Shown: piece after piece, positions 1-64,000 of the stretch
Position numbering within the stretch: position 1 is the first letter of the stretch
Layout of the letters: each line of letters opens with the position of its first letter
Notes under the pieces: generated by a model
What the model was told of the DNA's origin: nothing
Database searches by the model: none
Seen by the model: only the letters and a program-made list of their open reading frames with translations
Made by a program: the position numbers and the translations under genes
NCBI RefSeq assembly: GCF_010587385.1
Contig: NZ_CP047475.1
Coordinates: 2,666,001 to 2,730,000 of the forward strand
From: Vibrio astriarenae
Lineage (GTDB): Bacteria; Pseudomonadota; Gammaproteobacteria; Enterobacterales; Vibrionaceae
Length of the DNA: 64,000 nt
Direction of reading: 5' to 3'

Positions 1-39
1 ACTTAATTTCTTTACCAGATACGAAGTTGGATACCGTCT

Positions 40-1890
40 ATGGAGCAAAGTCCGCAGTCACAGCTAAAACTCCTTGTTATTAAAGGCAAAGAGCAAGGCT
101 ATCTGACCTACGCAGAAGTGAACGACCACCTACCTGCAGAAATCGTCGATTCTGAACAGGTAGAAGACATCATTCAGATGATCAACGACATGGGCATCAA
201 AGTAGTAGAAACTGCACCTGATGCTGATGATCTTGCGATCAATGATGATAACAACATCACCGATGAAGATGCAGCAGAAGCTGCAGCAGCAGCGCTTTCT
301 AGCGTTGAGAACGAAATCGGCCGTACAACAGACCCAGTGCGCATGTACATGCGTGAAATGGGTACGGTTGAGCTACTGACGCGTGAAGGCGAGATCGATA
401 TTGCTAAGCGTATCGAAGATGGCATCAACCAAGTTCAAAGTGCTGTTACAGAATACCCAGGGACTATTCCTTACGTATTAGAGCAATTTGATAAGGTTCA
501 AGCAGAAGAGCTGCGTCTAACCGACATCATCTCAGGCTTCGTTGATCCTAACGATGATGGTACTACAGCACCGACAGCAACGCACATCGGTTCAGAGTTA
601 GCAGAAGCTGACCTTGAAGATGAAGACGATGAAGGCAGCGACGAGAGCGAAGACGGGGAAGAGGAAGAAGAAGATACAGGTATCGATCCTGAGCTAGCAC
701 TGGAGAAATTTACAGAGCTACGCAACACCTTCCAAAACCGTCAGCTAGCGATCAACGAGCACGGTGCAGACAGCTCTCAAGCAAAACAAGCGGGTGAGCT
801 TGTTAAAGAAGTATTCGCTGAGTTCCGTCTAACGCCGAAGCAGTTCGACTACCTAGTCGATGAACTACGTACTTCAATGGATCGCGTGCGCACGCAAGAG
901 CGCCTGATCATGCGTTCTGTTGTTGAATACGGCAAGATGCCAAAGAAATCATTCATTGCGCTATTCACTGGCAATGAGTCATCTGATGCATGGCTAGATG
1001 AAGTATTAGCTTCTGACAAACCGTACGCAGACAAGATTCGCCGTAGCGAAGAAGATATCCGCCGCTGTATTCAAAAGCTAGCTATCATCGAAGAAGAGAC
1101 TTCTTTGACGGTTCAAAGCATTAAAGACATCAGCCGTCGCATGTCTATCGGTGAAGCGAAGGCTCGCCGCGCGAAGAAAGAGATGGTAGAGGCGAACTTA
1201 CGTCTGGTTATCTCGATTGCTAAGAAGTACACCAACCGTGGTCTACAGTTCTTGGATCTTATCCAAGAAGGTAACATCGGTCTGATGAAAGCGGTTGATA
1301 AGTTTGAATACCGTCGTGGTTACAAGTTCTCGACTTACGCAACGTGGTGGATCCGTCAGGCAATCACTCGTTCTATCGCAGACCAAGCACGTACGATCCG
1401 TATTCCGGTTCACATGATCGAAACGATCAACAAATTGAACCGCATCTCTCGTCAAATGCTACAAGAGATGGGCCGTGAGCCGCTGCCAGAAGAGTTGGCA
1501 GAGCGCATGCAAATGCCAGAAGACAAGATCCGTAAAGTACTGAAGATCGCGAAAGAGCCAATCTCAATGGAGACACCAATCGGTGATGACGAAGATTCGC
1601 ATCTAGGTGACTTCATCGAAGATACTACGCTAGAGCTACCTGTTGATTCAGCAACAGCAACGAGCCTACGCGGTGCAACACGTGACGTCCTAGCGGGCCT
1701 TACACCACGTGAAGCAAAAGTTCTTCGTATGCGTTTTGGTATCGACATGAACACTGACCACACTCTAGAAGAGGTTGGCAAACAGTTCGACGTAACGCGT
1801 GAACGTATTCGTCAGATCGAAGCAAAAGCACTTCGTAAACTGCGTCACCCAAGCCGCTCAGAAACTCTGCGCAGCTTCCTAGACGAGTAA
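40..1890 (+). CDS. rpoD: RNA polymerase primary sigma factor RpoD (sigma-70)
   Basis: Housekeeping sigma factor that directs core RNA polymerase to -10/-35 promoters. The 616-aa protein matches E. coli RpoD almost end to end. Region 1.1 opens the protein, followed by a Glu/Asp-rich spacer at about residues 190-225. Region 1.2 holds [18 protein letters not shown], region 2 holds [20 protein letters not shown] and the melting segment [13 protein letters not shown], and region 4 ends with [20 protein letters not shown]. The start [12 protein letters not shown] fits the family although no clear Shine-Dalgarno precedes it. The gene probably belongs to the rpsU-dnaG-rpoD operon, whose upstream part lies outside the window. 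Confidence 0.98.
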
Positions 1891-1910
1891 TCGAAACCGC
1901 TATTTCGAAT

Positions 1911-1940
1911 AAAAGGTGAGCGCTTGCTCACCTTTTTTAT
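1911..1940 (+). terminator. Rho-independent terminator of rpoD
   Basis: The hairpin arms AAAGGTGAGC and GCTCACCTTT are followed by a T-run, 20 bp after the rpoD stop. It isolates rpoD from the tRNA gene downstream. Confidence 0.9.
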
Positions 1941-1992
1941 TATCTGCAATCTAAGTGGATAAAAACTAAACGCATTTGCCCCCCCTCCTCTC

Positions 1993-2021
1993 TAGACAGC
2001 CTTACCCCCTTCCCCTATAAT
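1993..2021 (+). promoter_or_regulatory. Sigma-70 promoter of tRNA-Ile2
   Basis: TAGACA (1993-1998) lies 17 bp before a perfect TATAAT (2016-2021), 12 bp upstream of the mature tRNA 5' end. Five of six -35 bases and six of six -10 bases match consensus. Confidence 0.8.
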
Positions 2022-2033
2022 CAACCACCTATT

Positions 2034-2109
2034 GGCCCCTTAGCTCAGTGGTTAGAGCAGTCGACTCATAATCGATTGGTCCGCAGTTCAAGTCTGCGAG
2101 GGGCCACCA
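2034..2109 (+). tRNA. ileX: tRNA-Ile2 (anticodon CAU, lysidine type)
   Basis: This 76-nt gene has an encoded CCA. The acceptor stem GGCCCCT pairs with AGGGGCC, the D-arm is TAGCTCAGTGGTTAGAGCA, the anticodon is CAT within GACTCATAATC, and the T-loop is TTCAAGT. The sequence and its place downstream of rpoD match E. coli ileX, so I read it as tRNA-Ile2, whose C34 is converted to lysidine to decode AUA, and not as tRNA-Met. Its 3' 46 bp are the attachment site of the island that follows. Confidence 0.9.
2064..2109. other. attL: 46-bp core repeat in tRNA 3' end
   Basis: Bases 2064-2109 (ACTCATAATCGATTGG to GGGGCCACCA) recur identically at 12482-12527. The repeat covers the anticodon arm to the CCA end, the classic target of tyrosine integrases, and leaves an intact tRNA gene on the left. 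Confidence 0.93.
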
Positions 2110-2114
2110 TATAC

Positions 2115-2160
2115 AGAAAGGCCTGAGAGTGATTTCACTTCTCAGGCCTTTTGCTTTTCT
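2115..2160 (+). terminator. Terminator of tRNA-Ile2 (island-side copy)
   Basis: A long hairpin (AAAGGCCTGAGAGTGA, loop TTT, CACTTCTCAGGCCTTTT) precedes TTGCTTTTCT. Almost the same 46 bp occur beyond the right repeat at 12549-12593, with one base differing. By integration logic this copy came with the island and replaced the host terminator. Confidence 0.85.
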
Positions 2161-2163
2161 AGC

Positions 2164-2185
2164 TATTTATAGCGTATTTATAGCA
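2164..2185. repeat. Tandem 11-bp repeat at island left end
   Basis: Two tandem copies, TATTTATAGCG and TATTTATAGCA, in the same orientation as a pair at 12331-12352. They lie 55 bp inside the left core repeat. Arm-type integrase sites or excisionase sites are the most likely role (inference). Confidence 0.7.
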
Positions 2186-2289
2186 CACCTAATTAAGCAC
2201 CTTACCTTTGCCCGACTCCATACACAAAACTCTCCCCCCAGCCCACAGAGCAGAATAGAGATACATCATCCAAAACAGTTCGCTCTATC

Positions 2290-3006
2290 TTGACTATTAA
2301 TGGGTTAGTACTGTTTTATGTAAACGGTAAGTATCACCAAAGACTAGGGAGAGATGCTATCAACTGGAAACAGTATCAAGAAAGTGTTGCACACTTCTTC
2401 AAAGAGCTAGGGCTCGACACTGAGATTGAAGCTATCGTCCATGGAGTAAGAGGAAAGCATGAGGTAGATGTTCTAGTAAAAGGCAATATCCAAGGTATCC
2501 AATTCACCTGGGTCATCGAGTGTAAAAACTGGAAGAAAAGCATCCCAAAAGAAAAAGTGATGGCACTTTCTTCTATTGTCCAAGACATCGGTGCAGACAG
2601 AGGCTTTCTTCTGTCTGAGTCCGGCTTCCAATCTGGGGCGATTAAAGCTACAGCAAAATCGAATATTACATTGACAAGCCTTCAAGAGCTCGAAGAGGAT
2701 GCTAAGCAAGGTTTATTAGACTCTACACTGGGTTCGATTAGTTGGCGTATAACAAAGGCGCAAACTCAGCTACGAACAATCAATAAGGAAATATTTGACG
2801 CTCCTTACATACCTCCGCCGGAAATACTCGATTTGATGTCATCATTACTTATCCTTAGCTCAGTACTAGAAGATGCAATGAAGGATGAGTACCCTATCAA
2901 CTACTATAGGAATGACACTGTATACTCACAAAAAGAGCTTATTGAACGTGCGAATAAAGTTCTTAACAAAGCGGAGGCTTGGATTTTAGATACACTAAAA
3001 CAATGA
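2290..3006 (+). CDS. Mrr-like restriction endonuclease-fold protein
   Basis: Predicted nuclease of 238 aa. Residues 55-130 show the PD-(D/E)xK pattern: Asp60 in HEVDVLV, then Glu77 and Lys79 in VIECKNW, then GFQSGAIKATAKSNITLTS, a run typical of Mrr_cat proteins. The helical C-terminal half (140-238) has no feature I recognise. The start is TTG at 2290; the frame is open back to a stop at 2170 without an ATG, so the true start is uncertain. It lies 105-115 bp upstream of the TS-like gene on the same strand. Mrr relatives often cut modified DNA, which would suit a partner of the base-modification genes, but the specificity cannot be read here. Confidence 0.72.
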   Translation: MTINGLVLFYVNGKYHQRLGRDAINWKQYQESVAHFFKELGLDTEIEAIVHGVRGKHEVDVLVKGNIQGIQFTWVIECKNWKKSIPKEKVMALSSIVQDIGADRGFLLSESGFQSGAIKATAKSNITLTSLQELEEDAKQGLLDSTLGSISWRITKAQTQLRTINKEIFDAPYIPPPEILDLMSSLLILSSVLEDAMKDEYPINYYRNDTVYSQKELIERANKVLNKAEAWILDTLKQ

Positions 3007-3122
3007 TAACGTGATCGCGAGCCAGTAAAGCAATACTTACTATGCTTCACACTAATGTACTGACTAGATACTAACTCATTAAACACTTTGGTAATATTTT
3101 TCTAAAAATCATGGGGGCTTGC

Positions 3123-4130
3123 ATGTATTTTAGAGAAGATACCATAGATGATTTGATGCGTTCTGTTTATGACGCACTTCTAGAGCGGGGAAAGTCTAAC
3201 TGTGCAACGAAAGGCAGCACAACTGAATTGCTAGGTTGCAACTTAGTACTAAATAACCCTAGAGCAAGAATTAGTCGCTCTGAGTCAAGAGGCAAGATTT
3301 TCAGTTGCCTCGGTGAACTACTATGGTATTTATCTGGGACTGGAGATGTCAGTTTCATAAAACACTACATCAGCAAGTATGAGAAATGTGCAGAAGATAA
3401 TGGTGTCATAAACGGTGCATATGGACCCAGAATATTCCACATGCATGACAAGCACGACCAACTAAAAAATATTCTTGAGTTGCTCAAAGAACGCAGTACT
3501 ACTAGACGCGCAGTTATTCAGCTATTTGACGCTAGTGACATTCAAGTAAACTATAAAGACGTGCCGTGTACTCTGACTTTACAGTTTACTGTAAGAGAGA
3601 ACAGACTAGACCTATACACTATGATGAGGTCAAACGATGCCTACTTAGGCCTACCGCATGATATTTTCTGCTTTACAATGTTGCAGGAAATAGTTGCTTC
3701 AAGTCTAGGGTGTGACCTAGGAAAGTACCACCATTTCGTAGTAAGCCTTCACCTTTATGATAAACATATTGAAAAAGTAAAAAACATGCAAAATGAGGGT
3801 TATATGGCCACTCATGACCTCATGGAACCTATGCCAGAGGAAAACTTTATTTCTATACGGAATACAATTCTAGAATGTGAAAACAAAATAAGAACTCTCC
3901 AAGATATAGACCTAGATAACGTTCAATTAGAAGACTACTGGAAGGACATACTGAGACTTTTACAAATCTATACAGCTCTAGATAATAAGGATTTAAGAAC
4001 GGCAATTACTACCGCGAGAAAACTGAATAACACTCAGTATTCCATTTTTACCGACTCTCGGATAAAGGACTTCACTAGTGGACAAAGACAAGATATTAAA
4101 ACTGATAGAGTCAAGCCTCTACCAATATAA
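3123..4130 (+). CDS. Thymidylate synthase-fold pyrimidine (hydroxy)methylase, probably cytosine-type
   Basis: Homologue of ThyA and phage dNMP hydroxymethylases, which transfer a one-carbon unit from methylene-tetrahydrofolate to C5 of a pyrimidine nucleotide. Numbered from MYFRED at 3123, it shows Glu65 in GELLWYLSG, paired Arg128-Arg129, catalytic Cys149 in DVPCTLTLQF, Arg169-Ser170 and Asp172 in MRSNDAYLGLP, and His210 with Tyr212 in LHLYDKH. The position equivalent to E. coli Asn177 is Asp180 (GLPHDI). Asp here marks T4 dCMP hydroxymethylase and switches ThyA toward dCMP. At 335 aa it is longer than ThyA (264), with a divergent C-terminus. ATG 3111 is possible, but MYFRED aligns better with the family. 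The 3' end overlaps the next gene by 53 bp. Confidence 0.82.
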   Translation: MYFREDTIDDLMRSVYDALLERGKSNCATKGSTTELLGCNLVLNNPRARISRSESRGKIFSCLGELLWYLSGTGDVSFIKHYISKYEKCAEDNGVINGAYGPRIFHMHDKHDQLKNILELLKERSTTRRAVIQLFDASDIQVNYKDVPCTLTLQFTVRENRLDLYTMMRSNDAYLGLPHDIFCFTMLQEIVASSLGCDLGKYHHFVVSLHLYDKHIEKVKNMQNEGYMATHDLMEPMPEENFISIRNTILECENKIRTLQDIDLDNVQLEDYWKDILRLLQIYTALDNKDLRTAITTARKLNNTQYSIFTDSRIKDFTSGQRQDIKTDRVKPLPI

Positions 4131-5022
4131 TAAAGGTTGCAAATTACAAGGACTGTATACTCCAGAACTATATAGCACCCTTTCAATGCAAATACTCGAT
4201 AGCATCAGAAGAATAGAGTATGTTACGGTTATTGGTACAAGAGAGATTTCAATTTTAAGAGCCAATCCATACAGTGACTTTTTTGATCCACTAAGAGCTG
4301 CATGGCTTCAAAGTAAAAAAGGCAATTATGACGAGGCTTGTTGGCTGGTTTTTCTAGCTACTCACTTTGGAAAAAGTAAAAAAACTGGGTGGAAACTCTG
4401 TCAAGATATTTATGGTGGGCTAGGAAGTAAAGTTTGGACGTGGGATTTAGTTTCTCAAGACATTGAACAGTTTATAGAATGGTATGAAAAAGCTTATGTT
4501 ATAATGTGTAACGATAGCATTGAGCGACAATATGGTAATCATAGAAAATATGAGACTCTAAAACCAAACAGTAAAAGAGCCCCTCATCGAGTAATTGAAA
4601 GCTACGTAAAATGGATAGGTGGCTCAAGAAGCCATGAAATTAGGTTCTCCGAGCCAGAATGTATCGCAGGAACTAAACTGTCTTCAGAGGCACTTTTTGA
4701 TGTGTTGTATAGTAGTATGAAAAGTGTTGTATCTTTTGGTCGAACCGCAAAGTTTGATTATTTGACAATGTTAGCAAAAGTTAATCTGTTAGACATAGAC
4801 CCCAAAGATCTTTATCTTTCTGGTGCAACTGGCCCATTATCCGGGTCAAAGTTAGTTCTATTCAATGACAAAAAGCACAATATAAGCATCAATAACCTTA
4901 ATAATGAACTTTACAAGTTAAGTCAGGTTATACCCGCTCACAAGTTAAAAATGCAAATACTTGAAGATGCCTTGTGCAACTGGCAAAAATCACCAAGCAA
5001 GTATAAATATTTTGGCGGATAA
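4078..5022 (+). CDS. aGPT-Pplase3-family protein (modified-pyrimidine enzyme, predicted)
   Basis: A 314-aa protein that I recognise as alpha-glutamyl/putrescinyl thymine pyrophosphorylase clade 3, a family named from comparative genomics of hypermodified-base pathways. Family-like motifs are DPLRAAW (70-76), DEACW (85-89), THFGK (95-99), GNHRKYE (153-159), FGRTAKFDYLTML (220-232), GATGPLSGSKLVLF (249-262) and a C-terminal EDALCNW. The start is GTG at 4078, with AAAGGACT about 8 nt upstream, inside the TS-like gene in another frame. The 53-bp overlap implies translational coupling. The activity is a prediction; phage relatives of another clade have been reassigned to 5-hydroxymethyl-dU DNA kinases. 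It converges on the antitoxin gene with one base between stops. Confidence 0.8.
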   Translation: MDKDKILKLIESSLYQYNKGCKLQGLYTPELYSTLSMQILDSIRRIEYVTVIGTREISILRANPYSDFFDPLRAAWLQSKKGNYDEACWLVFLATHFGKSKKTGWKLCQDIYGGLGSKVWTWDLVSQDIEQFIEWYEKAYVIMCNDSIERQYGNHRKYETLKPNSKRAPHRVIESYVKWIGGSRSHEIRFSEPECIAGTKLSSEALFDVLYSSMKSVVSFGRTAKFDYLTMLAKVNLLDIDPKDLYLSGATGPLSGSKLVLFNDKKHNISINNLNNELYKLSQVIPAHKLKMQILEDALCNWQKSPSKYKYFGG

Positions 5023-5023
5023 T

Positions 5024-6115
5024 CTATCCACCAAGCTGCTCACGATTATACTTGGTTTTTAACCTATTAAGGTGGGAGTATGGTATAGCTCCCATATGCT
5101 GAAGCTGTCCTAGAACTATTCCTCTAGAAACACCAATACGTCTTGCAAATCTGATTATACCCTTCCAGTTTTTTACACTGAACTGACGCAACTCAGGAAT
5201 ATATTGGTTAGGAATTAGAATCTCACGAGCAAAGTCATTCGCTTCCAACTCTTCCTTGTCAGACATTTCACATATTCCCTTGCCTTCTAGCCTCAGAACC
5301 CCTATATCATGGAGTACAAGGTGGCCTATTTCGTGAAAGAGCGTAAACCAGAAATGATCATCTGATAAGTATCTAAAGCTCATTATTAATGTGGCTTTGT
5401 CTTTTTCAAAAAAACAAGTCGCTCCACTAGCTCTGCACCCATTTGGAGTTTGTAATATAACGAGGCTTACCCCACAAGAAGCAAGTATATTTTTTAACTT
5501 GGGGAGGAAATCCTGAGGGGCTGGTATTAACGTTAAACGCCTAATATCATTGAGGCTCGAACGTAAGGCATCACGATCCCATTCAAAACAGCGATTTTGG
5601 CGAGATAGTAATTCTGCACGTCTTAACCACGCGAGCTCCGCTGCATGAACAGTAGTCAGGGTATTGGACTTCCTAAATGCTACAGACAAATTTCTATGCT
5701 TGTACTCATCAAACCATTCAGTTACCGAATCAACGCCAAAAAATTTCAAACAGCCATTGAGTTTCTTTTTTCCGCTTAACCCTTTTGGTATCCATCCAAA
5801 CTTACTCATATCTCGAGTTGGAAGAGACTCTAACCACGAGTTATTCAGCTCTTCCTGTCTAACGACGTGCTTTCTATAAGCACTTTCCCGTGAGAGCCAA
5901 AACTGTTGGGATACAGCAAAAATGGTCTCGAGACGAGAGGCCAACGGCTCGCTAATAGTCAGCTCACCATCTATTAAAGATTGTCCTTTTGACTTAGGTA
6001 GACCAATCTGTTTACTAAGCTCTTCTATCGATAGCCCTACTTCATCCATAAGATCGATGATGGTATCTCCTGGAGGAGATACCCAATCTGGGTTGAAATC
6101 GTTACTAACAAACAT
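5024..6115 (-). CDS. HTH and ImmA/IrrE-domain antitoxin (HigA-like)
   Basis: A 363-aa protein. An N-terminal HTH (about 18-75: TIIDLMDEVGLSIEELSKQIGLP) resembles HigA/VapI antitoxins. The C-terminal ImmA/IrrE zinc-peptidase-like domain has HEIGH at 261-265 and then EELEANDFAREILIP. Long XRE-ImmA/IrrE fusions of this kind pair with small HigB/RelE-type toxins, and the upstream gene fits that role, overlapping it by 11 bp. Expected functions are DNA-binding autoregulation and toxin neutralisation. Whether the intact HEXXH makes it a working protease is unknown; some relatives cleave repressors on stress. Confidence 0.75.
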   Translation of the reverse strand: MFVSNDFNPDWVSPPGDTIIDLMDEVGLSIEELSKQIGLPKSKGQSLIDGELTISEPLASRLETIFAVSQQFWLSRESAYRKHVVRQEELNNSWLESLPTRDMSKFGWIPKGLSGKKKLNGCLKFFGVDSVTEWFDEYKHRNLSVAFRKSNTLTTVHAAELAWLRRAELLSRQNRCFEWDRDALRSSLNDIRRLTLIPAPQDFLPKLKNILASCGVSLVILQTPNGCRASGATCFFEKDKATLIMSFRYLSDDHFWFTLFHEIGHLVLHDIGVLRLEGKGICEMSDKEELEANDFAREILIPNQYIPELRQFSVKNWKGIIRFARRIGVSRGIVLGQLQHMGAIPYSHLNRLKTKYNREQLGG

Positions 6116-6506
6116 TATTTTCGCCTATAAACATTAGCTTAACTCTGATTACAGTTGCCCAATTGATACTTCCATTATCATTAATGGGAGGATTAGTGTG
6201 CCCACACACAAACCACATTGATACATTTTTATCCAAGTTGATTATAAGATACTCTGTCGCATTTTTGCACTCTACTCTTGGGTTTCCTAGCGGTAAATCA
6301 GCAACTCTTTCAGCTGCAAGGACATCTGACAAGCGAGAACGGAGCTTCCTCGCCAGTAGCTCACCTAATTTATCTTGAGCAACTTTGGCGAACTCACACA
6401 ATTCCCTAAGTTCTTTAGTTTGAAATGAAATATACAAGGTCAACCAATGAGTAATCTCAGAGCACTTCATTGGGACAAAGTACACCATAAACTCAACACA
6501 TTCCAT
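6105..6506 (-). CDS. HigB/RelE-like toxin (killer-suppression family)
   Basis: Putative RNase toxin of up to 133 aa. The part from LYISFQTKELRELCE onward matches small HigB-like proteins: a KLRSRLSDVLAAERVADLPLGNPRVE stretch, then a beta-rich YLIINLDKNVSMWFVCGHTNPP and a terminal NWATVIRVKLMFIGE. The family usually starts close to this LYISF point, so the first 25 or so residues may be untranslated; an in-frame ATG (MKCSEITHW) and a TTG are alternative starts. The toxin-first order and 11-bp overlap with the HTH-ImmA/IrrE gene are typical of a type II toxin-antitoxin pair. It probably stabilises the island or acts in abortive defence. Confidence 0.68.
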   Translation of the reverse strand: MECVEFMVYFVPMKCSEITHWLTLYISFQTKELRELCEFAKVAQDKLGELLARKLRSRLSDVLAAERVADLPLGNPRVECKNATEYLIINLDKNVSMWFVCGHTNPPINDNGSINWATVIRVKLMFIGENNVC

Positions 6507-6657
6507 ATCAACTGGTGACTATGTTATCAGTTTCATTAACTTGATCTATTGTTCAAAATTGAATCCAACTCAACTACCTCCCGATAATAAACACTGTGCA
6601 ACTTCGTATCATTGTGGAGTGTATAGTTTGAATTACACTTATTCACAGAACTCCAAG

Positions 6658-8205
6658 TTAAAAGCCAAATCGCATGCAGCTTTCTACACGCCACTCAAAA
6701 AGGCGAGTCACATACTTGTTTGTCTCACTAACAACACCTTTCAAAGCCCTTAAAAGCTCCTCTCCGCAATAAGGGCTAGACTTCACCACTCCGGTACTGG
6801 TATCGACGGTAACTTCATAATAGGGCTTAAATACTTGCTGCTTTCTCTTAGCAAAAACACCTCCCATTAATGTCGTAAACTCTTTCCACTTCCCTTGGTC
6901 GGCTGAAACTCGAATTGCTTCTTGAGCTTGATTCAAGTCCTCTGATTTCTTGAGCCTACGTAACTCACGCCAAACGGTGACTGAGCACCCTCCCAGTTGC
7001 TGAAACTGACGGATTCCCCAACATGCAGCCCAAGCATCAACTCTTGCAGCTGCATCTAAGGGGTCTTCACCATAAACGCCCGTATCTAAGTCACTACCAT
7101 CGATGTTTTTAGATATGTATTTGGCGATATAACCTGTTGCTGATCCTTTGGAAGGGTCAATTTTAACTTCAGTAAATCGGTGTTCTGTTGCCCCAAGTTC
7201 ACCTCCATCCTCTCGCATCGCATATGCCTTCATAGTATCTACCATTAACTGGTAATCTTTTTTTTCTACGAACAGGAGCAAATGCCAGTGAGGCGTTCCA
7301 TCGTGTTGGGGTTCAGCAACTCGAAAGCCATAAAAGCGTATATTGAGTCGATTTAGGTTCGCCCTTATAAGTACCCAAATACTATTCAAGTAATCTTGCC
7401 CATCTAAAGGAGTAAAACCTCCCCATTTGGGATTAGGTTGACCTGATTTCGAGTAGCTTCGATGATATTTAGATGGGCAAGTAATTGTAAGAAAGCACGC
7501 TTCATGCCCTAACTCTTGAGATAACTCTTCAAAGCCTCTAGCTCTCATCATCAACTCTCCCTTTCTAATTTTCGGGTCTGCTACCCCCTTTTGAGAAAGC
7601 TCTAAAAGAGAAAAACTCTGTCCAAAATTGTTAGTAGCAATTGTATTTTCTAAATAGGCTTTTTGATAAGCCTTCTGATTCTTGCGTGACAGCAATGTAT
7701 GATATGAACAGTACAAGCTTCTGATTTTGTTGACTTGGTTTAAGTGATGGAGAACCGTTTCTACGTTTCTTCTGAGAGCTAATCTTAACTTTCTAAGCCA
7801 CCACTTTCGGTCACTATATCTTGCAACTTCACCAGCAATGGAATAAGTAATTTTACCTAAATCAATACCTTGCTTGATAACAAATAACCTCAATGCGTCA
7901 ACAGATAGCGCATCATCTAAGTACTGCCTGCGTAGAGCCAAAGCAGATTTAGCTAGGTGCAAAGCCTTAGCTCTGAGATCATCCTCTGACAAATGAAGCT
8001 CTAACTCATCAAATGGAATAGAAAGTTTGTTTGAGATCTGCTGAACAGTCTCCCGAAGGTAACTATTCCGTTGAAATTTAGTCTTATAAGAGAAGTAGTT
8101 TTTGAGAAGTATTGATTGAATTGTCTCTGGAAATGGAGAAAGCCTTTGTACAACAAAGGCTCTATCATCATAAGGGATACAACTAAGGTCAAGGTTGCAA
8201 GTCAT
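6658..8205 (-). CDS. Replication initiation endonuclease, phage P2 gpA type (HUH)
   Basis: A 515-aa rolling-circle initiator related to P2 gpA. The HUH motif is His306-Trp-His308 in TPHWHLLLF. The catalytic tyrosine pair is Tyr359 and Tyr363 in TGYIAKYISKNI, the YxxxY spacing of gpA proteins. FLTITCPSKYHRSY (238-251) is the usual first motif. It would nick one strand at an origin and stay covalently bound while a host helicase unwinds. Its ATG overlaps the stop of the small upstream gene as ATGA, so the two are co-translated. P4-type satellites normally use a primase-helicase, so a P2-type initiator suggests a different satellite lineage. Confidence 0.85.
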   Translation of the reverse strand: MTCNLDLSCIPYDDRAFVVQRLSPFPETIQSILLKNYFSYKTKFQRNSYLRETVQQISNKLSIPFDELELHLSEDDLRAKALHLAKSALALRRQYLDDALSVDALRLFVIKQGIDLGKITYSIAGEVARYSDRKWWLRKLRLALRRNVETVLHHLNQVNKIRSLYCSYHTLLSRKNQKAYQKAYLENTIATNNFGQSFSLLELSQKGVADPKIRKGELMMRARGFEELSQELGHEACFLTITCPSKYHRSYSKSGQPNPKWGGFTPLDGQDYLNSIWVLIRANLNRLNIRFYGFRVAEPQHDGTPHWHLLLFVEKKDYQLMVDTMKAYAMREDGGELGATEHRFTEVKIDPSKGSATGYIAKYISKNIDGSDLDTGVYGEDPLDAAARVDAWAACWGIRQFQQLGGCSVTVWRELRRLKKSEDLNQAQEAIRVSADQGKWKEFTTLMGGVFAKRKQQVFKPYYEVTVDTSTGVVKSSPYCGEELLRALKGVVSETNKYVTRLFEWRVESCMRFGF

Positions 8206-8459
8206 AGGGCAGCCTTCCCCTTTTCAGTGAGGGAAAACTCATCCCAACGCTGACCAAAGTAGTAAATGGGTTCAAATGAAATCAAACCATGCTGATATAA
8301 CTTCTGGACTGTAGTTTGAAAGAGTCTTATTGGTAGCCTCTTGCTCGGGATAATGTCCCATTGCTTAGGTCCATAGTCAGAGCACACCTTGAAAGTGTGT
8401 CCAACACTCATCCACTTGAGTAGCTTTTTCTGTTCTTGAGTGAGGGCTAGATTAGGCAT
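8202..8459 (-). CDS. Small winged-helix-like protein between alpA and rep
   Basis: An 85-aa protein starting MPNLALTQEQ. I chose this start because an exceptionally strong Shine-Dalgarno, AAGGAGGTGATT, lies just upstream; an in-frame 19-residue extension inside alpA lacks such support. The pattern of helices followed by GLISFEPIYYFGQRWDEFSLTEKGKAAL resembles a winged-helix fold ending in a TEKG turn. It overlaps alpA by 8 bp and rep by 4 bp, so the three genes form one translationally coupled operon. I do not recognise the family. A replication or regulatory accessory role is a guess from position. Confidence 0.65.
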   Translation of the reverse strand: MPNLALTQEQKKLLKWMSVGHTFKVCSDYGPKQWDIIPSKRLPIRLFQTTVQKLYQHGLISFEPIYYFGQRWDEFSLTEKGKAAL

Positions 8460-8694
8460 GAAAATCACCTCCTTGTGAGAGGTGATCACGCTTAGTATGG
8501 CTGTCAAGCCAAGCATCTAAATCTTCTTTTAGATAGCGAACAGCAGTACCAATTTTAATAAATGGTGGGGCAATAGTACGATTACCTCGATGCCCTTCCA
8601 TGCGGGACTGACGGAGGAATGAGCGGCTCATTCCTATGTAAGTTGCTGTTTCTTTTTCTGTATATGCGCGTTTATCAATACATGCTGTAGCCAT
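8452..8694 (-). CDS. AlpA-family phage regulator/excisionase
   Basis: An 80-aa MerR-like winged-helix protein. EKETATYIGMSRSFLRQSRMEG is the DNA-recognition part, and PPFIKIGTAVRYLKEDLDAWLDSH is the conserved AlpA ending. AlpA proteins of P4-like elements activate integrase or serve as excisionase. A good Shine-Dalgarno, AAGGAG, lies 8 nt upstream of the ATG but is inside the 3' arm of an 8-bp hairpin (8699-8724), so translation may be regulated. It is the first gene of the alpA-wHTH-rep operon and is probably repressed by the XRE protein upstream. Confidence 0.85.
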   Translation of the reverse strand: MATACIDKRAYTEKETATYIGMSRSFLRQSRMEGHRGNRTIAPPFIKIGTAVRYLKEDLDAWLDSHTKRDHLSQGGDFHA

Positions 8695-8698
8695 TTGA

Positions 8699-8724
8699 AA
8701 ATCTCCTTTTGTTCGTGGAGATTT
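8699..8724 (-). promoter_or_regulatory. Hairpin that would sequester the alpA Shine-Dalgarno
   Basis: In the minus-strand RNA, AAATCTCC pairs perfectly with GGAGATTT across a 10-nt loop. The 3' arm contains the AAGGAG ribosome site of alpA. Confidence 0.5.
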
Positions 8725-8742
8725 AAATGTATTGCCTCAAAA

Positions 8743-8766
8743 CGTCATATGACGCTACGGATGACG
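8743..8766. promoter_or_regulatory. Candidate operator upstream of alpA
   Basis: The perfect palindrome CGTCATATGACG (8743-8754) is followed by a further ATGACG half-site (8761-8766), 12 bp from the first ATGACG. It lies between xre and alpA, where a repressor or AlpA itself would bind. The assignment is inference. Confidence 0.45.
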
Positions 8767-8780
8767 GTTTGCAATCAAGG

Positions 8781-9092
8781 TTAATCAAAGTGTAGCTCTA
8801 CCTTGCTTACGCCTCTTTTTTTTAGCTCTTCGACTAACTCTACAACTGTTGCACTAGCTAATGACTTGGACACCTCGCCGCTAGCATCAACAACTGCACT
8901 TTCTCCAAATAAAACCTGGTTCAACTTATGCCATGTCATTTCAGTGGGTTGAGACTCCCCTCTTTCATACCTAGCTGGCATTGCTGGTGCTATACCAACT
9001 TTCCTACCCAACTCCGCATAACTGATACCGGAGTGTATTCGAGCCTGCTTCAGGGCCATCGGAAAATCAGGGTCATCCATAAACGGCAACAT
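8781..9092 (-). CDS. XRE-family phage-type repressor
   Basis: About 103 aa. The HTH is at residues 12-60: ALKQARIHSGISYAELGRKVGIAPAMPARYERGESQPT, the classic Cro/CI/XRE pattern. A helical C-terminal tail (ATVVELVEELKKRGVSKVEL) may dimerise. I prefer the start MLPFMDD at 9092, which has GAGG 6 nt upstream; ATG 9104 is also in frame. A near-consensus promoter sits just upstream. It is likely the lysogeny-type regulator of the alpA-rep operon and of the divergent small-ORF group. Confidence 0.75.
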   Translation of the reverse strand: MLPFMDDPDFPMALKQARIHSGISYAELGRKVGIAPAMPARYERGESQPTEMTWHKLNQVLFGESAVVDASGEVSKSLASATVVELVEELKKRGVSKVELHFD

Positions 9093-9126
9093 ATAAAGCC
9101 TCATTCTATTTGTTTAACTTATTCAG

Positions 9127-9155
9127 AGTATAACCATCCTCTCCACCTCTTTCAA
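9127..9155 (-). promoter_or_regulatory. Promoter of the XRE repressor gene
   Basis: On the minus strand TTGAAA (9150-9155) lies 17 bp before TATACT (9127-9132). Predicted transcription starts near 9120, giving a leader of about 28 nt. Confidence 0.65.
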
Positions 9156-9181
9156 GCTCCTTACTACACAAATTGATCGAT

Positions 9182-9283
9182 ATGGACAATCAAACTCAAA
9201 TAGGTGAACCAAATTTAATTGACATCAATGACTTTGTGATCAAAGATAACCACAAATGGCAAGCAAAAGGATATGACCTGTGA
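9182..9283 (+). CDS. 33-aa ORF overlapping the next small gene
   Basis: ATG at 9182 encodes a 33-residue peptide beginning MDNQTQIGEPNLIDINDF and ending KGYDL. Its TGA overlaps the GTG of the 60-aa ORF as GTGA, the arrangement of coupled phage genes. There is no clear Shine-Dalgarno. Function is unknown. The overlap and divergence from xre are the only support. Confidence 0.4.
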   Translation: MDNQTQIGEPNLIDINDFVIKDNHKWQAKGYDL

Positions 9284-9462
9284 GTTTTTTCTATCGTAAA
9301 ACAGACAAAAATCAGTACGAGTTCTTCCTTAACCAGAGAGACAAGGAAATAGTTATGATCTTAGAAGAGCCAGAGCTATGTCATGAGGTAAGTGCTTTGG
9401 AAATTTGCGTAGGACTAAATAAGGCCTATGAACTAGGACGCGAAACATCTAAATCCAGTTAA
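9280..9462 (+). CDS. Small protein of unknown function (60 aa)
   Basis: It starts at GTG 9280, coupled to the preceding 33-aa ORF by a GTGA overlap. The product begins MSFFYRKTDKNQYEFFLNQ and is acidic in the middle (ILEEPELCHEVSALE). It has no signal peptide, membrane segment or known motif. It sits in the group divergent from the repressor, where phage-like elements keep early genes. Confidence 0.45.
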   Translation: MSFFYRKTDKNQYEFFLNQRDKEIVMILEEPELCHEVSALEICVGLNKAYELGRETSKSS

Positions 9463-9503
9463 GTTTCACAACCAATCTAAGTAGAAAAAGGAGAAATCTA
9501 AAA

Positions 9504-9782
9504 ATGCGTAATGAATCGTTAATTTTTCACTGCCTAAGCCATGAGTATGATCTTGATAGTGAAGACACGGTGTTTAGTACACAGGAAGTAAAGCTCAGCG
9601 TAGATGGTGAGTTTATAGCTCTACCACTTGGTTTTAAAAGCCCAAACTCCCTTTTTGGTCAGGCTCTTGGCAGGGTAGCTAAAACTATCGGCTTTGAAGT
9701 ATACAAGAAAACAAAAGTTCTCGATGATTTGGGAAGAGTTACTTCCACATCATGGTTCAGAAAGAAGAAAAAGGTGAAATAG
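9504..9782 (+). CDS. Small protein of unknown function (92 aa)
   Basis: Well-supported start: AAAAGGAG lies about 10 nt before ATG 9504. The 92-aa product is beta-rich (VKLSVDGEFIALPLGF) with a basic C-terminus (WFRKKKKVK) that may contact nucleic acid. It is the last gene before the terminator at 9834-9875, and the gap of 41 bp suggests one transcript with the two upstream ORFs. I do not recognise the family. Confidence 0.55.
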   Translation: MRNESLIFHCLSHEYDLDSEDTVFSTQEVKLSVDGEFIALPLGFKSPNSLFGQALGRVAKTIGFEVYKKTKVLDDLGRVTSTSWFRKKKKVK

Positions 9783-9833
9783 AAAAGTCACCCTACAGTG
9801 TTCCATTACCCAACATTCGCACACTATTCGTGC

Positions 9834-9875
9834 AAGCCCCGAATTCACCTCTCTCACTATGTCGGGGCTTTTTTC
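9834..9875 (+). terminator. Terminator of the plus-strand small-ORF group
   Basis: AAGCCCCGA and TCGGGGCTT pair across a 19-nt loop, followed by TTTTTCTAT. It separates the rightward small genes from the leftward 314-aa gene. Confidence 0.75.
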
Positions 9876-9914
9876 TATATAAAAAGAAATACATTACCAA
9901 GCTAAGGGCATGAT

Positions 9915-10859
9915 TTAAGTTTGCTGACCTAGAAACTTACGAGCGCGATAAACAATAGTTTTTCTAAAAGCGTCATACCCCATTTCATTGACTGAGTTCA
10001 CGCCCTTACCAAACCAAGTGAGATTGTCTGCATCCATAGAGTCTATGAGATTATCAATATCAAACTTTCGGTTTCGTCCAACGTTATCGACATCTTTCCT
10101 TATCTGCTCCCATATCTGTTTGGGCTTGGCGTTATTATCAACAGACAACACTCGATAGACGATCTGTTCAATTGGATGGGTAATCACTTGGGGTAAGGTT
10201 TTCAGCGATCTCCTGTCCTGTTTTTTGCTTGATACTGAGCCCTTGAACACTGCCTCTATCTCGTCTAAATCTAGCCTTAGTCGCTCTACTTCAACTTGAA
10301 CAGCTTCATTAGTCAGTACATGAGTATTATCAACGGGAAAGTCTGAACGACACTTCTGTTTGGCTTCCTCGGAGATAAAATCAGTAAAATTGTCTGCCAG
10401 AGAATTAAAGAACTTCCCGGCAACATTCTCGGCAGTAGGGCGGGATTGTAAGCGGGTATATGCGCCAAACGGTTTGCTTGGTATGGCTGATTTATCAAGG
10501 CTGAAGCCGAGCTTTAAAGGCTCAAGGTTTCCAAAAACACTATTTACTGACTGCCAATTAGACACATTTCCAACTTCTAATATGTAACATGAGTTCAGGG
10601 TTAGGTTCCTCCCTGTAAACTGCTGATCCATTGAGACTTTTTTTGGTAGTTTCACCATTCCTCTGTAATCAAATACAGCTTCTACAGATACAGTAGCTCC
10701 ATCTGTAGATATAGCACCGAGTTTTTGTAAATCTACGAAGGCGTTCAAAGTCAGTTGACCACACTCTATCGCATCCTTCACATCTCCGACTGTCAGAGTA
10801 GTTTTTTCAGAGACTTCCTCAAGCCTGATAAACTTTCTTTGACTAATGTCCATATTCAT
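9915..10859 (-). CDS. Island protein of unknown function (314 aa)
   Basis: I chose the start MNMDISQRKF at 10859, which has a strong AAGGAG 8 nt upstream; an 18-residue in-frame extension to 10913 is unlikely. The N-terminal part (about 1-60) resembles a small helical DNA-binding or dimer domain (LEEVSEKTTLTVGDVKDAIECGQL). A middle beta-rich stretch follows, then a long helix with VEVERLRLDLDEIEAVF. The last 90 residues (PIEQIVYRVLSVDNN to IVYRARKFLGQ) look helical. No enzyme motif, signal peptide or membrane segment is visible. It lies between the small-ORF terminator and int. Function is unknown. Confidence 0.7.
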   Translation of the reverse strand: MNMDISQRKFIRLEEVSEKTTLTVGDVKDAIECGQLTLNAFVDLQKLGAISTDGATVSVEAVFDYRGMVKLPKKVSMDQQFTGRNLTLNSCYILEVGNVSNWQSVNSVFGNLEPLKLGFSLDKSAIPSKPFGAYTRLQSRPTAENVAGKFFNSLADNFTDFISEEAKQKCRSDFPVDNTHVLTNEAVQVEVERLRLDLDEIEAVFKGSVSSKKQDRRSLKTLPQVITHPIEQIVYRVLSVDNNAKPKQIWEQIRKDVDNVGRNRKFDIDNLIDSMDADNLTWFGKGVNSVNEMGYDAFRKTIVYRARKFLGQQT

Positions 10860-11069
10860 ACCAGTAACTCCTTTTTGATATGGATATGCTACTACATCAA
10901 TATCTAGTGACATAGTTCGGCTTCAAACTTTGATAACTGTGGTTTGAGAAAGGAATCACCGTATTTCAGTAGAGGGTGAACTGAATGGCTTCTATGGCTT
11001 AAAGCCACAAAAAAACAAGCTTCAGCCGACTCTTCTAGCCAGCTTAATGAAGCCTATTAGGTCTAAACA

Positions 11070-12305
11070 CTAGCCTATTAGATTAACCGCTGCCGCTTTG
11101 TGCTCAGGAGCCAAGTGAGCATATCTAAGAGTCATCTTCAAATCGGAGTGCCCAAGAAGTTCTCGAACTGTATTCAAGTCAACACCAGCCATAACTAACT
11201 GACTTGCAAAGTGATGGCGCAAATCGTGAAAATTAAAATTAACCAAGCCAGCTTTTTCAACAAGCTTAAGCCAAGGTTTCTTTATGTCTGTAAGCGGCTT
11301 ATCTTGGCCTGATACAAAAACGTACTCATTTTTTGGATGCATCTTTCTCCACGAAAAAAGCACCTGATAAGCTGTATCATTAAGGGGAACAACTCTCGAT
11401 TTCTTCGATTTTGCTATCGTTGCACGAACTGTCAGATATCGGTTATCAAACGAAATATCTGTCCACTTCAAAGCCATCAATTCGCCTCTTCTCAACCCCG
11501 TATTCATTGCAGTTAAGATAATTGGCTCCACGTAATCCACAAATCTAACATTATCTAATGAAGGATAAGGTTCCTCTCCTCGTACTTCACGATGTTGGTT
11601 TGCAGAACGGCGCTTTTCACGAATTAACTGATCTCGAGTATAAATGCTCGCGAGTAGTCTAGATTGTTCTTCTTGAGTTAGATAACGAACTCTCGTGTTG
11701 TCATGTTTTATGGTTTTCACTTTCGACAGGGTGTGGCTCTCGATAAGCCCCCATTCAACTGCGCGCGACAAAGCTCCTTTTAGGGTATTAACTGTGTAAT
11801 TGATAGTTGAAGGTGCACGACCTAGCTTAACCCTCTCATTTCTCCATTTCTCTACATCCCAAGCAGTAATTTGGTCTAGATCTTTCGATAAGAGGTGTTT
11901 AAAACGACTTTTGAGGTGATTGATTGTCTTCGATGCGGTTTTAGGGTTTCTTGCTATCAAGTAAGCGCTGTACTTTTTGTCTAAAAAGACTTCGAAGTTT
12001 AGAAACTTCCTTCTCTTTGTATCTTCTCTAGCCTTTTTCTTCTCTTCTTGGACATTTTTACCTGAAGCAACTTCACCTAACTTTTGCTTTGCAATATCGC
12101 GAGCTTGTGCGGGGGTAAGGTCTGTCGCCAATCCAATCTTATAATTTACCTGCTTACCGTTCAGCCTAAAGTAAACGTAATAAACTACCTTACCAGACTC
12201 AAATTTGATGGCATGAAAGCCTGAAACTTCTGTGTCATTGAGCCGTCTTTCTTCTGGTGTTAATGCCTTGAGAGTCGCACTTGTAATCTTTTTTTTGATA
12301 GCCAT
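11070..12305 (-). CDS. int: Tyrosine-type site-specific integrase
   Basis: A 411-aa integrase of the P4/phage type that recombines the island into the tRNA-Ile2 gene. It has an N-terminal arm-binding DUF4102-like part (TSATLKALTPEERRLNDTEVSGFHA), a central SAM-like core-binding domain (about 100-190) and a C-terminal catalytic domain. Catalytic residues are Arg272 (TGLRRGEL), His360 and Arg363 (HDLRHHF), His386 (LLGHSD) and Tyr395 (TLRYAHL). It is complete and looks active. Its 5' end faces the right attachment region, and the tandem 11-bp repeats overlap its probable promoter, suggesting autoregulation by int or AlpA. Confidence 0.95.
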   Translation of the reverse strand: MAIKKKITSATLKALTPEERRLNDTEVSGFHAIKFESGKVVYYVYFRLNGKQVNYKIGLATDLTPAQARDIAKQKLGEVASGKNVQEEKKKAREDTKRRKFLNFEVFLDKKYSAYLIARNPKTASKTINHLKSRFKHLLSKDLDQITAWDVEKWRNERVKLGRAPSTINYTVNTLKGALSRAVEWGLIESHTLSKVKTIKHDNTRVRYLTQEEQSRLLASIYTRDQLIREKRRSANQHREVRGEEPYPSLDNVRFVDYVEPIILTAMNTGLRRGELMALKWTDISFDNRYLTVRATIAKSKKSRVVPLNDTAYQVLFSWRKMHPKNEYVFVSGQDKPLTDIKKPWLKLVEKAGLVNFNFHDLRHHFASQLVMAGVDLNTVRELLGHSDLKMTLRYAHLAPEHKAAAVNLIG

Positions 12306-12330
12306 CCGTTGCCCAAAAATCAGTAAAAGT

Positions 12331-12352
12331 TATTTATAGCATATTTATAGCA
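12331..12352. repeat. Tandem 11-bp repeat at island right end
   Basis: Two perfect tandem copies of TATTTATAGCA, matching the left-end pair at 2164-2185 in 21 of 22 bases and in the same direction. They lie 26 bp upstream of the int start and are candidate arm-type sites. Confidence 0.7.
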
Positions 12353-12359
12353 GAAAAAT

Positions 12360-12450
12360 TGTACAGCGGTGAACAGCCACATTCACACAACAACAAAAAT
12401 ATGAGTGTAAAACCATTAAAAACAGTAGATTAGGTTAACACCACTGTACA
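12360..12450. repeat. Inverted repeat between int and attR
   Basis: TGTACAGCGGTG (12360-12371) and CACCACTGTACA (12439-12450) form a 12-bp inverted repeat with one mismatch and a 67-bp spacer. They could be recombination accessory sites. No gene lies in 12306-12601. Confidence 0.45.
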
Positions 12451-12481
12451 TGGCGATTCATATTGAACCAATATAAAATGA

Positions 12482-12527
12482 ACTCATAATCGATTGGTCC
12501 GCAGTTCAAGTCTGCGAGGGGCCACCA
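12482..12527. other. attR: 46-bp tRNA 3'-end remnant
   Basis: An exact copy of tRNA-Ile2 bases 2064-2109, without the 5' half, so it is not a tRNA gene. It marks the right boundary of the island and is the original chromosomal 3' end of the tRNA. Confidence 0.93.
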
Positions 12528-12548
12528 AATTCAGTTCGATAAGAACAA

Positions 12549-12593
12549 GAAAGGCCTGAGAGTGAATTCACTTCTCAGGCCTTTTGCTTTTCT
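12549..12593. terminator. Original host tRNA terminator, now beyond attR
   Basis: AAAGGCCTGAGAGTGA and TTCACTTCTCAGGCCTTTT form a long hairpin, nearly identical to 2115-2160. It lies 9 bp from the stop of the leftward HD-GYP gene and can terminate that gene as well. Confidence 0.75.
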
Positions 12594-12601
12594 GGCTTTT
12601 T

Positions 12602-15600
12602 CTAACTCACGTATTTCTCAACATCTACCTCATCTAACTGCCCCTCTGCTAAGAATTTTTCAGCGTAAGCCAAATAGGTTTTGCTGGTTAAGAACAGTTT
12701 AAACAGTTCCATATCGATGTGTCTGTCTAACGCCATTTTGTGCATGATATCGATGGCAACACTTAACGGTTTACCCTTCTTGTAAGGCCTGTCAGCAGCG
12801 GTGAGGGCCTCAAATATATCAGCGATAGCGATGATACGGTCTTGGGTTGTTAGCTCGTCTGCTGAGAGCTTTCTTGGGTATCCGGTGCCTTTGAGGGTCT
12901 CATGGTGAGTCGTTGCGTAGCGTGGTACCATTTTCAGCTCATCGGGGAAAGGTAGACTTCCTAACATCTTGATGCCGCTGATCATGTGTTCATTGATCTT
13001 GTATCTATCTTCCGCAGTTAATGTGCCGCGTGCGACAGAGAGGTTGTAGACCTCGCCTAGGTTATATAGATACTCAGGCGTTTGAACATTAATTCCAAAA
13101 CGAGGATCAAAATCCGTGTCACGCTCGCGTTGAATCAAGTGTTCAGGGCGATCGGATAATAATGATTCAGCAACGGGTAGTGACGGTTTCTCCTCAATAA
13201 AGCGCATCTCTTCCACTTGGGACAAGCCTAAGCGGTTGTCGAAATGACGGAGCCAAGTTTGATTGGCTATCTCTTTGATGCGTTGCAGTTTATGGTCATC
13301 AATAAACTCACCACCAATGTTCACTCCAGCCACAAAGGTAAAATCATCTTGCAGCTCACGCTGCCTTTTCTCTCGCTCTGCCTTGGCTTGCTCTGCGTTT
13401 TCCGGCTCTGCAAGCTGTGTTTGTAAGCTCTTAATCTCGGCATCACGCCACAGCACTTCAAATCGCATGCGAACTTCATGAATACGGTTGTAGTTGGTCT
13501 CGAGTTTGGTTCCCTTATCAACGATGTGTTCCGGTTGAGTGATCTTGCCACAGTCATGAAGCCAAGCAGCAATACGGAACTCTCGCTCTTCTTTTTCATC
13601 TTTAAATTTGAAATCTTTTAGCGCTTCACTGTCACTGCGCTCAGCGGCTTTTGCGAGCATCATGGCGATCTCTGGAACACGGTTACAATGCCCCGCTGTA
13701 TACGCGGACTTGTCATCGATCGCTTGCGCGATTAGGCGAATAAAGGACTCAATAAACTCTTCTTGTTGCTTTTCATGTTTTTGCAACTCACTGGACATCT
13801 CACAAATCGATTTGGAGAGCTCCCACAGCTCTTTAATCTGAGTGTCGACCTTTTGTACTTGACCATATTGGCGCTGCTCTATTTTTTCCGTTTCGGTTTT
13901 GAGTGCATTGATTGGATTTACAATAGGCTTTGCCATGCGCCAAATAAGGGGCAGAAGCAAACACAATACCGCGGATGTAAACCAAATCGTCGCCTTGGTA
14001 CGTTGGTTCACTAAAGCAAGCACTTCTGACTTGGGCACCACAATCGCAAAATACTCATCAACGTTTTGGATCATCACTGGCTGTAAATAGAACAGAAGCG
14101 TCTCATCATTCACCTCTTGCTCAACCAATACCCCTTGTTGATTTTTCTCTTTGAGCAATTGGTAAAACTTAGGGTATGGAACGAGTCGCTCGGTATCCAC
14201 CGCGCCCGCTTCTAGCGGCTTTAACCATTTATCATCCAGCACCTGCCACTGCTGATGGGTAATATTGTTGATGGCGAGATCGATTATCTCAATCAATTCA
14301 CTGTGCTGTTCATTCAATACCAAGTGAAACCCCGTAGAGTAGGATTGCTTCAATAGCGGCAGTTCCGTCACCACTCTCGTGTCATCAAGGAAATATTGGT
14401 CTGCGGCCTGCTGAAGAATCGGGGCACTATCAATAACAGCCGCCACTTTACCGTCTTGCAACAGGCGCAAGGCATCGACAATATCCGGCACTTCCACCAG
14501 CTCAACGTCAGGTAAATCTTGTTTCAGTTTAGGGATAATCGACCAGCCGCTAAGAATTGCAATACGCTGACCGGATAGTGTTTTCAGGCTTGGTAATTCG
14601 GCTTGCTTTCCTGGTATTAGCACGCCAAAGTCCAAATTATAGAGAGGCTGGCTATAGGCACCGTCTACATAAGCGCTTTCATGCTTTTGCAACGAGTGCA
14701 GCATATCAATGCCACCCGATTGAAACTGCTCTAACAACTCATTCCATGTAAAGCCATTGATGTATTCGAACGGTATCCCGGTTGAAGTGGCAATCAGATT
14801 TAGTAGGTCGATCGCATAACCACGAGGCTGACCGGATAAAGCGTAATCAATCGGTGCCCAAGATGCCTGGTTAGACACCTTGAGTGAGCCCGCTTGGCTG
14901 ATGAGGTTTTGCTGCTCTGGAGTGAGTGCTAATGGTGGGCTGTGTGGAATAGCCTGACCATCGATTTTAGATTCATTGCTAGCGAGAATTTCGCCATCAG
15001 CATTAAACACATAGGCTTGAGCACTGTAGCTATCGAGCTGTTCCATCAAACGTTGTGAGAGGGATGACAGCAAAACATCAACCCCGACGACCAAATCACT
15101 GGCTGAATCGGCCATTGAAAAAGTTTGCCCGGTCACTTTCAAATGTTGAAACAGGTAAGGCTTGGTTTTATTAACAACTTGAGCGTTCGAAGAGCGATAC
15201 CAAGGTCGTTGTGTGGGGTAATAGTTGCTCTCTTCGGTTCGTGTTCCTGTGACCGAGTAGTTTTGATCGTAGAAGGTTATCTCTTTGATGCGTTCCTCAT
15301 CATCACCAATCACCGAGATCACTGCCCAACGATCATCGGGCGAGGCTCCTATTCGCTCTCTAACTGTCGCAGACGAGTTTAAGTTGATCACTTGGTAGAA
15401 GCGTTCATCTTGAGTCGCGTAGTAGACGCTGTAGACTTCATTATTGGCATCCGCTAGTCCAGAGAAGAGTCTCAACCAGTCTCTGTCTTCTCTCCCAGAG
15501 TCTGCAACGAGGTCGCGCATTAACCGGGTAGCGTTTGTCATCCTAGCGTCGAAATCATTAACGTAGTGACTAAAGCCTTTCGCGGCAATCGAAAACTCGC

Positions 15601-15748
15601 CAATCGCTCGCTCAGACGCAAACTTAGAGCTGAAGTAGTACTGCAAGGAAACTGCGGCGGAGGCGGTAATCACTGTGGCTAACACAAAGATGACTCCGAC
15701 AGTGACTCGAATAGAGTATTTAGATTCCTTTCTAAGCCTATCGATCAT
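12602..15748 (-). CDS. Membrane sensor with SBP domain and HD-GYP phosphodiesterase
   Basis: A 1048-aa c-di-GMP phosphodiesterase candidate. TM1 is about residues 15-35. A Cache-like periplasmic region follows (40-260), then a bacterial solute-binding domain of the PBPb type (about 290-510: GQPRGYAIDLLNLIATSTGIPFEY). TM2 is about 585-605, with a HAMP-like linker. The HD-GYP domain has HD at 731-732 (WLHDCGKI) and HHETLKGTGYP at 948-958. HD and HHE are 216 residues apart, roughly 140 more than in canonical HD-GYP domains, because of an inserted helical segment rich in charged residues. The ligand is probably an amino acid or similar small solute. It is monocistronic. Confidence 0.88.
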   Translation of the reverse strand: MIDRLRKESKYSIRVTVGVIFVLATVITASAAVSLQYYFSSKFASERAIGEFSIAAKGFSHYVNDFDARMTNATRLMRDLVADSGREDRDWLRLFSGLADANNEVYSVYYATQDERFYQVINLNSSATVRERIGASPDDRWAVISVIGDDEERIKEITFYDQNYSVTGTRTEESNYYPTQRPWYRSSNAQVVNKTKPYLFQHLKVTGQTFSMADSASDLVVGVDVLLSSLSQRLMEQLDSYSAQAYVFNADGEILASNESKIDGQAIPHSPPLALTPEQQNLISQAGSLKVSNQASWAPIDYALSGQPRGYAIDLLNLIATSTGIPFEYINGFTWNELLEQFQSGGIDMLHSLQKHESAYVDGAYSQPLYNLDFGVLIPGKQAELPSLKTLSGQRIAILSGWSIIPKLKQDLPDVELVEVPDIVDALRLLQDGKVAAVIDSAPILQQAADQYFLDDTRVVTELPLLKQSYSTGFHLVLNEQHSELIEIIDLAINNITHQQWQVLDDKWLKPLEAGAVDTERLVPYPKFYQLLKEKNQQGVLVEQEVNDETLLFYLQPVMIQNVDEYFAIVVPKSEVLALVNQRTKATIWFTSAVLCLLLPLIWRMAKPIVNPINALKTETEKIEQRQYGQVQKVDTQIKELWELSKSICEMSSELQKHEKQQEEFIESFIRLIAQAIDDKSAYTAGHCNRVPEIAMMLAKAAERSDSEALKDFKFKDEKEEREFRIAAWLHDCGKITQPEHIVDKGTKLETNYNRIHEVRMRFEVLWRDAEIKSLQTQLAEPENAEQAKAEREKRQRELQDDFTFVAGVNIGGEFIDDHKLQRIKEIANQTWLRHFDNRLGLSQVEEMRFIEEKPSLPVAESLLSDRPEHLIQRERDTDFDPRFGINVQTPEYLYNLGEVYNLSVARGTLTAEDRYKINEHMISGIKMLGSLPFPDELKMVPRYATTHHETLKGTGYPRKLSADELTTQDRIIAIADIFEALTAADRPYKKGKPLSVAIDIMHKMALDRHIDMELFKLFLTSKTYLAYAEKFLAEGQLDEVDVEKYVS

Positions 15749-15892
15749 TTATATTCTCATTATCCTCAGTTGCACTCAGTTTTATATTACTTGCTAAAAA
15801 ACTGATTAACCAACAAAAAAGCAACAAAACCCCACCAAAGCTACATTCAGTTAACTCTGTCTTATTTGTTACTTTTACTTAGCTCTATCTGC

Positions 15893-15926
15893 AAAAAAGG
15901 CTCGATGTGGTGACACATCGAGCCTA
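15893..15926 (-). terminator. Terminator of the desaturase gene
   Basis: GGCTCGATGTG and CACATCGAGCC with a 4-nt loop. On the minus strand the stem is followed by six T. Confidence 0.85.
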
Positions 15927-15966
15927 AATACGAGTCATCGCTGTATTAGCGAATCTACGTCATTGG

Positions 15967-17109
15967 TTATGCATATTGAGCAACAAGCTCATTCCAACGC
16001 ATCTTTTGCTCTTGCAGTCGACGCTTCATCTGCTGACATTCTAACTTGGCCACTGACAACTCATACTTCTTGGTAAGCTTCTGCTTTTTGTTCTCTAACA
16101 GCTGCTTTTTCATCTCATAGTAGTCACCCATATTCGTGACCAGTTGATCATACTCTGCTTGAAGCCTTGAGACGATGTACTGACAATTTGGACGCTCTTG
16201 CAGTTTGTCCTTGGCTTGGTTGAGCTTAGCTAACGCCCTTGCCTTCTCTATACGAAAATTCGGCGTGACTCTTAAGTGACTCGCAAGACCACAAATAGAC
16301 ATTAACTTAATCAACCATTTAGTTGGGTCATACTGCCACCAACGAACGCCATTGCGGTAGTCCCCTTCAAAAATGTGGTGGAAGTTGTGGTAACCCTCAC
16401 CAAAGGTAAAGATGGCCAATATGCCGTTATCTCTCGCCGTATTTTTGGTGGTGTAAGGCTGTGAGCCCCAGATGTGTGCGAGGGAGTTAATAAAGAATGT
16501 TGAGTGATGACTCAGTACTAAACGCAGTACGCCAACAACCAACAGCATGCCAACAATATCGCCATAGATTACCCCTAACAGCAGTGGAATACCCACGTTC
16601 GTCACAATCGCTAACGGCACATAATATTTGTGCTGCCACATCACAACCTTATCTTTCTGCAGATCACGGCAGTTGCTGTAATCACTGTAGCGGTCTTGAT
16701 TGTAGTTTCTTAGCATCCAACCAATATGGGAGTACCAAAAACCGCGTTTTGCACTGTAAGGATCTTTCTCATTGTTATCGACAAACTTGTGGTGTGGGCG
16801 ATGATCAGAGGACCAGTGAAGGGCGCTATTTTGCAGCGCAAATGCCCCACCAATGGCAAAGATGACTCTTACCCAAGCATGAGCTTGATACGCTTTGTGT
16901 GACCACAAACGGTGGTAGCCTGCAGTAATAGAGAGATTACAGAAGCTGTAAGTAACCAAGAACCAGATCAGATGTTCCCAACCATAGCCATGAAACCAGC
17001 CATAAACTGGCACACCAATAATTGCGACCAACGCCGTTAAACTAAAAATAGCGACATTAAGCCAAATAAGAGGTGGCTTCTCTTCCACCACGTGATTGTG
17101 CTGCGTCAT
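15967..17109 (-). CDS. Membrane acyl-lipid/acyl-CoA delta-9 desaturase
   Basis: Di-iron desaturase that puts a cis double bond into membrane fatty acids. The three histidine boxes are HRLWSH, HRPHH and HNFHH, with four hydrophobic segments between and around them. After about residue 285 a long coiled-coil tail (EKARALAKLNQAKDKL onward) extends the protein to 380 aa; this tail is not part of the catalytic core. I prefer the start MTQHNHV at 17109, because the predicted transcription start falls near 17138 and an operator covers the alternative ATG at 17124. It is probably controlled by FabR/DesT-type repressors and runs as a single gene. Confidence 0.88.
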   Translation of the reverse strand: MTQHNHVVEEKPPLIWLNVAIFSLTALVAIIGVPVYGWFHGYGWEHLIWFLVTYSFCNLSITAGYHRLWSHKAYQAHAWVRVIFAIGGAFALQNSALHWSSDHRPHHKFVDNNEKDPYSAKRGFWYSHIGWMLRNYNQDRYSDYSNCRDLQKDKVVMWQHKYYVPLAIVTNVGIPLLLGVIYGDIVGMLLVVGVLRLVLSHHSTFFINSLAHIWGSQPYTTKNTARDNGILAIFTFGEGYHNFHHIFEGDYRNGVRWWQYDPTKWLIKLMSICGLASHLRVTPNFRIEKARALAKLNQAKDKLQERPNCQYIVSRLQAEYDQLVTNMGDYYEMKKQLLENKKQKLTKKYELSVAKLECQQMKRRLQEQKMRWNELVAQYA

Positions 17110-17122
17110 TTCCCTAAACACC

Positions 17123-17174
17123 ATTGAGTGAACAAGTGTACGCTAGAATATCAGCGTACACTTGTTCACTCAAT
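17123..17174 (-). promoter_or_regulatory. Desaturase promoter with two FabR/DesT-like operators
   Basis: A perfect 22-bp inverted repeat with an 8-bp spacer. Each arm is itself an imperfect 18-bp palindrome: AGTGAACAAGTGTACGCT at 17127-17144 and AGCGTACACTTGTTCACT at 17153-17170, close to known FabR and DesT sites. On the minus strand TTGAGT (17168-17173), 17 bp, and TATTCT (17145-17150) form a promoter whose -10 lies exactly between the two operators. Confidence 0.72.
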
Positions 17175-17315
17175 ATCTTTTAGTCGCCTAATTTGTGTCT
17201 TTTCATTTCGACATCACATTTTTATTAAGTCATTTTTTGTTCAATTTTTTTCCACTCAATTGTCATCTTACTTCTCTAATTTGGAGAAAAAAGCACCGTT
17301 GAATGGATATACACA

Positions 17316-19070
17316 ATGAGAAATAGCCCCTTTCGCTTACCAAGAAAAACCCCGTTTGGTATTGGTGAGAATGTTGCTGAATGGGCGACGGGCTTGAGCA
17401 AGCTCGACCAGCTTTACGCACAGCGCCCAGTAAACTGCTCCACGCAAGAGTTTCTTCGATTTGCTTTGGAGTCACTGGGGATCAGCTACCAGATCGAAAG
17501 CGGTCAGCTAAACTCGGTACCAAAGTCAGGGGCAACCGTTGTTATCGCCAACCATCCTTTAGGTGGCATTGAAGGCGTCATATTGGCGGAGCTACTTTTG
17601 ATGGTTCGCCCTGACGTAAAAATTCTTGCCAATCAATACCTCAAACTGGTCCCTGAGCTCAGCTCGTTGTTTATTGGAGTGGATGTACTAGAGCAAGATC
17701 AAACCAAACGCGCTAACGCCTCTGCGCTGCGCATCGCCAACCAGCATCTAGCAGAGCAAGGACTGCTTCTGATCTTTCCCGCAGGAGAAGTTTCTCACCC
17801 AACCCAGCGTGATCTTTCGTTGGTCGAAGACAAGGACTGGCACCGCTCTGTCGCCTCCTTAGTCAAGCGCAATAAAGCCACAACGGTTCCATTCTTTATC
17901 CATGGGCACAACTCCAAACCTTTTTATGCGGCAGGAAAGATCCACCCTATGCTGCGCACACTGATGCTAGGAAGAGAGTTACTCAACAAAAAACAGCACC
18001 CAATTAAACTCGCTGTCGGCCAACCGATTAAAGCAAAAGAACTGCTTAGTCTTGATGATAAACAAGCCGTACACTATCTGCGCCTCAATACCTACTTACT
18101 GCGTCATCAAGCCCAGCACAGAAAAGTCCAACATCAACAAATCAGCAAGTTAGAGCCCATTGCGCCAGCAAAGCCACAACATTTGGTGCTTGAGGAGCTA
18201 AAAGCACTGCGCGAGCAAGCTTTGCTGCTCAGTAGCGGGCAATACAGTGTGTACTGCGCAACCTATGAGGAAATTCCACACTTAATGCACGAAATTGGTC
18301 GCATGCGAGAAATGAATTTCCGTGCAGTGGGTGAAGGCACTGGAAAAGCGATCGACATTGATCGCTTTGATCAAGACTATTTGCATCTTTTTGTCTGGGA
18401 CAATGATAACCAATCACTGGTCGGAGCCTATCGACTGGGTCTCGTCGACAAGATCATGGCGACCCGAGGGCTCAAGGGACTGTATTCTCGTACACTGTTT
18501 GATTACCAACAGAATTTCATTGAGCGCATCGGACAGAATCATTCGATTGAGATGGGACGCTCAGTGATCGCGAAAGAGTACCAAAAGAGCATGAGTGCCC
18601 TTCTGCTTCTCTGGAAAGGCATCGCGACCTTTGTGGCGCGTAACCCACAATACACACACCTGTTTGGTCCTGTCTCCATCAGCGACGAGTACAACGACAC
18701 GGCAAAGCAGCTTCTCACCGAAGCACTTTCAATGCATCATTACGATAAAGAGTGTGCCTGTCTCGTAAAGCCACTGAACCCATTCACTAAACAAAGCCAC
18801 GACTGGAAGGCCGAACTATTGACTTCCCTCGTCGACCTGCAACTTCTATCACGTGTGATTGCTCGTATCGACTCTGGCAAAGGTGTACCCGTATTATTGC
18901 GCCAATATTTGGGCTTAAATGGAAAACTGGTGAGCTTTAATGTCGACCCTGACTTCAATGATGCCTTAGATGGTTTAATTGTGGTGGACCTCACCAAAGT
19001 GGACCATAAAACTCTTGCTCGCTATATGGATAGCGAATCTGCCAAAGCCTACCTATCCATGCACGCTTAG
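17316..19070 (+). CDS. olsF: Bifunctional ornithine-lipid synthase (OlsF/ObfA type)
   Basis: A 584-aa fusion of two acyltransferases. The N-terminal PlsC-like half (about 60-260) has the acceptor motif NHPLGGIE (HX4E) and FPAGEVSHP, for O-acylation. The C-terminal half (about 295-560) is OlsB/GNAT-like (MREMNFRAVGEGTGKAIDIDRFDQDYLHLFVWD), for N-acylation of ornithine by 3-hydroxyacyl-ACP. In Vibrio cholerae the homologue makes ornithine lipids during phosphate limitation. A TTGTCAT element at 17261-17267 could be half of a Pho box, but the second half is weak. Both halves look intact. Confidence 0.82.
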   Translation: MRNSPFRLPRKTPFGIGENVAEWATGLSKLDQLYAQRPVNCSTQEFLRFALESLGISYQIESGQLNSVPKSGATVVIANHPLGGIEGVILAELLLMVRPDVKILANQYLKLVPELSSLFIGVDVLEQDQTKRANASALRIANQHLAEQGLLLIFPAGEVSHPTQRDLSLVEDKDWHRSVASLVKRNKATTVPFFIHGHNSKPFYAAGKIHPMLRTLMLGRELLNKKQHPIKLAVGQPIKAKELLSLDDKQAVHYLRLNTYLLRHQAQHRKVQHQQISKLEPIAPAKPQHLVLEELKALREQALLLSSGQYSVYCATYEEIPHLMHEIGRMREMNFRAVGEGTGKAIDIDRFDQDYLHLFVWDNDNQSLVGAYRLGLVDKIMATRGLKGLYSRTLFDYQQNFIERIGQNHSIEMGRSVIAKEYQKSMSALLLLWKGIATFVARNPQYTHLFGPVSISDEYNDTAKQLLTEALSMHHYDKECACLVKPLNPFTKQSHDWKAELLTSLVDLQLLSRVIARIDSGKGVPVLLRQYLGLNGKLVSFNVDPDFNDALDGLIVVDLTKVDHKTLARYMDSESAKAYLSMHA

Positions 19071-19083
19071 ACTACCCTGTATT

Positions 19084-19115
19084 AAACCAGCCATTCTCTC
19101 AATGGCTGGTTTTCC
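19084..19115 (+). terminator. Terminator of olsF
   Basis: The perfect 12-bp stem AAACCAGCCATT/AATGGCTGGTTT with a 5-nt loop ends in a short T-run. Confidence 0.75.
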
Positions 19116-19239
19116 CTATCAGCACTTTATCTTTTCTAAAAAATAACTCAGAAAAAAGCACTGATTTTTAAGCATACCCTTAGCTGGAGATCATAAATCA
19201 CTCAAATTTTGATCTAAAACACTAGCGAGTTTTTGATTC

Positions 19240-19260
19240 TTATTTTACAATGCAAATTAA
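19240..19260. promoter_or_regulatory. Possible NagC-type operator of nagB
   Basis: The 21-bp imperfect palindrome TTATTTTACAATGCAAATTAA, 40 bp before nagB, has the AT-rich arms and central GC of NagC sites. It is a weak match and a candidate only. Confidence 0.3.
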
Positions 19261-19299
19261 CTAATAGATGCAAGACTACTTCAGATAGGAAATTGACCG

Positions 19300-20100
19300 A
19301 TGAGACTGATTCCTCTTCAAAATGCAGAACAAGTGGGCAAATGGGCGGCACGCCACATTGCAGATAAAATCAATAAGTTCAACCCAACTGCAGATAAACC
19401 GTTCGTACTCGGTCTGCCTACAGGTGGCACGCCTCTGAGCACATATAAAGAACTGATTTCACTATACAACGCTGGCTACGTTAGCTTTAAACATGTTGTG
19501 ACTTTCAACATGGACGAGTATGTAGGTATTGACCCAAATCACCCAGAGTCATACCGTTCATTTATGTACAACAACTTCTTCAACCATGTTGATATTCAAG
19601 AAGAGAACATCAACCTACTTGACGGGTTGGCTGATGACATCGATGCGCACTGTGCGGCTTACGAAGAGAAGATCAAATCTTACGGCAAGATCAACCTCTT
19701 CATGGGTGGTGTGGGTATTGATGGTCACATCGCTTTCAATGAGCCTGGCTCTTCTTTGCAGTCTCGCACACGTATCAAGACGCTGACTGAAGATACTCGC
19801 ATTGCGAACTCTCGCTTCTTTGACAACGACATCAACCAAGTGCCTAAATTCGCACTAACGATTGGTGTAGCGACTCTGCTTGATGCACAAGAAGTCATGA
19901 TCCTCTCTTTAGGTCACAACAAGGCTCAGGCCCTACAAATGGCGATTGAAGGTTCAATCAACCACATGTGGACAGTGACAGCGCTGCAAATGCACCCTAA
20001 GGCAATCATTGTTGCTGACGAAGCTGCGCAACAAGAGCTAAAAGTGAAGACGGTGAAGTACTTCTCTGAGCTAGAAGCCGAGAATATCAAAGGTCTATAA
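19300..20100 (+). CDS. nagB: Glucosamine-6-phosphate deaminase
   Basis: Converts glucosamine-6-phosphate to fructose-6-phosphate and ammonia, the last step of GlcNAc and chitin-sugar catabolism. At 266 aa it has the length of E. coli NagB. Visible signatures are [14 protein letters not shown] (phosphate loop), FNMDEYVG with the catalytic Asp, and [18 protein letters not shown], which contains the Asp-His-Glu catalytic and ring-opening residues. It stands alone, with its own terminator. It opposes GlmS, encoded 5 kb downstream. Confidence 0.96.
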
Positions 20101-20122
20101 GCTTCATTGCTCAACGGATAAT

Positions 20123-20152
20123 AAAAAACCGCTTCTCGTGAAGCGGTTTTTT
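20123..20152. terminator. Bidirectional terminator between nagB and mtlR
   Basis: AAAAAACCGCTTC, loop TCGT, GAAGCGGTTTTTT. A and T runs on both sides serve both converging genes. Confidence 0.9.
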
Positions 20153-20169
20153 ATGTCTAGTAGTTAACT

Positions 20170-20706
20170 CTATGATGTCAGTGCGTTCTCTTTACCCAAG
20201 CTCTGGATTAAGCTGGTGACCGCCAAGACAATGGTTGAACGTACTTTTTGAAAATGACGAATAAGGAACATCTCTTTGAGTTCATCCGACAAACCTTCCA
20301 CTTGTTCTGGCGAGTAGATAATCGGCATGGTCTGTTTGATTGCTTGCACTCGATTAAGCTCAAACAAAATGTTCTCATCACAGAAATCGACCACACCCTC
20401 TTGCACTTTCACCCACGCTTTCAAGGTGACGAAGATCTCTATATCGTCATAGGTCTCTTTATCTAGTACGCCAAGGCCGAGCAGCAACTTGGCACGAATC
20501 ATAATATCACCCAGAGGACCATCAGAAGTTAACAACGGGTCGACCACAAACTTCACCGAGTAGTCATCTTTTTGGAAAATATTTTGTAATAGCGCATCCA
20601 CCATATCTTCAAGTGCATCATAGGCACATAGCAAACACTCTCCCGCATCTGTTGACTCGGCAAGTGCTTCTAGCAATTCGGTTTCATGGCTACTGTGTAT
20701 TGACAT
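20170..20706 (-). CDS. mtlR: Mannitol operon repressor MtlR
   Basis: A 178-aa all-helical MtlR-family protein (LLEALAESTDAGECLLCAYDALEDMVDALL, then GPLGDIMIRAKLLLGLGVLDKETYDDIEIF). In enteric bacteria MtlR represses mtlADR but has no recognised DNA-binding domain. It is the last gene of mtlADR on the minus strand, separated from mtlD by a 90-bp gap with a hairpin that may lower its expression. Confidence 0.93.
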   Translation of the reverse strand: MSIHSSHETELLEALAESTDAGECLLCAYDALEDMVDALLQNIFQKDDYSVKFVVDPLLTSDGPLGDIMIRAKLLLGLGVLDKETYDDIEIFVTLKAWVKVQEGVVDFCDENILFELNRVQAIKQTMPIIYSPEQVEGLSDELKEMFLIRHFQKVRSTIVLAVTSLIQSLGKENALTS

Positions 20707-20764
20707 TGTTACATCGCAGAAAATAAGGTTATTTACTATAATTTTGTTTTCTTCCCAAAATGGG

Positions 20765-20793
20765 AAAGTGCCACTGATGTGGCACTTTTTCTA
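20765..20793. terminator. Hairpin between mtlD and mtlR
   Basis: AAAGTGCCAC, loop TGAT, GTGGCACTTT. The T-run is good on the plus strand and poor on the minus strand, so for the mtl transcript it may be only an attenuator or an RNA-stability hairpin. Confidence 0.5.
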
Positions 20794-20796
20794 AGA

Positions 20797-21945
20797 TCAC
20801 TTCAGTGCAAGGTAGGCTTGCTCGGCTAGTGTAACAACTTCATCGTTACTATTCAGCCCTGAATAGTGCGCAAGAGTTGCGGCAAATCCCTTTTCTGCAA
20901 ACATTGACTGCAGTTCAACCGCCTGTGGGTCATCCTCATTTTTATAATGGAATGCGGCGGCGATACCTTTGATGAGATGAGCATTTGGCAAACCGTATTC
21001 CAGCGTGCCGTTCAGTGGTTTGATCAAACGGTCTTGCGGACTCAGTTTACGAATTGGCTGACGACCAACGCGGTCAACTTCATCACGAAGGAATGGGTTC
21101 GCAAAACGCCCCAAAATCTTCTGGATGTACGCCGCATGCGCTTCAGGGTCGAAACCATAGCGCTTAATCAGTACTGCACCACTCTCTTCCATCGCTGCTG
21201 TCACTTCTGCACGAATGGCGTCATCTTCAATCGACTCTTTAATCGTTTCATGACCCGCGAGTACACCAAGATAAGCGGTGATTAAGTGACCTGTATTCAA
21301 CGTAAACAGCTTACGCTCTACGAATGCCATTAGGTTGTCAGTGCACTCCATACCGGGAATGTTTGGAATCTCACCTTTAAACTGAGTCTGATCGACAATC
21401 CACTCACTGAACGTCTCAACCGTGACCGCTAGAGGATCTGTTTCACCCGCTTCTGCTGGAGGTACAATGCGATCGACCGCCGAATCAACAAACCCTATAT
21501 TTGCCTCAGCAAATGCCTTCATTTCCTCTGACAAATGCTCATATACCGCTTCTTTTAGCTGGCTAGTACCACGTACCATATTCTCAGCGGCAATGATGTT
21601 CATTGGTGCCGAATTGTTTGCCGCTGCACGTTTCTCGATGCCTTGTGCAACTGACTTAGAAATAATTTTTAGAACGGTCGGACCGACTGCCGTTGTAACA
21701 ATGTCTGATTCCGCAATGCAATCGACGACTGCGTCCGTTGCCGAGTTTACCGCTGTCACATTACTTACGGTTTCAACCACACACTGCTCACCAACCACTT
21801 TCACTTGATACTCATTGCGCTTTTGTAGTTCAGAGACGACAGTTTCATTAACGTCAGCGAATGTAACCTTAATGCCAGCATCCGATAACAGTTTGCCAAT
21901 AAAGCCACGACCGATATTACCTGCACCAAAATGTAACGCTTTCAT
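20797..21945 (-). CDS. mtlD: Mannitol-1-phosphate 5-dehydrogenase
   Basis: NAD-dependent oxidation of mannitol-1-phosphate to fructose-6-phosphate. It is a 382-aa polyol-dehydrogenase-family protein with N-terminal Rossmann motif [17 protein letters not shown], then [16 protein letters not shown] and [11 protein letters not shown]. Length matches E. coli MtlD. It lies 142 bp downstream of mtlA in the mtlADR operon and uses the product of MtlA transport. Confidence 0.96.
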
Positions 21946-22087
21946 AATTATTAACCTTTATATGTTGAATCTATATAGCTGACTGCTCGACATCTCACAA
22001 AGCAGTAACCTATAAAGACTGATTCGAAAAAGGAGGCCAGCAGGGGGAAACTGACCTCATTCACTCAGGAGCTAGACTCGAAGCCTA

Positions 22088-23980
22088 TTAACTGTTGAGA
22101 ATTTGTAGAACATCTTCTGGGTTAGTCGTGTTCTGTAAGCGCTCAACTGCTTCTTCATCATCAAGTGAATTTGTAATCGCCATCAATACCATGTTGTGCT
22201 CGTCACCTTGGGCTGCAATGCCGATAACCATCTTGGCGATATCATCTTCCTCTTCACCCCATTGGATACCCTCTGGGTACTGACAGAAGACGATGCCGGT
22301 TTTCTGCACGTACTGCTTAGCTTCAATCGTCCCGTGCGGTACCGCGATTGATTCGCCAAGGTAAGTGGATACCAACTCTTCACGAGCGAACATGCCATCA
22401 ACATATTCCGGAGAAACGTTGCCAAGTTTAACCAGTTGCTCACCAGCAAACTTGATCGCCTCTTCTTTGTTCTTTGCCTCTAGACCAAGGAAAACACTCT
22501 CTTTGGTTAGAGAAAGTTTGCTGTCTTCCTCTTGAACTGTTACCTCTACAGCCTGTTGAACTGGCGAACTTGCTGCACCACTTTGTGCCTCAGCGAGCTC
22601 CGCAACCAACTTGTCGTAGACAGAGCCGTCTAAAAAGTTACTTAGCGAGATGTGCATAGCACCCGGCACAGTACTGCGAGCACGGTCTGTGAGATCTTTG
22701 TGTGTAATCACTACCTGCGAGTCTGCCGGTAGGTTGTTGATCGCATGGTTAGTGACAAAGATATCTAGACCTGCGGCTTCTACTTTCTTACGCAGTAGAC
22801 CTGCACCCATTGCACTTGAACCCATACCTGCATCACACGCAACATAGACCGCTTTCACTTCTGCTAGGTTCACATCTGCGCCCGATACTGCACCTTTAGA
22901 AGAGGCCTTCATGTCTTTCATTTGCGCAGAGGCTTTCTCTAGTGAGTCTTCATCATCCGTTTGCGATGTTGTTTTAAGTAGAACCGAAGCAACTAAGAAT
23001 GAGGTGACCGTTGCTGCCACAACGGACAAGATAACGCCAATGTACGCACCTTTAGGTGTCATCAATAGAATCGCAAAGATAGAACCAGGCGACGCTGGAG
23101 AGATAAGGCCCGAGCTAAATAGAACGTTGGTGAATACACCTGCCATACCACCAGCAATAACCGCTAGGATTAGACGGGGGTTCATCAGAACATAAGGGAA
23201 GTAAATTTCGTGAATACCACCCAAGAAGTGGATAATTGAGGCACCTGCCGCTGACTGTTTTGCACTGCCTTTGCCAAACACCATATAAGCAAGCAGAAGA
23301 CCAAGACCTGGGCCAGGGTTTGCCTCAATCAAGAAGAAGATAGATTTACCAATCTCTTCAGACTGTTGGATACCGAGTGGAGAGAAAATACCGTGGTTAA
23401 TCGCATTGTTGAGGAATAGAATTTTCGCGGGCTCAACGAAGATTGATGCCAAAGGAAGCAAGCCCGCCTCGACCATCGCATTAACACCAGCAGCAAGGCC
23501 ATTTGATAGCACTTTAACCGCAGGACCGATCAGGAAGAAAGCGATAATGGCGCAGATCATACCAATGATACCGGCAGAGAAGTTGTTCACCAACATCTCA
23601 AAACCGCTCTTCACTTTACCGTGCACCGATTCGTCAAACTTCTTGATTGCTAGACCACCAAGAGGACCAACAATCATCGCCCCCATGAACATCGGGATAT
23701 CAGTACCGACAATCACACCCATTGTCGTAATCGCACCAACAACGGCACCACGATCACCACCGACCATTTTACCACCGGTGTAACCGATCAATAGCGGCAG
23801 CAAGTAAGTGATCATTGGACCAACAAGTGCAGCTAGGGTTTCATTTGGCAACCAACCCGTAGGGATGAATAGCGCGGTGATAAAACCCCAAGCGATAAAT
23901 GCGCCGATATTGGGCATTACCATGTTGGAGAGAAAACGACCAAAGTTCTGCACTTTGATCTTTGCTTCTGGTGATAACAT
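22088..23980 (-). CDS. mtlA: PTS mannitol transporter subunit IICBA
   Basis: Takes up and phosphorylates mannitol. The 630-aa protein has a membrane EIIC domain (about 1-345, many hydrophobic segments), an EIIB domain with phosphorylated Cys in VYVACDAGMGSSAMGAG, and an EIIA domain with phosphorylated His in GESIAVPHGTIEAK. I chose MLSPEAKIK at 23980 because GAGGT precedes it; the upstream in-frame 18 residues are in the leader. The leader and the divergent region hold CRP-like sites, a Fur-like palindrome and a strong nested inverted repeat. Confidence 0.95.
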   Translation of the reverse strand: MLSPEAKIKVQNFGRFLSNMVMPNIGAFIAWGFITALFIPTGWLPNETLAALVGPMITYLLPLLIGYTGGKMVGGDRGAVVGAITTMGVIVGTDIPMFMGAMIVGPLGGLAIKKFDESVHGKVKSGFEMLVNNFSAGIIGMICAIIAFFLIGPAVKVLSNGLAAGVNAMVEAGLLPLASIFVEPAKILFLNNAINHGIFSPLGIQQSEEIGKSIFFLIEANPGPGLGLLLAYMVFGKGSAKQSAAGASIIHFLGGIHEIYFPYVLMNPRLILAVIAGGMAGVFTNVLFSSGLISPASPGSIFAILLMTPKGAYIGVILSVVAATVTSFLVASVLLKTTSQTDDEDSLEKASAQMKDMKASSKGAVSGADVNLAEVKAVYVACDAGMGSSAMGAGLLRKKVEAAGLDIFVTNHAINNLPADSQVVITHKDLTDRARSTVPGAMHISLSNFLDGSVYDKLVAELAEAQSGAASSPVQQAVEVTVQEEDSKLSLTKESVFLGLEAKNKEEAIKFAGEQLVKLGNVSPEYVDGMFAREELVSTYLGESIAVPHGTIEAKQYVQKTGIVFCQYPEGIQWGEEEDDIAKMVIGIAAQGDEHNMVLMAITNSLDDEEAVERLQNTTNPEDVLQILNS

Positions 23981-24112
23981 AGGGGACCTCGGTTTTATTA
24001 TTAGGTGGCTAAATGCCAAAGTGTGTTTCTTCAAAAGTTGCTAAAAATGTATCACAACATTTCAAAAACACACCAAAGCCAACCAAAACGGGATGTAGAT
24101 CACCTTTGAATA
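23981..24112 (-). promoter_or_regulatory. mtlA leader with nested inverted repeats
   Basis: With a likely -10 TATTCA (24107-24112) the leader is about 120 nt. Outer arms GTGTGTTT (24021-24028) and AAACACAC (24066-24073) enclose AAATGT/ACATTT. In V. cholerae the mtlA leader is the target of the antisense RNA MtlS. The plus strand here is where a homologue would lie, but I cannot confirm one by sequence. Confidence 0.45.
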
Positions 24113-24131
24113 TCCATACAAATAAATTATG

Positions 24132-24147
24132 CGTGACCCTGATCACA
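24132..24147. promoter_or_regulatory. CRP-cAMP site of mtlA
   Basis: CGTGA-N6-TCACA, centred about 40 bp upstream of the predicted mtlA transcription start, the class II position. A sugar PTS operon is an expected CRP target. Confidence 0.6.
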
Positions 24148-24183
24148 TAAACACCCTGTCAGTAAATTACATCACTCACTAAA

Positions 24184-24198
24184 TGATAATGATTATCA
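24184..24198. promoter_or_regulatory. Fur-box-like 7-1-7 palindrome
   Basis: TGATAATGATTATCA is a perfect match to the Fur consensus TGATAAT-N-ATTATCA. It lies between the two CRP-like sites, upstream of mtlA and the HAD phosphatase gene. Neither is a usual iron gene. Confidence 0.55.
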
Positions 24199-24249
24199 CT
24201 TATATAAGATATAGATCACATTTAGTGCAAATGCACCCCCTAAATAGTT

Positions 24250-24265
24250 AGTGATTAGGATCACG
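24250..24265. promoter_or_regulatory. Second CRP-like site
   Basis: AGTGA-N6-TCACG, about 185 bp before the HAD phosphatase start. It could serve that gene or upstream activation of mtlA. Confidence 0.5.
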
Positions 24266-24449
24266 TATTTGAGATCAACATTACTATCGATTTTATTTCA
24301 TAGCGTGAAATATACACTACAGAGCTCAAATACTAAGCAACTAGTACGGAAACATATTGATATGTAATTAAATTACACTCTGTATTCTAGAGTATTGAGC
24401 GCATTGATATGATTAAATGGGATACGATCACATCAGTATCGGAGCGAGT

Positions 24450-25088
24450 ATGATTCAAGCGGTTTTATTTGACATGGATGGGCTCATTTTTGACACAGAG
24501 TCCGTGTACAAAAAGAGTTGGCAATATGCAGCACGCGAGCAAGAGTTAAGTATTAGCGATGATTTTTATCAACACTTCATCGGCGTTCAAGACCCGGAAT
24601 GTGAAAGAATGCTCGTCGAGCACTTCCCCAACCACTTTGACCTAGAACGATTTCGCCAAGTGCGTGATAAACACTTCTCCAAGTTACGTGCAAACGGAAT
24701 CGCAATGAAGCCAGGGTTTGCTCCACTATTCACAGCAATCAAGGAGAAAGGACTGGCTACGGCGATTGTGACTTCCTCCCACCTCCCAGAAGTGAAGCAT
24801 AACTTTGCAGCCACCTCATACCTGCCTAAGTTTGATTTAGTCATCACAGCAGAAGATGTAGAAAGGGGTAAGCCACACCCAGACTGCTATCAGATGGCCT
24901 ACCAACGCCTAGGGTATAAAGATAAAGAGTGTATGGTGCTGGAAGATTCAAATAATGGCATACGCTCAGCACTTGCCGCGGGCTGTCAAGCTGTGATGAT
25001 TCCAGACCTATTGCCACCAAGCCCTGAACTTGTTGAGCGTACAACCATCCTTAGATCGTTGGATGAAGTCATCTCTCTACTTCCATAA
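24450..25088 (+). CDS. HAD-superfamily sugar phosphatase / beta-phosphoglucomutase-like
   Basis: A 212-aa HAD hydrolase. Motif I is FDMDGLIFDTES (nucleophile Asp plus acid/base Asp), motif II is VTSS, the Lys is in ERGKPHPDCY, and motif III/IV is VLEDSNNGIRSALAAG. The helical cap between motifs I and II is of the C1 type found in phosphoglucomutase and sugar phosphatases such as YniC and YqaB. I chose MIQAVLF at 24450, with GGAG just upstream. It is divergent from mtlA and may remove sugar phosphates, but the substrate is unknown. Confidence 0.88.
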   Translation: MIQAVLFDMDGLIFDTESVYKKSWQYAAREQELSISDDFYQHFIGVQDPECERMLVEHFPNHFDLERFRQVRDKHFSKLRANGIAMKPGFAPLFTAIKEKGLATAIVTSSHLPEVKHNFAATSYLPKFDLVITAEDVERGKPHPDCYQMAYQRLGYKDKECMVLEDSNNGIRSALAAGCQAVMIPDLLPPSPELVERTTILRSLDEVISLLP

Positions 25089-25112
25089 CACAACCCCATC
25101 AATTTCAGATAT

Positions 25113-25149
25113 AAAAAAGCCTCCCATCGCTTTTGGCACATGGGAGGCT
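25113..25149 (-). terminator. Terminator of glmS
   Basis: AGCCTCCCAT/ATGGGAGGCT stem across a 12-nt loop. On the minus strand a run of six T follows. Confidence 0.85.
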
Positions 25150-25201
25150 AAATACTCTTACATCTGATGACTGAACTTAAAGATCAACCATAAACAATTG
25201 A

Positions 25202-27034
25202 TTATTCAACAGTTACTGCTTTTGCAAGGTTACGAGGCTGGTCAACGTCTGTACCCTTAATCAATGCAACGTGGTACGACAGAAGCTGCATTGGAACTGT
25301 GTAGAAGATCGGTGCAGTGATTTCATCCACGTGTGGCATCTTGATGATCTTCATGTTCTCATCACCTTCAAAACCAGCATCCACATCAGCGAATACGTAC
25401 AGTAGGCCACCACGAGCACGCACTTCTTCAACGTTCGACTTCAACTTCTCTAGAAGATCGTTGCTTGGTGCAATCACAACCACTGGCATATCTGCATCGA
25501 TAAGTGCAAGTGGGCCGTGTTTTAGCTCACCTGCTGCGTAAGCTTCAGCGTGGATGTATGAGATCTCTTTGAGTTTTAGAGACGCTTCCATCGCGATTGG
25601 GTAGTACTCGCCACGCCCCAAGAATAGCGTGTGGTGCTTGTCTGCAAAATCAGGTGCTAGCGCTTCAATCTCTTTATCAAATGCCAGAGCTTGCTCAATC
25701 GCAGATGGCAACTTGTGCAGTGATTTCACAATCTCAGCTTCGCGGGCTTCATCAACACGACCTTGTAGGCGGCCGATAGAAACCACCATCATTAGCATTG
25801 CGGCTAGCTGAGTAGTGAATGCTTTGGTTGACGCTACGCCGATTTCTGTACCGGCACGAGTCATGAAGGCAAAGTCAGATTCACGAACCAGTGAAGAACC
25901 AGCAACGTTACAGATCGTCATTGCTGCCATGTAGCCTTTCTCTTTTGCAAGACGAAGTGCGGCCAGCGTATCAGCTGTTTCACCTGATTGAGAAAGCGTC
26001 ACCAGCAGGCTGTTTGGACGTACAACGAAATCACGGTAGCGGAACTCCGATGCAATCTCGACATCACAGCTAACGCCAGCGATAGATTCAAACCAGTAGC
26101 GAGCTGCCATGCCTGAGTTGTAAGACGTACCACATGCGATGATTTGAACATGATCCACTTTGCTTAGGATCTCTTCTGCGTTTACACCAATTGCATTCGT
26201 AATCACATTAGTGTCAGAGATACGGCCTTCCATTGTATTGATCAATGCTGTTGGCTGCTCGAAGATCTCTTTTTGCATGAAGTGACGGTATTTACCTTTA
26301 TCACCTGCATCGTGTTCTGCATTTGATTCTACGATTTCGCGCTCTACTGCATTGCCTTGTGCGTCAAAGACTTTGACTTCACGGCGAGTGATTTCAGCTA
26401 CGTCACCCTCTTCTAGGTACATAAAGCGGCGAGTCACACTCAACAGAGCAAGTTGGTCAGAGGCTAGGAAGTTCTCACCCACACCAAAACCGATAACGAT
26501 TGGGCTACCAGAGCGCGCAACCACGATACGTGATGGGTCTTTGCGATCAACCGCTACGGTGCCGTATGCACCCTCAAGTTGCGTTGCGGTTTTCTGCAGT
26601 GCTTCAAGCAAAGTTTCTGAAGTGCGCAGTTCCCACTCAACAAGGTGAGCAATCACTTCTGTATCGGTTTGAGATTCGAAAACGTAACCACGGCCTTGCA
26701 GCATTTCACGCAGCTCTTCGTGGTTTTCGATGATACCGTTGTGTACGACCGCGATATCACCAGACATGTGTGGGTGAGCGTTGATCTCAGAAGGCTCGCC
26801 GTGCGTTGCCCAGCGAGTGTGTGCGATACCTGTACCACCCACAACTTTCGCTTCATCAACCGCGTCAGCTAACTCTTGTACTTTACCCAGACGACGAACA
26901 CGAGTCAGGTTGCTTTCACTATCAACGACAGCAACACCCGCTGAATCGTAGCCACGGTATTCAAGACGACGTAAACCTTCTACAAGAATCTCAGCGACAT
27001 CACGTTGAGCGACTGCTCCAACTATTCCACACAT
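25202..27034 (-). CDS. glmS: Glutamine-fructose-6-phosphate aminotransferase
   Basis: Makes glucosamine-6-phosphate from fructose-6-phosphate and glutamine, the first step toward UDP-GlcNAc for cell wall and LPS. The 610-aa protein starts MCGIVGAV, so Cys1 is the glutaminase nucleophile after Met removal. [18 protein letters not shown] and [11 protein letters not shown] belong to the glutaminase domain, and two SIS domains follow ([47 protein letters not shown]). It lies 76 bp downstream of the DeoR-type regulator and is probably co-transcribed. No riboswitch is visible in that gap. Confidence 0.98.
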
Positions 27035-27110
27035 AACGTTACTCCAAAATAATAGGATTTCTCATTCACAGGCAGCAAGCAAAAAGGCTCACGAATGAGT
27101 TAAATTAAAA

Positions 27111-27875
27111 TTAGTGGGCGCAAACAACCTTTACGCCTTTGTTTTCGATAGCTTCGCGTTGCTCTGGGCTAATATCTTGATCGGTAATCAAGACATCAAT
27201 CTCTTGCCACGCAAGCTCTAAATTTGGGATTTTTCGGCCGATTTTCTCAGACTCAATCATGACAATCACTTCACGCGCAACATCGGCCATAACTTGACTC
27301 AAACCGACCAACTCATTGAACGTGGTTGTTCCGCGTTCGAGGTCGATGCCATCGGCACCAATGAAAAGCTGATCAAAGTCGTAAGAGCGTAATACTGATT
27401 CCGCAACCTGGCCTTGAAAAGACTCTGAGTGAGGATCCCAAGTTCCACCTGTCATTAGAAGTGTAGGTTCATTTTCCAATTCATTCAGGGCATTAGCGAC
27501 CATCAATGAGTTAGTCATCACAACTAGGCCACGTTTTGTTGATAACTGCTCAATTAAAGCACCTGTTGTGCTCCCGCTATCAATCAAAATGCGATTGTGA
27601 TCACGAATCAAACCCGCAGCGGCTTGAGCCAGCGCTACCTTTCGAGTCGAAACATTTTTCGTCAATTCTTCGGTCACCACTTCTTTCGGCAAAGCAATCG
27701 CGCCACCATAACGACGTAACAACTGACCGTTTTTTTCTAGTGAAGCAAGATCCTTACGAATCGTGACCTCTGACGTTTCAAACAGTGCGGATAACTCTTC
27801 AACGCTCACTTCGCCCTTCTCATTCACAAGGTTGGAAATCGCGTGTCTACGCATCTGTGTGTTTCGTTTCGACAT
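27111..27875 (-). CDS. DeoR/GlpR-family transcriptional regulator
   Basis: About 254 aa. An N-terminal HTH (RRHAISNLVNEKGEVSVEELSALFETSEVTIRKDLASLEKNG) is followed by a sugar-phosphate-sensing domain with IDSGSTTGALIEQL, VVMTNSLMVANAL and LFIGADGIDLERGTTT. The start MSKRNTQMRR at 27875 has AGAGAT upstream; an in-frame ATG at 27899 is less likely. It sits directly upstream of glmS on the same strand, a pairing common in vibrios, so it probably controls amino-sugar metabolism. The effector is unknown. Confidence 0.9.
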   Translation of the reverse strand: MSKRNTQMRRHAISNLVNEKGEVSVEELSALFETSEVTIRKDLASLEKNGQLLRRYGGAIALPKEVVTEELTKNVSTRKVALAQAAAGLIRDHNRILIDSGSTTGALIEQLSTKRGLVVMTNSLMVANALNELENEPTLLMTGGTWDPHSESFQGQVAESVLRSYDFDQLFIGADGIDLERGTTTFNELVGLSQVMADVAREVIVMIESEKIGRKIPNLELAWQEIDVLITDQDISPEQREAIENKGVKVVCAH

Positions 27876-27899
27876 CTTATCTCTAGCACTAAGTTTCAA

Positions 27900-28303
27900 A
27901 TCGAAAGTGAGTATAGACCAAACGAAACTTAACCGTCTATTTATTTCGAAGTAAAAAATAAAAAAATCAGGCCAAAACCTTGTCCTAAGACAAGTTATGA
28001 TCGTGAAATTTGTCGCTTTCAGTGTTAGAATTCGCGCACCAAAAGAAAATTTATTACAGAATTTGTCTCAATTTATGCCTTTTATCGACATTATTAAGGG
28101 ATAAATAGAAAGAATCTTTCATTTATTCGAAATGAAACAGTCATAAAATGACTAAAGTAGATGAAAGACTTTCAATTAAAAATTGTAGGTATCAGAGATG
28201 ATATTGAAGAGGAAATGAGCACATTTCCCCGTGTTATCACCTACACTTCAGGCTGACTGTTTAACTTTCAAATTGTAACAATACTTACCGGAGAGTATTT
28301 TCC
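27900..28303. promoter_or_regulatory. Regulatory region between DeoR gene and pykF
   Basis: This 400-bp gap has no gene. It contains three palindromes: CTTGTC-CTAA-GACAAG (27979-27994), GAAAGA-A-TCTTTC (28108-28120) and TGAAAG-A-CTTTCA (28162-28174). The last two share the GAAAG/CTTTC core and could be operators for a pykF regulator such as a Cra-like protein, although neither fits the Cra consensus fully. Confidence 0.4.
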
Positions 28304-29716
28304 ATGAAAAAGACCAAAATCGTATGTACGATTGGCCCTAAAACTGAATCTGTAGAGAAGCTAACTGAACTAGTAAACGCAGGCATGAACGTTATGCGTC
28401 TTAACTTCTCTCACGGTAACTTCGAAGAGCACGCTGCACGTATCGCAAACTACCGTGAAGTTATGACTAACGTTGGTAAGCAACTAGCTATCCTTCTAGA
28501 CACTAAAGGTCCAGAAATCCGTACTATCAAACTAGAAGACGGCAACGACGTTGATCTAGTAGCTGGTCAAGAATTTACTTTCACTACAGACGCATCTGTA
28601 GTTGGTAACAAAGACGTTGTAGCAGTTACTTACGCTGGTTTCGCTAAAGACCTATCAGCTGGTAACACTATCCTTGTTGATGACGGCCTAATCGAAATGG
28701 AAGTTATCGCGACCACTGAAACTGAAGTTAAGTGTAAAGTTCTTAACAACGGTGCTCTAGGCGAAAACAAAGGTGTTAACCTTCCTGGCGTATCTGTACA
28801 GCTTCCAGCACTTTCTGAGAAAGACAAAGCTGACCTTAAGTTCGGTTGTGAGCAAGGCGTTGACTTCGTTGCAGCATCTTTCATCCGTAAAGCAGCAGAC
28901 GTTAAAGAAATCCGTGAGCTTCTAGACGCGAACGGCGGCGAAAGCATCCACATCATCTCTAAAATCGAAAACCAAGAAGGCGTTGACAACTTTGACGAGA
29001 TTCTTGAGCTTTCTGACGGCATCATGGTTGCTCGTGGCGACCTAGGTGTTGAAATCCCAGCTGAAGAAGTAATCTTCGCTCAGAAGATGATGATCGAGAA
29101 GTGTAACCGTGCACGTAAGACGGTTATCACTGCAACTCAAATGCTTGATTCTATGATCAACAACCCACGTCCAACTCGTGCAGAAGCGGGTGACGTTGCG
29201 AACGCAATCATGGACGGTACTGATGCTGTAATGCTTTCTGGTGAAACTGCGAAAGGTAAATACCCAGTTGAGTCAGTAGCTATCATGGCTCAAATTGCTA
29301 ACCGTACAGACGGCGCACTTAAAGCTGAACTAGGCTCTCGTCTAGACAGCCCACGCCTACGTATCACTGAAGCAGTATGTAAAGGTGCAGTAGACACAGC
29401 TGAGAAACTAGCTGCTCCACTAATCATCGTTGCTACAGAAGGCGGTAAGTCTGCACGCTCAGTACGTAAGTACTTCCCATCTGCAAGCATCGTTGCTCTA
29501 ACAACTAACGCTAAGACTGCTGCACAGCTAGTTCTTACTAAAGGTGTTCGTCCAGTTCTAGTTGATTCTATCGACAGCACTGATGAGTTCTACAAAAACG
29601 GTAAAGAGTACGCTCTTGAGTCTGGTTTTGGTAAGAAAGGCGACATCGTTGTTATGGTATCTGGCGCACTAGTTGCTTCAGGCACAACTAACACGGCTTC
29701 TGTTCACGTACTATAA
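28304..29716 (+). CDS. pykF: Pyruvate kinase I
   Basis: Converts phosphoenolpyruvate and ADP to pyruvate and ATP in glycolysis. The 470-aa protein has the same length as E. coli Pyk[21 protein letters not shown] opens the barrel, [12 protein letters not shown] and [10 protein letters not shown] bind substrate, [17 protein letters not shown] holds the catalytic Lys, and [12 protein letters not shown] and [10 protein letters not shown] complete the active site. The allosteric domain is C-terminal. Codon choice is strongly biased, as expected of an abundant enzyme. Its Shine-Dalgarno is GGAG. Confidence 0.98.
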
Positions 29717-29735
29717 TTCGTCGAACAACAAGCAA

Positions 29736-29766
29736 AGAAAAAGAGAGCCTCGGCTCTCTTTTTTTA
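29736..29766 (+). terminator. Terminator of pykF
   Basis: AAGAGAGC, tetraloop CTCG, GCTCTCTT, then a T-run. Confidence 0.9.
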
Positions 29767-29812
29767 TGTCTATGAAATAGAGAATTAAATCGCTTACTAA
29801 CCGCCGCCGCTA

Positions 29813-31696
29813 TTAGAGGTAATCTTGAGCGCTCAAACAGCGTGAAACTCGATTTCTGCCGTTCTCTTTTGATTGATACAAAGCGATGTCGGCCCACTTG
29901 TATGAACGATCTTTGTCGCCTGTCATATCGGTATAACCCGCACTGATCGTCACATCAATGTCCTGACTATCTGCGACGGCCACTAAAATGCGCTCTAATA
30001 CGTGTTGAGCTTCATCTAAGGTTGTATGAGGCATTAGCAGAGCGAACTCCTCTCCGCCAATCCGTGCAACGAAATCCGTTGTGCGAAGACTATCGGTGAG
30101 AATTTTTCCCACAACACGAATAGTTCTGTCACCTTCGTCATGACCTTTGTCATCATTCACTCGTTTGAAGTGATCAATGTCGATTAACGCCAAACATGAG
30201 GGTTGTTTATCTTTGTATCGCTCCGCGATTGAAGCCGCACGCCCCAGTTCCTGCTCAAACTTACGACGGTTCCATAGACCCGTTAAGTCATCAAGCTCGC
30301 TCAATGCTCTTAGACGCTCTTCAAGCTGTTTACGTTCACTGATATCTACAAAGGAGATAATATTGTACTTAAGATCTCCCAAAGGGGAGTAATCAGGCTG
30401 GATACGAGTAATCACAGATACTGAATCGCCATTATACTTATAGAGTAATAGCTCCCCTTCCCAAAACTTCTTAGTCTTTACTTCACTATTAATCGCTTCG
30501 ATAATCGCATGGCTATCCTTGCCCAAGAGTCTAACGAGCATGTCTTTATCTGTAACAACACTGCTCTCATAACCTGTCAAGATACTAAACTCTTTGTTCA
30601 CTAAAATCGCTTTATTATTCTTATCAGTAATGAGCACGGCAGACATACCATTCAAAGCAGCACGAGCGAGTTTGCCATCCATATCTCGCTTGTAGTAATA
30701 CGCTAATGTAAAGGCGATCGGGAGCAGAATGATGAGCAGCAGCATTAATACAAATATGGCTTCTTGAACTAAGTCACCGAGCCCTTGCTCTGCACGCCCT
30801 TCCAATTCATCCGGCGGCATCTGAATCACAGCATACAGTGCGCGCTCAGGCAAAATTCCGATAAAGGTGAATACCGATAGCGTACCATCTTCGAAGTAAT
30901 AGCCTCTCGGACTGTCTGTCATCTTTTGCCAAACCGTCGGGTTCATGGTAGCAAAGTTAAAGTGACTGCGACCGGGCAATACCTCTCCGAACAACATATG
31001 CTCTTTTTGTCCCGCAACATAATAACCGGTATATGAGATGAGATCGGCGGCAAGTGTAGGGTCGGGAGAGTATGTCACCATGTCAGACAAAAAACTCACA
31101 TCAAAATCAATTACTAAGTAACCCACTCGTTTACCTAGAGTAGAGACTGGAGTCATGATTTTCATTACGGGTCTAACCGGAGAGTCCACCATTCCCAAAG
31201 GAGGGTCTTCAAATTCTATTTGCCACGTACCAAATTGATTATCGTGTAAAGACTGTACATAACCAAAAAAGTCTTTATCTGAGAGATTTCGATAACTTGT
31301 CGACGCGCTAGCCTGATCATTCTCTCGATCATAGGTCACTTTGATGACCTCCTGCCCTGCTAAATCGATCGCTCGAATCGAGCGATACCACTTTTGCCCT
31401 GCGGCAACCGATGCCCAGACTTGCTCGAGAACCTTCTTCATCTCTTCACTCGGCTGCAAGATGTAATCGTACATACTTTGATTTTCGGCAAGAAGACGCG
31501 ATGAAGAGACCAAACGTTCATTTAGCAGATAGTACTCACGCTCAATGTAATCGAGCTGACCTTGGGCTTCTGTAATCGCTCGCTCGATATTTTCAGCTTG
31601 GCTGTCGTGATAGCGGTGGAAATAGTGGCCAAACAACACACCAATCAAAATCAGGAGAATAATGGTAGAAGAAGCGATAATACGGAGGGGCTTCAC
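29813..31696 (-). CDS. Membrane sensor diguanylate cyclase with PAS domain
   Basis: Likely makes c-di-GMP. In the 627-aa protein TM1 is about 7-25, a Cache-like periplasmic domain spans about 30-300, and TM2 is about 310-332. A PAS domain follows (about 345-450: AALNGMSAVLITDKNNKAILVN), then GGDEF from about 458. The active site is GGEEF at 547-551, and the inhibitory I-site RTTD at 538-541 sits five residues upstream, so product inhibition is expected. The ending ADIALYQSKENGRNRV is canonical. It is monocistronic. Its signal is unknown. Confidence 0.92.
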   Translation of the reverse strand: MKPLRIIASSTIILLILIGVLFGHYFHRYHDSQAENIERAITEAQGQLDYIEREYYLLNERLVSSSRLLAENQSMYDYILQPSEEMKKVLEQVWASVAAGQKWYRSIRAIDLAGQEVIKVTYDRENDQASASTSYRNLSDKDFFGYVQSLHDNQFGTWQIEFEDPPLGMVDSPVRPVMKIMTPVSTLGKRVGYLVIDFDVSFLSDMVTYSPDPTLAADLISYTGYYVAGQKEHMLFGEVLPGRSHFNFATMNPTVWQKMTDSPRGYYFEDGTLSVFTFIGILPERALYAVIQMPPDELEGRAEQGLGDLVQEAIFVLMLLLIILLPIAFTLAYYYKRDMDGKLARAALNGMSAVLITDKNNKAILVNKEFSILTGYESSVVTDKDMLVRLLGKDSHAIIEAINSEVKTKKFWEGELLLYKYNGDSVSVITRIQPDYSPLGDLKYNIISFVDISERKQLEERLRALSELDDLTGLWNRRKFEQELGRAASIAERYKDKQPSCLALIDIDHFKRVNDDKGHDEGDRTIRVVGKILTDSLRTTDFVARIGGEEFALLMPHTTLDEAQHVLERILVAVADSQDIDVTISAGYTDMTGDKDRSYKWADIALYQSKENGRNRVSRCLSAQDYL

Positions 31697-31721
31697 TCAA
31701 TCTCTCTCTATAGTTAATAAT

Positions 31722-31752
31722 GCAAGCTCGCCCCAATAGGGGCGAGCTTTAA
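31722..31752. terminator. Hairpin between yggE homologue and diguanylate cyclase gene
   Basis: AAGCTCGCCCC, loop AATA, GGGGCGAGCTT. The stem is strong, but the T-run is weak on the minus strand. Confidence 0.6.
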
Positions 31753-31845
31753 AATTTATAGTCTCAACCACTTACTATAACATTAGACCAACAAACGCCT
31801 TAATAGTGAAAACATAATCTCTAATAAAATTAATCAAAAAATAGA

Positions 31846-32556
31846 CTATTGACTGGAGAGCTTAAACACCACATCAACTTTATCCCTAATTACAATTGCC
31901 TTATCCATATAAGAATTTGATTCCCCAACACTATCCATGGCCACAGCACGCATCACTCTAGGCTGATCTTGCTGATAGCGAATCTCCCATACTTGCTCAA
32001 CTCGCTGATCAAACCCTTTCGCCAACGATGTTGCCTTGCTTTGTGCATCTTTAATGGCGAGTTCGAGCGCCTGCTGCTTGTAACTATCGTATTGCGTCGT
32101 TTGTAGTTTGACACTATCGACTCGGTTGATGCCTGACTGCATCGCCAAATCAAGATAACTGTTGAGCTTCTCAAGCTCCAAAACCGTCAGTGTAATGGTG
32201 CGTGTCGCTCGGTAACCTTCTAGCTCAGGTTGCGCATCTTTAGGGTATCGATATTGTGGTGCAATATGTAAGTTTGAGCTGTTTATCTGCTGACGCTCAA
32301 CCCCCTTCTCTTGAGCTTGTTGGACAAAGTGACTTACCGACTGGTCAACTTTACTTTTTGCCTGCTCCGCGGTTTTTGCGATCATTTCAACTCGTACAGA
32401 AACCAAAGCACTGTCTGGTGAGACCGATATTTCGCCATAGCCACTGGTACTAATATTTGGAAAGTCTAGCCCAGATGCAAAACTCGTTAGCGGCAAACTC
32501 AACCCAAACGTCAGCGCGGCGACTAATCGAAGGGTGGAAGTTGTTCTTTTCATCAT
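31846..32556 (-). CDS. yggE: SIMPL-domain (DUF541) periplasmic protein, YggE-like
   Basis: A 236-aa SIMPL protein with a signal peptide (MMKRTTSTLRLVAALTFG to FASG). The mature part starts with the typical ISTSGYGEISVSPDSALVSVRVE. E. coli YggE is linked to oxidative-stress tolerance; the biochemical role is unresolved. AAGGA precedes the ATG at 32556. It follows mscS on the same strand, as in E. coli where yggE lies beyond fbaA-mscS-argO. No argO is present here. Confidence 0.85.
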   Translation of the reverse strand: MMKRTTSTLRLVAALTFGLSLPLTSFASGLDFPNISTSGYGEISVSPDSALVSVRVEMIAKTAEQAKSKVDQSVSHFVQQAQEKGVERQQINSSNLHIAPQYRYPKDAQPELEGYRATRTITLTVLELEKLNSYLDLAMQSGINRVDSVKLQTTQYDSYKQQALELAIKDAQSKATSLAKGFDQRVEQVWEIRYQQDQPRVMRAVAMDSVGESNSYMDKAIVIRDKVDVVFKLSSQ

Positions 32557-32698
32557 TTCGATTCCTTACTCATTGCCATTTAAAACTGTGAGCCTAAAGC
32601 CAGCATAGCCAAATGACTCTACCTACAACAAGATAAGACCCACAAACTGACATAAAGTTTACCTATCTCATATCTCAAAGTAAGGTGGCTCAGAAACT

Positions 32699-32727
32699 AA
32701 AAAAGCGAGGCTCCTAAGCCTCGCTTT
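32699..32727 (-). terminator. Terminator of mscS
   Basis: The 11-bp stem AAAGCGAGGCT/AGCCTCGCTTT with a 4-nt loop. A T-run follows on the minus strand. Confidence 0.88.
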
Positions 32728-32747
32728 CAGTATCATCAGGTTAAAGA

Positions 32748-33614
32748 CTAGGCTTCAACCTTGTTTAGATGCACATCCATTTGTGGGAATGGAATTTCGA
32801 TACCTGCGGCATCAAGTGCTTCTTTGATGGCCTGCTGTGAATCAAAGAACACATCCCAGTAATCCGCGGTTTTACACCATGGGCGAACCACAAAGTTGAC
32901 TGATGAATCGGCTAGTGCAAGCACACCGATGGTCATATCTGGTTCTTTGAGAATACGCTCATCTTTCTCTAACGTTTCGCGAATCACTTTCTTGGTGAGT
33001 TGCAGATCTGAGCTGTAGGAGACACCAATCACCATATCTACACGACGAGTATTGTGGCGAGAATAGTTCGTTATTGGGCCATTGATGACGGATGCATTTG
33101 GTACGACTACCATTTTGTTATCTGGTGTCTTAAGTACCGTTTGGAAAATCTGGATAGATTCAACCGAACCCGCTACACCACCAATTTCAACATAGTCGCC
33201 TGACTTAAATGGACGAAATGCAACGATTAAGACACCAGCCGCAAAGTTTGACAATGAACCTTGCAAAGCAAGACCAACAGCAAGACCGGCTGCACCAATA
33301 ACAGCGACGACTGAGGCGGTTTGTACCCCTACTCGACCCAATGCCGCAATAAGAACAATCACGAAGAGTAGATAGCGAACTAAACCATGAACAAACTCGA
33401 TAACAGCCTTGTCCATTTTCTTCTTCTCTAGCACTTTTGAGACGCTATTTGCGACTGCTTTAACGATGATATTACCGATAAAGAGGATCAGCAGTGCAGA
33501 GAGAATGTTCACTCCGTATTGAATCAATAGATCGCTATTGTTCGTTAACCATTTTTCAGCCTCTACGACTCCATCCACGAGCGGAGTTTCGATGCCTGTT
33601 GATTCTGTTGACAT
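32748..33614 (-). CDS. mscS: Small-conductance mechanosensitive channel
   Basis: Pressure-relief channel of the inner membrane, opened by hypo-osmotic shock. The 288-aa protein is the length of E. coli MscS (286). There are three TM helices, with the pore-lining TM3 at AALGRVGVQTASVVAVIGAAGLAVGLALQGSLSNFAAGV showing the Gly/Ala packing pattern. The cytoplasmic beta domain has FRPFKSGDYVEIGGVAGSVESI and VVVPNASVINGPITNYS. It is downstream of fbaA in the conserved order, but a 317-bp gap with a terminator gives it its own promoter. Confidence 0.97.
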   Translation of the reverse strand: MSTESTGIETPLVDGVVEAEKWLTNNSDLLIQYGVNILSALLILFIGNIIVKAVANSVSKVLEKKKMDKAVIEFVHGLVRYLLFVIVLIAALGRVGVQTASVVAVIGAAGLAVGLALQGSLSNFAAGVLIVAFRPFKSGDYVEIGGVAGSVESIQIFQTVLKTPDNKMVVVPNASVINGPITNYSRHNTRRVDMVIGVSYSSDLQLTKKVIRETLEKDERILKEPDMTIGVLALADSSVNFVVRPWCKTADYWDVFFDSQQAIKEALDAAGIEIPFPQMDVHLNKVEA

Positions 33615-33931
33615 AGTTAATCCTTAAAATATCTAACCTAAATGTCCCTGTGTCTTAGATAGAAATATAAGAGCACAAAAAAGTACTCGCGGTTGGTTGT
33701 CATGACTTCTTATGAAACCATGCGAAATACTCACTCTTTTCGAGCGGCGGAATTTTATCAGTAACCGCCTAAAAAACAGCTCTTTATTGAATTAATTTCA
33801 CTATTTTCTTACAGCCTAAGCAACTTCTTGACGAGTTTCCATACCTTTGTTGTGATTTCGTTAATAAATTAACTCAAGGTATAAAAAAACCCGCTCAAAG
33901 AGCGGGTTTCAAAAACGGTTTGAGTACTAAA
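33615..33931. promoter_or_regulatory. Intergenic region upstream of mscS
   Basis: 317 bp without a gene. Apart from the fbaA terminator at its right-reading end I see no operator palindrome. It must contain the mscS promoter. Confidence 0.5.
33883..33909 (-). terminator. Terminator of fbaA
   Basis: AACCCGCTC, loop AAA, GAGCGGGTT. Seven T follow on the minus strand. Confidence 0.9.
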
Positions 33932-35008
33932 TTATAGTACGTCTACTGCGTTTAGGTCAGCGAATGCTTTCTCTAGGCGAGCAACCATTGAAGCTTGACC
34001 AGCACGTAGCCATACGCGTGGATCGTAGTACTTCTTGTTTGGCGCATCTTCACCAGTAGGGTTACCGATTTGACCTTGTAGGAAGTCACGGTTTTCAGCT
34101 TCGTATGCACGAACGCCGTCCCATGTAGCCCACTGTGTATCAGTATCGATGTTCATTTTGATAACACCGTAGCCGATAGACTCTTGGATTTCTGCTTCAG
34201 TAGAACCAGAACCACCGTGGAATACGAAGTTTAGAGCGTTAGGTGCAATACCGAACTTCTCTGCACAGTATGCTTGAGAATCACGTAGGATAGTTGGAGT
34301 TAGAACAACGTTACCTGGCTTGTAAACACCGTGTACGTTACCGAAAGAAGCTGCGATAGTGAAGCGGTGTGAAACAGCGCTTAGTTTCTCGTATGCGTAA
34401 GCAACGTCTTCTGGAGAAGTGTAAAGCTCAGATGCGTCCATATCAGAGTTATCAACGCCGTCTTCTTCACCACCAGTACAACCAAGTTCGATCTCGATTG
34501 TCATGTTCATTTTAGCCATGCGCTCTAGGTACTTAGCACATACTTCAATGTTCTCTTCTAGCGACTCTTCAGAAAGGTCTAGCATGTGAGAAGAGAATAG
34601 TGGCTTACCAGTTTGAGCGAAGAACTCTTCACCCGCGTCTAGTAGACCGTCGATCCATGGAAGAAGTTTCTTAGCAGCGTGGTCAGTGTGTAGGATAACT
34701 GGAACACCGTAAGCTTCAGCTACAGCGTGAACATATTTAGCACCCGCTACAGCACCAAGGATTTGAGCACCTTGACCTTCAAGTTTAACGCCTTTACCAG
34801 CGAAGAAAGCTGCACCGCCGTTTGAAAACTGAACAACAACTGGAGACTTAACTTTAGCTGCTGCTTCTAGTACTGCGTTTACAGAGTCAGTACCAACAAC
34901 GTTTACTGCAGGAAGAGCAAATTTGTTTTCTTTAGCTACTTCAAATACTTTCTGTACGTCGTCGCCAGAGATAACACCTGGTTTTACGAAATCGAAGATC
35001 TTAGACAT
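33932..35008 (-). CDS. fbaA: Class II fructose-bisphosphate aldolase
   Basis: Zinc-dependent cleavage of fructose-1,6-bisphosphate to DHAP and G3P. At 358 aa it is one residue shorter than E. coli FbaA. Zinc ligands are in VILHTDHAAKKLLPW, and other signatures are MTIEIELGCTGGEEDGVDN, HGVYKPGNVVLTP and FVFHGGSGSTEAEI. Strong codon bias fits high expression. It is 150 bp downstream of pgk, with pgk's terminator between them. Confidence 0.98.
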   Translation of the reverse strand: MSKIFDFVKPGVISGDDVQKVFEVAKENKFALPAVNVVGTDSVNAVLEAAAKVKSPVVVQFSNGGAAFFAGKGVKLEGQGAQILGAVAGAKYVHAVAEAYGVPVILHTDHAAKKLLPWIDGLLDAGEEFFAQTGKPLFSSHMLDLSEESLEENIEVCAKYLERMAKMNMTIEIELGCTGGEEDGVDNSDMDASELYTSPEDVAYAYEKLSAVSHRFTIAASFGNVHGVYKPGNVVLTPTILRDSQAYCAEKFGIAPNALNFVFHGGSGSTEAEIQESIGYGVIKMNIDTDTQWATWDGVRAYEAENRDFLQGQIGNPTGEDAPNKKYYDPRVWLRAGQASMVARLEKAFADLNAVDVL

Positions 35009-35125
35009 GGAATTAATCCTATATATTCTGTCGTTTAAAATTAACTGTTACGTTTAAATTTTTGCAAACGTTTGCTCACAACACGTCGAATTCTAGCAGA
35101 AATCATTTAGGCGTGCAGCAAACAG

Positions 35126-35154
35126 AAAAGCGGGAGAGCAACTCCCCCGCTTTT
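35126..35154 (-). terminator. Terminator of pgk
   Basis: AAAAGCGGG/CCCGCTTTT stem around an 11-nt loop that can extend the stem. Confidence 0.75.
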
Positions 35155-35160
35155 ACAAAA

Positions 35161-36321
35161 TTACTTAGCGCGCTCTTCTAGCATCGCTACTGCTGGAAGT
35201 ACTTTACCTTCAACAAACTCAAGGAAAGCACCGCCGCCTGTTGAGATGTAAGATACGTCAGCTTTGATACCGAACTTGTCGATAGCCGCTAGCGTGTCAC
35301 CACCACCTGCTACAGAGAAGCCTGCAGACTCTGCGATTGCTTTAGAGATGCCTGCTGTACCTGCTTCGAAGTTCTTAAATTCGAATACGCCTACAGGGCC
35401 GTTCCAAAGGATAGTTTTCGCGTTACCGATGATTTCTGCTAGAGCAGCAGTTGAATCTGGACCTAGGTCGAAAATCATATCGTCGTCAGCAACTTCAGAA
35501 ACGTGCTTGATTTCAGCTTCAGCGTTCTCATCGAATGCTTTTGCACATGCAACGTCAGTTGCTACTGGGATAGAACACTCTTTCATTAGCTTCTGAGCTG
35601 TTTCAACTAGGTCTGCTTCGTATAGAGACTTACCTACGTTGTGGCCTTCAGCAGCGATGAACGTGTTAGCGATACCACCACCAACAACAAGTTGGTCCGC
35701 AACTTTAGATAGAGACTCAAGAACAGTCAGTTTCGTTGATACTTTAGAACCACCAACGATAGCCACTAGTGGGCGCTCTGGGTTGTCCATTGCTTTACCT
35801 AGTGCTTCAAGTTCCGCAGCAAGTAGAGGACCTGCACATGCTACTGGTGCGTTCATGCCAACACCGTGAGTAGACGCTTGAGCACGGTGAGCCGTACCGA
35901 ATGCATCCATTACGAATACGTCACATAGTGCAGCGTATGCTTTAGATAGCTCTTCTTCGTTCTTCTTCTCACCTTTGTTGAAGCGAACGTTTTCAAGAAC
36001 AACAAGCTCACCAGCGTTTAGCTCTAGACCGTTTAGGTAGTCTTTCGCTAGTTTAACGTCACAATCAAGAGCGTCATTTAGGTAGTTAACAACAGGTTGT
36101 AGAGAGAACTCTTCTGCGTACTCGCCTTCCGTTGGACGGCCTAGGTGAGAAGTCACCATTACTTTAGCGCCAGCTTCTAGACACATTTTGATCGTAGGAA
36201 GTGATGCAAGAATACGTGCATCTGAAGTTACTTTGCCATCTTTCACTGGAACGTTAAGGTCAGCACGGATGAATACGCGTTTACCTGCTAGATCCAGGTC
36301 AGTCATCTTGATTACAGACAT
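35161..36321 (-). CDS. pgk: Phosphoglycerate kinase
   Basis: Transfers phosphate between 1,3-bisphosphoglycerate and ADP. The 386-aa protein starts [11 protein letters not shown] at 36321 with GAGAGGAC upstream; five upstream in-frame residues lack support. Signatures are [47 protein letters not shown] and [13 protein letters not shown]. It sits in the conserved epd-pgk-fbaA cluster. Confidence 0.98.
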
Positions 36322-36459
36322 GGTTTGTCCTCTCAACTTAATAATTAATGTTTGTTAAGCCCGGCATCCGGCCGAGCTCGTTAATCCTTCAAACTAGTAA
36401 CAAATATGGAGACGTTATATTTATTTTCAAGTGAAAAATAAATATTTCTCTCGGTCCCC

Positions 36460-37494
36460 TTATTCGCTCTTGTCTGATGCTTGCATTGCCAGTGCTGTAT
36501 CCAGCATTCGGTTGGCAAAGCCCCATTCGTTATCGCACCAGACGAGCATCTTGACGAGATGCCCATTGCTCACTCTTGTTTGTGTTCCATCGACGATCGC
36601 ACTGTGGGGATCATGATTAAAATCGATGGAAACGAGCGGCGCTTCAGTATAGTCAACGATACCCCGTAATGTACACCGAGAGGCATTCACAATGGTTTGA
36701 TTTACGTCATTAACTTTCACATTTGTATTAATTGTGACACTTAAGTCCATCGCAGTTACATTTACTGTCGGTACACGAACAGAAATTGCCTCAAACTTGT
36801 TAGAAAATTTCGGAAAAATTCTTTCAATTCCTTTGTGCAATTTTGTGTCGACAGGAATGATGGACTGACTCGCTGAACGAGTACGACGTAGATCGGTGTG
36901 GTATGCATCAATGACCTGTTGGTCGTTCATTGACGAATGGATAGTGGTAATGGTGCCAGAATCGATGCCAAACGCATCATCAAGCGCTTGAATGATGGGC
37001 ACGATACAATTAGTGGTACACGAGCCGTTCGACACTACTTTATGTTCTGCACGCAGAGTATCTTGGTTGACACCATAGATAATGGTGTTGTCTAAATCTT
37101 GGCTGCCCGGGTGTGAAAATAAGACTTTCTCAGCACCCGCTTGGATGTGCTGTTGGCCATCCGCTTGTGAGCCGAATACACCCGTACAATCGAGTACGAT
37201 ATCGACACCCAAATCGCGCCATGGCAGCAGTTCAATCTCTGCTAGATGAAGAATGCGAATAGAGTCGTATTCACCAGACTCATGATGAACATAGATATGC
37301 TCTTGGTCGTTGGTGATTCGTTTATGGAAACGCCCATGACTGGTGTCGTATTGAAGGAGGTGCGCCATCGCATCCGGCTGTGCCAGTTCATTGACCGCCA
37401 CCACCTGAATTTGCTGGTGTTTACTGCTTTCGTAGACCGCACGCAATACATTACGTCCAATACGGCCAAATCCATTAATGGCAACTCTCAGCAT
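36460..37494 (-). CDS. epd: D-erythrose-4-phosphate dehydrogenase
   Basis: Oxidises erythrose-4-phosphate to 4-phosphoerythronate for pyridoxal-phosphate synthesis. It is a GAPDH paralogue of 344 aa starting [19 protein letters not shown] at 37494 (GGAA upstream); four residues before it are unlikely. The active-site Cys is in [13 protein letters not shown], and [16 protein letters not shown] ends the catalytic domain. Location next to pgk and fbaA, plus [21 protein letters not shown], favours Epd over GapA. Confidence 0.92.
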
Positions 37495-37655
37495 CGCCGA
37501 TTCCAATCACGTCATTTTTAGTGGGGCAAATATTAACTCATTCAGCAGTTATACCCAAGTAATGAGACCCAGTTCACTATACGAATCCGCTTTGTGATCT
37601 GGCTCATTTTTCAATGATGTGACCTGTGAGGCATTTTGTTGATGCACAATGCAAA

Positions 37656-37681
37656 CAAAAAGACCGAGCATTTGCTCGGCC
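37656..37681 (-). terminator. Terminator of rraB
   Basis: CCGAGC/GCTCGG stem with an ATTT loop. A T-rich run follows on the minus strand. Confidence 0.8.
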
Positions 37682-37699
37682 TTCACCAGACAATCCGAA

Positions 37700-38110
37700 T
37701 TACTCTTCGTCGTCTTCTTCTGGGTAGATAGCATCTTCACCCTCGTAGTACGTACCCCAACCGTCGTAGATGATGTCGTACTTCTCAGCAAGGTGAACCA
37801 GCTTTTCAACTTGAGCATCAATGGAATCAGCATCCAGTGCCGATTCCATTGTTGCATCACAGCAAAGCAGCTTGTTGCCATCTTCGTCTTCTGTCTCTTC
37901 TGCTTCTAGTACTTCAAAGCCCATTTTGAACGCTTCAACAACTGCTTTTTCTAGCTTGTCGAAGTCTTCTGCAAATAGGTGGTGCTCGATGTCGTACAGG
38001 GAGTCAGGATCGCTACCATCTTCAAGCAGTGCTTGAATGATATCGCGGGTCTCTTCTTTCTGAAATTCAATCAATTCTTCAACAGACATGTATTCATCTT
38101 CTTGAGACAT
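37700..38110 (-). CDS. rraB: Regulator of ribonuclease E activity B
   Basis: A 136-aa acidic protein that binds RNase E and changes which RNAs it degrades. From [25 protein letters not shown] it follows the RraB/YjgD family closely, and it ends in a run of Asp/Glu ([10 protein letters not shown]). I chose ATG 38110 with GGAG upstream over the 19-residue longer frame. It is a single gene with its own terminator. Confidence 0.93.
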
Positions 38111-38551
38111 ATTAAGGGACTCCAGGGTCGATAAGTGATGGTTTGAGATTTCGTGGAAATATGGCACGGATCCTTATTAAATGCCAGATCTTCGCGTATA
38201 AATCGCCTGCAAACGGCCAATTAACAACATTTAGATAACATTTATTGCGCGTGTGATGATTCAGTGTTTTGTGATAAGCCCACACAATATGAGAAGTGAC
38301 GAGAACTGCTTTAGTATGGCAAATGAACGCATAGGGCAGTAAATAGAGTGATTTCACTCGCATAAGCAGTCACATTATCTCGTTTGTAACAAATTAATCC
38401 AATCAACATTTTATATTGATATTGAAGATAAACTTAGATTGATAGACCGAAAACTAGTCATTTCACAGAGGTACCACGCTACTTTTGGACTTGCATCTTG
38501 ATAACAAGCTTGTCATAAATACGGGTTAGGATTAATTGGTAAGGATACAAA
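38111..38551. promoter_or_regulatory. Divergent region between rraB and arcA
   Basis: 441 bp with no convincing gene. It must hold both promoters. A weak arcA promoter, TTGCAT-N17-CATAAA, ends near 38518, and AAGGAT precedes the arcA ATG. I looked for ArgR and FNR/ANR boxes and saw no convincing one. Confidence 0.45.
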
Positions 38552-39769
38552 ATGAGTCAGCTGTACGTTGGGTCCGAGGTTGGACAGTTAAGAAGAGTAC
38601 TACTCAATCGGCCAGAGCGCGCCCTCACCCACCTCACGCCATCGAACTGTCACGAGTTACTGTTCGATGATGTGTTAGCGGTGGAGGCGGCAGGTGAAGA
38701 GCACGATGTGTTTGCAAACACATTGCGTAATCAAGATGTGGAAGTATTGCTGCTGCATGACCTTCTCGAAGAGACACTGGCGGTTCCCGAAGCGAAGCAG
38801 TGGCTGCTAGACACACAAATCTCTGATTTCCGTTATGGGCCGACGTTCGCCAACGATCTTCGTAATTACTTAGCTTCAATGGATGAGCATCACTTAGCGA
38901 CGGTTCTGCTGGGTGGCCTTGCCTACTCCGAACTCAAGCTAAAGTCAGACTCGATGCTACCAAAAATGCATCGCCCGCTGGATTTTGTGATTGAGCCACT
39001 ACCCAACCACCTGTTCACACGAGACACCTCTTGCTGGATTTATGGCGGTGTGTCACTCAACCCAATGATGAAACCTGCGCGCCAGCGTGAAACCAACCAT
39101 TTACGCGCCATCTATCGCTGGCACCCCGTGTTCGCCGGACAAGACTTTGTGAAGTACTTTGGTAATGAAGATCTTCATTATGACAATGCCAATATTGAGG
39201 GCGGCGATGTTCTGGTGATTGGTAAAGGCGCTGTGTTAATTGGCATGTCGGAGCGCACCACTCCTCAAGGTGTTGAAAACTTAGCAGCTAAGTTGTTTGC
39301 TAATGGACAAGCGACACAGGTGATCGCCATTGAGCTACCGAAGCATCGCTCGTGTATGCACCTTGATACCGTCATGACCCATATGGATATCGACACCTTC
39401 TCCATGTACCCAGAGATCATGCGCAATGATCTTCCTACATGGCGTATTTCACCGAAAAATGGCTCAGTCAAAGTCGAACAAGTACCTAACTTCATCCACG
39501 CTATCGAACTGGCTCTGGGTCTCGATTATCTAAAAATCATCACCACGGGCGGTGATAGCTATGAGGCAGAACGTGAACAGTGGAACGATGCGAATAACGT
39601 GTTAACCGTAAAGCCTGGCGTTGTGATTGGCTATGAGCGTAATGTCTATACCAATGAGAAATATGACAAAGCAGGGATTACCGTATTGCCTATCCCAGGT
39701 AATGAGCTTGGTCGCGGTCGCGGAGGCGCGCGTTGTATGAGCTGTCCTATTGAGCGCGATGGGCTTTGA
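38552..39769 (+). CDS. arcA: Arginine deiminase
   Basis: Hydrolyses arginine to citrulline and ammonia. The 405-aa protein has the family length. Guanidino-group motifs are present: [41 protein letters not shown] with the catalytic His, and the nucleophile Cys near the end in [13 protein letters not shown]. No arcB, arcC or arcD follows, so ATP-yielding arginine fermentation would need genes elsewhere. Ammonia release may instead serve acid tolerance. This arcA is unrelated to the response-regulator gene of the same name. Confidence 0.95.
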
Positions 39770-39836
39770 AAGCAAAAGGATCATAGGTGACCCAAAGCGC
39801 TCAGAGCAGCTTTGGGTTACCCATGTTCCAAAAACT

Positions 39837-39863
39837 AGAAAAGCAGCTCAAGGCTGCTTTTCT
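39837..39863. terminator. Bidirectional terminator between arcA and tldD
   Basis: AGAAAAGCAGC, 5-nt loop, GCTGCTTTTCT, flanked by A and T runs. Confidence 0.85.
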
Positions 39864-39891
39864 TATATCCAAAATAGGTAAAGAGTCGTGG

Positions 39892-41337
39892 TTACTCGGT
39901 ACCACCCACTGTGATGGCATCTAGCTTGAGCGTAGGCTGACCTACTCCCACAGGCACGCTTTGCCCAGCCTTACCACAGACACCTACACCGCGGTCGATA
40001 TCAAGATCATTACCCACCATAGAAACCTGCTGCATTGCTTCAATGCCTGAGCCTATGAGTGTCGCCCCTTTCACCGGGCGAGTGATCTTGCCGTCTTCGA
40101 TTAAGTAAGCTTCTGATGTCGAGAACACAAATTTGCCAGAGGTGATGTCCACCTGACCGCCACCAAAGTTTGGCGCGTAAAGCCCTTTCTTCACCGTTGA
40201 GATGATCTCTTCTGGCGTATGTTCACCAGGAAGCATGTAAGTATTCGTCATGCGTGGCATCGGCAGGTGTGCGTAAGATTCACGACGTGCGTTACCTGTT
40301 GGGTTAACCCCCATCAAACGCGCATTAAGCTTATCCTGCATATAGCCTTTCAACACACCGTTCTCAATCAAGGTGTTGTACTGACCATTCACACCCTCAT
40401 CATCAACGTTGAGTGAACCACGGCGATCCATCATGGTGCCATCATCCACAATCGTACATAGGCTCGAAGTGACTTGATCGCCGACTTTACCACTGAACAC
40501 AGATGACTCTTTACGGTTAAAATCACCCTCAAGGCCATGACCCACCGCTTCATGTAATAGTACGCCGGGCCAACCAGAGCCCAAAACAACAGGCATCGTG
40601 CCCGCTGGCGCTGCGTCCGCTTCAAGGTTGATCATCGCTTGACGAATCGCCTCATCGGCAAAGTGGTAAGCGCGCTGCTGTCCTTCCATATCATCTAGGA
40701 AGAAATCGTAGCCAACACGGCCACCACCACCAGCACTACCACGCTCACGACGATCACCACGCTGCGCTAACACACTGATAGACAAGCGAACCAATGGGCG
40801 AATATCGCCGGCAAACGTGCCGTCGGTTGCGGCGACGAGCATCTGCTCATGCACGCCACTTAGGCTAACCGAAACTTCTTGGATCAGCGGCTCTTTGGTG
40901 CGAATGTAAGCATCAAGCTCTTTCAGTAGCTTCGTTTTTTGCTCTTTCTGCCATGAATCGAGTGGATTCACCGCTTGATAGAAGGCTTGGTTATCGGTGC
41001 GATTGAAGGCCTTCACTTTGCCGTTTTGACCTTGCTGGGCAATTCCACGCGCAGCAACAGCACTCTGTTTGAGGCTGTCTAATTGAATTTGATCAGAGTA
41101 GGCAAAACCGGTCTTTTCACCCGTGATAGCGCGAACACCAACACCTCGGTCGATGTTAAATGAGCCATCTTTGATGATGCTGTCTTCAAGCACAAGAGAC
41201 TCATGCCAACTCGACTGGAAGTAGATATCAGCATAGTCAATCAGACGAGTTGCGATACTTGAAAGGGTATCGGCAATATCTTGTTCAGTTAATCCTGCTG
41301 GGGCGAGAAGCGCCTCTTCAATGCGGTCTATGCTCAT
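39892..41337 (-). CDS. tldD: Metalloprotease TldD
   Basis: TldD forms a heterodimeric zinc protease with TldE/PmbA and degrades unfolded or modified peptides, including microcin B17 and CcdA. It is 481 aa, as in E. coli. The zinc motif is HEAVGH in [16 protein letters not shown], and the C-terminal barrel carries [25 protein letters not shown]. It is the last gene of the mreBCD-maf-rng-yhdP cluster on the minus strand. Confidence 0.96.
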
Positions 41338-41377
41338 AAATTGCTCTTTTTATAAATACCTAATGTTCTCGCTCGGA

Positions 41378-42193
41378 TTACACCAAACGATTTTGAAATC
41401 TTGAATGTTGCGTCACTGGCATATTTTGCCTCAGCTCATTCACCACGGAAAGATCGATATCAGCGACACCATTTTGCGCCCTCTGACCTAACTCAAGCAG
41501 AACGTCACCCCATGGACTAATGATCATCGAGTGCCCCCAGGTTTCTCTACCACACGGGTGAACGCCCGTTTGATTGACGGCAACCACAAACGCTTGGTTT
41601 TCTATTGCTCGAGCCATTAGCAGCGAGCGCCAGTGGGCCTGTCCAGTAACAGCGGTGAATGCTGCCGGCACTAATAGGATATTTGCTCCGAGACGAATGA
41701 GCTCGGAATACAATTGAGGGAAACGAAGGTCGTAGCAAATAGACAAACCGAGGTGACCAAAAGGTGTCTCGATCGTCTCTATTTTACTGCCAGGGGTGAA
41801 GGTTTCTGACTCTCGATAGCTGCGGTGCGCATCGTTAACATCGACATCAAACATATGCAGCTTATCATAATGCGTCACCAGCAAACCCTGCTCATTGAAT
41901 ACCAACGTTGTGGTTGAAACCCCTTGGCTACGCTTAATGGGCATGCTACCGATGATCAGCCACACACCCGCCTCTTTAGCCAGAAGCCCAAGTTCGAGTT
42001 GCAGCGGCCCCATACCTAGATGTTCCGCTGCTTGGTGGTAATCTTCTTTGCGACCAAAAACCAGAGCATTCTCTGGGGTGATGACCCATTTCACTCCTTG
42101 TTTGGCCAAGTGAAAAACCTGTTCTTTAATATAACCAAGGTTCTTCTCTGGGCTTGGCCCTGATGTCATCTGAATGATACCGACACGATCCAT
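41378..42193 (-). CDS. Nitrilase-superfamily amidase (deaminated-glutathione-amidase-like)
   Basis: A 271-aa carbon-nitrogen hydrolase with the Glu-Lys-Cys triad: Glu in WVITPENALVFG, Lys in YDKLHMFDV and Cys in LGLSICYDLRFPQL. The overall pattern resembles Nit1/Nit2 enzymes, which hydrolyse deaminated glutathione, but the true substrate is not shown. It lies 12 bp from yhdP and is co-transcribed with it; the same gene order is common in Vibrio and Shewanella. Confidence 0.88.
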   Translation of the reverse strand: MDRVGIIQMTSGPSPEKNLGYIKEQVFHLAKQGVKWVITPENALVFGRKEDYHQAAEHLGMGPLQLELGLLAKEAGVWLIIGSMPIKRSQGVSTTTLVFNEQGLLVTHYDKLHMFDVDVNDAHRSYRESETFTPGSKIETIETPFGHLGLSICYDLRFPQLYSELIRLGANILLVPAAFTAVTGQAHWRSLLMARAIENQAFVVAVNQTGVHPCGRETWGHSMIISPWGDVLLELGQRAQNGVADIDLSVVNELRQNMPVTQHSRFQNRLV

Positions 42194-42205
42194 GTCTACC
42201 TATCC

Positions 42206-45200
42206 TTATTTGTCTGCTTCTGCTCTTAACTCTTCAGGAAGCGCAAACTCACCTTGGCTACGAGAAATTTCCTGTACGATTGGCGAATCGAATGGCCCCT
42301 TCACCTCATAATTAACCTGAGTAAAGACCTCAACAATTGGAGAGACCACCGTGGTAATAGCCAGCACATAAAGAGCAGTTTGAGGCGTTACTGCAAACGC
42401 AGTTAATACCGGAATACCCGACGTAATGTCCGGAGTAAAGTTCACTTCCGCATCCACTGTTTGATCATTCAAATTGGCGATGCCTTTGATTCGCATCTCA
42501 CCCGCGATTGCATCCATCTTAATATCATTGGTCAGGAAGATGCCATTACGGAATTGACCATTACCGGTAATCGAGTTAAACGCCATGCCTCGGTCAAACA
42601 CATCAGTAAAGTCGAGCTGCATCTTACGAATAATCGAATCCAGACTGAACATCCCGAGTAAGCGAGCGGCGCCGCTGACGTCTGAGATAATCCCTTTGCC
42701 GAGTTTGATTCTTGCGTCTCCTTGCAACGTGTCGACTTTCATTGACCAAGGAGCACCATCCCAACGCGTTTGTCCTTGGAGCTCAAACGGCGCTTGCTGA
42801 ATACCCGAGCTAATACCAAAGCGCTCCATCACATCGCTGTTGTTGTCGCCTTTAATATCTACTTTCAGCTTTGTATAGCTTTGATCTTGCGTCAATGTCC
42901 ATTGTGAGGAAATATCAATTTGGTTGCTGCCGCTCTCGATTTTTATCGACTTCCAATCGAGCGTATCCCCTTCTCTATGTAGGTCTACGTTCACTTTACC
43001 CAGCTTGTAACCCTGCATCCAAAAATCATCAATGGTGAGGTCAATGTTTGGCATCGCCTGGTGGAGCTGGCGATCAGCATCAGATATTAAAGGCTGATCC
43101 GCATCCATACTCTCAATCAAGGTCGGCTCATCAGCTAGCGCTTCATCCAGACCCGGTACATAAATATTAAGATGCTCAAGTGACACTGAAAGATCAGTTC
43201 CATTCTCAAATTTCGCTCGTCCTTTGGCTTGTTGGCTATCTAATGTGACCGTCCAATCACTGCCTTTCTTGCGTGCGCCAAAGTTAACGTCATGCCAATC
43301 CATTTTGGCAAACGTCAGTGTTTTTACATCAAGATCGATACGTTGGGGTACCGGCACTGCTGGGGTATTGAGTTCATCTATCACTACCTTAACCTGTGGC
43401 GTCGCTTCTTGCTCTGAGATACTCATCCACTCATCTAAGTTAAAGCGCGGAGAGCGAACTTGTGCAGTATGGCCTGCGATCGGGCTGATCTTGAAACTGC
43501 CGTTGCCAACCACGAGATGAGTCGCATTGAGCACCGGACGATCCGGGCGTATATCAATCTCGGCTTGATACTTAGCACGCGGCAACTCAAGGCGAGCAGA
43601 CACCATCTGCTGATTACCCGAGGCTTGCAGTTTTACTGAGCCAGCCTGATTCTTGGGTTTATCCAATGGGTATGGGTAAGTGCTTGCTAACTGCTTGAGA
43701 TTTGCTTCACCATCAATTTGATAAGTAAAGCCGACATCATTGAGCTGAATGTCGATCCCCATATGCCAAGGCACATTCCCGGATAATGGGTCAAGCCAGC
43801 GTGCGCCGATGTAAGGCAGCAGAGGATCCACTTCCCAATCACCTATCACATCAATATCAACCGCATATCCACGCCCGGCATTTTCACCAACAAAATCAAT
43901 TGAGACTGGCTGTTTGAGTAACTGAGCCTCTAAGCCCGCCGACGTCACCACATCGTTATCAAACTCAATAGAGCCACTCACCGACTCCAGGATCATCGGT
44001 GGCGCATCAATAGTGACATGGTTGTCTTTTAGCTCTGCCTTACCCCAAGCGCGCGCTTCTCCATCATCACTAAATGGAATATTCAGCTGAAAACTCGCTT
44101 CGACATCACCTTGGACATCGATAGCGGTTAAAGCCGCACCAACAGAGTCCACCAGCGGAGAAGCCGTCATATAATCACGAACGGCTGGACCAGGGCCGGA
44201 AGCCTGAGCTTCAATTTCAATATGTCCATCACCACTCAATGACGGAATACGGCCAGTTACGCGTGATGCCTTAAGATCCATCAGCGTTGCTGAGCGCGAG
44301 TCCAGGTACATCGACTCGTTTTCAAACAGCAAGTCGAGTTGCAGGTCAGTCAGCAAAGGCCATGATGTTTCAAAGCTGTACTTGGCATCTTCAAGTCCAA
44401 CCCAGGCTTGGAAAATGCCATTATTCTGCTGATATGGGAAATCACCTAACTCGCCGTACCACAGTAGCTTGGCCGTTTCGACTCGACCGCCTTGAATAGA
44501 AGTGGAGAGGTAATCAGTCAGCCCTTGCCCTAAAGCTAGTGTTGGCAGATAGCGCCATGTTTGGCCAGCATTAAACAAGTCAGCTTCAGCGTAGAAGGAC
44601 AAGAATGGACTTTGGTCTTGAGGAAAGTCTAATCGGAATGCCCCCAAAACTTGAATGTCTGGCGTCGCCGCCGTCACTTTATCTGACCAAAGTGACCAGC
44701 CACTATCGTCTCGCTGCCAAACAATATCAGTATGAGCTTGACGCACATTGAGCGGCGCCTGGAACACATCACCGTACGGCAATACATCATCAAACAACGA
44801 GAGCGTCGCCTTGGCTTGGTATGCATCACCCGATACCGCGATATTGGCCTTATTAACCCCCGGCAACAATCCCCACTGCGTAATTCCGACGTTAAACAGG
44901 TCCGCCGAGTAAGCCAGAGTATCAATGCCTTCACTCATCGAAATACGGAGGTCTTCTACTTGCCCCTTAGGTGCAAGCTGAGATAAGAACTCAGAGGTGC
45001 TTTCAGAATCAGGTAGCAGTTTAGTCAGTGGAGCCACTGCGGAAATATCCAGCTCCGAGATATTCAAACGCCAGCCTTGATTAGTAATATCAAACGCTAA
45101 GTCTAGCTCAGGCCACTCTGTATCATCAGTGCGAATATTCAATGAGTGACCACTTACTTTTAAACCGTTCTCCAGCGGAAAGAGTTTAAATATGCCCGAC

Positions 45201-46087
45201 TCAACTAACAGCTCATGTTGCTCACCTTCAATCCAGGTTAAGTCTGAAGGCATCAGTTCTAAGTAAGCATCGACAGGCTTGCTATTTGATAGAGTAAGCC
45301 AAGTTGCGAAGCTCAGCTGACCACTTTGAATCCCCGTCTCCGCTTGCAGATACTCCGTTAGCCATGGGCCAATCGACATCGAATCCGCTTGGACATAAAA
45401 CTCGCCTGAGACATCTCGAAGAGAGCCATGATCATAAAAATCCGCACTGACTTTAAGCTCACTGAGATAAGCATCGGCGATACTGACGACACCCTCACCA
45501 CGGTGACGCTTGCCTTCGTTGTTCCAACGCAGCTTGTTTATCTCTAACTCACGAAACTCTCCGTCAATCGCGACATAAGCGACTTTGGAATCATAAAGTG
45601 AGAAGTCATCAAGCTGGCGTAAAAATAGCTGCTCGACTTGGCTTAACGCTCCACTGTTGCTCTTGCTCGCACTCTGGTCTTCCCCTTTATCTGCACGACC
45701 AAACAGATCGATTGACTGCAGATCTAAGTGAAGGCCATGTACATTAAGCTCAGCAATTATTGGTTTTAGCGCTAAAACTGACTGAATAAGGTCAAACTCA
45801 ATATCTAAACGCTCAGCCGACATATGAATATTTGAAGCAGCGGGTAAATCAACGCTGATGCTTTGCAAAGAGATAGAGGGGTGGGTGTTAAGCCAATAGC
45901 CACGGACGTCTTCAATTTCGAGGTCGAGACCCGTGTATTGATTTACAAACTGATGGATTTCAGTTTGGAAATGATTGAGTTTAGGTAAAGTGACACGCAG
46001 CGCAGTAACAGCAATGGCTAATATTACCATTGCTGAAACCAACAACCACAAAATGCAGTGCCAAAGGCGTGTCATGGATTTACTCAC
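42206..46087 (-). CDS. yhdP: AsmA-like envelope lipid-transport protein YhdP
   Basis: A 1293-aa inner-membrane-anchored bridge protein. One TM helix lies near the N-terminus (about 10-30: CILWLLVSAMVILAIAVTAL), followed by a long beta-rich periplasmic DUF3971/AsmA-like region. In E. coli YhdP, TamB and YdbH together move phospholipids to the outer membrane. The C-terminal end (ALYVLAITTVVSPIVEVFTQVNYEVKGPFDSPIV) is conserved. It is within the mre-rng cluster. Confidence 0.95.
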   Translation of the reverse strand: MSKSMTRLWHCILWLLVSAMVILAIAVTALRVTLPKLNHFQTEIHQFVNQYTGLDLEIEDVRGYWLNTHPSISLQSISVDLPAASNIHMSAERLDIEFDLIQSVLALKPIIAELNVHGLHLDLQSIDLFGRADKGEDQSASKSNSGALSQVEQLFLRQLDDFSLYDSKVAYVAIDGEFRELEINKLRWNNEGKRHRGEGVVSIADAYLSELKVSADFYDHGSLRDVSGEFYVQADSMSIGPWLTEYLQAETGIQSGQLSFATWLTLSNSKPVDAYLELMPSDLTWIEGEQHELLVESGIFKLFPLENGLKVSGHSLNIRTDDTEWPELDLAFDITNQGWRLNISELDISAVAPLTKLLPDSESTSEFLSQLAPKGQVEDLRISMSEGIDTLAYSADLFNVGITQWGLLPGVNKANIAVSGDAYQAKATLSLFDDVLPYGDVFQAPLNVRQAHTDIVWQRDDSGWSLWSDKVTAATPDIQVLGAFRLDFPQDQSPFLSFYAEADLFNAGQTWRYLPTLALGQGLTDYLSTSIQGGRVETAKLLWYGELGDFPYQQNNGIFQAWVGLEDAKYSFETSWPLLTDLQLDLLFENESMYLDSRSATLMDLKASRVTGRIPSLSGDGHIEIEAQASGPGPAVRDYMTASPLVDSVGAALTAIDVQGDVEASFQLNIPFSDDGEARAWGKAELKDNHVTIDAPPMILESVSGSIEFDNDVVTSAGLEAQLLKQPVSIDFVGENAGRGYAVDIDVIGDWEVDPLLPYIGARWLDPLSGNVPWHMGIDIQLNDVGFTYQIDGEANLKQLASTYPYPLDKPKNQAGSVKLQASGNQQMVSARLELPRAKYQAEIDIRPDRPVLNATHLVVGNGSFKISPIAGHTAQVRSPRFNLDEWMSISEQEATPQVKVVIDELNTPAVPVPQRIDLDVKTLTFAKMDWHDVNFGARKKGSDWTVTLDSQQAKGRAKFENGTDLSVSLEHLNIYVPGLDEALADEPTLIESMDADQPLISDADRQLHQAMPNIDLTIDDFWMQGYKLGKVNVDLHREGDTLDWKSIKIESGSNQIDISSQWTLTQDQSYTKLKVDIKGDNNSDVMERFGISSGIQQAPFELQGQTRWDGAPWSMKVDTLQGDARIKLGKGIISDVSGAARLLGMFSLDSIIRKMQLDFTDVFDRGMAFNSITGNGQFRNGIFLTNDIKMDAIAGEMRIKGIANLNDQTVDAEVNFTPDITSGIPVLTAFAVTPQTALYVLAITTVVSPIVEVFTQVNYEVKGPFDSPIVQEISRSQGEFALPEELRAEADK

Positions 46088-46095
46088 TCGAGATC

Positions 46096-47565
46096 CTACA
46101 TCATGACAACATCAAATTGCTCTTGGATGTAGAGCGGTTCAGCTTGGATACGAACTTGCTTGCCAATAAATACTTCAAGCTCGGCCAGGGCATGTGACTC
46201 TTCACCTTCGAGCGCTTCTGCCACTGCAGGCGCTGCATAAACAACAAAGTTATCGGCATCGTAAGCACGGTTTACTCGCGTGATCTCACGTAAGATCTCA
46301 TAGCACACCGTCTCAACGGTTTTCACGCTGCCGCGACCTTCACACGTTGGGCACTCGCTACACAGAACGTGCTCAATACTTTCACGTGTGCGCTTACGTG
46401 TCATCTCCACTAGACCTAACTGAGTGAAGCCATTGATATTGGTTTTCACTCGGTCGCCACTCAGAGCAGCCTCTAATGAAGTGAGTACTCGCTTACGGTG
46501 CTCTTCTGATGCCATGTCGATAAAGTCGATAATGATAATACCACCAAGGTTGCGCAGCCTCAGTTGGCGAGCAATCGCTTGTGTCGCTTCAACGTTGGTG
46601 TTGAAAATCGTCTCTTCAAGGTTACGACGTCCAACAAAGGCACCTGTGTTGATATCAACCGTCGTCATTGCCTCAGTTTGGTCAATGATCAGGTAGCCAC
46701 CCGATTTCAGCTCTACCTTACGTTCCAAAGAACGCTGAATCTCATTCTCTGTGTCGTACATATCGAAGATAGGCTTCTGACCTTCGTACAGCTCGAGCTT
46801 TTCAGCCAGCTCAGGCACATATTCAGAACAGAATTCTTTTAGGTTTTCATACTCTAGGCGCGAATCGACAAGAATTTTTGTCAATTCAGTACCAACAAAG
46901 TCACGAAGCACTCGATGTGAAAGACCAAGTTCACCATATAGGGTCGAGCGAGTAATGTATTTACTGCGACGTTCTTTTACTTTGCCCCACAGACGCTTGA
47001 GGAATTTGGCATCTTGAGTCAGCTCTTTGCAGTCAGCACCTTCCGCGGCAGTACGAATAATGAAACCTCCGTCTTCATCGCAATACTGAGAGACGACTTT
47101 TTTCAGGCGATGACGCTCGTCTTCACTGTCAATACGCTGAGAAACACCCACATGACTCGCTCCAGGCATAAATACTAGATAGCGAGAGGGTAGAGTAATG
47201 TCGGTTGTTAGGCGTGCACCCTTAGTGCCAAGGGGATCTTTCACCACCTGTACCACAATATCTTGGCCTTGGCGTACCAACTCCGAGATGTCACGAACCT
47301 GAAACTGCTTCTTCTCGTTCTCTGCGACACATTCAGTGTGAGGAACGATGTCTGATGCATGTAAGAACGCGGCTTTCTCAAGGCCAATATCAACAAACGC
47401 AGCTTGCATACCCGGCAAGACGCGGCTGACTTTGCCTTTATAGATGTTTCCGACAATACCACGCTTTGCTTCACGCTCAACATGGACTTCTTGAAGGGCT
47501 CCCCCTTCAATCATCGCAACACGAGTTTCACTCGGTGTTACGTTAATCAACAACTCTACGCTCAT
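46096..47565 (-). CDS. rng: Ribonuclease G
   Basis: Endoribonuclease that matures the 5' end of 16S rRNA and degrades some mRNAs. The 489-aa protein starts MSVELLINVTPSETRVA at 47565 with GGGGT upstream; a 23-residue extension into the maf spacer is not family-like. An S1 domain lies at about 38-130, the DNase I-like active site has IIIIDFIDMASEEHR, and the zinc link is CSECPTCEGRG. It is 19 bp downstream of maf. Confidence 0.97.
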   Translation of the reverse strand: MSVELLINVTPSETRVAMIEGGALQEVHVEREAKRGIVGNIYKGKVSRVLPGMQAAFVDIGLEKAAFLHASDIVPHTECVAENEKKQFQVRDISELVRQGQDIVVQVVKDPLGTKGARLTTDITLPSRYLVFMPGASHVGVSQRIDSEDERHRLKKVVSQYCDEDGGFIIRTAAEGADCKELTQDAKFLKRLWGKVKERRSKYITRSTLYGELGLSHRVLRDFVGTELTKILVDSRLEYENLKEFCSEYVPELAEKLELYEGQKPIFDMYDTENEIQRSLERKVELKSGGYLIIDQTEAMTTVDINTGAFVGRRNLEETIFNTNVEATQAIARQLRLRNLGGIIIIDFIDMASEEHRKRVLTSLEAALSGDRVKTNINGFTQLGLVEMTRKRTRESIEHVLCSECPTCEGRGSVKTVETVCYEILREITRVNRAYDADNFVVYAAPAVAEALEGEESHALAELEVFIGKQVRIQAEPLYIQEQFDVVMM

Positions 47566-47584
47566 GTGCGCACCCCAATCTGAA

Positions 47585-48154
47585 TCATAAAAATTTGCGC
47601 AACAGCTGGTCGGTTTCATACAAAGGTAAGCCAACTACGGCGTAGTAGCTCCCTTCTATGCGAGTCACAAAGCGTCCACCTAATCCTTGTATCCCATAGC
47701 TTCCAGCTTTATCGCATGGTTCGCCTGACTGCCAATATTGTTCTATTTCTTGGTCACTGAGTGGCTTGAACCATACGTCGGTGGCTACCACCGATGTTTC
47801 AATCTCTGTATTTGACATGACAGTCACAGCAGTCATCACTTGATGCTTACTATTGGAAAGTAGAGTCAGCATCTGTTTTGAATGTGTGAGGTTATCTGGC
47901 TTTTCCAATACTTTATCGCCTGAAACGACGATCGTATCCGAACCAATAACGACTGCGTTGTCATTGCCTGCTAGCGAAAAGCCCGCTTTAGCTTTGTCTC
48001 TCGATAAACGCGCGACATATTCTTGTGCCGACTCTCCGGCACTCTGCGCTTCTTCAACGTCTGGTTTTACTACGCTAAATTGGTAGCCCAACTGTGTCAG
48101 TAACTCAGAACGTCTTGGCGAACCTGACGCTAAAACTAAAGGCCTATCGTACAT
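47585..48154 (-). CDS. maf: Maf-type nucleoside triphosphate pyrophosphatase (YhdE-like)
   Basis: House-cleaning pyrophosphatase. The 189-aa protein has the Maf motif LASGSPRRSELLTQLG, then DVEEAQSAGE, and IGSDTIVV with the catalytic Asp. Placement between mreD and rng identifies it as the YhdE type, which acts on dTTP, UTP and modified variants in E. coli. It is 21 bp after mreD. Confidence 0.96.
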   Translation of the reverse strand: MYDRPLVLASGSPRRSELLTQLGYQFSVVKPDVEEAQSAGESAQEYVARLSRDKAKAGFSLAGNDNAVVIGSDTIVVSGDKVLEKPDNLTHSKQMLTLLSNSKHQVMTAVTVMSNTEIETSVVATDVWFKPLSDQEIEQYWQSGEPCDKAGSYGIQGLGGRFVTRIEGSYYAVVGLPLYETDQLLRKFL

Positions 48155-48175
48155 CCCTTTCTACCTATTTTACGA

Positions 48176-48664
48176 TTACTTGATATGCCAATGACGGCGT
48201 ACACGACGTAGCAATAAGAACATCCACGGCCACAATATGCAGGTAACCAATCCACTCCATAATGATGACGGATTAAACACGATGTCTTGTAACAGGTATT
48301 CACCCAAGAATACCATCACTTCAAACAGCATTGACAGCAAAGCAATAATTAAAGCTTGCTGCCACAGCGCCATATTACGCAGTACTAAGAAATTCAGAGC
48401 AACCAAGTAAACGATGATTGAGAACATCATACCCCGGATACCTAAAGTAGAACCGAGTAGTATATCCCACAACAGACCAAGGATAAGCGCCGTGCCCACG
48501 TTGACTCGATGTGGCAGCGCCATTACCCAGTAGCAAACCACGAGTAATAGCCATGCAGGACGAAAAACATCGAGGCTTCCAGGCCAAGGCAACGTCTGTA
48601 GAACTAATGCAATTAAGAAAGTGGCGAAAATGATCAGACGACCGCCAAATGAACTACTCCTCAT
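48176..48664 (-). CDS. mreD: Rod-shape-determining membrane protein MreD
   Basis: A 162-aa polytopic membrane protein of the elongasome. Five or six hydrophobic helices are visible (RLIIFATFLIALVLQTLPWPG, LLVVCYWVMALP, IIVYLVALNFLVL, ALIIALLSMLFEVMVFLG). ATG 48664 (MRSSSFGG) has GAGGAG 8 nt upstream and overlaps the mreC end by 11 bp; a TTG two codons earlier is also in frame. Confidence 0.95.
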   Translation of the reverse strand: MRSSSFGGRLIIFATFLIALVLQTLPWPGSLDVFRPAWLLLVVCYWVMALPHRVNVGTALILGLLWDILLGSTLGIRGMMFSIIVYLVALNFLVLRNMALWQQALIIALLSMLFEVMVFLGEYLLQDIVFNPSSLWSGLVTCILWPWMFLLLRRVRRHWHIK

Positions 48665-49541
48665 CGGCAATCTCCTCTACTTCATTCTCATCAATATCAT
48701 TCATCACCTTCTCAACGCGATCATCATTCGGCCAAACCAAAAGCAAGTAGCGCAGGCGCTCAAAATCTACCGTTGGATCCGCTTGAATTGAGGCAAACTC
48801 GCGGCGAGTGTCTTTATTCACCGTACTGACTACCGCAACTGGATAGCCCTCAGGGTAAACACCACCCAAGCCAGAACTCACCAGAAGGTCACCTTCTTGA
48901 ATGTCGGTGCTGGTTGGTATGTGCTCAAGGTCAATAGAGTCAATCTTGCCCGAGCCTGTGGCGATAACACGAATGTCATTACGCAACACTTGTACTGGGA
49001 TAGCACTGTTACTGTCACCGAGCAGCAATACACGACTGTTGTTGGCACCGACAAACGTCACTTGCCCAACTACACCGCTTTCGTTGATCACAGGTTGACC
49101 TTCGAAAACACCATCCAATGAACCCTTATCAATCACTACCTGACGACTGTATGGTGTGGTATCCACCGCCATCACTTCGGTCACTACTTTACGCTCATCG
49201 CGGATAAACGGAGAGCCTAATAGTTCGCGCAGACGCTGATTCTCTTCTTTATATTGTTGTAACAATAACAGCTCACTCTTGAGCACCTGCATCTCTTGGC
49301 GCATCGCCATATTCGAGTTACGTAGCTGACCACGAGTATGAAAACGGTCATAGAAACCATCAAACATACGACGTGGGGTGTCCGCCACATAGTGCAGTGG
49401 TGAAACGAGTGTGTTGAGAAAATAACGGACACTTGAAAACGCATCTAAACGACTATCAGCCAGCATAAGGCTGGCTGATAGAGTCACCGCTATTAAAAGG
49501 CGTAATTGAAGTGAAGGTCCTCTGCCAAAAATCGGCTTCAT
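48654..49541 (-). CDS. mreC: Rod-shape-determining protein MreC
   Basis: A 295-aa bitopic protein that links MreB to periplasmic cell-wall synthases. One TM helix is near residues 12-30, then a coiled coil at about 65-105 (RQEMQVLKSELLLLQQYKEENQRLRELLG), then two beta-barrel domains with VVIDKGSLDGVFEGQPVI and GDLLVSSGLGGVYPEGYPVA. The acidic tail is DENEVEEIADEE. It follows mreB after an 88-bp gap. Confidence 0.97.
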   Translation of the reverse strand: MKPIFGRGPSLQLRLLIAVTLSASLMLADSRLDAFSSVRYFLNTLVSPLHYVADTPRRMFDGFYDRFHTRGQLRNSNMAMRQEMQVLKSELLLLQQYKEENQRLRELLGSPFIRDERKVVTEVMAVDTTPYSRQVVIDKGSLDGVFEGQPVINESGVVGQVTFVGANNSRVLLLGDSNSAIPVQVLRNDIRVIATGSGKIDSIDLEHIPTSTDIQEGDLLVSSGLGGVYPEGYPVAVVSTVNKDTRREFASIQADPTVDFERLRYLLLVWPNDDRVEKVMNDIDENEVEEIADEE

Positions 49542-49563
49542 AGGATGAGAGTTCCTTGATCAT

Positions 49564-49591
49564 CAAGCGATGTATCCAAGTACATCGCTTG
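49564..49591. other. Hairpin between mreB and mreC
   Basis: The perfect 11-bp stem CAAGCGATGTA/TACATCGCTTG with a 6-nt loop and no T-run. A partial attenuator or RNA-processing hairpin that would leave mreB more abundant than mreC is plausible. Confidence 0.5.
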
Positions 49592-49629
49592 CTGCTGTGT
49601 TGCTATTAATAACTATGAAAGCGTAGTGC

Positions 49630-50759
<1,130 letters not shown>

Positions 50760-50823
50760 GCAAACATGGAGGAAAACCCGCAATTTCTGACAGATTCTTT
50801 ACCTAGGGTAAAAATTCTCGGGT

Positions 50824-53800
50824 TTATTGTCCGGTAAGACCCGGCTCTCCACGGAAGATTATGCGATCATTACCTCGGTAGACGCCGAAGGTAACGAGGG
50901 TGGATGGATCTTCATCACCTTTATCTCGCCAGTTGTATTGGAGCCAAGGTTGGGTGAAGTTTTGCCCCTGACAATTAATGTCAGAAGGATTGTCTCCAAA
51001 CCCACCCTGTCGAAGAAACAGACGTACTGTTTCTCTATCCGTATTGGTTCCTGAACGTAAAGCTAACAAGTTGTTATTGGTACCACTACTCACTGAGCTC
51101 TCGGCGCCATCAAACGAAAAGCTTGCATTAGTGCTCACTCCATCCAGAGTACAGTGCTTGTTGTGGTCAAATCCCGATGCGTCATCATCGTCGTTCACAA
51201 CGAAACTACTTCCATCAAAATACTCCACTCGCAACGGCACGCGAATACTACCACTTGTTGAGCCTGACACATCAGCTAGGACCATACGACCGTAGCGAGC
51301 TGGTGGCTGCCACTCCGGCTTAAGCAACTGTGTATCCTCTGATGAAGCCGTTGAGCTTGTATTTCCAAATCGAACAGGATCATCACCTTGAATAACTAAC
51401 TCTAATGAAGTTGCTGTCGAGTTTGTATCACTAGTATTGAATGGACCATCAACGTTCGTTGTGGCTCCACCGAATCCTAACCGCTCAAAAGTTGGAGTGA
51501 AAGTAGGTTGCCATACTGCTGCACTTAGCTGGCTATCATCCCCCCAACCTTTTTTGTTCTCAGCTTTTGATGACTCCCAGCCAGTAATGCGAGAAGCATA
51601 CTGATTGTCCTCTAAGCGTGGGAAGTAAGCTTGATGATCAGTAGAGAATAAAGAGTAGTTTCTTACCCGCTGACTCGGATTAAGCGTGTTGTACGGGTAA
51701 ACTTTTAAATCCAGTCGTTTGTATTCTTGCCCCAAATAATTCACATCACCTTGATTATCCTGAGCAACCCAAGCCCCTTCTTCAACAACAAAGTGGTCAG
51801 GATAAAAACGACCTACAATTCGAAACCCTTGGTTTATCTTCATTCCAAGATATTCGTTGTCAATATTTGATGTTTGAGTGGAGGTGTATAAACGCAAACT
51901 TCCAACCTCACTCCAGGTCAAATCATTTACATAGTAAATACCATCGGTATTTGTAGAGTCATGGGCTACATCTTTATCCGTAAATACTCCTGGACTACCT
52001 CCTGCAGGGGAGTCAAGTATCTGGCTCAAACTGGTCGTCGTGTTTGGCGAACCAGTCAATCGGAAGTTCTCTGTAACCACAGCACTATCACAAAGTGATT
52101 GAGTCGTTTCAATCTGAACATCTGAGTACTCTTGTCCCGTAGAGCCCAACCAATTAATCGGTATGATCTCGACACCAAACGGAGCTCCTGCGGCAACAAA
52201 TGCGTTTCCAGTAGAGGCTGTTCCGCTTTCCAAATGAGTACCGCAAATCGCTAAAGTCCACGGACGAGCATTTACCTTAAACTGACCTGTAAGCTTATCT
52301 TCACCCTCAATCGGACAGTCACTAAAACCATCGCAATTAAAGTTATCATCGGTTAGCGTCACGCTAACAACACCCGAATCATCAAACTTTAATTTGTTTG
52401 TCGCTGAAGTGATGGTTCCAGAGCTGAAGGTAGGCAAGAAGCTCAGAACGCCCCGACCTCCTGTAGCCGGTATATCAAGCCCATAAGATACTGTCGGTGT
52501 CCCTGAATAGCCGACATCAACAACTCCATTATTGTTGTCACATGCGAGAACTTTTCCTGAAACACTATATTCACGCCCAGCAATAACAAACTGTTCTGTG
52601 ATATCAAAGCGATAGGGTACGAACTGATAGTTGTCAGAAGTATTACTTCGATAAGTACTACCCTCTACTTGAGCCTCTGCATATAACTCTGACTTAGTAT
52701 GCGCAGCTCCTCCAGAGCTCAGACTAAAGTTTGCTACACCTGCATTAGCTTGGCTTGTTTGTGGAGTAAAGGTATCGCCGTCAAGCGTGATATTGCCGTT
52801 GAACGCAGTATAAACATTATCCCCATTATAGACAGTCGCAGTGAGTTCAATATCTTCACAGGTCAGGGCAATATCGGAGATTGGAGTAAGTTCTATGCGA
52901 TAGTCACTGGGTGTCTGCCCACAGCCTAAATCCATATATTCAAGTCTTGCACTACCATTGATGAGAAGCTCATCTGCTGTTGCCGCCCCAAAGACTTTCA
53001 TTGAGCCTTCAAGTTTGATCGTATCTCGGCTAAATAAATAAGCTTCAATATCTGGACCAGTATCCTGAAAGTCAATCAGTGCTTTCGTCTCTCCCAAGTT
53101 TTCTGCCCATATGATCAACGGGTCACTATCAACTTGCAATATAGCATTGTTGCTAAGGGTAATTTTGTTAACTTTCAATAAGGTAGCATTTGGAAAGGTG
53201 ACTTTTGCACTGCCTTGAATCACCAGTTCACCGATCTCATAAACAGAAGCTGACATAGTGTACTCTCCTGCATTACCAATAGTTAACTTAGTAAAATTGG
53301 TACCAGGAACTTCCTGAGGTCCACTGTTATTGCCCAGCTCCAGCTCACCCCCAATAATATTCAAATCCAAGACAGGTGGCTCATTGGGCAATATCAAATC
53401 ACCATTAGAACGACACTCTTTTCCATCACATGCTTTCTGGCTATCCCACCCTTTGCTTACTCTATTAAAGCCAACCTCTCCAAGTAAATTAACTGTCCCG
53501 ATAAGCTTTCCGTCAGAGCCCGAAGGAAAATCAAAGTGAGACTCAAGTGAGCCAGCCCAACTCTGTGCTACTGCAGGAAAGTAAGGGCAGATATCTGGAA
53601 TTTCTGGCTCAACGAGTTCAAACGCAAAATGCCCCACTTCCTCTGGTATATGTCCTCGATTAAAATAATCCTCATCCACAACAAAGCTCACCCGAGCATC
53701 TTCAGTAATCTCACAGCGACGTAACCAGCCACCATGCCCACCTGCTCGCTCTTGCTTGTTAGCTATTATCCCATCTAATTGAGTAAGTTGAGTTTGAACC

Positions 53801-54981
53801 CAAGAGTTTTCGCAACCATTAGCCATTGAACCCGGGTAACCTTGAGAAATCGTGTCTGTTCCACGGGCAAACTCAACGACATAATCCCCAACATTTAAAT
53901 TACGCACACTTTCTGTCGCAAGAAAGCCCAAACGTTCAGTGTGGTAGGGCGTGTTCTTTGATGCAGAGGCTTCTAGAAATAGAGACGCTGATGCCTGATC
54001 TTGGTTTGTTCTTGCTTTTCCTGATGTCAGCCATTTATCACCATTGTTGTTTGATTGAATCTGATGAAGTACAACGGGGTTGGTGGAAAAAGGGGAATCT
54101 AAGCCAAAATCACTGAAATCAACACGTTCGGAAGATTGTGAGCCATTTTTCGATTTATAACGAGCGGTATCAAGGTAACCCGCAAGCACTGTATGGCCAC
54201 CGAAATTGGCTATGCCAGGCTCAATAACAAGATAGCTTACACTGCTCATCTCGGTGTCTCGGTTAGCACCTAAAACATTTACCGACTTGTAAGACACATG
54301 GGCTTCTGTCCGTGACACAGAAGAAATGTTCAGCGTTGCGGGCCTTTGCCTGTCTGGTTCTACCGTTGAAATCGTGGGCATAACAAACACGAGTGGTACA
54401 AAATCATAGGTTTGATTGAATCGAATCGTACAACTGCCTGAACTACAGTCCACTACGCCGAACTCATATTGAGCATCATCAGAAAACTCTGGTGGCGGAG
54501 GGGTGACAATACCATCCGCACACTCTAAGTCATCGACACTTTCACCCTCAATATCAATATGAACAGAGTTCAAAGATGAGAAGTCTGCGATCACTTCATC
54601 AATTTCGAGCCACTGCCCCCCCTGCAAAAGGTAATACTGCAGTAATCCTTGCTTATTCCCAGAAACACTTGAATCATAGGTGAGCAGTATCTGATAGTCC
54701 TGATTCCTCTGAATCTCGTTACCTGCTCTCATTGTCACGACAGTACCGTCAGGGCCGATGGCTGGGTTGTCCGTCCAAAGCGCTAATGCATCTTGGTTAC
54801 CACCACCTACACCTTTATCCGCCCACACTGTTTCTTGGTACTGCGCATTGGTGATTGAGAAGCTTACGGAAAAATCGTTATCAGAACGTAAGGCGTCACA
54901 TGTACTAGGATCAAAATCATTTGCACTTGCGAACGAAGATGAGATAACTAAAGCTAATCCAACCCAAAAATGCTTAATCAT
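50824..54981 (-). CDS. mshQ: MSHA biogenesis protein MshQ
   Basis: A 1385-aa secreted or surface protein, the last gene of the MSHA cluster. It has a signal peptide (MIKHFWVGLALVISSSFASA). The middle is beta-rich, with polysaccharide-lyase-like or bactofilin-like strands (NAGEYTMSASVYEIGELVIQ), and the C-terminal third is a DUF6701-type region (TPSDYRIELTPISDIALTCEDIELT onward). MshQ is present in MSHA loci but its exact role is unknown; an adhesin or pilus-associated function is assumed. Its ATG overlaps the mshP stop by 4 bp. Confidence 0.9.
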   Translation of the reverse strand: MIKHFWVGLALVISSSFASANDFDPSTCDALRSDNDFSVSFSITNAQYQETVWADKGVGGGNQDALALWTDNPAIGPDGTVVTMRAGNEIQRNQDYQILLTYDSSVSGNKQGLLQYYLLQGGQWLEIDEVIADFSSLNSVHIDIEGESVDDLECADGIVTPPPPEFSDDAQYEFGVVDCSSGSCTIRFNQTYDFVPLVFVMPTISTVEPDRQRPATLNISSVSRTEAHVSYKSVNVLGANRDTEMSSVSYLVIEPGIANFGGHTVLAGYLDTARYKSKNGSQSSERVDFSDFGLDSPFSTNPVVLHQIQSNNNGDKWLTSGKARTNQDQASASLFLEASASKNTPYHTERLGFLATESVRNLNVGDYVVEFARGTDTISQGYPGSMANGCENSWVQTQLTQLDGIIANKQERAGGHGGWLRRCEITEDARVSFVVDEDYFNRGHIPEEVGHFAFELVEPEIPDICPYFPAVAQSWAGSLESHFDFPSGSDGKLIGTVNLLGEVGFNRVSKGWDSQKACDGKECRSNGDLILPNEPPVLDLNIIGGELELGNNSGPQEVPGTNFTKLTIGNAGEYTMSASVYEIGELVIQGSAKVTFPNATLLKVNKITLSNNAILQVDSDPLIIWAENLGETKALIDFQDTGPDIEAYLFSRDTIKLEGSMKVFGAATADELLINGSARLEYMDLGCGQTPSDYRIELTPISDIALTCEDIELTATVYNGDNVYTAFNGNITLDGDTFTPQTSQANAGVANFSLSSGGAAHTKSELYAEAQVEGSTYRSNTSDNYQFVPYRFDITEQFVIAGREYSVSGKVLACDNNNGVVDVGYSGTPTVSYGLDIPATGGRGVLSFLPTFSSGTITSATNKLKFDDSGVVSVTLTDDNFNCDGFSDCPIEGEDKLTGQFKVNARPWTLAICGTHLESGTASTGNAFVAAGAPFGVEIIPINWLGSTGQEYSDVQIETTQSLCDSAVVTENFRLTGSPNTTTSLSQILDSPAGGSPGVFTDKDVAHDSTNTDGIYYVNDLTWSEVGSLRLYTSTQTSNIDNEYLGMKINQGFRIVGRFYPDHFVVEEGAWVAQDNQGDVNYLGQEYKRLDLKVYPYNTLNPSQRVRNYSLFSTDHQAYFPRLEDNQYASRITGWESSKAENKKGWGDDSQLSAAVWQPTFTPTFERLGFGGATTNVDGPFNTSDTNSTATSLELVIQGDDPVRFGNTSSTASSEDTQLLKPEWQPPARYGRMVLADVSGSTSGSIRVPLRVEYFDGSSFVVNDDDDASGFDHNKHCTLDGVSTNASFSFDGAESSVSSGTNNNLLALRSGTNTDRETVRLFLRQGGFGDNPSDINCQGQNFTQPWLQYNWRDKGDEDPSTLVTFGVYRGNDRIIFRGEPGLTGQ

Positions 54982-55385
54982 TCTTTACCCCATACCTCAT
55001 GTTGACGCTCAACTTGGTGCAACTTAGACCCACACACTGCTCGACTACTAATTTGAAAATAACTGTCTTCACCCAATGCCCAATCTCTAGAACGTTCTGA
55101 GTCGATAACACAATTATGATTGTCTTGATAAAAAACCTTCAAATCACTCAACGAGCACGTTGGTTGAGCGCCGCTAACACTGAGAGGGTACTCATTAACA
55201 AGCATGCACTCAGAAGCAGACTGCGCAGCTAGCCACGCATGCGTGCCGTTGACTTCACGCACATGACTATCTTGGTTAGACCATTGCATGCGGTTAAGCA
55301 TCGCCGCCATCATACCCATCACCACAATGACAAAGACAGCCACAATAAGCACACTACCTTGCTGTTTTCTTGCACTACGGAACAT
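54978..55385 (-). CDS. mshP: MSHA biogenesis protein MshP
   Basis: A 135-aa minor-pilin-like protein. QQGSVLIVAVFVIVVMGMMAAMLNRM is a PilX-type N-terminal helix, and the mature part has Cys pairs. It probably belongs to the pilus-tip complex with MshC, D and O. It overlaps mshO by 11 bp and mshQ by 4 bp. Confidence 0.9.
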   Translation of the reverse strand: MFRSARKQQGSVLIVAVFVIVVMGMMAAMLNRMQWSNQDSHVREVNGTHAWLAAQSASECMLVNEYPLSVSGAQPTCSLSDLKVFYQDNHNCVIDSERSRDWALGEDSYFQISSRAVCGSKLHQVERQHEVWGKE

Positions 55386-56154
55386 TTAACACCTGCACTT
55401 CTTGTTGGTAGGTTGACTGCTCGTCTTGGTAGTACATTTTCATTTCAATGTGTACCAACGCATTTTGATTTAGGCTAGGTGGCTCATAAGCAAGGTAAGA
55501 AAAAGTGACTGAGTCAGCTAATGGAATATCATTGCGATACAACATTTCATTCGCACTATCAAAACAGTAGGTAATTTGTTGACTGGGCTCATACATATAA
55601 AAGCGATTGGCAACTGACTCTTCATTCAAAGCGCTGATCTGGCAGCCAACCCCGTCACTTAGCGCTCCGATATCATTATCAGCATCGAATAAGCAAGACG
55701 AGCTCGAAGAGTTGACTAATGTATTCACAGCAAAACTGTTGTCATCCAACGATTGACTACTCGTTGGGTTAATCACCATTTTGATTTCAGGTGTATTTCC
55801 CGGCCCTACCGCGATCCAGTCAGACCAAGAGTCCTGCCCTACAATAAAGTCCATCGATGTATCGTTTTCTCCGCTAAGCGCATAAAAGCCAGAAAACTTT
55901 ATTGGATAAAATGACAAACATTGACGAGCAGTTATAGAGATAGGCTGACTAAAACTATTAGGCACCGCATGACGAATTTCTCTCGTCATTTTTTGCAAAA
56001 CAAATTGAGCTTGAGTATGAAGCTTTTGTCTCTCGACTGTCTGTGCAAAACCTAGCGTTCCATACTGCACAAAACCAGCGATACCCAGTGCAATAACAGC
56101 AACAATAATCAGAGTGATAATCATCTCAATCAGAGTAAAACCACGACTTTTCAT
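55375..56154 (-). CDS. mshO: MSHA minor pilin MshO
   Basis: A 259-aa prepilin-like protein. MKSRGFTLIEMIITLIIVAVIALGIAGF is a class III/IV cleavage and helix motif with Glu5. The long C-terminal domain (GNTPEIKMVINPT and later strands) resembles PulJ/PilW minor pilins. It overlaps mshD by 1 bp. Confidence 0.92.
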   Translation of the reverse strand: MKSRGFTLIEMIITLIIVAVIALGIAGFVQYGTLGFAQTVERQKLHTQAQFVLQKMTREIRHAVPNSFSQPISITARQCLSFYPIKFSGFYALSGENDTSMDFIVGQDSWSDWIAVGPGNTPEIKMVINPTSSQSLDDNSFAVNTLVNSSSSSCLFDADNDIGALSDGVGCQISALNEESVANRFYMYEPSQQITYCFDSANEMLYRNDIPLADSVTFSYLAYEPPSLNQNALVHIEMKMYYQDEQSTYQQEVQVLNVP

Positions 56155-56732
56155 CAGTAATTTCCTCTAAACGCGCTAAAAATGTATGGGCCATGATCTG
56201 ATGCGTTTATTTCAAGCTGTATTTTTTTTAGTACATCTGCTTGTTCGTACGTCACCGTTATCGCGACACTGAAGTTTTGATAAGTCCCGTCAGGGTCTGA
56301 GACCAAATAATTAAGCTCTCTACAATTACCACCAGTACAGTTAGGTCGGTATACCATCGGATTACCATCCGCGGCGCCATAGTCATCAACATCATTATAT
56401 GCATAGTAGAGCAAACCAGTTGCGGGATCGGTGTCAGGCGTTACCTCTGAACCATCTGGACCAAAATTACCGATCACTGTGCAATTCAGCATACCCGTCT
56501 CCCCACAGCGCTCCAACCCACCATCATGCGCACTGTTTTCATCAAAAGATCGAGAGAGAATTTGGTTGAACAGAGTTTCTGCCAAGGCTGCTGCCTGTAC
56601 TTGATATTGTGGTTCAGCAGAGCGCTGGACATTCGGCACGAGCATGGTGGTAATAGTGAGCATCGCTATCGCCAAAATCACTATAGCGATGACGCTTTCA
56701 ATCAGAGTGAAGCCTCGGTATTTAATCAACAC
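56154..56732 (-). CDS. mshD: MSHA minor pilin MshD
   Basis: A 192-aa prepilin of the PilV/MshD type, with LIKYRGFTLIESVIAIVILAIAMLTITTM at the N-terminus. I prefer the GTG start at 56732, 7 nt after AGGGAG; two longer in-frame options differ by one or two codons. It overlaps mshC by 7 bp, so minor pilins C, D, O and P are translationally linked. Confidence 0.9.
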   Translation of the reverse strand: MLIKYRGFTLIESVIAIVILAIAMLTITTMLVPNVQRSAEPQYQVQAAALAETLFNQILSRSFDENSAHDGGLERCGETGMLNCTVIGNFGPDGSEVTPDTDPATGLLYYAYNDVDDYGAADGNPMVYRPNCTGGNCRELNYLVSDPDGTYQNFSVAITVTYEQADVLKKIQLEINASDHGPYIFSAFRGNY

Positions 56733-57235
56733 AAGCACTCTCCCTTCGATACATACCCTTGAGAGTTAATGCAAAGAAATGCCACGACTTCACCATCATC
56801 TATCGTTATTTGCACCTTAGGATCAGGCTGGTTTTTATCAAGTGCGGGATTACCCAACAAATCAAAACTCACAGAATCTACAGCTGAATTTGTCGGACAC
56901 ATTTCTCTGGCTGAAAACGAGCCTGAATCGATAGCGATGAGATCACTACGTTGAGTTATATTTGGATCATTTTGCACACAGGAGTACAGCGAACCAAGGC
57001 ATTGATCTTTTACAGATAAAATAAACGGAGTTAAGTCACCAGACTCATCATGCAAATTTGATTGCATACGATTAACTTGAACCTGACGAATAACAGAAAC
57101 AGCGGCTTCTTGGTAGGTATACGCAGAAAAGCTACTTTTTCCGAGGTATCGGCTGGCAGCATAGGAAGACATGATTCCCAAGATAAGGATCACAACGATC
57201 AATTCGACTAAAGTAAATCCGTTTTTCTTGGTCAT
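56726..57235 (-). CDS. mshC: MSHA minor pilin MshC
   Basis: A 169-aa prepilin. MTKKNGFTLVELIVVILILGIMSSYAASRY carries the prepilin-peptidase site after Gly and Glu5. There is a Cys-rich C-terminus (CINSQGYVSKGECLC). It starts the minor-pilin group mshCDOPQ, 140 bp after the second mshA-type gene. Confidence 0.92.
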   Translation of the reverse strand: MTKKNGFTLVELIVVILILGIMSSYAASRYLGKSSFSAYTYQEAAVSVIRQVQVNRMQSNLHDESGDLTPFILSVKDQCLGSLYSCVQNDPNITQRSDLIAIDSGSFSAREMCPTNSAVDSVSFDLLGNPALDKNQPDPKVQITIDDGEVVAFLCINSQGYVSKGECLC

Positions 57236-57375
57236 GAAGAGACACTTAAATGTGAATTAGATAGAACAAAGTATAGGGCAATCAGTAAATTAACAATGAG
57301 AGCACAATTTGAGAATCAACATTATTTTTGATACTAGGTCGAGCCCAAAAAAAGACTCAACCTAGGAGAAACTAA

Positions 57376-57867
57376 CTAGCAGTTGTCATCAAAAACAGTA
57401 GCAGAAGCAACTTGATTGATTTCTGTTCCTTGTGCTTGATCGTACCTTACGTAACAACCAGTATCAGTAATCGCACTCGTATCGCCTTCTTTATCAGCAT
57501 CGTAAAATGTCACAACAGTGTAGGCCGTATCGTCATTGGATTGCCCTTCATGAGACAAAACCCAATCATTACTATCTAAACCTGTAACGGCTGCCTCGAT
57601 ACCTGCTGAGCTTGCCGTTGGAAAGCCCCATCGAGTTTCTATACCTGCTACGTCTACCGCAGCAGAAGACCGTTCTTGGTTTTCGACTGCAGCCTTGCCG
57701 TAAGTGATTCCAGCCGCACCTTCCATGGCCCCTTTTAAGCCTTGTAGAGAGGACTTTCTCGCATTTTCCTGCAAATTAAGAAATCTAGGTGCCGCTGTTA
57801 CAGCTAAAATGCCGAGAATAACAATGACAACAACCAGCTCTATTAATGTAAAACCTTTATTATTCAT
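57376..57867 (-). CDS. Second MshA-type major pilin (paralogue)
   Basis: A 163-aa type IV pilin. MNNKGFTLIELVVVIVILGI is processed before Phe. The first 45 mature residues are nearly identical to the adjacent pilin (AAPRFLNLQENARKSSLQGLKGAMEGAAGI), and the distal half has diverged. The C-terminal disulfide pair is GCYVRYD and FDDNC. A strong AAGGAAAAG ribosome site is present. A perfect terminator precedes it, so it needs readthrough or its own promoter. It may be an antigenic variant or a second subunit. Confidence 0.9.
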   Translation of the reverse strand: MNNKGFTLIELVVVIVILGILAVTAAPRFLNLQENARKSSLQGLKGAMEGAAGITYGKAAVENQERSSAAVDVAGIETRWGFPTASSAGIEAAVTGLDSNDWVLSHEGQSNDDTAYTVVTFYDADKEGDTSAITDTGCYVRYDQAQGTEINQVASATVFDDNC

Positions 57868-57878
57868 AGCTTTTCCTT

Positions 57879-57908
57879 AAAAAAGGCCAGCAATGGCTGG
57901 CCTTTTTT
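57879..57908 (-). terminator. Strong terminator between the two pilin genes
   Basis: AAAAAAGGCCAGC, loop AATG, GCTGGCCTTTTTT: a 13-bp perfect stem with A and T runs on both sides. It should limit transcription into the second pilin and mshC-Q. Confidence 0.92.
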
Positions 57909-57927
57909 AAAACTAACACTTAAGCAA

Positions 57928-58404
57928 TTAGCAGCCAGAATCAACTACAAATGCATTCGCTTCTGTGCCAACAGCAGTGCTTGTGGCTTGTTGGTAGTAA
58001 ACGAAACAATTTCCGCTTTCAACAGTTCCAGCATCAAGCGAATCATCCTTAAAAGTAACCACATATGTATTAACTGCACCAGAGGTACTCTCGAAGCCAC
58101 TCCAGTCTTCAGATAGACCAGTAACTGCTAACGCAATGCCTGCTGAAGTTGCTGACGGGTAGCCATATACTGTAGCAATGCCCTCTACACTATCATCACT
58201 TTCTCTTTCTACGCCATTAATTGCTGCTTTGCCATACACGATGCCTGCCGCTCCTGTCATAGCGCCTTTCAGGCCTTGTAGTGAAGATTTACGTGCATCT
58301 TCTTGAAGGTTAAGGAACTTAGGCGCAGCAGTAACTGCCAGAATGCCCAGAATAACGATGACTACCACCAATTCGATTAGTGTGAAACCGCCTTGTCTTT
58401 TCAT
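57928..58404 (-). CDS. mshA: MSHA major pilin MshA
   Basis: A 158-aa type IVa pilin. MKRQGGFTLIELVVVIVILG matches the V. cholerae MshA leader, cleaved between Gly and Phe. The C-terminal disulfide pair is GNCFVYY and VDSGC. I chose ATG 58404; five upstream residues are in frame. It is followed at once by a strong terminator, as expected of the most abundant subunit. Confidence 0.93.
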   Translation of the reverse strand: MKRQGGFTLIELVVVIVILGILAVTAAPKFLNLQEDARKSSLQGLKGAMTGAAGIVYGKAAINGVERESDDSVEGIATVYGYPSATSAGIALAVTGLSEDWSGFESTSGAVNTYVVTFKDDSLDAGTVESGNCFVYYQQATSTAVGTEANAFVVDSGC

Positions 58405-58444
58405 GATTTTATCTCTCATATTAAATTTAAAAATCTCGAACTAA

Positions 58445-59011
58445 TTATTCTAACGTGACAGTTACACGTCCCGTTGTGAGTTCATAAACGAACTCGTGCT
58501 CGCTTGAGCCCTCTCGCTGAACGTAGGTACAAGTGTCTGCAGCGCCATCAGCTTCAGCTGAGTATTTATAACTGGAGTCTGAGGAAGCTTGTGCAACCGT
58601 ACCGACCTTTGGTGGGCTTTGAAGAAGGTTCTCCATTAACTCGATACAGCGAGCATTCGTCGTGCCTTGGCCCGGAGCTGAGTCACTGGTTTTGAGGGCA
58701 TAAGGGTACCCATTGCGAAAACCCGTATCATTCCCACCATTATTGGTTGCACGTGTCAGCCAAAACTCAGTACCGTCATAATTGACATAATTATCTGAAC
58801 TGATGTTAGGACGAGCTTCAGCCTCCCACTGAGCTCTAGCTGAAAGGACTGCAGTAGCAAAGCCACCTGCAACCCCTTCAATACTCGACTTTTTAGCCTC
58901 TTCTGTTACGTCAACAAATCTCGGTAGTGCAGCAACCGCTAACAAACCAAGAACGACTATAACTACAATAAGTTCCACTAGTGTAAAGCCACGTTGTTGG
59001 TTCTTTTTCAT
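58445..59011 (-). CDS. mshB: MSHA pilin-like protein MshB
   Basis: A 188-aa prepilin. MKKNQQRGFTLVELIVVIVVLGLLAVAALPRFVDVTEEAKKSSIEG is the cleaved helix, and the globular part has Cys in RCIELMENL and DTCTYVQREG. The position between mshF and mshA is the MshB place in vibrios. A TATAAT at 59043-59048 is upstream. Confidence 0.92.
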   Translation of the reverse strand: MKKNQQRGFTLVELIVVIVVLGLLAVAALPRFVDVTEEAKKSSIEGVAGGFATAVLSARAQWEAEARPNISSDNYVNYDGTEFWLTRATNNGGNDTGFRNGYPYALKTSDSAPGQGTTNARCIELMENLLQSPPKVGTVAQASSDSSYKYSAEADGAADTCTYVQREGSSEHEFVYELTTGRVTVTLE

Positions 59012-59042
59012 ATGTTTAACCCATCCCTTGAAACAAGATCAC

Positions 59043-59048
59043 ATTATA
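59043..59048 (-). promoter_or_regulatory. Possible internal promoter of mshB-mshA
   Basis: A perfect TATAAT on the minus strand, 32 bp before mshB, with a poor -35 (TTCTTG, 17 bp). V. cholerae has a promoter near mshB, so a structural-gene promoter is expected here. Confidence 0.4.
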
Positions 59049-59093
59049 CTAGAGTATTTCTCCTACAAGAACACTCGTTACAACATTATTTCA

Positions 59094-59552
59094 TCATTTA
59101 GCAACCAAAGTCACATCAACCGAAAACCTATTATTCACAAGACTAATGGATAAGCTCTGATTGTTACCATAATACGAACAATGGTAGTCATTTCCGTTAA
59201 CTTCAGATTCGACTGACTCAAAATCACTTTTCAGTATCTGATTTGCCGGATAAAGCGCTGACCACCAATAGTAACAATCCATCTCCCCTAGAGAGTTAAT
59301 CGGGACAACCCACCCTTTATTGTTGATGTATAAATCTCGACCATCTAAAAACAAGCTAGTAGGCTGCTTCAGTAATAGCCACTCTTGGTGATAAATATTT
59401 GCTTGCTCTAAAATCACTTTGCCTGCAATGATAAATGCTGTATCAACTATCGGTCTTTCCATTTTGCGCCAATGCTGTAAAAACACGGCAATCAATAAAA
59501 GCACGACACAACCCCATATTGCAGTTTGTAAGCGCCGATAGTTATCCGCCAT
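59094..59552 (-). CDS. mshF: MSHA biogenesis protein MshF
   Basis: A 152-aa bitopic protein. MADNYRRLQTAIWGCVVLLLIAVFLQHW gives one TM helix, and the rest is periplasmic. The start at 59552 lies just after the mshG stop with GAGG upstream; an 11-residue extension overlapping mshG is unlikely. Its role in pilus assembly is not defined. Confidence 0.85.
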   Translation of the reverse strand: MADNYRRLQTAIWGCVVLLLIAVFLQHWRKMERPIVDTAFIIAGKVILEQANIYHQEWLLLKQPTSLFLDGRDLYINNKGWVVPINSLGEMDCYYWWSALYPANQILKSDFESVESEVNGNDYHCSYYGNNQSLSISLVNNRFSVDVTLVAK

Positions 59553-59554
59553 AA

Positions 59555-60772
59555 CTAACCTCTGATAGCATCTAGCATTCCCCACATAGGTAAGAAGATA
59601 CCAAGGGCTAACAACAACACCATCCCAGCGACAATCAGCAATAAGATCGGTTCAATACGTGCGGTAAGAGTTTTCAAATCGTAGTCCACCTCACGCTCAT
59701 AGAAATCCGCTACTTCCAACAACAACTCATCGATACGACCGGTTTCTTCACCCACCGAGATCATCTGAATAACGAGTGGGGTAAAAATACCACTCGTCAC
59801 CGCGGTTGATGACACCGTGCTGCCCGACTCGATTTGTGATTTCATCTCAAGCAAACGAGCTTCGAGGTATTTGTTGTCTAATGCCTCTGCCGCCAATGCG
59901 AGAGACTGGTTTAACGGGATGCCTGATTTCAGCATCAAGGCAAACGTTCGAGAAAAGCGCGCCATTAAGGCACGATTGACGATGCCACCGACAATCGGGA
60001 TTCTGAGGCGGATTTTGCCCCACTTTTCTTGCCCTTCTGCCGTGCGCACCCATGCCTGAAACGCAAACAGGCCACCAAAAATTGCCGCTAACATCCATGC
60101 CCAGTAATCAACAAAAAATTCTGACATGCCGATAATGATGCGTGTGGGGAGTGGTAAATCGACACCAAAACGACTGAACATGCTGGTGAATTGCGGTATC
60201 ACCTTAATATTCAGAATAAAAAGGGCGATCACGATAAAGCTGATAACAAAGCTTGGATAACGCATCGCGGTTTTAATTCGCTTGCGAGTTTCCACTTCCT
60301 GCTCGTAATAACCAGCCAGTTGCAACAGCGCCTCATCCAAACGACCCGTATTTTCACCAACGTTTACCATGGAGACAAACAGGGGGCTAAACACACGAGA
60401 ATGTAACTGCATCGAAGCCGCAAGACCGCGACCATTGGTTAGTTCGGCACACACTTCTTCCAGTGCTTCTTTCAACTGTTTATTGGAACAGTTTTGGGTC
60501 AAACCTCGCATTGCACGCAACAGTGGTACGCCTGCCTTAGTCAAGCTGTATAGCTGACGACAGAAAATCACCAACACCTCCAACGGTACCGCTGGAGTGA
60601 ACAAGCTTTGCAGATCAAGGTTGAGGCCACCAGAGCCGCCTTCTGATATCTGCGTAGGAATAATCCCCTTGTTCATCAACGCTTCAGCTGCCAGTTCTTC
60701 AGTTGCAGCTTCGATTTTTCCGTTGGCTTTGTTACCATCAAGATGGCGCCCTTGATATTGATAAGTAGGCAT
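59555..60772 (-). CDS. mshG: MSHA inner-membrane platform protein MshG
   Basis: A 405-aa PilC/GspF-family platform protein. There are two T2SSF domains (about 70-190 and 270-395), each with the VGENTGRLDEALLQLA or VGEETGRIDELLLEVA signature. Three TM segments are visible, at about 170-190, 220-240 and 375-400. It works with MshE in pilus extension and lies 8 bp after mshE. Confidence 0.95.
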   Translation of the reverse strand: MPTYQYQGRHLDGNKANGKIEAATEELAAEALMNKGIIPTQISEGGSGGLNLDLQSLFTPAVPLEVLVIFCRQLYSLTKAGVPLLRAMRGLTQNCSNKQLKEALEEVCAELTNGRGLAASMQLHSRVFSPLFVSMVNVGENTGRLDEALLQLAGYYEQEVETRKRIKTAMRYPSFVISFIVIALFILNIKVIPQFTSMFSRFGVDLPLPTRIIIGMSEFFVDYWAWMLAAIFGGLFAFQAWVRTAEGQEKWGKIRLRIPIVGGIVNRALMARFSRTFALMLKSGIPLNQSLALAAEALDNKYLEARLLEMKSQIESGSTVSSTAVTSGIFTPLVIQMISVGEETGRIDELLLEVADFYEREVDYDLKTLTARIEPILLLIVAGMVLLLALGIFLPMWGMLDAIRG

Positions 60773-60780
60773 ACAAACCT

Positions 60781-62511
60781 CTACATCATGATCGCTTCGG
60801 CATTACCCGAAGTATCACCTTCACCAAGTGTCATTACCTCATCGAGGCTAACAACCCCTTGCAAAGCAAGCTCCATAGCGGAGGCTAACAGTGGTTTATA
60901 GTCTTCTGCTTTTCGTGCTTGTTGAGCAAAGCCCACCGCATCATTCCCGCGCAAGCAGTCCATCATCGCTTGGTCAAACTCAAGCAGCTCGAATACACCG
61001 ATACGTCCACGGTAACCGGTTAGGTTACAGTTCTGGCAGCCACTACCACGCATAAACGTCGCGCCGACTTGGTTAGGGAAGCGTTGTGACAGCCACTGTT
61101 CACGATGGGTTTCCACCGTATCTTCGGTTTTACAATCTGGGCATACTTTTCTTACCAGACGCTGAGCGAGTACCGCACGTACAGAGCTGGCCACCAGATA
61201 GCCTGGCGCGCCCATATCCATCATACGCAGAGCACTGTCGACTGCGTCATTGGTGTGAAGGGTACTCAATACTAAGTGACCCGTTAGAGCGGCACGCAAA
61301 CCAATCTCGACGGTCTCTTGGTCACGCATCTCACCAATCAGAATAATGTCCGGGTCTTGACGTAAGAAAGTACGCAGTACGGTAGAGAAGTCCAAGTTGA
61401 TCTTTGGATTCACTTGCACCTGGTTGACTCGCGGTAAACGATATTCGACCGGATCTTCCGCCGTGATGATCTTCTTACCCGGCTTGTTCAACTCAGAGAG
61501 GGCACCATACAGCGTGGTGGTTTTACCCGAACCGGTAGGGCCTGTTACGAGGATCATACCGTGTGGTCGTTTTAGCTGGCGGCGGAAGCGAGCAAGCAGC
61601 TCTGGCGGCAAACCTGACTCTTCCATCGCACGAACACCGCTTGACTGGTTAAGCAAACGCATCACCACCGACTCACCGTATTGCACTGGCATGGTCGACA
61701 TACGGATATCAACCGATTGGCCTTTAGTGCGGATGTTAAAGCGGCCATCTTGTGGCAGGCGTTTTTCTGAGATGTCGAGGTTCGCCATCAACTTCAAGCG
61801 CAGAACCAGAGCTGACGCGATGTTGACCTCATTCAACAAGGTTTCATGCAAGACACCATCAATACGCTGACGGATACGCAATACATTAGCGTCTGGCTCG
61901 ATATGGATATCAGAGGCATTAACCTGAATCGCATCTTCAAACAGCGAATTTATCAGCTTAACAACCGTTACATCATCACTCTCGCTGTCTTCATCAACGA
62001 GGCTGAAATCAAACACGTCAGTGCTTTGGTGCTCCGCTTGTAACTGTTCTGCAAATGAGGCGATCTCTTTGGTGCGGCGATAGTAGCGATCAAACCCTTC
62101 TACGATCTGTTTCTCTGGCGCGATAACAAAATCGATGGAGTGGTTTGGGAGTTGGCTGAGCAGCGACTCTTGAGCAAAGAGATCGGCAGGATCACTCATT
62201 GCGACGCGAAGTGACGTCTCTGTTTGTCCAATAACCAGCGCTCGTAAGCGACGAGCATGCACCTCAGGCAGAATCTGCACCGCATCGACATCAACTTGGG
62301 CGCGGCTAAGATCAATCAACGGCAGATTAAGCTGTTGAGACAGGAAGTTCAGCATCTGCGCCTCAGTCAAAAAACCAAGCTCAATAAGTGCCGTACCTAG
62401 CTTTCGACCTGTCGACTTCTGAGCAGTAAGTGCCTGCTGGACCTGCTCCTCGGTGATGACCCCCTCCTCAACGAGTAGGTCACCAAGGCGTTTTCTTAGC
62501 TTAATTTTCAC
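60781..62511 (-). CDS. mshE: MSHA assembly ATPase MshE
   Basis: A 576-aa GspE-family extension ATPase. The N-terminal MshEN domain shows both tandem c-di-GMP-binding motifs (KRLGDLLVEEGVITEEQVQQAL and RKLGTALIELGFLTEAQMLNFL). Walker A is GPTGSGKTTT, the Asp box and Walker B include ILIGEMRDQET, HLVLSTLHTNDA is the His box, and the zinc Cys4 is CPDCKTED with CQNC. In V. cholerae c-di-GMP binding here drives MSHA pilus extension. It overlaps mshN by 11 bp. Confidence 0.97.
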   Translation of the reverse strand: MKIKLRKRLGDLLVEEGVITEEQVQQALTAQKSTGRKLGTALIELGFLTEAQMLNFLSQQLNLPLIDLSRAQVDVDAVQILPEVHARRLRALVIGQTETSLRVAMSDPADLFAQESLLSQLPNHSIDFVIAPEKQIVEGFDRYYRRTKEIASFAEQLQAEHQSTDVFDFSLVDEDSESDDVTVVKLINSLFEDAIQVNASDIHIEPDANVLRIRQRIDGVLHETLLNEVNIASALVLRLKLMANLDISEKRLPQDGRFNIRTKGQSVDIRMSTMPVQYGESVVMRLLNQSSGVRAMEESGLPPELLARFRRQLKRPHGMILVTGPTGSGKTTTLYGALSELNKPGKKIITAEDPVEYRLPRVNQVQVNPKINLDFSTVLRTFLRQDPDIILIGEMRDQETVEIGLRAALTGHLVLSTLHTNDAVDSALRMMDMGAPGYLVASSVRAVLAQRLVRKVCPDCKTEDTVETHREQWLSQRFPNQVGATFMRGSGCQNCNLTGYRGRIGVFELLEFDQAMMDCLRGNDAVGFAQQARKAEDYKPLLASAMELALQGVVSLDEVMTLGEGDTSGNAEAIMM

Positions 62512-63592
62512 TGCCGCTCTCCTGTAAGGTGCGAATTAACTTCAATCGCTCACGAGCGAAGGCTTGTGATTGTGTTGAGATGCCGATCGTAGTTAACGAC
62601 TTTTGATAAGCCGCTTTTGCGCTCTCAAGATCGAGCTGTCTCTCTTGTTGGATCGCTAAACCAAGCCACCAGCGAGCGTTTTCTGCGTCAAGGCTGACCA
62701 AACGCTGATAACTATCGAGAGCAAGATCATCTTGATCGGCTTTTTGTGCCAATGCGGCACGCAAAGAGAGATACTCAAGTGAAGGCGTATCAGATAACGG
62801 AACCAATGGGGTTAATGCTGCCTCATGCTGCTTCTCTTTGATCAACATCTTCGACAGCGCTATGCGTAGCGTTTCACCATCTAGATTGAGCTGGATACCT
62901 GATTGAAGGATCTCGAATGCCTTGCGTGCATCCCCTTTACCGTAGAAAAGCGCCGCATATTGTTGACGAACTTTTTCATCATAAGGGGTGTGTCGCAGCG
63001 CCTCGTTAAACGATGAGAGGGCATCTTGAATGTTATTCGCATCAATGGCTTTTTTAGCACGCTGTACTGCGTTTCTTGCAAGCTGCTCTTTGGTCAGCTC
63101 AACCTGCTCAATCATCATGCTTTGCTTCGGAGCAGGTGCATCGACTTTCGCGATAAGCATTGGTTGCTCCACGGGTTTAGTATGAACAGCAGGCTTGGAT
63201 TGTGTGTGTGTTTTCTGTGTACTCACAGCGGCCGGCTGCTCAATAGCAACTTCAGTCACTGTCTTTGACTGCGCTGAATAGATTGCCGATGAGCTATTTG
63301 CCACTCTTTGTGTGGGAGAGTTTATTGGTGTTTGAGGGCTAACATCACTCGGTTGCTCTGGTATTTGCGCAGCCAAATGACTCTCTACACTTTCAAACTC
63401 AGCATAGCGTATTTGTTTGGACTGTTGAGACACCGCCCAACCTCCAACAGCGATGGTCAGTGCAAAGGTTCCAACTACCCAGGGCAGCACAGTTCGGCGC
63501 TTCACAGGCACAATATCCGCCTTTTCGATCGAGTGTTTGGACTCACTCTGCTTGTTCGCTAGCTCTGACAAGGCGTTATTAATAACACTCAT
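62501..63592 (-). CDS. mshN: MSHA biogenesis TPR protein MshN
   Basis: A 363-aa bitopic protein. There is one TM helix at about 34-54 (TVLPWVVGTFALTIAVGGWAV), a Pro/Thr-rich linker to about 150, and TPR repeats from about 180 to the end (AQNAVQRAKKAIDANNIQDALSSFNEALRHTP and later). It probably bridges secretin and platform parts. It overlaps mshM by 4 bp. Confidence 0.92.
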   Translation of the reverse strand: MSVINNALSELANKQSESKHSIEKADIVPVKRRTVLPWVVGTFALTIAVGGWAVSQQSKQIRYAEFESVESHLAAQIPEQPSDVSPQTPINSPTQRVANSSSAIYSAQSKTVTEVAIEQPAAVSTQKTHTQSKPAVHTKPVEQPMLIAKVDAPAPKQSMMIEQVELTKEQLARNAVQRAKKAIDANNIQDALSSFNEALRHTPYDEKVRQQYAALFYGKGDARKAFEILQSGIQLNLDGETLRIALSKMLIKEKQHEAALTPLVPLSDTPSLEYLSLRAALAQKADQDDLALDSYQRLVSLDAENARWWLGLAIQQERQLDLESAKAAYQKSLTTIGISTQSQAFARERLKLIRTLQESGSEN

Positions 63593-64000
63593 GAGTTACT
63601 CCACCCCCACAGCATAGGGGTTTTAAATTTAGGTTTGCAGCTATCCACCGTATCGTGAATCGCAGCAAACAGATGTTCATTATTGATATGACTGGTTTGC
63701 CGACTAAAGGCCAATATCAAGGCTTTATGGGCTATCTGGTTGATCAAGCGAGGGTTGCCCTTTCCCGCGCGCCAAATCGCTTTTTTAACGGCTAATGAAA
63801 AGATGTCTTGTTGCTCTGTTGTGGCTTTGAGCCTCGCATCAATATAAGCCACACCCTCGTCAAGCGTTAACGGACGAAGCTGAGCACTAAATGTAATACG
63901 TTGACGAAACTGTCGCAGGTGGTGCTGCGACAAACGTTCATCAAGCTCAGGTTGACCTAAAAGCACAATCTGCAGCAGTTTATTCCGTTCGGTCTCTAGA
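63589..64000 (-). CDS. mshM: MSHA ATPase MshM (C-terminal part, cut by window edge)
   Basis: The frame is open to the window edge at 64000 and reads ETERNKLLQIVLLGQPELDERLSQHHLRQFRQRITF, the Walker B and sensor region of ExeA/MshM-type AAA+ ATPases, then KGNPRLINQIAHKALILAFS. The start and Walker A lie outside. ExeA relatives help assemble the secretin through the cell wall. Confidence 0.88.
   Translation of the reverse strand, partial: LETERNKLLQIVLLGQPELDERLSQHHLRQFRQRITFSAQLRPLTLDEGVAYIDARLKATTEQQDIFSLAVKKAIWRAGKGNPRLINQIAHKALILAFSRQTSHINNEHLFAAIHDTVDSCKPKFKTPMLWGWSNS

Follow-up and report, generated by a model that had tools for sequence, protein, structure and literature searches.

The TS-fold gene and the aGPT-Pplase3 gene found in a 64,000-nucleotide stretch of Vibrio astriarenae DNA (contig NZ_CP047475.1; hereafter the window) belong to a conserved quartet at positions 3123-6506, which also contains a HigA-ImmA gene and a HigB-like gene. 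We lean, if only a little, towards explaining this quartet as a mobile, defence-type cassette, in which TS and aGPT-Pplase3 would be the synthesis half making a modified cytosine and HigB-like/HigA-ImmA would be a toxin-like sensor arm. The gene set, its conservation, its mobility, the dCMP-type residues of TS and the folds of the protein models are established by sequence, and from here we infer the enzyme activities and the defence role. In the preliminary description of this DNA, the first two genes were taken as a two-gene module for an unusual pyrimidine nucleotide or base. Both proteins do fall in pyrimidine-modifying families, but the module was incomplete, since the unit is a quartet or a quintet that also takes in the two convergent genes at 5024-6506.

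The first gene (3123..4130, plus strand) encodes a TS-fold enzyme of 335 amino acids, a predicted dCMP (hydroxy)methylase, matching PF00303 (Thymidylat_synt) with 110.6 bits. There is an alternative in-frame ATG at 3111, and the ATG at 3123 is preferred because most aligned homologues begin there. The ThyA catalytic set previously assigned to this product (Glu65, Cys149, Arg169, His210 and Tyr212) was found, each residue at the position given here. The top relative in a PDB search was a CMP 5-hydroxymethylase (E 2e-37), while the best chain named thymidylate synthase reached only E 2.3e-21; as judged from sequence, the enzyme stands further from true TS than from CMP hydroxymethylase. MilA, the CMP 5-hydroxymethylase of mildiomycin synthesis, is its best solved relative by name and residue numbering, and the two have the cytosine-selecting Asp in common; MilA has Lys133 and Ala176 for ribose, whereas the window TS has Arg128 and Ser170 for deoxyribose. 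Under the rule for base- and sugar-selecting residues of TS-fold enzymes in the accessible text of PMC5175136, an Asp for cytosine together with Ser and Arg for deoxyribose marks the dCMP hydroxymethylase type, and the window TS carries all three, namely Asp180, Ser170 and Arg128. Residues equivalent to these are found in 89, 90 and 83, respectively, of 90 cassette TS reading frames. The uracil-selecting Asn of the host ThyA and of the phage ViI TS is absent from the window TS, which has Asp180 in its place. Since the window TS has the cytosine and deoxyribose residues and the host ThyA and ViI enzymes have the uracil residue, its substrate is predicted to be dCMP and not dUMP, which had been among the candidates, and its product may be hydroxymethyl-dCMP or methyl-dCMP.

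The second gene (4078..5022, plus strand, GTG start, 314 amino acids) encodes an aGPT-Pplase3 / ADDT-like protein, a predicted base-modifying transferase. As the preliminary description reported, both genes are open, lie in different frames and overlap by 53 bp, and a possible ribosome-binding site, AAAGGACT, is present within the TS gene at 4064..4071 (plus strand), 6 bases ahead of the GTG at 4078; the product also carries both reported motifs, GNHRKYE and FGRTAKFDYLTML. In Pfam, the protein scores 305.1 bits with aGPT-Pplase3 (PF18746; gathering cut-off 25 bits) and 210.8 bits with ADDT (amino acid:DNA transferase, PF18724; cut-off 26.2 bits). An ADDT moves an amino acid onto an activated hydroxymethyl pyrimidine in DNA. 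For the window protein, 2,685 database matches were obtained at E <= 0.001. The papers found under the family name offered annotations and one prediction, and no characterised clade-3 protein was seen among them. An AlphaFold2 model (pLDDT 94.5) was compared with viral structures, and the top match was the ADDT of phage LilMcDreamy (E 7.8e-4, probability 1.00, TM 0.45-0.48). Weaker named matches were helical domains of kinases (E 0.034, 0.11) and further ADDTs (E 0.041, 0.069 and 0.44), and several unnamed viral structures outrank them. Because the named matches are mixed and several better ones are nameless, the fold search alone does not separate an ADDT from a 5-hmdU kinase. The link to 5-hmdU kinases drawn earlier keeps some ground in the weaker matches, but with a named ADDT at the top of the viral matches a kinase is not the preferred identity.

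Convergent with this gene, and with its stop codon 1 base away, is a gene on the minus strand (5024..6115) for a HigA-type helix-turn-helix protein fused to an ImmA/IrrE (M78) metallopeptidase (PF06114) with an intact HEXXH. Its profile (A5) matches HigA (1.1e-10) and CapP (0.0012) in the PDB. CapP and RmrA-type defence proteins have the M78 peptidase domain and a defence context in common with HigA-ImmA, but the similarity is weak and the partners are different. The fourth gene (6105..6506, minus strand, start codon uncertain) encodes a small HigB-like protein without a Pfam match of its own. When the profile of this family (A4) was compared with 8 PF05015 proteins by hhalign, a probability of 93% (E 3.4e-7) was obtained, against 0.1% and 0.3% in two control comparisons. 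The 23 small HigB-like proteins themselves gave chance-level matches only in PADLOC (one, E 0.022) and Pfam (best E 0.012, one member), and no PDB match up to E 10. The C-terminal DxH, invariant in the 8 aligned PF05015 proteins, is missing from the 23-sequence alignment; HigB RNase identity is therefore unsupported at the residue level, and the protein may not be an RNase.

The known system most like this pair is PD-lambda-2 of E. coli, which in its available description is a tested abortive defence made of a HigB-like protein, a HigA-peptidase and a third protein. Both members of the HigB-like/HigA-peptidase pair are found in the window, where HigA-ImmA scores 88.3 bits with PADLOC PD-Lambda-2_B. 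For the third PD-lambda-2 protein, the same source gives a relationship to an antitoxin of phage P4, whereas in the cassette the pair is partnered by TS and aGPT-Pplase3, encoded on the other strand.

Among 80 aGPT-Pplase3 loci, TS is found in 77, HigA-ImmA in 79 and HigB-like in 79 by profile (68 by BLAST clustering), and in the one locus without the latter two (L015) the contig stops 144 bp beyond aGPT-Pplase3. TS lies upstream on the same strand in 76 of the 80, adjoining aGPT-Pplase3 or with up to 1.5 kb in between, so the pairing is not a matter of chance, and the conserved adjacency on which the preliminary description had staked its proposal was found. The common gene order is TS, an optional gene with a uracil/thymine-DNA-glycosylase (UDG/TDG) fold, and aGPT-Pplase3, tail-to-tail with HigB-like/HigA-ImmA, which is usually on the opposite strand; in 66 of 71 convergent loci the stops range from 26 bp overlapping to 20 bp apart. 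Among the three large members, the distances between proteins are correlated (r 0.68-0.75, compared with at most 0.23 in 500 permutations), a figure that still includes host relatedness. A single lone aGPT-Pplase3 copy without partners, L094, was also met. L076 has no TS; in this locus a shortened UDG-like frame and frames without recognisable link were seen, no TS substitute was recognised, and the locus is read as a decaying copy. No convincing operator common to the TS and HigB-like upstream regions was found: a best 18-base match of at least 14 was seen between them in 23 of 62 loci, compared with 98 of 372 mismatched pairs, an excess too slight for the claim, which was dropped, and the two arms therefore need not be co-regulated.

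The cassette is carried by very different bacteria. Similar DNA was found in 229 of 5,426 E. coli genomes, about 4% of complete ones, so that the cassette can be tested with ordinary tools, and also on plasmids. The same quartet is present in all three E. coli loci examined, in all seven plasmid loci examined (from 8 matches), and in three of the 4 matches (window included) in an even draw of 398 genomes. In the window it sits on an element of about 10.4 kb integrated at tRNA-Met, and the mobile-element setting proposed earlier is borne out by attachment repeats and an integrase. The first repeat, a 53-nt direct repeat at 2064..2116 (plus strand), lies in the 3' part of tRNA-Met (2034-2109), and the second, at 12482..12534 (plus strand), is 96% identical to it and marks the element end. 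The element also encodes a tyrosine integrase (11070..12305, minus strand; PF00589, 124.3 bits) and a rolling-circle-type replication initiator (Phage_GPA; 6658..8205, minus strand; PF05840, 279 bits).

In the explanation towards which we lean, TS would make 5-hydroxymethyl-dCMP (or 5-methyl-dCMP), and aGPT-Pplase3 would alter that cytosine further, in the nucleotide or in DNA, like phage relatives decorating 5-hydroxymethyl pyrimidines in DNA. Where there is a UDG-fold protein, it would bind or remove the altered base, and HigB-like/HigA-ImmA would be the sensor and toxin arm. In the most likely logic, the modified cytosine would serve as ingredient or signal, either holding the HigA-ImmA arm silent or arming it, and phage infection, by disturbing cytosine nucleotide pools and DNA, would release an abortive response. 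In phage pathways the hydroxymethyl group is phosphorylated first, and the lack of a kinase among the neighbour families recurring in at least 4 loci (read by eye) counts against this explanation. With its partners and likely substrate specified, a vague family annotation has become a single pathway open to testing, in which dCMP enters, modified cytosine leaves and a toxin-like pair responds. More tentatively, and with clear doubt, we suggest a new class of immunity, in which a self-made hypermodified cytosine, produced with an ADDT-like enzyme and often a TDG-like glycosylase, would be watched by HigB-like/HigA-ImmA as signal or substrate, infection being sensed when this private mark, in nucleotides or in DNA, is disturbed. 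If true, base hypermodification, so far mainly known from phages, would serve bacterial immunity, and the cassette would be a bacterial parallel to the eukaryotic hydroxymethylcytosine/TDG pair.

Poisoning of phage DNA is an unlikely alternative, though not a negligible one: modified dCMP would be converted to triphosphate, enter phage DNA and be attacked there by the UDG/TDG-fold protein or a modification-dependent nuclease, for instance an Mrr-like neighbour, with HigB-like/HigA-ImmA only controlling expression or stabilising the element. The middle gene that makes a quintet of 33 of the 80 loci has a UDG/TDG superfamily fold match and a GxNPS motif whose Asn is invariant in 17 aligned proteins, which accords with such an attack, but the gene was not found in the other 47 loci, nor in the window. 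An Mrr_cat restriction endonuclease-like gene (2290..3006, plus strand; PF04471, 56.1 bits) does adjoin the cassette in the window, but it is rejected as a fixed partner, since just 4 of the 80 loci have a relative of it, and no nucleotide kinase was seen among the recurrent neighbours.

Closer to the view of the preliminary description, though quite improbable, is that the pair decorates the DNA of its own cell or element with hypermodified cytosine to block restriction enzymes. The fold and some residues of aGPT-Pplase3 are common to phage ADDTs, and in the accessible part of PMC6449724 many restriction enzymes are blocked by hypermodified thymine. Among phages with thymine hypermodification, Pseudomonas M6 and Salmonella ViI both have an ADDT-family protein, as the cassette does, and ViI has an annotated TS-fold enzyme, with the uracil residue Asn where the cassette TS has Asp. 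The cassette differs from both in being bacterial, in having toxin-antitoxin-like partners, for which self-marking leaves no role despite their near-constancy, and in that no 5-hmdU DNA kinase was seen among its recurrent neighbours. 50,697 phage records gave zero matches and 2.9 million viral contigs only 25 loci. Context favours anti-phage defence over a phage-like self-protection pathway.

With a similarly low probability, hydroxymethyl-dCMP might undergo processing as a free small molecule, as in mildiomycin synthesis by MilA and then MilB, and be read by HigA-ImmA as a signal or antimetabolite, with DNA never the substrate. The nearest solved relative of TS, a CMP 5-hydroxymethylase, and the lack of a kinase seen among recurrent neighbours agree with this, but the ADDT and 5-hmdU-kinase fold relatives of aGPT-Pplase3 work on DNA, and its helical model may resemble HhH DNA glycosylases (modest Z). 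A spare thymidylate synthase with unrelated neighbours on a mobile element, as the label thymidylate synthase in the annotated records examined would have it, is already contradicted by the Asp in place of the ThyA Asn, the canonical thyA retained elsewhere in the same genome and the fixed gene partners across distant bacteria, and is hardly credible.

Our literature search on the cassette yielded no description of the TS/aGPT-Pplase3/HigB-like/HigA-ImmA set. In the accessible text of the machine-learning study DefensePredictor (PMC13092281), the same domain names are called defensive: a system with a TS domain was validated, while the aGPT-Pplase system was predicted only, and neither HigB-like/HigA-ImmA coupling nor dCMP specificity is among the points of that text. 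Type I R-M was rejected as a fixed partner, since a motif scan gave no HsdM-like frame in 85 loci (the 80 cassette loci and L001-L005, all scanned with a pattern slightly unlike that for the other loci). Type I R-M genes nevertheless occur close to all three examined E. coli loci, as does a dGTPase-family gene in two and SIR2 in one. Among 16 examined loci that have close HigA-ImmA relatives without aGPT-Pplase3, three adjoin type I methyltransferase (restriction) genes, and one of these also adjoins GajA.

The preliminary description had named two overlapping plus-strand genes at 3123-5022, one for a thymidylate-synthase-fold enzyme (TS, 3123-4130) and one for an aGPT-Pplase3 protein (4078-5022) resembling amino acid:DNA transferases (ADDT), as a candidate nucleotide or base hypermodification module; examination of reading frames, Pfam matches and catalytic residues confirmed that both genes are present and accurately described. 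They are followed on the minus strand by a gene for a HigA-type helix-turn-helix fused to an ImmA/IrrE (M78) peptidase (HigA-ImmA, 5024-6115) and by the small HigB-like gene preceding it (6105-6506). This four-gene cassette lies on an integrated element that extends from a tRNA-Met gene (2034-2109) to a 53-nt repeat (12482-12534, 96% identical) of the 3' portion of that gene; the element also carries a Phage_GPA replication initiator (6658-8205), an integrase (11070-12305) and, just upstream of the cassette, an Mrr_cat nuclease gene (2290-3006). Mrr_cat relatives are close upstream in three of 80 cassette loci (L030, L051, L066); in L037 a relative lies downstream, at a distance of about 2 kb. 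A canonical thyA is encoded elsewhere in the V. astriarenae genome.

For the survey of homologous loci (L-numbers), two peptide patterns derived from a profile of 27 aGPT-Pplase3 proteins were searched in 84,980 species genomes, and the best 80 of 150 confirmed relatives were all analysed; relatives without the patterns escape this search. Two cassette partners besides TS, neither of them sought in advance, emerged from BLAST clustering of all neighbour genes. The clustering found HigA-ImmA in 79/80 loci and the HigB-like gene in 68, and with family profiles each was found in 79/80, the sole miss being L015, where the contig ends 144 bases past aGPT-Pplase3. TS is present in 77/80 loci. In 76 it precedes aGPT-Pplase3 on the same strand, overlapping or less than 150 bases away in 47 and separated by 317 to 1,515 bases in 29; in L039 it lies downstream. 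In L041 and L082 the contig starts less than 200 bases from aGPT-Pplase3, and L076 has no TS. The quartet is complete in 76/80 loci, and the hosts named in record titles, with phylum assignments of our own, are Pseudomonadota, Bacteroidota, Actinomycetes, Chloroflexota, Acidobacteria, Planctomycetes, Verrucomicrobia and Sorangium. A protein family of the UDG superfamily occurs in L008 (1391-2188) and 32 other loci of the 80, and the 17 members searched gave no Pfam match. A small protein (YVDN...WCHLVADS...ASYPHYD), presumably DUF4031, is encoded near or inside 19/80 cassettes, including L016, L018, L021 and L023.

The TS-aGPT-Pplase3 arm and the HigB-like/HigA-ImmA arm converge tail to tail. 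Among 73 loci (two codirectional; L052, L059 and loci missing any of the three large genes were left out beforehand), the distance between the stop codons ranges from an overlap of 26 bp to a gap of 20 bp in 66 of the 71 convergent ones. All cassette genes are codirectional in L022 and in Sorangium L039 (9186-13579), where the order also differs (UDG-like, aGPT-Pplase3, HigB-like, HigA-ImmA, TS). The set of genes is thus kept even when its layout is rearranged. Pairwise protein distances among aGPT-Pplase3, TS and HigA-ImmA correlate (r 0.68, 0.75 and 0.74; maxima of 500 permutations 0.15, 0.14 and 0.23, respectively), which indicates that the three travel together, host relatedness being still contained in the statistic.

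The two best solved relatives of TS carry the name CMP 5-hydroxymethylase (E 2e-37); the best chain named thymidylate synthase scores lower (2.3e-21). We take both hydroxymethylase chains to be MilA, since residue numbers fit with an offset. According to the excerpts of the MilA study consulted (PMC5175136), Asp186 is common to cytosine enzymes and Asn to uracil enzymes, and Lys133/Ala176 go with ribose preference, Arg/Ser with deoxyribose. By alignment to the solved relatives, the window TS has Asp180, Arg128 and Ser170, and 90 cassette TS reading frames have Asp in 89, the exception being a fragment of a split gene, Ser in all 90, and Arg in 83 (Lys in six, gap in one). Position 180 holds Asn in host ThyA and also in phage ViI TS, whose sequence has one extra residue close by. 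Cassette TS is accordingly predicted to act on dCMP, and the ADDT-like partner would favour hydroxymethyl over methyl as the product. Six cassette TS (L074, L077, L081, L083, L039, L102) resemble MilA in having Lys at the Arg128 position, although Ser170 and Asp180 are retained; their sugar preference may be relaxed.

A HigA-ImmA profile of 22 sequences matched HigA antitoxins in PDB with its N-terminal part (1.1e-10) and CapP with its peptidase (0.0012), and all 22 proteins share H261, E262, H265 and E289. The HigB-like protein matched eight PF05015 proteins by hhalign (probability 93%, E 3.4e-7; two controls 0.1 and 0.3%), and the C-terminal DxH of those eight is absent from it in the alignment. 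The order is HigB-like, then HigA-like. In the text of PMC9519451 consulted, PD-lambda-2 consists of HigB, HigA-peptidase and a third gene, its defence is abortive, and its HigA-peptidase is toxic on overexpression and rescued by the HigB-like part.

The analysis shows which genes make up the cassette, that they are conserved and mobile, which residues they encode and how the models fold, and we propose a toxin-antitoxin-linked defence with a base-modification arm. TS would turn dCMP into a modified cytosine, and both this step and a role of the cassette in anti-phage defence are fairly probable; the modified cytosine would then control the HigA-ImmA/HigB-like arm, a step that we put forward tentatively. 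In the consulted parts of the DefensePredictor paper (PMC13092281), aGPT-Pplase is called defensive by prediction alone and a TS-domain system is validated; since UDG and HTH are spelled out as well in the legend to its predicted systems, the authors may have drawn this same cassette. Neither the HigB-like/HigA-ImmA coupling nor the dCMP signature nor the UDG fold is described in the portions of the literature searched.

On plasmids, eight of 72,556 records matched, and all seven loci examined hold the complete quartet, with weak HigB-like scores in two (20.9 and 31.2 bits) and aGPT-Pplase3 split into two pieces in one. Viral contigs (2.9 million) yielded 25 loci, two sharing one contig, with TS in 25, HigA-ImmA in 24 and HigB-like in 22, the misses being at ends of stored DNA; none of 50,697 phage records matched at E <= 0.001. 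DNA resembling the Enterobacter chuandaensis cassette is present in 229/5,426 E. coli genomes, always chromosomal, and covers at least 80% of it in 226. The quartet is complete in the three E. coli loci examined. Type I restriction genes lie in the vicinity of all three, a dGTPase-family gene is nearby in two, and SIR2 in one. A gene annotated as MazG-like starts just past HigB-like in these three copies (L097:13476-13742, L096:15474-15737, L098:11438-11740). When 398 genomes were drawn evenly from the phylum, four matched, namely the window, two complete quartets and one lone divergent aGPT-Pplase3. In a draw of 398 genomes the TS profile matched four at E <= 1e-40, and the cassettes account for three of these. 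The three matches among 295 relatives are the window, one weak copy with a stop and one quartet. The lone aGPT-Pplase3 relative (L094:1651-2559) is near a contig start, without cassette partners, and has GHHRAYE replacing GNHRKYE.

Close HigA-ImmA relatives (E <= 1e-30, five candidates scored per genome) occur in at least 21 of the 398 genomes, 18 of these without aGPT-Pplase3. In the 16 such loci examined (7 to 12 kb each), TS, aGPT-Pplase3 and UDG-like were absent at E <= 0.001, and the HigB-like gene was found in 14, three weakly (23.5, 19.0 and 15.5 bits). Since the pair stands beside type I restriction-modification genes, in one locus next to GajA as well, without TS-aGPT-Pplase3, it looks like a defence plug-in of its own that accompanies other defence systems as well, with TS-aGPT-Pplase3 as one client. 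It adjoins type I methyltransferase genes in three of the 16 loci: between methyltransferase and specificity genes in L173, where PADLOC confirms both, and in L177, where the specificity gene is called by likeness to that of L173. In L179 the pair is flanked by a methyltransferase gene on one side and by GajA of the Gabija system on the other.
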